IMG/VR virus record: IMGVR_UViG_3300025282_000157
Location: 1-30,312 of that record
Length of the DNA: 30,312 nt
Reading direction: 5' to 3' (one strand)
From: a virus
A model generated the notes under the pieces. The model ran no database searches, was not told where the DNA came from, and saw only the letters and a list, made by a program, of their open reading frames with translations. Position numbers and translations under genes: made by a program. Shown one piece after another: positions 1-30,312 of this stretch. Each line of letters starts with the position of its first letter. The first letter of the stretch is position 1.

Positions 1-80
1 AATTAATTTATTCCCGAATGATTACGTCGCCTTACGCGCGCGGCTAGGTATGAGTGAAAGCGCCATGCACGGGGGAGCAC

Positions 81-518
81 ATGAGAGACAGACCGAGAAA
101 TAGCAAAAGCCGGGAAACCCAGGGAGTCAAGGCCAAGAGAAAGGCCGCGGCCAAGGGCAACGGGAAGGCGACGCCAAAGACCAAGATCCACGGCGCGCGC
201 GACGAGCTTCGAAAGGAGATCCTCAAGGGCACCGCTCCCGAGCTAAAGAAAGCCTTTGATCGATTCAGCGACGGATGCGACATCCAGACGTTGATCTCCG
301 TCGTCGGCATGGAACTGCGCCGGATGCAATCCACCCTCGAACCAGGGGAGCGGCCCGACTACCGATACAACGCCGCCATGCACCGCTACTTGGACCAACT
401 CCGCAAGCTCGTGATGATGCGCGAGGGCGCCGATTCATTTATCCCCGACGAGATGACCGTGACGCTGGACGTCGGAGACGACGCAGACGACACGAGCGAC
501 GAGCCCGAGTTCGAGTAG
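81..518 (+). CDS. Putative terminase small subunit
   Basis: This 145-residue protein directly precedes the large terminase and probably recognises phage DNA for packaging; that role is inferred mainly from position. The N-terminal 35 residues are Lys/Arg-rich, as in a DNA-contacting tail. The middle is helical (residues 40-125), and the C-terminus is strongly acidic with many Asp and Glu, plausibly the part that touches the large subunit. I see no confident helix-turn-helix motif. I chose ATG 81 because a GGGGGAG Shine-Dalgarno (SD) lies just upstream. The frame is also open from GTG 54, which has only a weak upstream site. The stop abuts the GTG start of the large subunit, so the two are probably co-translated. 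Confidence 0.6.
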   Translation: MRDRPRNSKSRETQGVKAKRKAAAKGNGKATPKTKIHGARDELRKEILKGTAPELKKAFDRFSDGCDIQTLISVVGMELRRMQSTLEPGERPDYRYNAAMHRYLDQLRKLVMMREGADSFIPDEMTVTLDVGDDADDTSDEPEFE

Positions 519-1895
519 GTGGACGCTAACTATAAGATCACCGACTTCGGCATCGGCAAGCCACACCCCGCGCAGGCGCGATTCATTCGTAGCACTGCCC
601 CAAACGTGATGTTCCTCGGCGGCCGAGGTTCCGGCAAAACCACCGCAGGAATCATAAAAACCATCCTCGCGTGTCTCGATCCAAAAAACGCGGGCCTAGC
701 CTTCGGTCTGTTTGCGCCGACCTATCGCCAGCTCGTGCGTGTCCACGAAAGGGAGTTGCTCCGATGCCTTGAAGCGTTCAAGGATCGATCGGGGTTCTCC
801 CTCTTAAAGAGGCATTATCGGAGCGATCACAGATACATCCTGCGGAATAATACGGAAATTTTTTGCCAGAGTTTCGAGCGGGTGGATCGCGTCCGATCGC
901 TGACCTTATGCGGGGCGTACGTGGACGAGATCGAGAGCGACAATGAGCCGTGGTACACCTTCGGCACCCTCGCAGCTGCCGTGCGCGGGGCCGGGACATT
1001 GCAGGTGTTCACCTCAACGACCCCGCGAGGTTACAGAGGCGTGGTCCGTCGATTCGTCGATGCTGTGCGCGAGGGCGGCGAGGATGCAAAGGACTTCCAC
1101 CTCGTGATCGCAAAGACTGCCGACAACCCATATATTACCGACGCATACCTCCAGCGTCTCCGCGCGTCGATGTCGAAGGCAGTCTTTTCCCAAGAAGTTT
1201 TGGCTCGAATCCTTCGGCCCGCGCAGACAATTTTTCCCGAATTTCAGAGAGCCCGCCACGTCGTCCCATATATGCACGACGTGAACACCCCCTACAGTTA
1301 CGGCATCGACTGGGGATATTCACACCCGCACGTCCTTTGTATTGCTCACCATCGAGGCGAGGGCGAACAAGACAGGGACATCGTGTGCTGGGAATTCTGC
1401 GACGACGACATCCCCGATCAGCAGTTGATCGGGATTATAAAAGACCACGCGAAATCAATGGGCCGCGACCCCGAGCTGATTGGAGCCGACCGCGCGGTCC
1501 CGCTACAAAATCAATCTATGATGCGGGCATTTAGATCGACCCGGGTCCGTACCATGAAGGCCAAGGCCGACCAGGACGTCTGGGCAGGCATCGAGCGCGT
1601 TCGCGGTTTGCTCGATCCGATCGAGGGCGAGCCCCGCCTTTATTTTGCGGAATCGTTACTAAAAAAGAATCGATCCCGTGGTATCGTGAAATGCATGGAG
1701 CAGCTACGCCGCAAGGTCAAAGACGGCGAGGTGTTGGACGCTGTACGGAAGGACAACATCCACGATCACGGGGTGGACGGTTTAGCATATTACGTTAAGG
1801 CCCGCTACGGTCGCCGGGGCTATTCGTCCTCGGCAGATTCGGGTGGCGCGGGCGATATTGTGGAACGACGGATGGGCCAATTTGGCCGCCGATAA
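519..1895 (+). CDS. terL: Terminase large subunit (packaging ATPase and nuclease)
   Basis: This 458-residue protein is the motor that drives DNA into the capsid and cuts it. The N-terminal ATPase shows a Walker A motif, GGRGSGKTT, at residues 34-42. A Walker B-type stretch, GAYVDEIE, lies near 132-139, and a coupling-type STTP follows near 166-169. The C-terminal RNase H-like nuclease begins with GIDWGY near 262-267, whose Asp is the expected metal ligand. Further acidic residues occur in IGADRA and near the C-terminus in HDHGVDGLAYY. The length is normal for the family. The GTG start immediately follows the upstream TAG. Family assignment is secure; packaging type (cos or pac) cannot be told. 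Confidence 0.95.
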   Translation: MDANYKITDFGIGKPHPAQARFIRSTAPNVMFLGGRGSGKTTAGIIKTILACLDPKNAGLAFGLFAPTYRQLVRVHERELLRCLEAFKDRSGFSLLKRHYRSDHRYILRNNTEIFCQSFERVDRVRSLTLCGAYVDEIESDNEPWYTFGTLAAAVRGAGTLQVFTSTTPRGYRGVVRRFVDAVREGGEDAKDFHLVIAKTADNPYITDAYLQRLRASMSKAVFSQEVLARILRPAQTIFPEFQRARHVVPYMHDVNTPYSYGIDWGYSHPHVLCIAHHRGEGEQDRDIVCWEFCDDDIPDQQLIGIIKDHAKSMGRDPELIGADRAVPLQNQSMMRAFRSTRVRTMKAKADQDVWAGIERVRGLLDPIEGEPRLYFAESLLKKNRSRGIVKCMEQLRRKVKDGEVLDAVRKDNIHDHGVDGLAYYVKARYGRRGYSSSADSGGAGDIVERRMGQFGRR

Positions 1896-1907
1896 CGGGA
1901 GGAGAAC

Positions 1908-3278
1908 ATGGCGTCTTGGCAATGGACCGCACAAGCTAGACGGTCCTCGGATTTTGTGACGATCTCCAAACGGCTTGACGATTTCTATCGTCGGGACTTC
2001 TCGTGCATCGCGGACATCATCAAAGACCTATTCCCGATGTCGCACGAGCGAAGGCTCCAGAGGGACGTCCCGATCGTCGAGTCGGTCGCGAAGGAGACAG
2101 CGGTCTGGTATAGGCGCCCGCCCACTCGTCATTGGTCGCTCCCGTCGGGCGATGTATTCAACGACGGCAAGGCCGACGCCCTTCGGCGCATCTACGCCGG
2201 CCTAAGATTCGATCTCTTAATGAAGCGCCTTAACGAGATGTTGGTCGTGCAGCGCACGATCGTCGGGTTGATCTGCCCTCGACCCGGATCAACCGACGGG
2301 CTGATCGTCAAGATATTCGCACCCCACGAGGTCGAGGTAGATCCCGATCCCGTCGCCAACGAAAGCGTGCAACACTCGCGCGAGTTCAGATTTCGGATAC
2401 CGATCAAGGCGTCGCACGATTCGATCGAGTTCGGAACCATGCGAATCAATCACGAGCAGGCTGTCTATGATTACGGCGGCAAGCCGATCGGCGTTTACCG
2501 CGAAGACGGATCCCTCCCGCCCGAGTTCGGCGGCGAGCTGCCGATCTTCGTCGCCCGCCTTGGCGTCCCGCACCACGGCGATTTCTTCTCTCCGCTGCCC
2601 TCGGATCTCTACGATGCACAGGTGGCGCTCAGCGTCGCGTTCAGTGACACAGACATGGCGGCAAGGTTCGGCGCCTGGGGGCAGAAGGTAATTACCAACG
2701 CAGATCGCGCGAGTTTAGAAAAGATCGTCATGGGTAGCGATTCGGTAATCGGGCTAGACGAGGATCAAAAATACGAGGTCATATCAGGCGAGTCGAACCT
2801 TTCGAGCTACCTTGATTCGACCGAGCAATTTCTCAAGTACGTGACGATCCACAATAACCTGAACCCGTCTAGCTTTCTCAAGGGATCGCTCACCGGGTTG
2901 TCGAAGATGATCGATCTCTATGACCGCGACGCCATCCGGCAGGATCAACTCATCGCGTTGAGAGACGCGGAGAACGGATTTTATAACGCCCTGCGGATCG
3001 TCCTAAACGCTGGAGTTCGCGCCGAGGGTTGGCCCCGCGGGATCGTGGGTGTGGACTATGTCGAACAAAGCATGCCCGCGGATGCTCTGCACGAGGCCCA
3101 GTCACGCCGCCTATCGTTCGAGGACGGGTTAACAACCCCCGCGCAACATCTCGCGAAGGAGGAGGGTATCACCGAGCTGGAGGCACGCGAGCGCGTCGGC
3201 TCGAACCTCGAGGAATATCGCAGAGGGAAGGAGATCGCCGACCCCCCAGAGACCGAGGGGTCTGTGTCCAATGGGTAA
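1908..3278 (+). CDS. Portal protein
   Basis: This 456-residue protein lies 12 bases after the large terminase and has the size and helix-rich make-up of a portal. It would form the dodecameric ring at the capsid vertex through which DNA passes. The N-terminal part includes a stretch typical of portals (DVPIVESVAKETAVWYRRPP). A central beta-rich region precedes a long C-terminal helical region with conserved-looking ITELEARERVGSNLEEYRRG. The start is supported by GGGAGGAGAAC directly before ATG. It overlaps the next gene by 8 bases. Position and architecture make the call strong, though no catalytic motif exists to confirm it. Confidence 0.88.
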   Translation: MASWQWTAQARRSSDFVTISKRLDDFYRRDFSCIADIIKDLFPMSHERRLQRDVPIVESVAKETAVWYRRPPTRHWSLPSGDVFNDGKADALRRIYAGLRFDLLMKRLNEMLVVQRTIVGLICPRPGSTDGLIVKIFAPHEVEVDPDPVANESVQHSREFRFRIPIKASHDSIEFGTMRINHEQAVYDYGGKPIGVYREDGSLPPEFGGELPIFVARLGVPHHGDFFSPLPSDLYDAQVALSVAFSDTDMAARFGAWGQKVITNADRASLEKIVMGSDSVIGLDEDQKYEVISGESNLSSYLDSTEQFLKYVTIHNNLNPSSFLKGSLTGLSKMIDLYDRDAIRQDQLIALRDAENGFYNALRIVLNAGVRAEGWPRGIVGVDYVEQSMPADALHEAQSRRLSFEDGLTTPAQHLAKEEGITELEARERVGSNLEEYRRGKEIADPPETEGSVSNG

Positions 3279-3879
3279 GAAATACGGCGGCCCAGGCAAT
3301 GTAAAGATCGGCCCATACGTCACGATCAACCAGCGATCCGTATTGCGAGCCACCCCGCTTATGCGGCAGCGGAAGCTAGGTCTTGCCATTGGGCGCGCGA
3401 TCGCGTTTGCCGTGGAGGATCGGGTCAGGAATGACGAGAAAGGCCCCAGCGGTCGACGGATGGGGCCGTTCGAGGTGTCCGGGGGGATGTGGGATGGGTT
3501 CGACATACGGGCGAACAAGAGCAACGCGGTGGTGGCCCAGTTTTACAGAAGCTCGCTCTCCGCGTCGTTCGCGCAAAGGCATATCAAAAAGGATCCAAAG
3601 GCTCTAAAAAAACTGGTAAAGGCCCGCCGCAAACAAGGGAAAGATCCAAAGGTGCGAAACAGAACAAAGGCCCTCTCAGCCCTGGAGAGCCAGCGTAAGA
3701 AGGGAGCGGCGAAGGGCCGCGAGATCCTTGAGCCGACACGGCAGGAGGTTGATACGATCTACAGTTGGCTCGAGGCCCATCTCGACAAGGGGTTGATCCA
3801 GGGACTAAAAGAGCCATTCAACTCCAAGACATTCAAATCGAAATCGCGCTACGTCCGCAAGCGGTTACCTCTCCCGTAA
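3271..3879 (+). CDS. Putative head morphogenesis / minor head protein
   Basis: This basic 202-residue protein overlaps the portal gene by 8 bases (ATGGGTAA) and sits between portal and scaffold. Minor head, virion morphogenesis and tail-completion proteins are usual at that position. The N-terminal half contains GPFEVSGGMWDGF, reminiscent of short beta-strand phage morphogenesis proteins. Residues 105-155 are a Lys-rich helical stretch (KKDPKALKKLVKARRKQGK). I do not recognise a defined family. The gene is clearly coding from its coupling to the portal and its uninterrupted frame. It is followed by about 150 bases of non-coding sequence with promoter-like and hairpin elements. Confidence 0.55.
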   Translation: MGKKYGGPGNVKIGPYVTINQRSVLRATPLMRQRKLGLAIGRAIAFAVEDRVRNDEKGPSGRRMGPFEVSGGMWDGFDIRANKSNAVVAQFYRSSLSASFAQRHIKKDPKALKKLVKARRKQGKDPKVRNRTKALSALESQRKKGAAKGREILEPTRQEVDTIYSWLEAHLDKGLIQGLKEPFNSKTFKSKSRYVRKRLPLP

Positions 3880-3918
3880 CCACGCCCGATCAGGATCCAG
3901 CATAGCCCCGTTTTTCCG

Positions 3919-3946
3919 TTGCGTTATGGCGCGCATGCCCTAGAAT
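3919..3946 (+). promoter_or_regulatory. Candidate sigma70-like promoter for capsid genes
   Basis: TTGCGT (3919-3924) and TAGAAT (3941-3946) are separated by 16 bases, in the gap between the morphogenesis gene and the scaffold gene. The gap is unusually long for this packed region. A promoter here would boost scaffold and capsid expression. The match is moderate and unproven. Confidence 0.35.
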
Positions 3947-3962
3947 AACTCCAACGCGAAGT

Positions 3963-3988
3963 GTATGGTGCCATACGTTGTATGGCAC
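3963..3988 (+). repeat. Overlapping inverted repeats before the scaffold gene
   Basis: GTGCCATAC (3968-3976) and GTATGGCAC (3980-3988) form a perfect 9-bp stem with a GTT loop. An upstream GTATGG (3963-3968) can pair instead with CCATAC (3971-3976). The two folds are mutually exclusive. A further short hairpin, CCGGT-TCG-ACCGG, follows near 3999-4011. There is no T tract, so this is more likely an mRNA processing, attenuation or operator element than a simple terminator. Confidence 0.5.
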
Positions 3989-4031
3989 TATCTCCGACCG
4001 GTTCGACCGGCACCGGGAGCGAGGGCAAAAG

Positions 4032-4721
4032 GTGGACGAGCAAACGATCGCCCAGGTAGGCGAAAACGACACCCCATCGAACGCGCCGCAGGGCAACTTG
4101 GATCTAACTGCATCAACCGTTGACGCAGAAGGCTCCGCAAACCCTCGTCATTTACCCACCAGCTCCGATCCTGCACCCGTGCCTCCGGTGGCGTCTCCCA
4201 TCACCCCCACACCCCCCGCGCCCACCGCCGAGGCCCCAGAGGCCAACGTGGAGGCCGAGGCCCCAGAGGCAGAGGCAGGTGCTCCCCTGGACCCGCCGAT
4301 CGCCCAGGAGGCCAAAACGCCAGAGGGCGCCGGGGACTCTACGCCCGAGCTTGCGATCGTTGAAAAGAAGCGGAACGCAGCGGAACTCCTAGAGCGACTC
4401 AACGAGCTGGAGGGACGGCTTGCCGTCTCAGAGGCTCGCGAGAAGGACGCGCAAACAAAAGAACGCGCACGTATGGAATCAATGCGCGCTGATTTGCTCG
4501 TAAACACTTGGAAGCTCAGAAAGGACGTATACGCGCAACTCGCCCCAACGGTCGACGAAGCCGATCCGACGAGCGACGAAGGAAAAGAGAAACTGCGGCA
4601 ATGGGCCGTCGAAAACAAAGCCTTGTTTGCGGCTGCCCCAGAACTGCCAAGCGGAGAGACGTATGCCCCCCAAGAAACGAGATTCGGCGAGCGCAAACGC
4701 TGGCGCGACATCTGGAAGTGA
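4032..4721 (+). CDS. Putative capsid scaffolding protein
   Basis: This 229-residue protein lies between portal-associated genes and the major capsid gene, where scaffolds are encoded. Residues 35-105 are low-complexity Pro/Ala/Glu with repeated EAPEA-type blocks and should be disordered. Residues 115-165 are a charged, heptad-like helix (ELLERLNELEGRLAVSEAREK). The C-terminus ends in the basic stretch RFGERKRWRDIWK, as expected for capsid-binding scaffold tails. The frame is open from TTG 3978, but that codon lies in a hairpin loop. GTG 4032 has GGAGCGAGG upstream and gives a more natural N-terminus. The call rests on architecture and position, not on sequence family. Confidence 0.65.
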   Translation: MDEQTIAQVGENDTPSNAPQGNLDLTASTVDAEGSANPRHLPTSSDPAPVPPVASPITPTPPAPTAEAPEANVEAEAPEAEAGAPLDPPIAQEAKTPEGAGDSTPELAIVEKKRNAAELLERLNELEGRLAVSEAREKDAQTKERARMESMRADLLVNTWKLRKDVYAQLAPTVDEADPTSDEGKEKLRQWAVENKALFAAAPELPSGETYAPQETRFGERKRWRDIWK

Positions 4722-5025
4722 TAGCGCGGCAGAGGCTCGCGAGCGGGCCGACGAATTGCGCGCAAGCCTGGCGGGGAGATTGGATATTCTCGCGGGATCT
4801 ATCATCGGCGGGGACATCGAAAACTGGGCGTATTATCACATCCCAGATACAGAGCCCACCAAGACGCGAGCCGAGGCGAAACTCCGATCGAATGGGTGGG
4901 AACCCTGCCCCCGCGAGACGTCGATGGCTGGCATATTCGGCGGCCGGGTGTGGCGTCTCCCGCGGATCATAGCAGTCGAGAACCTAGCCAGACGCAAAGA
5001 GCGCTTGGCAAATCGTAAATTCTAG
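4663..5025 (+). CDS. Unknown head-region protein
   Basis: This 120-residue protein overlaps the 3' end of the scaffold gene by 59 bases in another frame and ends 12 bases before the capsid start. The start ATG 4663 has GGAGAG upstream; the frame is open further back but without a better site. The first 25 residues are Lys/Ser/Ala-rich and probably flexible. The remainder is a compact-looking domain, with a motif-like WAYYHIPDTEPTK and a later GGRVWRLPRI. I do not recognise it. Its place suggests a head decoration, scaffold-associated or connector-related role. That is inference from synteny only. Confidence 0.55.
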   Translation: MPPKKRDSASANAGATSGSDSAAEARERADELRASLAGRLDILAGSIIGGDIENWAYYHIPDTEPTKTRAEAKLRSNGWEPCPRETSMAGIFGGRVWRLPRIIAVENLARRKERLANRKF

Positions 5026-5037
5026 GAGGAATTGAAA

Positions 5038-5949
5038 ATGGCAACCGGATCACTTTATTCCGATCGCTTCCAGAGTCTCTCGCAGGAGTGGTCCCAGGCA
5101 ATGAGCCAATTCGTACCGACCTGGCAGAATTTCTGTCGCATCGACACAACCAAATCAGCGAGCCTGACGCGGTGGGCAGACAAGACGCCGGGCGTACTGG
5201 CGACATGGGACGGGGACGCGGCGATCGCAGACGTTGCGATGGGCGACAGCCACGCGCAAACAATCACCCCAGACGGCAAGGCCCGCAAGGTCACGATCCG
5301 GCAATTCGACGCCAGGATGGACGCGGGCCTGGTTGACCGGCGCGCAGCGGATTTGCTCGCCGCCGCAGAGCGCACGCTGGAGTCGATGGTCTACGCCAAG
5401 TTGGAAACCACCTTTACGGACAGTTTCGACAACGGGGCGGGATCGACAACGGAAGTAATCTCCGACGGTCACACGCTGGCAGACTCAAGCGCGCAGTCTA
5501 ACCTTTTGACCGCGGCTCTTAGCGCGTCGTCTCTCGCGACGGCTCGCGAGTATCTCCGCAACTGGAAGAACCACAACGGCGACTTTGCAGGGTTGGGACA
5601 GGGATCGCTGGCGCTCGTCGTTGCACCTAAAAACGAGGACGTGGCAAAGCAGATCACACAGAGCCCGACATTGCGCGAGGCATCAGCGGGAACCGGCGCG
5701 AATATCAACCCGCAGGCTGACCGAGCCTGGCAGGTTGTTTGCTCGCCGTACCTCTCCGCGGATGACGACGACTGGTTCGTCGTCGAGACTGGCGCGCTTA
5801 CGCCGATCACTGTCTGGATCCCCTCCCCGCCTGCCCTCATTATTGAGGAACACGCATCGAACCAGAACATCGAGATGTCGGTGGCTTTCTTCGGTCAGGT
5901 GTTTATCGACACCCCCCCGAACGGCCTCGTCGGATCGAATGTCGCATAG
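5038..5949 (+). CDS. Major capsid protein (HK97-fold, Mu gpT-like)
   Basis: This 303-residue protein would form the icosahedral shell. The N-terminal stretch (SDRFQSLSQEWSQAMSQF) resembles the start of Mu gpT-type head proteins, which have an N-terminal helix followed by the E-loop and P- and A-domains of the HK97 fold. The region FGQVFIDTPPNG near the C-terminus fits the closing beta strands. Length is typical for this group. A strong AGGAGG lies about 8 bases before ATG 5038; an in-frame TTG six bases earlier is less likely. Its place after a scaffold-like gene and before connector and tail-terminator genes supports the call. It is not visibly processed or fused to a protease. Confidence 0.85.
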   Translation: MATGSLYSDRFQSLSQEWSQAMSQFVPTWQNFCRIDTTKSASLTRWADKTPGVLATWDGDAAIADVAMGDSHAQTITPDGKARKVTIRQFDARMDAGLVDRRAADLLAAAERTLESMVYAKLETTFTDSFDNGAGSTTEVISDGHTLADSSAQSNLLTAALSASSLATAREYLRNWKNHNGDFAGLGQGSLALVVAPKNEDVAKQITQSPTLREASAGTGANINPQADRAWQVVCSPYLSADDDDWFVVETGALTPITVWIPSPPALIIEEHASNQNIEMSVAFFGQVFIDTPPNGLVGSNVA

Positions 5950-5978
5950 GACCGAGGGCAGGATGGAGGGACCGCGCG

Positions 5979-6872
5979 ATGGCAGCAATCCAGATTGTGC
6001 AAAGCACGACAGCAACGCTGGACATCTACCCGCGCGCCCTTCCATCCACCGCCAAGGTCACGATCGTTAAGCCAGGAGGGTCGGCCCTCGTTAGTCAAAC
6101 GACTGCGACGATCGACTCCGCATCGACGACGGTGGCGTCCGTTTCCGCGGGCACTGCGGGTCAGCAGCTCTCCGTCGCATCGGCGGCCGGTTTATCGGTT
6201 GGCACAAAGTATCTGCTCACATCACAAGACGGACAAGACGCCACCGTCGAGATTTCGGAAATCGACGGGACGACGATCCGGCTTACTGACCCCCCTCCAT
6301 TCGATCCGCAGGACGGCGACATGCTCAAGGGTTTGCGCGTGTCGTTCTCGATGAGCGGCGCGCAGACCGCAACCCGCGATCTGTACTACCGCGCCGAGTG
6401 GGAGATCACCCCCTCCAGCGGGAACCCCGTTCGACTGCAAACGATCTTCCATATCGTTCGCATGCTGTTCCGCGATCCCGTGACACAAGAGGACGCAAAG
6501 CGGATCCTCGCCTTTCAATTCCCGAGCGCCGCGCAGAGGTACGAGGGCGAATCCCTAGCCAATATGGCTGAGCGCGCGTCACAGTCTGTGCTTCGGCAAA
6601 TCGAGGCTACTGGCCGACTGGCGCACCTTTACGGCGATCCGGGATCGTTCCGCGACGCGGGCCTCGTTGCGTTGCGATTGGTACTCGCAGACGATGGGTT
6701 GATTCCCCAGGCGTCCACCACTGATCACGTTGAGTACATCGAGCAGCTCACGAAGAAACTACGCGACGAGATCAAGCTCGCAGTGAAGGCCGCGCAGTGG
6801 TACGACGACGACGACGATCGCGTCGTTGACGCCCGCGAGACTGGACCGTGGTCGACCCGGGTGGTGATGTGA
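5979..6872 (+). CDS. Head-tail connector / adaptor-like virion protein
   Basis: This 297-residue protein follows the capsid gene and precedes a tail-terminator-like gene, so it probably belongs to the neck. Residues 1-150 are beta-rich and Thr/Ser/Ala-rich. Residues 160-275 are helical (PVTQEDAKRILAFQFPSAAQ, then LTKKLRDEIKLAVKAAQWY), as in gp6-type adaptors. A run of Asp (DDDDDR) lies near 276. It thus looks like an extended N-terminal beta domain joined to an adaptor helical bundle. The ATG is preceded by GGAGGG. It overlaps the next gene by GTGA. I recognise the architecture rather than a named family. Confidence 0.55.
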   Translation: MAAIQIVQSTTATLDIYPRALPSTAKVTIVKPGGSALVSQTTATIDSASTTVASVSAGTAGQQLSVASAAGLSVGTKYLLTSQDGQDATVEISEIDGTTIRLTDPPPFDPQDGDMLKGLRVSFSMSGAQTATRDLYYRAEWEITPSSGNPVRLQTIFHIVRMLFRDPVTQEDAKRILAFQFPSAAQRYEGESLANMAERASQSVLRQIEATGRLAHLYGDPGSFRDAGLVALRLVLADDGLIPQASTTDHVEYIEQLTKKLRDEIKLAVKAAQWYDDDDDRVVDARETGPWSTRVVM

Positions 6873-7291
6873 GGGCGAACGATGTACGAGTGGCGATTGC
6901 TTCGGCGGTGGAGGGCATCGCTCCAGACACAATCGCGCACACGGGCGATGTCTTCGCAGAGGTGCATGGGTTGTCCGAGGGGCTGCCAATCGATCGGCAG
7001 TTTCTCTTGGTTCGCTCTGCACCGCAGGAGCCCGCCGGGGCTCTCGTTATGGCGGCCGATCCGTACGCTATAACCTTCGATCTACACGTCTCGTACCTAC
7101 CCACCCCAGATGTGTCGAAACGAATGCTCGACGACGGAGACAAAGTGGTGGACGCATTGAAGGGTCTGCCCGGAACATACGATCAGATCCACAATTCCGA
7201 GATAAACGGCGCGGCAGATTTCGACGACGAGCACGGCAACCGCACGGCGAGTTGGTCGATCAGGGTTATATACGATAGGCGCGACGCCTAG
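6869..7291 (+). CDS. Putative tail terminator / neck protein
   Basis: This 140-residue protein lies between the connector gene and the tail tube gene, the usual place of the tail terminator that caps the tube and joins it to the head. Sequence features fit that alpha/beta fold. An N-terminal helix (VRVAIASAVEGI) is followed by strands such as YAITFDLHVSYLP and a closing strand ASWSIRVIYDRR. I chose GTG 6869 because it forms a GTGA overlap with the upstream stop and has a GGTGGTGAT site. The frame is also open from GTG 6848. Assignment is by fold impression and synteny. Confidence 0.55.
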   Translation: MRANDVRVAIASAVEGIAPDTIAHTGDVFAEVHGLSEGLPIDRQFLLVRSAPQEPAGALVMAADPYAITFDLHVSYLPTPDVSKRMLDDGDKVVDALKGLPGTYDQIHNSEINGAADFDDEHGNRTASWSIRVIYDRRDA

Positions 7292-7305
7292 AGGAGCGAG
7301 AGACA

Positions 7306-8634
7306 ATGGGCAACTTTTCCCCTATGCAATTCGGGCAGCTCTACGTTGCCGATCAGACGATCTTTAACACCACGCTATCAGCGGCTAATATCGTCGCGGG
7401 TGCGGGTGGCGCCGCTGGCTCGCTAGAGGTCGAGATGTTCCTCCCGCCCACATCGGCTCGAGAGGTCCACGAGCGCACCGCAGTACGGTCGGGCTACCAT
7501 ACCCTCCCGCCGATCTCAGGGTCGCCGTACGGCGGCACATTCTCGATCAGGTTTCCAATGCACGGATTCTCGGCAACGACCCCAACGACAAACCCAACGA
7601 ACCACGCAGAGGCTCTTTTCCTCAAGGCTATTTTGGGATCAAGCAATAGCAAAAACTACAAGGCCGCGGGCGTCGACGGATCTGACGCGGGGACGACCAC
7701 AGTCGTCAACCTCGACGGAACCAACCCCGGCGATTTTGAGGTGGGCACGGGGATTCTATTCGCGGACGATACCAACAACGATCAGATGAACCTTGGATTT
7801 GGGACGGATTGGGCCGACGGGACGCCCGACACGCTGACGATGCTCGTACCTCTGTCTGGCCTTGCAGAGACAGGCTCAGCGGCCCTGGGCACGAACACAA
7901 TATACCTGTCCACCGCACAACCGACCCCGCAGTCGATGTTATGGCGGGGCCTCGATAACAACACGCGCCTGCGGATCGGTGGCTGCATCCCGACTAGTTG
8001 CACTATCTCACTGAACCCGAAAGAACCGGTTATGTGCGAAATCGGCTACATCTGCAATGAGATAATCCAAGACGCCGACTCGTCATCGCTGATCGATCAG
8101 ACCTACACCAAGCCGATCCTCCCTGTTCCAACAGGAAACAACGCCGCGCGGATGGTCTACAAATCGAACACAGCAGCGATCGACTTCGACGTGGCGAGCT
8201 TCGAGATTTCCATCGAGGCCAGCGGAGCCCCGCAACTCGGACACGGCGCAACCACGGGTGTCAGGGATTACGTCATCACCAACCGGATCGTGACCGCCAC
8301 CTTCACGTCCCTTCTGAGCGGGACATCGACGGGCGGGACCGCCAACCCGTTCGACGACACGTCCGGCGCGGGCGCTCCAGACGGAAAGCCCATCGTCGAT
8401 CTTGTGACGACGACCCCGGCGATCCAGCTACAGGTCGGATCAACGGCTGGGAATATTATGGGCCTCGTGATACCGCAGGCGACAATGATATCGGTTCCCG
8501 AGCTTGTCGATCAGGACGGGATGATAGGCGCCACGTTCACATGCCAGCCAGGGAACTACGCGGGCGATGGTGTGGCGGGCGGCGGCGGCGCGGATCCTGC
8601 GGCCAATTCCGATTTTCGAATATGCTTCGGCTAG
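7306..8634 (+). CDS. Major tail tube protein
   Basis: This 442-residue protein has the composition of a tail tube subunit. It is beta-rich with many Thr, Ser, Gly and Asn and almost no long helices. It precedes the chaperone-type genes and the tape measure, as in lambda-like siphoviruses. It is larger than the simplest tube proteins (about 150-250 residues), suggesting an inserted or appended surface domain. The Gly-rich C-terminus (GVAGGGGADPAAN) may be a flexible end. The ATG has GAGGAGCGAGAG upstream. No sheath gene follows, which supports a non-contractile tail. Confidence 0.75.
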   Translation: MGNFSPMQFGQLYVADQTIFNTTLSAANIVAGAGGAAGSLEVEMFLPPTSAREVHERTAVRSGYHTLPPISGSPYGGTFSIRFPMHGFSATTPTTNPTNHAEALFLKAILGSSNSKNYKAAGVDGSDAGTTTVVNLDGTNPGDFEVGTGILFADDTNNDQMNLGFGTDWADGTPDTLTMLVPLSGLAETGSAALGTNTIYLSTAQPTPQSMLWRGLDNNTRLRIGGCIPTSCTISLNPKEPVMCEIGYICNEIIQDADSSSLIDQTYTKPILPVPTGNNAARMVYKSNTAAIDFDVASFEISIEASGAPQLGHGATTGVRDYVITNRIVTATFTSLLSGTSTGGTANPFDDTSGAGAPDGKPIVDLVTTTPAIQLQVGSTAGNIMGLVIPQATMISVPELVDQDGMIGATFTCQPGNYAGDGVAGGGGADPAANSDFRICFG

Positions 8635-8641
8635 GGGGTGG

Positions 8642-9118
8642 GTGTTGTCTTTTTTGGTGACGAAAACAACCGACAGATTCTCGCTCGTATGGGAGGGAGA
8701 TCCAGCGGTCAAGGCGAAGAAGGGTCAACAGTCATGGATCTCGGTTGACGCCGCGACGCTCAAGAGCGGGCAAAAGCCGGACGTGATGATCTGCCGCCCG
8801 CTGTCGGGCGACGAGGTTTTAAGAATTGTGACCGCTGTAGAGCACGAACCGAGCCTCATCGTACAGGCCGCTGCATTGGGCGTGGTTTCCATCGAGATGG
8901 GGACCGGCGAGCGAATCGACGATCCGCAGGGGGTCAGAGACGTATTGCTCCACGCCGCCAACCTCGAGAGCGTGACCGAATTAGCCCAGAGCGTTTTCGT
9001 GGCCTCCCGGGAGGGGGTCGATGCCTTACCCTTTCGCCATGAAAGCCCTCAAGTGGAGCGACATGATAACGGCGACGCCCTACGGTCTGACGTGCGAGGA
9101 GTGCCCGCGATCGCGTAA
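8642..9118 (+). CDS. Putative tail assembly chaperone (G-like)
   Basis: This protein of up to 158 residues lies between tube and tape measure genes, where siphoviruses encode chaperones that coat the tape measure. The first 125 residues include FLVTKTTDRFSLVWEGDP and a helical part (DVLLHAANLESVTELAQSVF). The gene overlaps the next one by 98 bases in a different frame. A GAG_GGG_GTC slip site lies right at the next gene's start, so a G/GT-type fusion by frameshift is possible. The start is uncertain: GTG 8642 follows AGGGGG closely, and TTG 8645, TTG 8654 and GTG 8657 are alternatives. Family identity is inferred from position. Confidence 0.5.
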   Translation: MLSFLVTKTTDRFSLVWEGDPAVKAKKGQQSWISVDAATLKSGQKPDVMICRPLSGDEVLRIVTAVEHEPSLIVQAAALGVVSIEMGTGERIDDPQGVRDVLLHAANLESVTELAQSVFVASREGVDALPFRHESPQVERHDNGDALRSDVRGVPAIA

Positions 9119-9377
9119 GTGCGACGAATGGCCCGCCGAGGGAACCGGATACAAGTTCGAGGGGCACCGTATAGCCCAGGTGGACTGGGAGGCGTGCCCG
9201 GCATCCTACCTCAGATCGCCACACCTAAACTACGCGATGGATCTATATGCCGCGGCCCAGGTGAGTCCGATCGCCGATTGGCCCGATGGGTGGGCGGCGT
9301 GGGTTCGCGAGTGGATGGTGGCTATTGATTACACGATCCGCGACCGAAAGCGGATAGAGGCGGCCCGGCATGGCTAG
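9021..9377 (+). CDS. Putative tail assembly chaperone second part (T-like)
   Basis: This 118-residue protein overlaps the preceding chaperone-like gene by 98 bases and the tape measure gene by 8. It can be translated from ATG 9021, which has GGGAGGGGG three bases upstream. It could also be made as a C-terminal extension of the upstream protein after a +1 (or -2) shift. A cysteine cluster (CEECPRSRKC, then a later DWEACP) could bind zinc. The end (WPDGWAAWVREWMVAIDYTI) is Trp-rich and helical. That pattern is unusual for lambda T, so the chaperone role is inferred from position and overlap. Confidence 0.5.
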   Translation: MPYPFAMKALKWSDMITATPYGLTCEECPRSRKCDEWPAEGTGYKFEGHRIAQVDWEACPASYLRSPHLNYAMDLYAAAQVSPIADWPDGWAAWVREWMVAIDYTIRDRKRIEAARHG

Positions 9378-11511
9378 AGGAACTGTATCCCTAAAGTTCG
9401 CCCTTGTCGGAGAGGACAAGCTCGCGGGAACGATCGCCAAAGCGCAGCGGTCGATGGATGGTTTCGGGAAGCGCTCCGCGGCCTCGGCGAAGGCGGCGCA
9501 GAAGGGGTTCCGCGGGCTGAGCGGAACGATCACCGGGATCCCGAGCAAGGTTCAAGAAATGAACCAGGCTTTCCAGCTCGCGAAAGGGGTGGCTTCGGCG
9601 CTCGCGGGCGCGCTTCGGGGCGCCTTTGATTTTCTAAAAGAGGGAGAGATCGCGAACAATGTCGAAACGATATTCAACCAGATCAACGCCAACGCAAACG
9701 CCGTTCTGAAAAGCGCCAGGGGCGCCACGCTCAACCTGATCGACGACACTACGCTCCAGCAGCAGCTTAACAAGATGCGTATCTTGGGGGCGTCGGTCGA
9801 GGATGCGATCGGCGTGATGAGGGTAGCGAGCACCGTGGCCGAGGTAACAGGCCAGGACGTCGTGGGCCTCGCGGAACAAATCTCGATGGCTACGATCAGC
9901 GGGCGATCTGCATCGTTGAAGCTCGTCGGCGTGATGCTCGATCTGAATAAGGAACTGGAGCTATACGCGCGCAGGACAGACACGACAGTCGACGCCATGA
10001 GCGAGCAGGAAAAGACATCGGCCCGACTTCAAATCGTAACAGGATCTCTTGCCACAAAGCTCGCAACGGCGGGAATCAGCACCGAGGATCTGTCGTCCAG
10101 GATCAGGGAGCTGGAAACGGATCTTCAAAATGCGACGAGTTCGGCCCAGCAGTTAGCCACCACGCTCGCGGGCGATCTGTTTGGTGACGAAACACAGGCC
10201 GAGTATTGGGAGGATCGCACAGAGGATTTGATCGATAAGGCGTCGAAGTTCGGATCCCGATTCAGAAAAGAGAGAGACGCGGCCCGCGCGGAGCTGGCGA
10301 ACACCTACAGGCTAGACAGCAAAGTGGTGCATGCGGCATTTATCGAGGCGGCCGACACAGACAGAAAAGCGCTCGACGAATTTATCGCGGGAAGGATCCT
10401 ATACCTAAAAGCCCAAAAAACAGCATCGGCGCGGGCAAAGGCTCTTCACGAGCAGTCGAGCAAAGACAGGGAGCTTGCGGATATTGCAGAGGCCGAGCGC
10501 CGCGAGAAGATCGCCGAGCGTAACAGCAAGAAGGCAAAGGCCCGCAAAAAGCGGAACAAAGACGAGGCGACAAGAGCTTCGATCGCGGCAGCCAAAAGAA
10601 TATCAGACGCCGCAGATAAGGGTCTGGAGCGCGATCTTGCGATGGAACTTAGCGCAGACAAACTACACCGATCCCTTGAGCTTAGAAAGCTGAAAGAAGC
10701 GGACGAGATCTTACACGCCAAGGCTGTAATGCTCGATAAGGACAGAGAATCTGAAGATCTTATGTTCAAGGGTAAGATCTTGGGTCGGGAGCATGCCGAT
10801 CGGCTGGAGCAATCGCGGCTCGATTACAGTGATCGCATAGACGCTATCCGAACGCGAGAGAGGGGCGAGAGAGAGGACGAAGCCCATAGAAAAAAAGAGA
10901 GAAGGGACGAGGATCTGGAGAGGCTACACCAGAACGAGTTGCGGCGAATGGAGGAGAGCCGATCGATGATGCTAGAGGGCGCGGGGGTTATGGGTCAGAT
11001 GTCAGGGGATCTCGGTCGATTCTCTGATGATTGGTCGATCGCGATGGGCGGCGCCGCTGATGTGACCGGCGCGGTAGGTAACAACATGGGCAACATGGCA
11101 AAAACCGCGCAATACAGCATCGACGCGGTGGGCCGGACAAGCTCCGCGCTGATTAAAAACGACAAGGCGGCGGCGGCGACTCGTGCAGGGTTTGCGATGG
11201 CATCTGGTTTCTTTGCGGTGGCAGCGGGAAACCCCGTCGCCGCTGCGAGCTACTTTACGTCGGCGGCACTGTTCGCAGCTCTGGCGGGGACGTCTGGCGG
11301 GAAGAAGGGTAGGGGCAAATCATCGGCGGGCGCGTCCCGCATGGGCGGCGGCGGCGGCGGTGGTGGCGGGGGTCGCGCCAGTTCCCGCGCGAGCAACGTG
11401 ACGATCAATGTCCAGGGGTTGGTGCATGGTACATCTAGTGATCTCGGTGTGGCTGTCGGCGAGCAAGTAAACGGTGTTTCTGGTACAGGGCTGGGTACCG
11501 CGGAGGTCTGA
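9370..11511 (+). CDS. Tape measure protein
   Basis: This 713-residue protein sets tail length and is threaded through the tube. It is the long, mostly helical gene expected after tube and chaperone genes. Residues 1-70 contain basic repeats of Ala/Lys. Residues 270-560 are highly charged coiled coil rich in Glu, Arg and Lys. Residues 595-645 are hydrophobic Ala-rich helices (GFAMASGFFAVAAGNPVAAA), typical of the membrane-interacting part. A polyglycine run follows (near 658-667) before a short beta tail. By the usual rule of about 1.5 angstrom per residue the tail would be near 105-110 nm. No lysozyme or peptidase domain is visible. Confidence 0.85.
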   Translation: MARGTVSLKFALVGEDKLAGTIAKAQRSMDGFGKRSAASAKAAQKGFRGLSGTITGIPSKVQEMNQAFQLAKGVASALAGALRGAFDFLKEGEIANNVETIFNQINANANAVLKSARGATLNLIDDTTLQQQLNKMRILGASVEDAIGVMRVASTVAEVTGQDVVGLAEQISMATISGRSASLKLVGVMLDLNKELELYARRTDTTVDAMSEQEKTSARLQIVTGSLATKLATAGISTEDLSSRIRELETDLQNATSSAQQLATTLAGDLFGDETQAEYWEDRTEDLIDKASKFGSRFRKERDAARAELANTYRLDSKVVHAAFIEAADTDRKALDEFIAGRILYLKAQKTASARAKALHEQSSKDRELADIAEAERREKIAERNSKKAKARKKRNKDEATRASIAAAKRISDAADKGLERDLAMELSADKLHRSLELRKLKEADEILHAKAVMLDKDRESEDLMFKGKILGREHADRLEQSRLDYSDRIDAIRTRERGEREDEAHRKKERRDEDLERLHQNELRRMEESRSMMLEGAGVMGQMSGDLGRFSDDWSIAMGGAADVTGAVGNNMGNMAKTAQYSIDAVGRTSSALIKNDKAAAATRAGFAMASGFFAVAAGNPVAAASYFTSAALFAALAGTSGGKKGRGKSSAGASRMGGGGGGGGGGRASSRASNVTINVQGLVHGTSSDLGVAVGEQVNGVSGTGLGTAEV

Positions 11512-12179
11512 TGCCTGGGTCTGTAAAGGGTCTATGTGTTTGGCGAGCTGGGTGGACCGGCACCGCCACGCTCACCGTCGGCGGCGATTCGGTCATCGTC
11601 ACGCCAACCCCAACGGATTGCGCGCTCAACGTCTTGAATCGGATCGTTAATGCCGCCAACGCCGGGATTCCTGGCGGCCTGGGGTTCTCTTGGGCGGCGA
11701 GCGACACCGGGGCTCTCACGATCTCGGTGGCGTCGTCGAGCTTCGATCTCGCTATGACGGGGACAACGGATACTCACCTCGCCTTCTCGTCGTCGAGCTA
11801 CTCTGGGCAGACGTCGATCACGACGGGGAGCACCCCATCTGGATCGTTCTGGCCTTACACAGACGACGACGGGTTTCTATATACGCTCGACGTTCGATCC
11901 CCGTCTGCGCGCGGGACGATGGGATCGGGTTGGGCGTATTGGCCCCACACCCCAGCCACTAATTTCGAGCGCCCCGTCTTGAGGTTTCGCGGTTTGCGCG
12001 CGGTGTCCATTTCGCTACTAGAGAAGTGGGAGAGCCTCGGGAGCCCGGCCAAGATCGATCTGTATTTTGCAGGCGCACACCTTACCACATTGACCGTCGG
12101 CGGCTTGCGGCTCAGAGAGGAGTCGGATCTGTCTGGGTGGTCAACCGTAGAGTTCGACGTTCTGGGGGGCGTGAGATGA
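11511..12179 (+). CDS. Distal tail-like protein
   Basis: This 222-residue beta-rich protein follows the tape measure with a TGATG junction. That is where distal tail or tail-tip genes lie. Its pattern recurs at the start of the next gene. Both have a helix such as CALNVLNRIVNAANAGIPGG, then strands around GALTISVASSSFDLAMTG, then a closing segment resembling LALDGYVDGFLSEMP in the neighbour. The two therefore look like tandem paralogues, one free and one fused to the hub protein. It would form a ring at the tail tip joining tube and hub. Named family uncertain. Confidence 0.55.
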   Translation: MPGSVKGLCVWRAGWTGTATLTVGGDSVIVTPTPTDCALNVLNRIVNAANAGIPGGLGFSWAASDTGALTISVASSSFDLAMTGTTDTHLAFSSSSYSGQTSITTGSTPSGSFWPYTDDDGFLYTLDVRSPSARGTMGSGWAYWPHTPATNFERPVLRFRGLRAVSISLLEKWESLGSPAKIDLYFAGAHLTTLTVGGLRLREESDLSGWSTVEFDVLGGVR

Positions 12180-15100
12180 GCCACATCCAGGCTATGATCA
12201 ACTGCGACATTCCCGGGATGCGGACACTTAGCCACAAGGCCACGGGAGAGGGGAGCTATACGGACATCACGCTCTCGGGCTGGCTGCCGTTCAAGGATTA
12301 CCTTTCGCAGCTTTCGACAGCCCTGGCGTCTGCGATCGATTGGACAATCGCCTACGACGAAGGGCAGGATCGGATCATATTCACCGAGGGCGGATCGGCT
12401 GTCACCGCGTCGATCAAGTTCGAGACTTCGACGTCTATGGCGTCACTATGGGGTCACCCCGGGATCTCGTTGTTTACGATATCGGCAGGCGGGACTCCCC
12501 GGCACGAGCTGCCGAGCGCGCCGGATGGCGTCGTCCCTCTCGGGTCTGTCCACTTCGCAGACGTGCAGACCGCGCGCGAGACGGAGATCCAGAGTTACCG
12601 ACACGGCCGCGCATACTCCACGGCCTTCGGCAACGGTCGCAGGTACACGCTTAGAGCGCGGCCGCTTTGGGCCGATCGATCCAGGGTGCTAGAGGGTCCA
12701 TGTTCTGTCGGCAAGGTGCGGGTCGGTGATTGGTCGGCCTCGAGTATATATGGATCGCTCGCACTGGACGGCTACGTCGACGGGTTTCTCTCAGAGATGC
12801 CGTCGCTATCGGTGGCCCAGGAGGACGTCGAGGGATTTCTGGAGTTGGAGTTCTCGCTATACTCGCCAGTGGCGCCTCACATCACGACAGAGACGCTCGG
12901 CGATGCGTTCTTCGGTAGCCTCAAACGCGGGAACTCGATCAACTATTCGGCGACGATCGAGGGCGTGCCGTTCCGATTCGTCGAGACGGATCCCGGGATC
13001 GCAGATTCGACGTATACGATCGCGCCAGCGCTGATCGTCGATGATGCCCAAACGCTGACCCATAAGGTTGACAGGCAAAGGGGGATCACCGCGGCGTCTG
13101 GCCTGCGGCTCGGGATCTTGGATCCATCTAACGAGCTGGAGATTTTCGGGCGACCGTCTGCGAAGATAGCCCTCGCGTCTGCCGTTACATACAACGCAAC
13201 CACGATCAACCTCGACGGGGACACAGCCCCCTTCGCAAGCTCTGGGATCGTATATCTCGGGAATGAGGCTCTGCGGTACGCCGCAAAGACGGGGCCGAGC
13301 GACACGCCAGCAAATCAACTGCAAGGCATAACCAGACCGTTCGGGCCTGGCTATGACTACTCGCGCTCGACGGTTCAGAAATACAGGACGGTGGCTAACC
13401 GCAAGATCGCATGGGCTGGCGCAGTGGTCGAGCTTTGGGGCCAACTCCTCGACCCATACGGGCGCGCGATAGATACGGCGTGGCGCGGGAGCTACAGCCG
13501 CCACATGTACACCGGGCAGGTGAAGGGGCTCCCAGGGTACTCGGCTGGCGTGTGGGTCATCGACACAGAGGATCTAATTCGTCGACTCACAAAGGACGTC
13601 GGCGTCTCCGCGTCTGCGACGCTCGCCCCGTTCGACTACTCCTCCAGCTTCAACGTCGGATCGGACATTGACGCGAACTATCTTCTCGTCCACACGCCCG
13701 ACACGGCATGGCTCAGGGTTACCGTGGATTGGACCGGCGGGACAGATGTCGCCGCGTCCCCAGGGACGGATTTCGTGGCTGACGACGAGGGGCAGTTTTA
13801 CTGGGACATTCAGATCACGGACACGACCGGGATCAAAGAGGTGACGACGTTCGTTGACGCGATGACCAAGCTACTCGCGGCCATTCAGTACAAGGACGTA
13901 ACGGAGGGGATCGGCTGGGAGTCTGGGCGCGCGTGGGCAAATGCCAGCGGCCTCCTTCAGTACCACATCGACAGTGTGGCGATTCTGAAATCTGACCCTG
14001 CCGGGTTTATGGTTTCCGAGTGGGGCCAGGTATATTTTGGATTCGAGTATGCAGAGGCTCCGCTTAACTATGCACAGGTGTCGATCACGATCGGGCCGCG
14101 CGATGGATACGCGATGCCGTACTGGTTCACGATCCCAGGCCTTGCTCTTTTCAGCAAAGAAAAGAACACCACGCCGATCTTCGCGTCCCTTCCAAGCGGG
14201 CTACACGGGCAAACCGCAACCACGATGTTCATAAAACAGGACGGCGACACGTCCGCTGCAATCGCCGAGTTTCCCGACTCTGGGTACGTCGGGATCAAGG
14301 GGCAGGATGGCGCGGGCGAGGTCGCGAGTTACGCCGAGAAGTTAGACGCGAGCGAATACCCCGGCCGGATCATTCTCGCGGGAATGAAGCGAAAACAAAG
14401 CGGCACCGTTCAGAATGTGTTCATAGATGGCGGGGAGCTTCACGCCGCCGCGATCGTCACGGGCAACACCGGGGAGGTGATAGCCAAGATCCTAGAGAGT
14501 TCAGGGAACAACGCTCCACCGGAGCGGGGCGTTTATGACGTGCTCGACCAGGGTTTCGGCTACGCGCTGAAAGCCTCCGATCACGTCCTAGACACAACCG
14601 TTGATGTGTCCCTTAAAGCCAACAGCCTAAAGCACGGATTGATTAACCCCAGCAAGCTAAACATGGTAGTTGCCGAGGCTGTTAGCCTCGACAAGATGAT
14701 CGGAACCATCGTATCCGCTAACGGATTGGCGCTCTCTTGGGTTCGGGATCCTGCGGACAGTAGGTTAAAAATCGGAGTTGTTCCCACTGGCCCGCTCGGC
14801 GGCATAGCGGATCACACGATCGGGGACGGGGATTTGGTGTCGCAAGGCGCGGCCACGGTCGCCCGTGTTTCGCCATCCCCGAACATGATCACGGTCCGAC
14901 AGGCCGCGACCCCGGTGTGGTCTGGGGGGAATACGTTCACATATAGGATCCTCGAGGACATGGCGGCCCGCGGCGGTCAGTCGGCTACCGTTGAGATTTA
15001 CGGGGTCAGCGTACTGGCCTTCTATATGCTCGCCGAGGTATACGCCGGAAAGATCGCCAACAACGCGATGGCAGAGGTGGCGTATCGGTTCCGCGTCGCC

Positions 15101-15577
15101 CCGCACAAGGACTGGCTGCCGGGTCAGCTCGTGTCAATCGACATCACACACTCGGGCGTGTTTGACTGGACGACGGGAACACCGGGGATCTCTGAGACTT
15201 TCGGGCGTATCCTACAGGTTCGCCGCAACCTCGTGTCGGGCGTTGTCGATCTCGACGTCGTTGTTATGGGTCAGTCGCTCGTTGAGCCTCTCTGTCCGGC
15301 GCCGCGGATCACAGGCTACGACGGGTCGACGTTCACGCTAGAGGATGCGTCCGTCTTCTCTAATGGCGACCCGATCAGGATCTACACCCCAGGGGTGGCG
15401 GGCGCAGAGCTTGAGACGTCGATCAACTCTCTGGCGGGAAACGTGATCACGCCTGCGGCGATGCCGTCGCCCATATATCCCGGCGCAACCTGCGCGACAT
15501 ATCCCGCCAACACGTCGACAATAACGTCACACCAGAACGCGCACGCTCACATCGCGGACGGCGGGGAGTTTCACTGA
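12176..15577 (+). CDS. Large tail hub / baseplate protein
   Basis: This 1133-residue protein is the largest in the window and probably forms the tail tip hub contacting the host. Residues 1-240 resemble the upstream distal tail protein. The middle is a long beta-rich region with strands around YAMPYWFTIPGLALFSKEKN. Residues 960-1050 (FRVAPHKDWLPGQLVSIDIT, then GRILQVRRNLVSGVVDLDVV) look like the OB-type hub segment of siphoviral tail tips. The C-terminus ends in a His-rich tail (HQNAHAHIADGGEFH), possibly metal-binding. I chose ATG 12176, which overlaps the previous stop as ATGA; the frame is open further upstream only as antecedent overlap. Enzymatic motifs are not visible. Confidence 0.7.
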   Translation: MSHIQAMINCDIPGMRTLSHKATGEGSYTDITLSGWLPFKDYLSQLSTALASAIDWTIAYDEGQDRIIFTEGGSAVTASIKFETSTSMASLWGHPGISLFTISAGGTPRHELPSAPDGVVPLGSVHFADVQTARETEIQSYRHGRAYSTAFGNGRRYTLRARPLWADRSRVLEGPCSVGKVRVGDWSASSIYGSLALDGYVDGFLSEMPSLSVAQEDVEGFLELEFSLYSPVAPHITTETLGDAFFGSLKRGNSINYSATIEGVPFRFVETDPGIADSTYTIAPALIVDDAQTLTHKVDRQRGITAASGLRLGILDPSNELEIFGRPSAKIALASAVTYNATTINLDGDTAPFASSGIVYLGNEALRYAAKTGPSDTPANQLQGITRPFGPGYDYSRSTVQKYRTVANRKIAWAGAVVELWGQLLDPYGRAIDTAWRGSYSRHMYTGQVKGLPGYSAGVWVIDTEDLIRRLTKDVGVSASATLAPFDYSSSFNVGSDIDANYLLVHTPDTAWLRVTVDWTGGTDVAASPGTDFVADDEGQFYWDIQITDTTGIKEVTTFVDAMTKLLAAIQYKDVTEGIGWESGRAWANASGLLQYHIDSVAILKSDPAGFMVSEWGQVYFGFEYAEAPLNYAQVSITIGPRDGYAMPYWFTIPGLALFSKEKNTTPIFASLPSGLHGQTATTMFIKQDGDTSAAIAEFPDSGYVGIKGQDGAGEVASYAEKLDASEYPGRIILAGMKRKQSGTVQNVFIDGGELHAAAIVTGNTGEVIAKILESSGNNAPPERGVYDVLDQGFGYALKASDHVLDTTVDVSLKANSLKHGLINPSKLNMVVAEAVSLDKMIGTIVSANGLALSWVRDPADSRLKIGVVPTGPLGGIADHTIGDGDLVSQGAATVARVSPSPNMITVRQAATPVWSGGNTFTYRILEDMAARGGQSATVEIYGVSVLAFYMLAEVYAGKIANNAMAEVAYRFRVAPHKDWLPGQLVSIDITHSGVFDWTTGTPGISETFGRILQVRRNLVSGVVDLDVVVMGQSLVEPLCPAPRITGYDGSTFTLEDASVFSNGDPIRIYTPGVAGAELETSINSLAGNVITPAAMPSPIYPGATCATYPANTSTITSHQNAHAHIADGGEFH

Positions 15578-16644
15578 TGGCAGTAGATATCCCAACTGAC
15601 TACGACACAACCGGGCTCACCGTCGGCGTGGGGATTGGATCCCAGATCCCGATCACGTCTTCGCCGATCCGTGGCTTGGCGAACAATCACAATTTTATGG
15701 GGGGCCACTATTGCCCGCCCGCTTTCTACGGCGCGTCGTATCACAAGGAGATCGCCACGGGCGGGACCGTGTATGGGATGACGTCCGAGATCGTTAGCGC
15801 GTCCACATGGATCGATATCTCTGTGATGCAAATCCCAAGCCATTCCCTCTACAGGGATCTCGCCTTTGGTGTCGTTGCCTACAGACTTGATCTGACGTCT
15901 ACACACAAGTTCAGGATCAGGATCGGATCTACATATTCACCAGAGGTCACGATTAGCGCGGTAACCCCGACCTATCACAGCACGACAATCACGCCGCCCG
16001 CGGGCACACACATCACGGCGGTACTCCAGATTCAGAACACGTCAGCAGTGAACCGCGACACGGCGGTCCAGAGTTGGGCCGCGGCATGGGATAGGATCTA
16101 TGGCAGCCAATCCGACACGCCAGGATCCGACGCGACCGCTGACCACAAGTGGATGTGGACACAGCCTAGCCAGGAGTTCTCGGACAACGAACCGCTGACC
16201 GTTGAGCAATACAACCGGATCGCTGGAGGTCCGCAGGAAATCTACGCGGCGACCCCACAGTGCGTTTGCGCACTTGCCGACGCCTTGCGAGAGAGTGCAA
16301 ACGGGTACTTCACGACGGATTCGACGACGCCGACGCTCGTGGCTAATTTGCTGATCTGCAAGCGCAGGGACAATCAAAAGATTCGATTTCGCGCGTGGTC
16401 GTGGGGCCGCGCTGGATCAGTGATCCTGATTCAGATCGGCAACCAGAGCTGCACGATCGGTCCGTCTTCTACGTCCGCGCCGGATGTCAATACCGGATCT
16501 TATACGTACACCTTTCAGGAGGCCGGATCGCTGATCGACCTGTCCGAGGAGGCCAACGTCACACAGGCCCGGATCTATATGACGAGCAGCAACACGGGCG
16601 ACGATTTTAATCTGTTTTCGCTCGTCGGTTGGGAGGAGTTGTAA
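15577..16644 (+). CDS. Virion structural protein, probable tail fibre or tip component
   Basis: This 355-residue protein starts in a TGATG junction with the hub gene and is followed without gap by another structural gene. It is beta-rich with Thr, Ser and Ile strands and short turns, consistent with a jelly-roll or carbohydrate-binding tip protein. Features include an aromatic N-terminal segment (FMGGHYCPPAFYGASYH) and a Trp-rich middle (WAAAWDRIYGSQSD). I recognise no family. Position right after the hub makes a receptor-binding or side-fibre role reasonable, but this is inference. Confidence 0.5.
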   Translation: MAVDIPTDYDTTGLTVGVGIGSQIPITSSPIRGLANNHNFMGGHYCPPAFYGASYHKEIATGGTVYGMTSEIVSASTWIDISVMQIPSHSLYRDLAFGVVAYRLDLTSTHKFRIRIGSTYSPEVTISAVTPTYHSTTITPPAGTHITAVLQIQNTSAVNRDTAVQSWAAAWDRIYGSQSDTPGSDATADHKWMWTQPSQEFSDNEPLTVEQYNRIAGGPQEIYAATPQCVCALADALRESANGYFTTDSTTPTLVANLLICKRRDNQKIRFRAWSWGRAGSVILIQIGNQSCTIGPSSTSAPDVNTGSYTYTFQEAGSLIDLSEEANVTQARIYMTSSNTGDDFNLFSLVGWEEL

Positions 16645-17208
16645 ATGCCGAAAACGATCATTCAGGGGGTGGGGTTCGACCCCGGCGCGTTTCCAAAAAT
16701 AACTGGCGACGGCACCCGATCATACCCGTACTACCCCGAGGCGGGGGATTTGCTATGGGCAGACAAGAACCAAACCCAAGTGCTGTTCAGTGGGCCTAAC
16801 CATTTTTGCATCGGCCTTGAGGGTCTGGGGAACGGGAGCGGCGACCCGCCATCGAATACGATCGGACACAAGATCGTGATCCACCAACCAGCGTTCGCCG
16901 ATCGGCTCACCGCTGGGATCCTCGCGATCGGGTTTGGCGTTGTTCATCTCGAAAACATCTCGATGTCGTCCGAGTACAAGATCAGCTTCGAGGTTTCCGG
17001 CGCAGACGCAGAAACCGCGGGCGGCGCTAAATTCGCGCAAATTTTCTATGGCGACATGAATCCCGCTGCGGGTTTACACTTCACGTCTAGCGATGTGATG
17101 GGGTTGCCGGGGATCTCGATCTGGGTCGAGTTCGACGATTCAAAAGGGGCGCCGAGGGTGTTCGCCCTGTACGGCAAATGGGGCAGAAGCTCGAACGTCA
17201 TCACATAG
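16645..17208 (+). CDS. Virion structural protein, tail tip region
   Basis: This 187-residue protein begins on the base after the previous stop, so translation is probably coupled. GGGAGGAG lies upstream inside the previous gene. It is beta-rich with a Gly/Asn-rich turn region (GLGNGSGDPPSNTIG) and ends in aromatic strands (RVFALYGKWGRSSN). I do not recognise the family. Lying between the previous virion gene and the endolysin, it is probably the last tail gene, perhaps a tip or receptor-binding accessory. Confidence 0.5.
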   Translation: MPKTIIQGVGFDPGAFPKITGDGTRSYPYYPEAGDLLWADKNQTQVLFSGPNHFCIGLEGLGNGSGDPPSNTIGHKIVIHQPAFADRLTAGILAIGFGVVHLENISMSSEYKISFEVSGADAETAGGAKFAQIFYGDMNPAAGLHFTSSDVMGLPGISIWVEFDDSKGAPRVFALYGKWGRSSNVIT

Positions 17209-17217
17209 GAGAGGCGC

Positions 17218-18153
17218 ATGGATAAGGTGAAAGAAAAGGATGCGATCAGGTACAACCTTCGGCAGCGCGGGAGGCTCTGGAGCAACGCGCAGATCCCGAT
17301 CTTTATTGGGATATTTGACGCGGGCTCGTCCGAGTTCGCGCAGGCTGTCGCATCCTTCCAGCGCGCGAGCCAGACTGGGTTGGTTGCCGACGGGATGCTC
17401 GGCCCTGCGACTCTCGCGACTCTGCTCCTGGTGGACGAGTGCGAGCGCGCCGCCACCCCAGAGCCAACCCCAGAGCCAGAGCCAACCCCGCGGGCCTCGT
17501 CCAACTCGATCGTCGTGGGCGGCGAGCTTGTCCAGCTCCCGCAGGAGTTCATAGACGCGGGCGTCATCGCCACGAACTACATCGAGGATGGAGAGGTCCA
17601 CTTTTCGGCGCGGGCGCGGTCTGGCGACGTGCGCCACCTTGTGATCCACGAGAGCGTTACAGCCACGAAGGACACTTGTGTCCGCGTCCTAGAGAAACGA
17701 AAGCTCGGCGTTCACCTCATTATTGACGAGCGCGGCAATCTGAGCTGCCACGCCGATCTCAAATCCGAATGCCCGGCGCACGCTAATCAGCTCAATGGCA
17801 CGTCAGTGGGTTGTGAAATGGTGAACGAATACTATCCGTCCAACACCAAGAGAGCCGGCGCCGAGGTCATCGGCGCAAGTTGGTGGACGCACACAAAGAA
17901 GGGGCTCACGCGCGGGTATGTAACCCCGACGCAGCGTCAAATGGAGACGGCCGCGATGGTCATCCCCTGGGTCTGCACGCTTCTCGACGGGTTGCCCCTG
18001 GACTTCCCCACCGCGGATCTCAGCTCCAAAAAGCGCCGGATCAAGGGATGGAAGGACGGCGCCAAGCCCGCCCCTGGAATCGTTGCCCACCGTGATTTCT
18101 CAAGCCATGCCGACGGGCGGTACGTGCTAGAGTCACTTCTGGAGATGGTCTAA
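17218..18153 (+). CDS. Endolysin: peptidoglycan-binding domain plus amidase
   Basis: This 311-residue enzyme would cut the amide bond between N-acetylmuramic acid and L-alanine in peptidoglycan at lysis. Residues 38-72 match a PG_binding_1 domain (VASFQRASQTGLVADGMLGP). A Pro/Glu/Thr linker (residues 80-92) follows. Residues 135-311 are an Amidase_2 (N-acetylmuramoyl-L-alanine amidase) domain. H144 in LVIHES and the HRDFSSHADGR region (H291, H297) are the likely zinc ligands. GVHLII at 164-169 is the family's core strand, and E200 is in the GCEM position. No signal peptide is seen, so a holin is expected. The ATG follows GAGAGG. Confidence 0.88.
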   Translation: MDKVKEKDAIRYNLRQRGRLWSNAQIPIFIGIFDAGSSEFAQAVASFQRASQTGLVADGMLGPATLATLLLVDECERAATPEPTPEPEPTPRASSNSIVVGGELVQLPQEFIDAGVIATNYIEDGEVHFSARARSGDVRHLVIHESVTATKDTCVRVLEKRKLGVHLIIDERGNLSCHADLKSECPAHANQLNGTSVGCEMVNEYYPSNTKRAGAEVIGASWWTHTKKGLTRGYVTPTQRQMETAAMVIPWVCTLLDGLPLDFPTADLSSKKRRIKGWKDGAKPAPGIVAHRDFSSHADGRYVLESLLEMV

Positions 18154-18193
18154 CCGCGAGGCGGATCGATGGGAAACGGTAAGGGTCTGACGG

Positions 18194-18355
18194 ATGGAGT
18201 TGAGCACCCTATTTTTAGAGATCGGCTTCGGCTCATTGGCGAGCCTGCTCGGCATAGTTTGGAAAATCCATCGAGATCGGATCTCCGAAATCGAGGACAG
18301 GCTCCGCGAAATCGAGCACGAGGTGATTCGGCTTGTGGCACAACGGGATATGTAG
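18194..18355 (+). CDS. Small holin-like membrane protein (53 aa)
   Basis: This short ORF directly follows the endolysin. One hydrophobic segment (about residues 5-23, LFLEIGFGSLASLLGIVW) is followed by a charged helix (ISEIEDRLREIEHEVIRLVA) with heptad-like spacing. Basic residues right after the membrane segment (KIHRDR) suggest an N-out, C-in topology, so it is not a classical inner-membrane spanin. A holin, holin accessory or XhlA-like role is plausible from its place between endolysin and lipoprotein. AAGGG lies 8 bases before the ATG. Family not recognised; the frame is short but well formed. Confidence 0.55.
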   Translation: MELSTLFLEIGFGSLASLLGIVWKIHRDRISEIEDRLREIEHEVIRLVAQRDM

Positions 18356-18380
18356 AGATCCTGATCACGATGGTGTGGCT

Positions 18381-18833
18381 ATGCTCAATTTTCGCTTTCT
18401 GCTCGGACTTGCTCTTCTGATCTTTCTCGTCGCCGCGTGTACGCAAGCGCAGCGGAACCTTTTCAAAAGCAGCTTAATCGGCGTCGCCGAGTGCGGGTTT
18501 TACACTACGGTCGGATGCGCGGCACAGGCAACCGGTGGGTGCGCTCAACCAGAGGCCGATTGGTCCGCGCCTGATTGGGCTTCATACAAGGACTGTCTCG
18601 TGACGCGGGGATCATCGTGTACGGGCTCGGGGATCGCGCGTTGCCTCTTTGGCGGATTACGCCGGGCGGTGGGTGGGTCCATTATTGCGGGCGGGGCGGG
18701 ATGCACTGGCGAGGGCGATCTTAATCTCGTGAAGGAATGCAGCCGGGACTCCGAGGCCGAGACGCAATCAGAAGCGGTCCAAGCCGTCGCGGCGTGCTAT
18801 CGGGTCGTTTGTCTAGGAGAGAGCCGCGAGTAG
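18381..18833 (+). CDS. Cysteine-rich lipoprotein in the lysis cassette
   Basis: This 150-residue protein starts with a lipoprotein signal: basic N-region, hydrophobic stretch (FLLGLALLIFLVAAC) and lipobox VAAC with C20. It would be lipidated and placed in the outer membrane or periplasmic face. Ten further cysteines follow at 38, 46, 54, 72, 80, 88, 108, 120, 139 and 144. Those at 38/46/54 and 72/80/88 have exact C-X7-C-X7-C spacing. Its place after the endolysin fits an outer-membrane spanin role, but it lacks the Pro-rich body of Rz1 and is much longer. It overlaps the convergent minus-strand gene by 21 bases. GTG 18375 is an alternative start. Confidence 0.6.
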   Translation: MLNFRFLLGLALLIFLVAACTQAQRNLFKSSLIGVAECGFYTTVGCAAQATGGCAQPEADWSAPDWASYKDCLVTRGSSCTGSGIARCLFGGLRRAVGGSIIAGGAGCTGEGDLNLVKECSRDSEAETQSEAVQAVAACYRVVCLGESRE

Positions 18834-19070
18834 TTGGCTTTTCGACATCGAGCGATAGCCCTCAACCCCCGCCGCCGATGCAAGCTTTCGGAGTTCGCTC
18901 ACTTTCAACCCTGACAGATCCTCGCCGCCATCGTCGGCGGCAACTTCCACGGGCGCGGGCGCGGGTTTCGGGGCTCGTTTCGGTTTGGCTTTCGCCTCTG
19001 CCGCCTTTGCAAGCTCGGCGTGGTATGCCTTGTACCTCGCGCCGTACGTGTCGTCGTGGTGACCTTTCAT
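18813..19070 (-). CDS. SAP/Rho-N-like small protein
   Basis: This 85-residue protein is on the minus strand, against the flanking genes. The N-terminus is polar (HHDDTYGARYKAYHAELAK) and is followed by an Ala/Lys/Pro-rich linker (residues 24-45). Residues 52-84 match a Rho termination factor N-terminal or SAP/HeH-type helix-extension-helix (LSGLKVSELRKLASAAGVEG, ending SKSQLLAAL). Such domains bind nucleic acid or occur in phage structural or connector-associated proteins. It overlaps the upstream minus-strand gene by ATGA and has no own ribosome site, so it is probably coupled. The 3' end overlaps the lipoprotein gene. Function is otherwise unknown. Confidence 0.65.
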   Translation of the reverse strand: MKGHHDDTYGARYKAYHAELAKAAEAKAKPKRAPKPAPAPVEVAADDGGEDLSGLKVSELRKLASAAGVEGYRSMSKSQLLAALS

Positions 19071-19396
19071 GCTTTGTCGCTCGTGTTAAATGTGATCGTC
19101 ATCGTTCCGGTGTTGTTGTCGGCCCATGTGACGTACAAGGCATAGACCGGATCGAGGCCCGCCGCCGCTGACGTTACGAGCGCAGAAGACCCAGACCCGT
19201 TTCCCGCCGCCCCAGTTACGACCGTGTGGGAGTACGCGACAGGACTCTGGGCGTGCAGTGTGACGCCCACCGTATACGTGAATCCCTCCAGGGTGCTCAT
19301 CATCCTTAGAGCCCAGCTCTCTGCGCTTTGAATGTAGATCGTGGCGTTTCCGTCGTTCGCGGTCGATTGGTTGACGATGATTTCCGAGCGGGCCAT
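19067..19396 (-). CDS. Beta-rich unknown protein of minus-strand cassette
   Basis: This 109-residue protein is first in a two-gene minus-strand unit. The frame is open further upstream, but the start is well fixed: ATG at 19396 is preceded by TAAGGGAGG with 5-base spacing. A TGGACA-17-TAGTAT promoter lies just before that. The sequence is strand-rich in Thr, Ser, Val and Ala (TYTVGVTLHAQSPVAYSHTV, ending GTMTITFN), with short Gly/Asn turns. It resembles small virion surface or decoration proteins in composition. I recognise no family. Because it has its own promoter and orientation, it is a moron-like addition (inference). Confidence 0.65.
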   Translation of the reverse strand: MARSEIIVNQSTANDGNATIYIQSAESWALRMMSTLEGFTYTVGVTLHAQSPVAYSHTVVTGAAGNGSGSSALVTSAAAGLDPVYALYVTWADNNTGTMTITFNTSDKA

Positions 19397-19419
19397 GCGT
19401 GCCTCCCTTATTTGCACCG

Positions 19420-19448
19420 ATACTACCCCCACCCCCCGCGCGTGTCCA
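19420..19448 (-). promoter_or_regulatory. Minus-strand promoter of the two-gene cassette
   Basis: On the minus strand TGGACA (19448-19443) and TAGTAT (19425-19420) are 17 bases apart, matching the sigma-70 consensus at 5/6 and 4/6. A start near 19413 would give a short leader containing the GGGAGG site of the gene starting at 19396. The spacing is ideal, but the spacer is very G-rich. Confidence 0.5.
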
Positions 19449-19618
19449 CGCGAAACCCAGCGGGCCTGAGCTGCCGCGGCGGCGTCATAACCGGGCATCG
19501 TTGTCACTACGTCGAATCGAGATCCCCGCGGGCAATTCGTCGGTGTAGTTCGATAGAGAGAGGGGGGGGATGAATGCGCCGAAAAATCCTCCATTCGTCC
19601 CCTACCCCCGCGGGCAGC

Positions 19619-19669
19619 GTACGCGGTACAATAAAAGGGTTGACATACTTGTACGGAGTACGATAGTGT
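19619..19669 (+). promoter_or_regulatory. Early-type promoter flanked by two GTAC-N3-GTAC palindromes
   Basis: A perfect TTGACA (19640-19645) lies 18 bases before TAGTGT (19664-19669), a weak -10. Two 11-bp palindromes of form GTAC-N3-GTAC occur at 19619-19629 and 19651-19661. Their centres are 32 bp apart, about three helical turns. One is upstream of the -35 and one is within the spacer. That geometry fits operators for a dimeric repressor. The small HTH proteins at 20929 and 23811 are candidates; which one binds, if either, is unknown. Confidence 0.55.
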
Positions 19670-19708
19670 CGGGGCATGGTTAGGAACCCAACAACGGAGG
19701 ATCGGACG

Positions 19709-19915
19709 ATGAGAAACACCACACCCAGCAATTGCGTTTACTACTACGACCCAAGCGCGAACCGCTACATGGCGGCCACGCTTGTTCCGGCATACCTTGG
19801 CGGGACGGCTAAAACGCTCGCGGCTTTACGGGATGAGGTCACCAAAATGGGCTTCTACGCGGTTGTTGGGTCCACGAGCATCGGCCCGCCTGACGACGCG
19901 CCAGAAAGCCGCTAG
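19709..19915 (+). CDS. Small unknown early protein (68 aa)
   Basis: This is the first gene behind the TTGACA promoter and paired palindromes. ATG 19709 is chosen because GGAGG lies 8 bases upstream; the frame is also open from ATG 19676, which has no site and would overlap the likely transcript start. The protein begins with a polar segment containing NCVYYYDPSANRYM and continues through a short helix (TLAALRDEVTKMGFYAVVG). It ends in a Pro/Asp-rich tail. No family is recognised. Being first after a regulated promoter, it may be an early host-takeover or anti-defence protein, which is speculation. Confidence 0.55.
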   Translation: MRNTTPSNCVYYYDPSANRYMAATLVPAYLGGTAKTLAALRDEVTKMGFYAVVGSTSIGPPDDAPESR

Positions 19916-20006
19916 GGCTCAACCCACCCTCGGGCGCCTGACACACCGTCGGGCGCCTCATGGGTGCGTTGACGCGCCCGCAAGGAACCAAACACAGGAG
20001 GACGTT
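19916..20006 (+). promoter_or_regulatory. Intercistronic direct repeats and hairpin
   Basis: Two copies of TCGGGCGCCT occur at 19930-19939 and 19949-19958, 19 bp apart. They are followed by a 7-bp stem with one G-T pair, GGGTGCG and CGCGCCC, around a TTGA loop (19962-19979). The AGGAGG ribosome site of the next gene follows. This could process or regulate the mRNA between the first and second gene of the operon. Confidence 0.35.
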
Positions 20007-20285
20007 ATGAAAATCGAGACAGTGATACAAGTCGCGGTAATTCGTTCGATAGACGCTTTGGATGGTGATCGAATCGAAGATGCAGCACGCGACGCGCTTG
20101 TCGATGTGACGTGGCGCAAGGTGTCGCGCTTCATCCAGCCCGCCATCGATTGCTGCGGACAGGATGAGCGTTTCGGTGTTGTGTTGAGCGAGGCTTTGCG
20201 GATGTGGTTAGAAGCACAGCCGAGAGTGCATCGTGCGCTTTGTGCAGCTGGGGAGGAGCACGCGGTGGTGGAGGTGACGTTATGA
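20007..20285 (+). CDS. Unknown early protein (92 aa)
   Basis: ATG 20007 is preceded by AGGAGG, a strong site, and the stop overlaps the next start as ATGA. The 92-residue product is mostly helical and slightly acidic. Features include DALDGDRIEDAARDALVDVT, a central pair of cysteines (DCCGQDE), and a helix WLEAQPRVHRALCAAGEEH. No domain is recognised. It is translated in an operon with the flanking unknown genes under the 19640 promoter, and was probably acquired or kept for early functions. Confidence 0.6.
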   Translation: MKIETVIQVAVIRSIDALDGDRIEDAARDALVDVTWRKVSRFIQPAIDCCGQDERFGVVLSEALRMWLEAQPRVHRALCAAGEEHAVVEVTL

Positions 20286-20866
20286 TCGACATGGAACCGA
20301 GGAAAATCACAGCGAAGTGGGTGGGCCAGTCTTTGCCAGATAAGAAGTTCCCGCGATCAAAAGGCAAAAAGAGCAGCGGTCTGATCGTGACCGCTAGCAA
20401 GGGTGGAGGCGTCAGCGTGTCGTTTGACTTCTCAGGATGCCCAGAGGAAACGCTGCCCTACACGCTTCGGCAGGGGAGAGAGAAGTGGTTCGCCAAGGTG
20501 CGCCGCGCTCTGGCTAAGCCATGCGACCGCAATGGGTGGATCATTGTTCAGCCCGGGGGGCAGACCGGCCCAGAGTTGATCGTCGTGCACGCGGCGAGCG
20601 ATCTAGCCTATGCCCTCGAAAGCCAAACGGGCACCCCCAGGCCGCCGACGGTGGAGCCCGACAAGCCGAACGGTGTCGGCGTATTGCACACGGTCTACCT
20701 GACGCGCGGCGAGCTGGTGTCTCGGTTGCGCCTCGCGGGCATAGAGATCCCCGATCTCGGGCCGCGGCTGCACGTCACCACGTCGGACGTCAACAGCCAG
20801 TGCGACAACTGCGAGGGCCGCCAAGGGGTGGCTGTAACTGACCTGACGGTAGAGTGGAGGGGTTGA
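20282..20866 (+). CDS. Unknown protein with C-terminal cysteine pair (194 aa)
   Basis: The gene starts in an ATGA overlap with its upstream neighbour. The 194-residue product begins with a basic, strand-rich segment (KKFPRSKGKKSSGLIVTASK). A middle with alternating strands and helices follows. A Pro-rich linker (GTPRPPTVEPDKPNG) sits near 122-136. The C-terminal segment contains CDNCEGRQG, a CxxC that could be half of a metal site. I do not recognise a family. The stop codon lies in the left arm of a large hairpin (20861-20915), so termination and mRNA folding may be linked. Confidence 0.6.
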   Translation: MIDMEPRKITAKWVGQSLPDKKFPRSKGKKSSGLIVTASKGGGVSVSFDFSGCPEETLPYTLRQGREKWFAKVRRALAKPCDRNGWIIVQPGGQTGPELIVVHAASDLAYALESQTGTPRPPTVEPDKPNGVGVLHTVYLTRGELVSRLRLAGIEIPDLGPRLHVTTSDVNSQCDNCEGRQGVAVTDLTVEWRG

Positions 20867-20915
20867 CCGCTGCCCATGCCCCCGAGCGCTCGGGGGCATG
20901 CTCGGAAGGTCAACC
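20861..20915 (+). repeat. Nested hairpin with perfect 26-bp inner palindrome
   Basis: An outer 8-bp inverted repeat pairs GGTTGACC (20861-20868) with GGTCAACC (20908-20915). Inside it lies a perfect 26-base palindrome (20875-20900), giving a GC-rich stem of 11-12 bp. The two stems are joined by 6- and 7-base internal loops. The left arm contains the stop codon of the upstream gene, and the next ATG is 14 bases past the structure. There is no T tract, so it may be a pause, processing or protein-binding element rather than a classic terminator. Confidence 0.7.
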
Positions 20916-20928
20916 GACGGAGTGAGTA

Positions 20929-21147
20929 ATGGCAACGACTGAGGATTTGATCAGGTGGCGAAAGGGCGGTGGTTTGTCGCGCGCGCAGGCGGCCGAGGTG
21001 CTCGGTGTGTCTTACGATGCGATCGTCTCTTGGGAGATTGGGCGGCGGCGGTTTGGTGGCGCGGCGGGCGCGCTCCTCGATGTGATTCTATGCAACCCCG
21101 AGATCGCGGCGAGCAGGATCGCAGCGGTCGAGAAAATGCCCCGTTGA
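20929..21147 (+). CDS. Small Xre-family HTH regulator
   Basis: This 72-residue protein has a helix-turn-helix of the Xre/Cro type. Residues 5-33 (DLIRWRKGGGLSRAQAAEVL, then GVSYDAIVSWEIGRR) match the usual RxxxGLSQxxxAxxLGVSxxxVSxWExGRR pattern, so it should bind DNA as a dimer. The rest is a short helical tail without a protease or ligand domain, so it is Cro-like rather than a full CI. The ATG has GGAG 7 bases upstream. It ends the plus-strand early operon and may control the GTAC palindromes at 19619-19661, which is inference. Confidence 0.8.
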   Translation: MATTEDLIRWRKGGGLSRAQAAEVLGVSYDAIVSWEIGRRRFGGAAGALLDVILCNPEIAASRIAAVEKMPR

Positions 21148-21185
21148 CGCCGGGACCACACGCGCCTCTCCAGGAACCCACAAAG

Positions 21186-21203
21186 CCCCGACAGAAGACG
21201 GGG
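21186..21203. terminator. Possible bidirectional terminator between convergent genes
   Basis: CCCCG (21186-21190) and CGGGG (21199-21203) form a 5-bp GC stem with an 8-base loop in the 107-bp gap between convergent transcripts. An AAA precedes it, which becomes TTT on the minus strand. The stem is short and there is no good T tract, so support is weak. Confidence 0.3.
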
Positions 21204-21254
21204 TGCGCCGCAGGCGAACGACACAAGCGCAGAACCTCCGCGCTCTTATGACTT

Positions 21255-21599
21255 TCACGATCCACCAAACGAGCGCTCCAGACCCTCGAAAGATCGAGCG
21301 CGATCGATCGCATCCGACGCCACCATCATCTCGTCCCGCGTAAGCGGCACCACGGGCGGGACGCTCTCCAGCTCCTCCAGGGTGTACCCCCACCCCCATA
21401 GAAGCTCAGACGCGCGCTCGGCGATCTGCTCGTTTGGGCAGATGGCGACGCCGTGGTGCCAGGACGCGCCGAGGCGGCAGAGTTCGCCCAGCGGCTCAGG
21501 TAGCATCGGCGGCGGGCTCGGTCGAAGGTTCACGACGCGAGATCGACCAAACCTCGCCCACCGTCGCAGTCGGCCCAAAACGATTGATAAGGCGATCAA
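21255..21599 (-). CDS. Unknown protein at end of recombination operon
   Basis: This 114-residue protein starts at TTG 21599 in a TTGA overlap with the Sak4-like gene and has GGGGGTG upstream, so it is translationally coupled. An internal Met at residue 32 could be an alternative start. The C-terminal part carries a polar helical domain (NEQIAERASELLWGWGYTLE) and then RDEMMVASDAIDRARSFEGL. Two cysteines (LCRLGA, ICPNEQ) do not form an obvious motif. No family is recognised. By operon membership it may help recombination or replication. Confidence 0.5.
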   Translation of the reverse strand: MIALSIVLGRLRRWARFGRSRVVNLRPSPPPMLPEPLGELCRLGASWHHGVAICPNEQIAERASELLWGWGYTLEELESVPPVVPLTRDEMMVASDAIDRARSFEGLERSFGGS

Positions 21600-22372
21600 G
21601 CTGCACCCCCGACGAGTTGAGGGGCTGCCGATTTCTCGGCGCCCGGTTTGGATTGTCGGCGTTTGTATTCTGCGCGGAAAAATTCAAGGTACACCTCCGG
21701 GTTGAGTTCAAAAACGGCGGGAAGGATCCCCGTTCTATCCTTTGCGATCCTCGACTCGCTCGGTTGGGTTTCGACGACGCGCCGCTCGCCCTGGATCGTG
21801 GCGCGCATCACGACGTCGCAGAGGCTCGTCACGATCTGGCCCGCCTTACCGCTAACCGATGGCATCACGCGCTGCACGACCGGTCCCTTGTACCTTTCGT
21901 CGGCGCGGATGATGTGCCCGTCGGTGGCTACGCTCACCGTCTTCTCGTGGCTCAGCCACACGACGCCGAACGGACCCGCGGCGAGGAGTTTCAGCGCGTC
22001 GTTCAGGCGCCGGTTGACGAGGCCCCAGGCGCGGATCCCGCCGCCGCGATCTGTCATATCCTCGATGTTGAGCTTGGCGCAGACGTGGCGGATCGCGAGA
22101 GATACGATCTCGTCGAGGGTGTCGACTATCACGACGCGGAACGTGTGATCGCCGCTGAGCAACGCGCGGATCGCCTCGTCCAGCTCGGGCCAACTCGTCA
22201 CGGGAACCTGATACGTGTGGAGGTGTTTCAATCCCTGCTCTGTGTCTAGGAACACAGCGTCTTTGAGGTTCGCGCAAAAGGTCGATTTACCCACCCCCGG
22301 CGCGCCGTATAGCAGCACCGATTGGGCATACGGATCGAGAACGCGAGGCGTGGGTTCAGTAGGGAGGCGCAT
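21596..22372 (-). CDS. Sak4-like RecA-fold ATPase (recombination)
   Basis: This 258-residue protein is a P-loop ATPase of the AAA_24/Sak4 type, which acts with an exonuclease in phage homologous recombination. It has Walker A GAPGVGKST at 23-31 and Walker B VVIVDT at 80-85. A conserved-looking later strand is FGVVWLSHEKTVS. The ATG at 22372 has AAAGGA 6 bases upstream; the frame is open upstream, but that part overlaps the exonuclease gene. Its size and single RecA core match Sak4 proteins rather than RecA or UvsX. The C-terminal 30 residues are basic and Ala/Pro-rich, possibly for partner binding. Exonuclease genes lie directly upstream. Confidence 0.75.
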   Translation of the reverse strand: MRLPTEPTPRVLDPYAQSVLLYGAPGVGKSTFCANLKDAVFLDTEQGLKHLHTYQVPVTSWPELDEAIRALLSGDHTFRVVIVDTLDEIVSLAIRHVCAKLNIEDMTDRGGGIRAWGLVNRRLNDALKLLAAGPFGVVWLSHEKTVSVATDGHIIRADERYKGPVVQRVMPSVSGKAGQIVTSLCDVVMRATIQGERRVVETQPSESRIAKDRTGILPAVFELNPEVYLEFFRAEYKRRQSKPGAEKSAAPQLVGGAA

Positions 22373-23180
22373 CGTGTGTCCTTTTCGATAGCGAGAACCG
22401 TCGGCCCTCGGTTGTCTTGACGAACTCTCGCCACATCTCAGGGTGGGCGGCCTTGAATCCAGGCACGTCGAAACGCGACGAGACAACGATCGGCCAATTG
22501 ATACCGCGTCCATAGATCGCGGCGCGGTGGGTATCACCGATCCGCGCTTTGATCACGTTCTCGGCGGCGATCCTGTCGGCCTTCGCCTGGGCCTCTTCCG
22601 CCTTGGCGCGATCGTATGCGGCCACGGCAGTCGCTAGATCGTCGTCCCCGTCGAGGACGAGCACGTCAGCGGGTTGTTCCGCGTCGCCGTCATACAGATC
22701 GGAGAGAGCCGATCCGGTTTGCTTGGTTCCGTCGACGAGGGGCAGGGGATCGCGGCGCTCGACGCAACCCCAGAACTCAGCACACCGATCCTCAAGCTCG
22801 GCGATTGCCTCGGGATCTCGCTCGATGATGTGGACGTGGAAGCTCGGACCCGACACGAGGCCCGCGAGAACCGCGAACGTGTACTCGCCGCCGAGCACCG
22901 AGAGGTAGTGTTGAACCTGCCAGAAGTGGTTACGGGGATAATAATCGACGCCCCACTCCTTAGCGGCCCAAGGCGAAAGGCTCGTCTTTGCCTCGATGAT
23001 ACCTCGCCCTCGCGATCCCTCGACTATCAAGCGGTCTGGGTTCGCGCGCATATACGGGCGCGTCGGGTGCTCCAGCATCGGACACACTGCCACCCTCTTC
23101 GCCAACTCGGGATGCCGCCTTGATACCTCGTCGACGACTATATCCTCCAGTGCGTTTCCCCAGTGGAGAGCCTCGTTCAT
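22356..23180 (-). CDS. YqaJ-type exonuclease, C-terminal catalytic part
   Basis: This 274-residue ORF carries the nuclease core of a YqaJ viral recombinase. NEALHWGNALEDIV at the N-terminus is the motif normally in the middle of the family. ANPDR (D49), IIEAK (E63, K65) and FWQVQHYL (Q88/Q90) are the expected catalytic residues. After about residue 170 it is coiled coil rich in Ala/Glu/Lys. The N-terminal part of the family (GVGGSDAG block) is encoded by the separate upstream ORF in the -1 frame, with an ATGA overlap. It digests dsDNA ends to make ssDNA for the Sak4-like protein. It overlaps that gene by 17 bases. Confidence 0.75.
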   Translation of the reverse strand: MNEALHWGNALEDIVVDEVSRRHPELAKRVAVCPMLEHPTRPYMRANPDRLIVEGSRGRGIIEAKTSLSPWAAKEWGVDYYPRNHFWQVQHYLSVLGGEYTFAVLAGLVSGPSFHVHIIERDPEAIAELEDRCAEFWGCVERRDPLPLVDGTKQTGSALSDLYDGDAEQPADVLVLDGDDDLATAVAAYDRAKAEEAQAKADRIAAENVIKARIGDTHRAAIYGRGINWPIVVSSRFDVPGFKAAHPEMWREFVKTTEGRRFSLSKRTHDAPPY

Positions 23181-23407
23181 GGCTGCCGCCCTTGTCCATC
23201 GTCGGGTCGGGGGTGCAGTTCGGTCCCGGCAGATCCTCGCGTCTTGTCTAGGTAGACATCGAGCGGCGATGCCCACCGGCTCTCGCCCATGAGCGCGCCC
23301 GCATCACTGCCGCCGACACCCTTGGCGCGCTCCCCGTGCCACTCATCGAGGCTCATGGCGTGTGGATATCCGACGATCTTCGCGGATGTCGCAAGGTCTA
23401 AAACCAT
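23177..23407 (-). CDS. YqaJ-type exonuclease, N-terminal part (split gene)
   Basis: This 76-residue ORF contains the family's N-terminal block: GVGGSDAGALMGESRWASPL followed by DVYLDKTRG (residues 30-58). That matches the GIGGSDAAAILG...SPL..LEKTG pattern of YqaJ proteins. It then stops in TGA overlapped by the ATG of the catalytic ORF (ATGA). A five-C run lies near its end (CAC_CCC_CGA), where a -1 slip would fuse the two in frame. It may be a two-subunit enzyme, a programmed frameshift, or a sequencing or mutational frameshift. The start overlaps the upstream stop as TAATG, with GGGAGA upstream. Confidence 0.7.
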   Translation of the reverse strand: MVLDLATSAKIVGYPHAMSLDEWHGERAKGVGGSDAGALMGESRWASPLDVYLDKTRGSAGTELHPRPDDGQGRQP

Positions 23408-23619
23408 TATTCTATATCTCCCAGCGTGATCCGCGCGCCTCTGATAAAGTGCGCGGCCTTGAGCACGTACCCCAACACCTCGATCGCGGTGTCGACGTCC
23501 TCGAAACTCGCCAGCCTATGAGCTGCCGCGCGAAGGTATGCCTGGGCGTTTCTCAGCTCGCGAACCGATGCCTCGACTGATATCTCGGGCTCGGCTGTGT
23601 CTTGGGTCGTGACGTCCAC
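23407..23619 (-). CDS. Small helical protein, first gene of recombination operon
   Basis: The ORF remains open from TTG 23733, but GTG 23619 gives a 70-residue helical protein (VRELRNAQAYLRAAAHRLAS, then VDTAIEVLGYVLKAAHFIRG). A TTGACA-18-AATACT promoter on this strand would start transcription close to 23619, so the mRNA may be leaderless. No Shine-Dalgarno is visible before this GTG. The family is not recognised; helix content and operon position suggest a small accessory or regulatory factor. It shares TAATG with the exonuclease N-terminal ORF. Confidence 0.45.
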   Translation of the reverse strand: MDVTTQDTAEPEISVEASVRELRNAQAYLRAAAHRLASFEDVDTAIEVLGYVLKAAHFIRGARITLGDIE

Positions 23620-23625
23620 GCCGCG

Positions 23626-23655
23626 AGTATTGACCGCGTGAAAAGGCTCTGTCAA
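23626..23655 (-). promoter_or_regulatory. Leftward promoter of recombination operon
   Basis: On the minus strand a perfect TTGACA (23655-23650) is 18 bases from AATACT (23631-23626), 4/6 to consensus. The predicted start is near 23619, at or next to the first GTG. An inverted repeat (CGCCCGCC at 23668-23675, GGCGGGCG at 23702-23709) lies between this and the rightward promoter. Confidence 0.45.
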
Positions 23656-23774
23656 GAACTCCGCGCTCGCCCGCCAGGAGCACACGCCCCGGGCCAAAGC
23701 GGGCGGGCGTTGCGTCCACTCTTTGCACCACAATACCCCGAAAACGAGGCCCGATGAGCGCCGCTTCGATTTTG

Positions 23775-23803
23775 TTGACGCTGTTTGATTTGTGCAATAT
23801 GGT
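23775..23803 (+). promoter_or_regulatory. Rightward promoter of replication operon
   Basis: TTGACG (23775-23780) and TATGGT (23798-23803) are 17 bases apart, 5/6 and 4/6 to consensus. The likely transcription start is 23810 or 23811, which coincides with the ATG of the Cro-like gene. That predicts a leaderless mRNA, as for lambda cI from its maintenance promoter. Confidence 0.6.
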
Positions 23804-23810
23804 CCGGCCC

Positions 23811-24056
23811 ATGAAACTCTCCGACTGGCTAGAAAACACCGGCACCTCGATCAACGCATTGGCAAACCTCGCAGACGTAAACGTCGCCACCGTCTGGCGG
23901 TATTTTCACGGGCGCGGTGGGCTCATGCGGTCGGATGTGGCGCTCAAGATATCCGAGGCCACGGGCTGGAAGGTTTCGGTTTTGGATCTGCTCTATCCGG
24001 GCCGAGACGTCGCGGTCATCATCGCGCCGAAAGGGACAGACAATGCGCCACAGTGA
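23811..24056 (+). CDS. Cro-like HTH regulator
   Basis: This 81-residue protein has a canonical HTH: MKLSDWLENTG then SINALANLADVNVATVWRYF, which matches the Xre pattern from its very first residue. It would bind operators between the divergent promoters and choose between left and right transcription (inference). I chose ATG 23811 because the fold starts there and it coincides with the predicted transcript start. In-frame ATGs at 23754 (with GAGG upstream) and 23799 are possible but would lie in or before the promoter. No C-terminal dimerisation or protease domain is seen. The next gene overlaps it by 14 bases. Confidence 0.7.
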   Translation: MKLSDWLENTGTSINALANLADVNVATVWRYFHGRGGLMRSDVALKISEATGWKVSVLDLLYPGRDVAVIIAPKGTDNAPQ

Positions 24057-24264
24057 CCCCACCGATCTGTCGCCAGACGACCGCTCGCGGGCTGCCGCCC
24101 TTCTGCGGTCGCACAAGGCGAGGCTCCAGGAGATCCGAGAGCGGTTCTCTATGGCGAAGAATGCTCACGAGCGCGTCGAGTGGTTCCACGAAAACACCAA
24201 AATGCAGCGGTGTCTTGAGGATGCCGCGGCGTGGCTGGAGGGATCGTTAAATGGCTCAGAATAG
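24043..24264 (+). CDS. Unknown small helical protein (73 aa)
   Basis: ATG 24043 overlaps the HTH gene by 14 bases and has AAGGGA 6 bases upstream. The 73-residue product is helical and charged (LLRSHKARLQEIRERFSMAK, then HERVEWFHENTKMQRCLEDA). No family is recognised. It lies between the HTH gene and the replication initiator and overlaps the latter by 14 bases, so it is probably co-expressed with replication genes. Confidence 0.55.
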   Translation: MRHSDPTDLSPDDRSRAAALLRSHKARLQEIRERFSMAKNAHERVEWFHENTKMQRCLEDAAAWLEGSLNGSE

Positions 24265-24979
24265 ATGGCGGCCGATCCCGGAATGGTGGGTCCACGAACC
24301 AGAGTGGTTTGACCTGTCTCCCGGCGCGTGCCAACTCCTCGTCACGATGTGGCTCCGAGCCAGAGATGGATCCTACCCCGACGATCCGCGGGCGATAAGT
24401 AAGATGACGAGTATCACCACGCGCCGCTGCCGGATGGCTGAGCACCTCGATTCCCTCGTCGCGTCTGGATACATCGAGAGGGACGGCGGAGTGCTCACCC
24501 TCTACGACTGGTCCACCGTCGTCGGCGCCAGGATGCGCGCCAAATCCAAGCGGAAGAAACTGTCCAAAATGGACAACGATGGGATAACGGACGGACAGTG
24601 GAGGGACAGCGGTGGGACAGTGGAGGGACAACGAACGGACAGCGATGGGACAGCGGTGGGACAGCCACCCCCAACGATTCCGCGAACATACGCAGATCGC
24701 TCTACGCGCGCGATCTCGCGCGAGATGTCTAATCTCTCTTCCCATAAGGAAGAGAGAGAGAGCGGGGGTGTGAGTGCGCCACAACCGCACACACTCACCC
24801 CCCCCGCAAAGAAGAACGACAGCACGCCAACACCCACCGCCGACCCTATGGGGCCGCCGAGGGTTGTCGCGGCCGTTCAGAGAGAGACGGCCGAGGAGAA
24901 ATCCAAGCGGTTGGAGAGAGAACGACGATTTCGGGAGATGTGCGAGAGAAAGGGCGTGGTCTGCGCGCTCGACGTTTGA
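24251..24979 (+). CDS. Replication initiator with winged-helix domain and internal iterons
   Basis: This 242-residue protein has an N-terminal winged-helix-like domain (residues 1-92; WFDLSPGACQLLVTMWLRAR, then RMAEHLDSLVASGYIERDGG), as in phage replisome organisers. It lies just before the DnaB-type helicase. Residues 107-140 form three 11-residue repeats (DNDGITDGQW, DSGGTVEGQR, DSDGTAVGQP) encoded by nine 11-bp DNA units. The C-terminus is charged coiled coil (TAEEKSKRLERERRFREMCE) and could contact helicase. A tethered initiator with its origin inside its own gene is the lambda O arrangement; whether it works that way here is inference. The role of helicase loader is not covered by a separate gene. 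Confidence 0.75.
   Translation: MAQNRWRPIPEWWVHEPEWFDLSPGACQLLVTMWLRARDGSYPDDPRAISKMTSITTRRCRMAEHLDSLVASGYIERDGGVLTLYDWSTVVGARMRAKSKRKKLSKMDNDGITDGQWRDSGGTVEGQRTDSDGTAVGQPPPTIPRTYADRSTRAISREMSNLSSHKEERESGGVSAPQPHTLTPPAKKNDSTPTPTADPMGPPRVVAAVQRETAEEKSKRLERERRFREMCERKGVVCALDV
24571..24669 (+). repeat. Nine 11-bp iteron-like repeats (candidate replication origin)
   Basis: GGACA or GGATA begins at 24571, 24582, 24593, 24604, 24615, 24626, 24637, 24648 and 24659, an exact 11-bp period. The consensus is about GGACAGYGRWG. The period is not a multiple of three, so the DNA repeat is not simply a codon repeat; it yields an 11-residue protein repeat every 33 bases. Each unit would lie on nearly the same helix face, suiting cooperative binding of the initiator. 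Confidence 0.8.
24733..24757 (+). repeat. Inverted repeat downstream of the iterons
   Basis: A 10-bp perfect stem pairs 24733-24742 (TCTCTCTTCC) with 24748-24757 (GGAAGAGAGA) around a CATAA loop. It sits 64 bases after the last iteron, in a region less GC-rich than its surroundings. An inverted repeat beside the iterons also occurs in the lambda origin. It may be part of the origin or an mRNA structure. Confidence 0.5.
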
Positions 24980-24995
24980 TCAACACCCGCCATGC

Positions 24996-25030
24996 GGGAA
25001 ACAGGGGAAACAGGGGAAACAGGGGAACAC
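24996..25030 (+). repeat. Tandem 9-bp repeats at helicase ribosome site
   Basis: GGGAAACAG occurs three times in tandem (24996-25004, 25005-25013, 25014-25022), followed by GGGAACAC before the helicase ATG 25031. The joins create several purine-rich SD-like sites. A short hairpin (24986-24990 with 24994-24998) precedes them and covers the alternative ATG 24992. Confidence 0.6.
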
Positions 25031-26368
25031 ATGAACGCGAACCACTTGGAGATAGTCCCAGAGACGCAGCAGTCATCGCCGCACGACGGGGAGCTGGAGG
25101 CGTCGATACTCGGATCGGTTATGAGATCAGGAGCGATCCCGGAAACGATCGCCGCCAGGCTCAACCCCGATCACTTCTTCGACCCCAGACACCAACGGAT
25201 TTGCGTCGTTATCTTGGAGATTGGAGCCGATCCCGTGACCGTCGCCTCCGCTCTCTTCGGATCGAAGGGGCTGGGATCGTATGCCGCCGAACTACTCGAC
25301 GTCTCGTTGCCGATGGTGGGCCAGGAGATCGGCTGGCTCGCCAGACTCGAAACGCTGGCAGTCTCCCGTGAGTTAGAGGCCGAGGCTATGGTCGCGGTCG
25401 ATCTCGCCCGTGACGGCAAACCTGGGGCCTCTCACGGCCACATCAGGGAGCTAGCCACCAAGCCACTGTCCGGTCCAACGGGTGTTCCCGCGTCCAAGCC
25501 GATGACCGAGGGGGCCGAGAGATTCATCGGGCGCGCCGAGGCATACGCCCGAGGCGAGTGCGTCGGGTGGAAGACGGGGATCGATATGATCGACAACACG
25601 ATCAATTCGAGTCTCGGCGGCGGCATACAACCGGGCCAGCTCGGGGTCATCGCGGGGAGGCCGGGACGGGGTAAGACGTCGTTTCTCCTCCACCTGCTCG
25701 CCAGCATAGTCGAACGCACCCCCGAGTCGGTGATGTGCCAGATGTTCAGCCTCGAGATGACCGAGGCCGAGGCGGCATACAAGCTACTGGCCCGGGAGGT
25801 GGGGAGGGGTCGCCTAGAGCGCGAGGGCGCAAGCGGCCTTATGAGCGTCGACACACTGCGCCGCAGCCAGCTCGACATATCGTCAAAGCTCGCGCGGATA
25901 TGGATCCACGACGCCGCCACGCTCGACATCGATCAGATAATCGACGAGGCCGATCGGCTCATGGCAGACGCCCAGATGCGGATCTTCGCCGTGGACTACA
26001 TCCAGCGGATCCCGTTCGACGCCGATCCCGAGTTCGCCCGCCACGAATACGGACGGGTCACCCAGCGACTTGCAGCACACGCCAAAGACAATCAGTGCGC
26101 CTGGATCGCCCTGTCCCAGTTCAACCGGCAGGCAGAATCTCGCGAGCCCACGATGGCAGACCTAAAGGAGAGCGGCGACATAGAGCAGGATGCCGCCTGG
26201 ATCCTTGGATTACACCGCCCCTTCGAGCGCGACACGACGAAGCTCGACCTGCTAAACCTCAAGAACCGATTCGGCGGCGGGCGGTACTGGTCTGCCCTTA
26301 AGGTCAACTGGCGCCATCAGCTATTCGAGAACGACATCGGCAGGGTGGAGGGCGCGGTGGACGGATGA
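25031..26368 (+). CDS. Replicative DNA helicase, DnaB-type
   Basis: This 445-residue protein is a DnaB-family 5'-3' helicase that unwinds DNA at the fork. It has an N-terminal helical domain (residues 15-125) with SILGSVMRSGAIPETIAARL. The C-terminal RecA core starts near 160. Walker A is GRPGRGKTS at 209-217. Walker B is IFAVDYIQ at 318-325. Motif H3 is WIALSQFNR at 358-366 and H4 is ESGDIEQDA at 380-388. An arginine-finger stretch lies in KNRFGGGRYW near 411-420. All key residues appear intact. I chose ATG 25031 with AGGGGA upstream; ATG 24992 would add only a repeat-encoded tail. It follows the initiator directly. Confidence 0.9.
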   Translation: MNANHLEIVPETQQSSPHDGELEASILGSVMRSGAIPETIAARLNPDHFFDPRHQRICVVILEIGADPVTVASALFGSKGLGSYAAELLDVSLPMVGQEIGWLARLETLAVSRELEAEAMVAVDLARDGKPGASHGHIRELATKPLSGPTGVPASKPMTEGAERFIGRAEAYARGECVGWKTGIDMIDNTINSSLGGGIQPGQLGVIAGRPGRGKTSFLLHLLASIVERTPESVMCQMFSLEMTEAEAAYKLLAREVGRGRLEREGASGLMSVDTLRRSQLDISSKLARIWIHDAATLDIDQIIDEADRLMADAQMRIFAVDYIQRIPFDADPEFARHEYGRVTQRLAAHAKDNQCAWIALSQFNRQAESREPTMADLKESGDIEQDAAWILGLHRPFERDTTKLDLLNLKNRFGGGRYWSALKVNWRHQLFENDIGRVEGAVDG

Positions 26369-26622
26369 CGAAACGCCAACCCCTACCGCCCGCAGCACAA
26401 GCGCACCTCTCGGAGATTTACGAGCGGCTCAACGCATACCGCGATGGAACCGACGTTCAAGCGGTCCTCGACGTCAAGTGGCTACTCGGACAGGTGGCGT
26501 GGCTCTCCGATATGGTGGAGACGTTCAGGCTCTCGACAGAGAAGAAACACAACCAACTGCGAGAGGTTCGCAAACAAAGGGACGACGCGCGGAAGGATCT
26601 GCGTGACGGGAGGATGTTGTGA
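26365..26622 (+). CDS. Unknown small helical protein (85 aa)
   Basis: The gene starts at ATG 26365 in an ATGA overlap with the helicase stop and ends in a GTGA overlap with the methyltransferase start, so all three are co-translated. The 85-residue product is helical, with a hydrophobic centre (VLDVKWLLGQVAWLSDMVET) and a basic coiled-coil end (EKKHNQLREVRKQRDDARKD). I recognise no family. A helper of replication or modification is plausible from context only. Confidence 0.6.
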   Translation: MTKRQPLPPAAQAHLSEIYERLNAYRDGTDVQAVLDVKWLLGQVAWLSDMVETFRLSTEKKHNQLREVRKQRDDARKDLRDGRML

Positions 26623-27902
26623 CCCCAGACTGGACAATCCGCGCGGGCGACTGTCGCGAGCTGATCAGATCCATCCCCGCGGCGTCAGTGCAGACCTGCA
26701 TCACGTCGCCGCCTTACTGGGGCCTTCGGGATTATGGGACAGCAACGTGGGAAGGCGGAGACAGTAATTGTGACCACATTAAGCACTCTATCCCGCGTGA
26801 TCTTGACGAGCGGGGCAGCTCAACTCTTGGCGGCACAACAAAAACACAAAACGCTGCGGAGTTAGCGGGCAATTATCTGCACGAATGCGGCATGTGTGGC
26901 GCTATTAGAAACGATTTGCAGGTCGGTCTCGAGCAAACCCCAGAGGATTACGTCTCCGAAATGGTCGACGTGTTCCGCGAGGTGCGCCGAGTGCTGCGGG
27001 ACGACGGGACGCTATGGTTGAACCTGGGGGATAGTTATGCGTCGAACCCCACCATCGGCCTCAAACAAAAGGATCTCGTCGGCATCCCCTGGCGCGTCGC
27101 CTTCGCGCTCCAGGCCGACGGATGGTATCTGCGCTCTGACATCATCTGGGCCAAGCCAAACCCCATGCCCGAGAGCATCACCGACCGGCCCACGAAGGCG
27201 CACGAGTATCTGTTTCTGTTCACAAAAAGCGCGCGGTATTATTACGACGCGGATGCGATAAAAGAGCCATTGGCGACTGAGCCACATGCCCCAGGCAATA
27301 AGAAGCTGGACGCCTCGCGCAACGACCATGACCAGATGAACAAGGTTTGGGGTAGCGATGGCCTACGCAACAAGCGCAGCGTGTGGACGATCGCGACCCA
27401 ACCATACAGCGGCGCACACTTCGCAGTGATGCCCGAGGCTCTGGTGGAGCCCTGTGTCAATGCGGGGACGTCGGAGCGCGGGTGTTGTGCATCGTGCGGG
27501 GATCCGTTCGCTAGGGTTGTTGAGCGCACGGGCGGCCCGCCATCGGGGGATCATAGGAAGCGCGCCGACGGGATAACGGGCGGCAAGACAGCGCACGACA
27601 CAGGAACGGTAGCGGGATCGCATCTGTCGAACATTTACAAGGAGTATGGCTATCCCGAGATCAAGACGATCGGGTGGAAACCTGGGTGTGGGTGCGATCA
27701 GTCAGACCCCGTGGCCTGCGTCGTCCTCGACCCTTTCGCGGGTGCGGGCACCGTTCCGCTCGTCGCCGCCAGACTGGGCAGGGACTCGATCGGGCTCGAA
27801 CTAAACCCCGAGTACGCCGAGCTAGCCCGAGAGCGGATCCGCGCCTGGGAGCTGACGGACGAGGCTCGACAGTTTCCGCTATTCGAGGAGGCCACGGCGT
27901 GA
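26619..27902 (+). CDS. DNA methyltransferase (TSPPYWG type, N4-cytosine or N6-adenine)
   Basis: This 427-residue enzyme transfers a methyl group from S-adenosylmethionine to an amino group of DNA. Motif IV TSPPYWG lies at 29-35, with GLRDYG after it. The AdoMet-binding motif I, DPFAGAGTV, lies near the C-terminus, so motif order is beta-type. S-P-P-Y favours N4-cytosine, though some adenine enzymes share it. Cysteine pairs CGMCG (near 91), CCASCG and CGC (C-terminal third) suggest zinc binding. The GTG start overlaps the previous stop. No restriction endonuclease gene is adjacent, so it is probably an orphan enzyme for evading host restriction. Confidence 0.85.
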   Translation: MTPDWTIRAGDCRELIRSIPAASVQTCITSPPYWGLRDYGTATWEGGDSNCDHIKHSIPRDLDERGSSTLGGTTKTQNAAELAGNYLHECGMCGAIRNDLQVGLEQTPEDYVSEMVDVFREVRRVLRDDGTLWLNLGDSYASNPTIGLKQKDLVGIPWRVAFALQADGWYLRSDIIWAKPNPMPESITDRPTKAHEYLFLFTKSARYYYDADAIKEPLATEPHAPGNKKLDASRNDHDQMNKVWGSDGLRNKRSVWTIATQPYSGAHFAVMPEALVEPCVNAGTSERGCCASCGDPFARVVERTGGPPSGDHRKRADGITGGKTAHDTGTVAGSHLSNIYKEYGYPEIKTIGWKPGCGCDQSDPVACVVLDPFAGAGTVPLVAARLGRDSIGLELNPEYAELARERIRAWELTDEARQFPLFEEATA

Positions 27903-28414
27903 CCCTCTACATAGGCATCGACCCAGGACTGACCGGCGCGATCGTCGTCCTCGACGAGAGCGGGAATCTCCTAGAGTGCGCGGACATCCCATCTGTGAAG
28001 AATGGAACCAAACGGGACGTGGTCCTCTCTGCCCTCGTCGCGCAGCTCGAGCCCCACAGAACCCCGCAGGGATCGGCGGGGAGGAACCGGCACCCTCGCG
28101 CGTTCGCGTGCGTCGAGGCCCAGAACGCGCGGCCAGGGCAGGGTGTGTCGTCCTCGCTAAAACTGGGCAGGTGCTTCGGTCAGATCGAAGGGCTCCTGGC
28201 GGGTTTCGGTATCCCATACGAGAACGTCGCGCCCCGCAGGTGGAAACGCGCGATGGTGCGCGATGTCGAGGGAACCGATCAAAAGGCGCGCTCTGTGCTC
28301 GCCGCGTCCCGTCTGTGGCCCGCGCTCGATCTCTCACTCAAGAAGCACCACAACCGGGCAGAGGCCGCGCTGATTGCCGAGTACGGTAGGATCACCAGGG
28401 AGGTCGAGCGTTGA
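27899..28414 (+). CDS. RuvC-like Holliday junction resolvase
   Basis: This 171-residue enzyme would cut branched DNA from recombination or replication before packaging. The RNase H-like fold shows IGIDPGLTGA with D8, a second acid at VEAQNAR (E73), and the C-terminal HHNRAEAALIAEYGR (H151, E155). The last acid is usually Asp (GRADALLIA-type) in phage relatives, so E155 is a conservative change. Length suits the family. GTG 27899 is chosen for its GTGA overlap with the methyltransferase; the frame is open upstream but lies in that gene. Flanked by methyltransferases in a replication operon. Confidence 0.82.
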   Translation: MTLYIGIDPGLTGAIVVLDESGNLLECADIPSVKNGTKRDVVLSALVAQLEPHRTPQGSAGRNRHPRAFACVEAQNARPGQGVSSSLKLGRCFGQIEGLLAGFGIPYENVAPRRWKRAMVRDVEGTDQKARSVLAASRLWPALDLSLKKHHNRAEAALIAEYGRITREVER

Positions 28415-29565
28415 AGGCTCCTCAGTGGTTCATCGAGTGGGGCGATTGCCTTGAGCGTATGGCGGCCATGCCAGCGGAGAGCGTGGACGCTATCGTCACC
28501 GATCCACCTTATGAGATCGGATTCATGGGTAAGGGATGGGATGCGTCGGGCATTGCTAACAGCGTCGATGTATGGGAGGCCGCATTGCGAGTGGCGAAGC
28601 CAGGCGCGCACCTGATCGCATTCGGGGGGACTCGGGCGTACCACCGGATGGTCTGCGCGATCGAGGATGCGGGCTGGCAGATCCGCGACTGCATCGCATG
28701 GCAGCAGTGGCAAGGATTCCCGAAATCGCTCGACGTGTCGAAGGCGATCGACAAGGCGGCTGGCATTGCGCCAACCCGCATCACAGACAACCCAACGGGC
28801 AGTTTGGGGGGGGTCGGGGATGGTGGGTGGAACCCCACCCCTAGGCGGTTGCACTATGACACCCCCGCAACCTTCGCCGCCCGCCAATGGGAAGGATGGG
28901 GCACTGCGCTTAAACCCGCCTACGAGCCCGCGGTCCTCGCGCGAAAGCCACTCGATGGGACCGTGGCCCAGAACGTGTCGAGGTGGGGCACGGGCGCGAT
29001 CAATATCGACGGGTGCCGGTATGGGTACGGGGATCCGGCGTGGCCGGGGCCGGGGGAGGCGCCCCCCGTTGGGAGGTCTGGAGCCTCCGCAGGGAGCCGG
29101 ATCGGGATCAGCGTGACCAGGGCAGGCGCCTGGCACGTTCCTGACCTGGGCCGCTGGCCCGCGAACGTCTACGCCTGCCCCAAGGCGAGCAGAGCAGAAC
29201 GGGAGTTCGGGTGTGAGGGGTTGCCGTCGGTGTCTGGGTTTGAGGCTGTAGATCGCGAGGAGGGCGCCGCGGGAGTGTCTAGCCCGCGGGCAGGGGCCGG
29301 GAGGACGGCGGATCGCGTCCACAACCATCACGTCACCGTCAAGCCGCTGGCAGTCATGCGATGGCTAGTCCGGCTTGTGACCCCACCATCCGGCCTTGTC
29401 CTCGATCCATTCTGCGGATCTGGCACGACGATCGCGGCTGCCGTTCTCGAGGGATTCGACGCGGTGGGGATGGAACTTTCCGAGGAGTATGCGAGGATCG
29501 CGCGTGCTAGGGTTGCGGCTTGGGAACGCACCGACGACGCTAGACAGATCAACCTGTTCGGATAG
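28411..29565 (+). CDS. DNA adenine-type methyltransferase (DPPY)
   Basis: This 384-residue enzyme has motif IV DPPY at 31-34 within TDPPYEIGFMGKGWD, and motif I DPFCGSGTT in the C-terminal part, so it is again beta-type order. D-P-P-Y is typical of N6-adenine enzymes, although some N4-cytosine enzymes share it. Between them is a Gly/Pro-rich insert (about residues 130-260), perhaps target recognition. It starts at TTG 28411 in a TTGA overlap with the resolvase, with GGGAGG upstream. Motif content differs from the first methyltransferase, so this is not a simple duplicate. Its specificity cannot be read from sequence. Confidence 0.85.
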   Translation: MKAPQWFIEWGDCLERMAAMPAESVDAIVTDPPYEIGFMGKGWDASGIANSVDVWEAALRVAKPGAHLIAFGGTRAYHRMVCAIEDAGWQIRDCIAWQQWQGFPKSLDVSKAIDKAAGIAPTRITDNPTGSLGGVGDGGWNPTPRRLHYDTPATFAARQWEGWGTALKPAYEPAVLARKPLDGTVAQNVSRWGTGAINIDGCRYGYGDPAWPGPGEAPPVGRSGASAGSRIGISVTRAGAWHVPDLGRWPANVYACPKASRAEREFGCEGLPSVSGFEAVDREEGAAGVSSPRAGAGRTADRVHNHHVTVKPLAVMRWLVRLVTPPSGLVLDPFCGSGTTIAAAVLEGFDAVGMELSEEYARIARARVAAWERTDDARQINLFG

Positions 29566-29574
29566 GAGAGAGAA

Positions 29575-30018
29575 ATGGATAAGATCAAGGCATTGGCGAG
29601 GAAGGCGAACAACCCCGGATCCGTCTGGGCGACGATCGCATTTATAGCAGCGGCGGCGATCACCGCATGGCAGGACGGCGGGAACGCGCTGCGATTCTCC
29701 GTCGAGACTGAGGCGAGCCACTACGACGCGATCACTGATTTGCGCGTGAAGGTCGACGCCATCCACGAGCTAGTGCAGGAGCACGACAAGACGATCGACG
29801 AGCTGGCGGATATGGCGACCGCACCGGGTGGACCCGCCCAACCCGCGCCACCGTCCGCAGACGCGGGGGCGACAGAGCCGAGCGCGGCCGACGCAGGGAC
29901 GGCAGATGACGCGGGAGCGACGGCCAAGCCCGAGGCGATGCCAGAGGCCAAGCCAAAGAAACACCAACAGGACAGGATTAAGTGGTCGCCGATCCAAAGG
30001 CCGAGCGTTGAGGGATGA
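29575..30018 (+). CDS. Membrane protein with coiled coil (i-spanin-like architecture)
   Basis: This 147-residue protein has a basic N-terminus (MDKIKALARK), one membrane segment (about 17-32; WATIAFIAAAAITAW) and a helix likely to be coiled coil (DLRVKVDAIHELVQEHDKTI, residues 54-80). A Pro/Ala/Glu-rich region (85-135) and a basic tail follow. Basic residues before the segment predict N-in, C-out, the layout of inner-membrane spanins. It is far from the endolysin, so a lysis role is only suggested. The ATG follows GGAGAGAG. A superinfection or membrane role is an alternative. Confidence 0.55.
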   Translation: MDKIKALARKANNPGSVWATIAFIAAAAITAWQDGGNALRFSVETEASHYDAITDLRVKVDAIHELVQEHDKTIDELADMATAPGGPAQPAPPSADAGATEPSAADAGTADDAGATAKPEAMPEAKPKKHQQDRIKWSPIQRPSVEG

Positions 30019-30161
30019 CGTGGATCGTTGACGATCGGCCGCCAGGATGGGCACGGGTTGACGAGGCTCTCTGGCGGCTTTTCGTATGGCTAGATGGTCG
30101 AGGGATGATCCACCTCGACCGCAGAGGATTGGTACACTTGAGGCAAGGGTGGGGCGCGTGA
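30015..30161 (+). CDS. Small unknown protein (48 aa)
   Basis: This short ORF begins in an ATGA overlap with the membrane protein and ends in TGATG with the next gene, so coupling supports it. The product is Trp-rich, with WIVDDRPPGWARVDEALWRL and then IHLDRRGLVHL. No membrane segment or family is recognised. It is too short for confident call on composition alone. Confidence 0.45.
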   Translation: MTWIVDDRPPGWARVDEALWRLFVWLDGRGMIHLDRRGLVHLRQGWGA

Positions 30162-30280
30162 TGTGGATCAGATTGGTAGCGAATCGTCCAGAGTTCTGGA
30201 CGGGGTTTGTGTGCGCCACTGCCGCGTGGATGGTGGGTTGGGCGGCGGTGGGGTTTGCCTTGTTTGTGGCGAGCTTTTGA
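30161..30280 (+). CDS. Tiny membrane protein (39 aa), holin-like
   Basis: This ORF starts in a TGATG junction and encodes 39 residues with a short polar N-terminus (MWIRLVANRPE). One hydrophobic segment follows (about 12-37; WTGFVCATAAWMVGW, then AAVGFALFVASF). It has no charged residue after E11. Such small single-pass proteins can be holins, antiholins or superinfection factors. It follows the i-spanin-like gene and ends 32 bases before the window edge, so a downstream partner may be cut off. The family is not recognised. Confidence 0.45.
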   Translation: MWIRLVANRPEFWTGFVCATAAWMVGWAAVGFALFVASF

Positions 30281-30312
30281 TTGGTATATGCGCGAAATAC
30301 CCCCCCCTTATG

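Follow-up and report, generated by a model that had tools for sequence, protein, structure and literature searches.

The initiator gene and its neighbours

The window analysed here is the whole virus record of 30312 bp, and its replication initiator gene is a + strand ORF of 242 aa (24251-24979) with a GGAGG sequence ~9 bp 5′ of its ATG. The encoded protein is predicted to have an N-terminal winged helix, a linker encoded by an array of short repeats, and a C-terminal helix. A DnaB-type replicative helicase gene follows on the same strand (25031-26368; phrog_19, E 1.7e-58; Pfam DnaB_C, E 7e-38). The start at 25031 is the likely one, and a longer ORF begins at 24992, so that the helicase gene lies 51 or 12 bp downstream of the initiator gene by the start codon chosen. 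Between the two genes, directly before the likely helicase start, TRF found an error-free 9-bp tandem repeat on the + strand (GGGAAACAG, 3.6 copies, 24996-25027), for which any role is speculative; relatives often have 9-bp repeats as well, but directly 3′ of their 11-bp arrays. No separate helicase loader gene was identified in the window. Downstream of the helicase gene, at 26619-29565, a RuvC-like resolvase gene lies between two genes for N6/N4 DNA methyltransferases.

The initiator matches phrog_270 (replication initiation protein) weakly (E 6e-4), and this match is not decisive alone because the profile is unspecific, with hits in 10 of the 16 genomes searched and also in 10 of the 14 controls. 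In Pseudomonas phage LC3I3, a helicase gene of the DnaB type, related to that of the window, is immediately preceded by a gene for a phrog_5810 replication initiation protein (E 1e-76), and in a single two-sequence BLASTP comparison this protein matched the window initiator with E 1e-5 over 74 residues. Synteny with LC3I3 is thus independent support, at the level of gene order and sequence, for the predicted identity of the initiator. Among named phages no relative of the window initiator was found at E 0.1, and viral contigs, phages and plasmids held no close homologue except one 99.94% identical contig. Contig IMGVR_UViG_3300009620_002279 (L036, L318) differs from the window by five bases and one 1-bp indel near its end in 9.3 kb; the array and the inverted repeat described below are identical in it, and all five base differences are synonymous third-position changes within 82 bp (24412-24493) of the sequence coding for the winged helix. 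This cluster may be a short patch acquired by recombination, or strain variants may have been assembled together.

The predicted winged-helix DNA-binding domain covers residues ~5-90 (24265-24520, + strand). The AF2 model has modest confidence (mean pLDDT 67), and its elements (H24-38, H46-52, H62-72, E75-78 and E81-85) follow the helix and strand order expected of a winged helix. Fold searches with this model gave no significant match (Z at most 4), and the weak structural matches were nearly all winged helices, the DnaD N-terminal domain among them. In array-bearing relatives the same region is modelled as a confident winged helix (pLDDT 85) with CAP-type DNA-binding domains as best matches (Z ~8); there the winged helix ends near residue 107 and the array begins at residue 120. 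In a profile comparison with DnaD-like array-bearing initiators only the recognition helix and wing aligned (E 0.022). Though weak, the profile match, the LC3I3 comparison and the predicted winged helix are concordant and support the view that the array-carrying gene encodes a DNA-binding initiator, in keeping with the first-pass annotation, which had described a winged-helix initiator-type gene next to a helicase gene.

An 11-bp iteron array within the initiator gene

Nine 11-bp iterons with the consensus (G)GGACA(A/G)(C/T)GRN occupy 24570-24668 on the + strand, entirely within the initiator ORF, and are likely binding sites of the initiator. The motif starts at 24571, 24582 (here GGATA), 24593, 24604, 24615, 24626, 24637, 24648 and 24659, at a step of exactly 11 bp, just as had been noticed on first reading, and the tandem-repeat finder TRF independently reported period 11 with 7.1 copies and a score of 86 at 24588-24665. 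Across the units the spacers have diverged and GGACA is retained. A single inverted motif core (24561-24565, − strand; TGTCC on the + strand) lies 5 bp before the first iteron, with a putative role.

The lag-11 self-match of the array, 44, is the top lag score in the 30-kb record, and the independent runner-up is 23 at lag 9, in the 9-bp tandem repeat before the helicase gene. The lag score of the other predicted genes never exceeded 17, and their best lags were all multiples of 3; among predicted genes the array is therefore the sole strong in-gene repeat of the record with a period that is not a codon multiple. Markov shuffles of the initiator gene, taking the best of all lags, gave a mean of 9.4 and a maximum of 13. 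When the protein was preserved by synonymous resampling with the phage's own codon usage (n = 3000), the lag-11 score averaged 7.5 and reached at most 29, whereas permuting synonymous codons within the gene gave at most 32 and shuffling codon order at most 12. Likewise, protein-preserving randomisation yielded chains of no more than 4 or 6 GGAYA motifs, against the nine observed. Because these synonymous nulls fall far below 44, the amino-acid sequence does not imply the repeat, and the earlier proposal of DNA-level selection, made from the step not being a codon multiple, holds in that the protein is excluded as the source of the repeat. Codon-usage bias in the array did not differ from that in other genes.

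An array of this kind could instead serve as an operator through which the initiator operon is autoregulated, or as another transcriptional control site, bound either by the initiator or by the product of the HTH regulator gene upstream of it (23754-24056; phrog_35, E 2.7e-6). Iteron-binding initiators often autoregulate, and the nearby regulator gene also speaks for such a role. However, the array is located ~320 bp inside the gene and not at a promoter, and equivalent in-gene repeats are the origin in SPP1 (PMC6316719), so that we consider an operator function in place of an origin improbable.

The inverted repeat and candidate unwinding region

The inverted repeat that had been claimed to follow the array is perfect, with 10-bp arms and the loop CATAA (TCTCTCTTCC-CATAA-GGAAGAGAGA, 24733-24757). 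It is one of four distinct perfect repeats in the record with arms of at least 9 bp and loops of at most 12, it falls in the least stable stretch near the array, and it is a candidate site of unwinding or helicase loading. A 14-bp perfect palindrome (ATCTCGCGCGAGAT, 24713-24726) lies between the iterons and the inverted repeat. Elsewhere in the record there is a 26-bp perfect palindrome (CATGCCCCCGAGCGCTCGGGGGCATG, 20875-20900); a second contig of the same phage begins exactly there, so the palindrome may mark a break in the assembly or act as a terminator.

In relatives, stems of at least 7 bp occurred 3′ of the array in 10 of 34 cases compared with 1-3 of 34 controls. We considered the inverted repeat as a conserved third part of the arrangement and rejected it, since one clade drives this signal and the count by cluster was 2 of 17 versus 6 of 68 (p = 0.5); it is a recurrent element in some lineages only and not a general feature. 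The 40 bp after the array are on average 13 points richer in A+T than the contig in relatives (17 clusters), with a positive difference in 14, which matches a layout of iterons plus an unwinding element. In the window, A+T directly after the array is raised by only 0.6 points, and a mildly unstable stretch comes 45-100 bp further, at the inverted repeat. This best local unwinding candidate is unremarkable, as ~10% of 120-bp stretches have one as weak.

Cumulative GC skew, which had been suggested as a check, showed no clean turn attributable to an origin. A local minimum near 24 kb coincides with a gene strand switch, and skew is uninformative here because genes change strand close to the site.

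Arrays in relatives

We scanned viral contigs for exact GGGACA(N5) repeated four times at an 11-bp step; 101 viral stretches matched, whereas the reversed motif matched 12. The unique longest ORFs covering these arrays, 65 in number, matched phrog_186 and phrog_2514 (DnaD-like; 32 and 30 ORFs) and phrog_9474 and phrog_270 (replication initiation; 12 and 9 ORFs), with overlapping membership. Most such arrays lie in genes for replication initiators, immediately 3′ of the part that encodes the winged helix. Among 52 unique genes kept by position, which take in the window and six bacterial-genome loci, the array mostly starts at residues 114-130, and frames 0, 1 and 2 are used 19, 21 and 12 times. 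After removal of six doubtful members and collapsing at 45% identity, 19 clusters remained, with frames 0/1/2 in 9/5/5 and a median array start at residue 116. Hence, as far as sequences can tell, the DNA motif and its 11-bp phase are kept in relatives while the peptide drifts, across different initiator families and in all reading frames, which is what the initial annotation had proposed to look for.

The longer window motif, GGACARYGR three times, was found in 11 stretches, one of them the near-identical contig. In the stretches that were read, arrays again stood directly after a winged-helix-type region, in other initiator families (L037, L071, L375-L378), with L374 as a clear exception. 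This 84.5-kb viral contig has a 416-aa ORF with CGGACAGCGGA-type arrays near both ends (1925-1968 and near 2858), outside any recognised initiator.

A scan for GGGACA at a 12-bp step was intended as a negative control and was unusable because many such arrays also lie in replication genes (L123-L241; phrog_22470 in 16 and phrog_3992 in 14 of 82 ORFs). Since a 12-bp step keeps one reading frame, a protein-level cause is possible for these period-12 arrays. In bacterial genomes, GGGACA repeated five times consisted mostly of identical-spacer tandem repeats outside initiator genes, so that by itself the motif has no diagnostic value in them. Many contigs of one Lentisphaeria genome (among L249-L316) carry GGGACACGGAC arrays at an 11-bp step, and these are not in initiator-like genes.

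These data bear on a further explanation, that the array is merely a coding repeat for a flexible acidic and glycine-rich linker, with the DNA regularity arising as a side effect of tandem duplication. The encoded segment DGITDGQWRDSGGTVEGQRTDSDGTAVGQ is indeed of this low-complexity, acidic and glycine-rich type and has no predicted regular structure, and the identical-spacer 11-bp arrays outside initiators in bacteria indicate that slippage can create such repeats. But a period of 11 is not a codon multiple and the repeat is destroyed by protein-preserving resampling, the spacers in the window have diverged around a conserved GGACA, and the use of all three frames in relatives means that different peptides arise from the same DNA motif. 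We therefore regard a linker-coding origin of the repeat as unlikely, marginally more so than an operator.

We also measured the strongest lag in initiator genes of named phages picked by protein similarity only, with no reference to the motif. Lag 11 was strongest in Staphylococcus B166 (score 46), Sulfitobacter pCB2047-A (31), SPP1 gene 38 (26), Enterococcus EH-TP1 (26), Vibrio F89 (22), HK633 O (21) and Klebsiella Chronis (20), and tied with lag 55 in ST160 gp18 (20), while the null maxima averaged ~9-11. The lag-11 signals were always around nt 340-430 of the gene. Exceptions were 80alpha (lag 15/30), LL-H (16), Bacteroides BS-TP2 and Lactobacillus iA2 (12), Pseudoalteromonas SL25 and Vibrio 1.064 (23), and Stenotrophomonas BUCT708 (45, 24 and 21), and epsilon15-type initiators, which belong to neighbouring families, had no 11-bp array after the winged helix. 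Given these exceptions and the period-12 arrays in replication genes, the spacing rule is better put as roughly one turn of the helix, with 11 bp the most frequent value in this sample.

Comparison with known origins

Gene 18 of Salmonella phage L contains six 11-bp TGTCCAACGGA repeats that were called a likely origin, and the DnaB-type helicase gene 12 follows (PMC8022706). This module resembles the window in having an initiator gene with 11-bp in-gene repeats and then a DnaB-type helicase gene, and its repeats share the GGACA core read on the other strand (TGTCC being the reverse complement), although the phage-L-type initiator protein is not recognisably related to that of the window. In the L-type phages ST160 and HK633 a 10-bp perfect hairpin stands 3′ of the iterons, placed similarly to the inverted repeat of the window; unlike the window with its nine contiguous units, they have two separated groups of three repeats and a clear AT-rich tract directly after them.

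In SPP1 the origin is proven: gp38 binds the direct repeats of oriL within gene 38, which adjoin an AT-rich unwinding element (PMC6316719). As in the window, direct repeats lie in the initiator gene and the strongest lag, 11, is found directly after the winged-helix region, and the window array thus has the same layout as this proven origin. SPP1 differs in its repeat core, GACAC in an A-rich context, in its AT-rich unwinding element, and in a separate loader, gp39, before the helicase. For 80alpha, a mutant of ORF20 could not be complemented in trans, which according to its authors suggests an embedded origin (PMC5499656).

In Sulfitobacter pCB2047-A, SUAG_00025 and its alphaproteobacterial-type relatives likewise carry GGGACAGCAGC iterons at an 11-bp step directly after the winged-helix region. 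Compared with the window, pCB2047-A has four consecutive unit copies, an AT-rich tract that follows them, and no annotation of a DnaB-type helicase within 1 kb downstream.

The resemblance to lambda O that had been noted for the window holds in two respects, iterons placed midway along the initiator gene and a neighbouring gene for helicase loading (PMC7466680, PMC3349717). However, ori-lambda has four 18-bp iterons and a 38-bp AT-rich tract, and lambda P is a loader whereas the neighbour in the window is the helicase itself, and the nearest published parallels are gene 18 of phage L and gene 38 of SPP1. By sequence comparison, the window thus joins the known kind of in-gene iteron origin, and differs from phage L by more units that are contiguous, by the strand on which they are read, and by a highly divergent initiator.

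Plasmid parC loci have 11-bp direct repeats too, such as the iterons of ParR-parC of plasmid R1, but a partition (centromere-like) site is very improbable here, as no ParA/ParM or RHH adaptor was found among the window proteins scanned (a subset of ORFs), the site is inside a winged-helix initiator gene adjoining a helicase gene, and phage origins that are proven or likely contain the same arrays.

A probable in-gene origin and its possible mechanism

We conclude that the array is probably an in-gene iteron replication origin bound by its own initiator, to which we assign a probability of roughly 85%. The candidate origin named at first reading is therefore also the best reading after this analysis, the same arrangement being a proven origin in SPP1 (PMC6316719).

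From the arrangement we infer how such an origin could work. Each GGACA unit would be a binding site for the N-terminal winged-helix domain of one protomer. With units 11 bp apart, about one helical turn, neighbouring protomers would line up along almost one face of the helix, in contact with each other. Together they would form a gently twisting nucleoprotein filament, and the strain it imposes would melt a weak segment close by, for which the inverted-repeat region (~24712-24765) is the best candidate. The strand exposed there would then pass to the DnaB-type helicase that the phage itself encodes in the adjacent downstream gene.

Beyond this phage, a GGACA-core iteron at one-helical-turn spacing may be a recurrent origin signature of tailed phages with very different hosts and unrelated winged-helix initiator families, acting at the DNA level, in any frame, and directly after the DNA-binding domain; we judge the odds for and against this generalization to be about even. 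In the open-access literature searched, we found no description of this cross-family 11-bp GGACA regularity. If true, the shared signature must go back either to an ancestral origin code common to these phages or to convergent selection favouring an initiator filament along one face of the DNA. It raises a structural question, namely how initiator domains spaced one to a helical turn assemble on DNA, and the question of what makes initiator families this different retain one core motif. Moreover, origins of uncultured phages are almost never known, and if an 11-bp GGACA-core array after a winged helix marks origins generally, the origins of such phages would become predictable from sequence.
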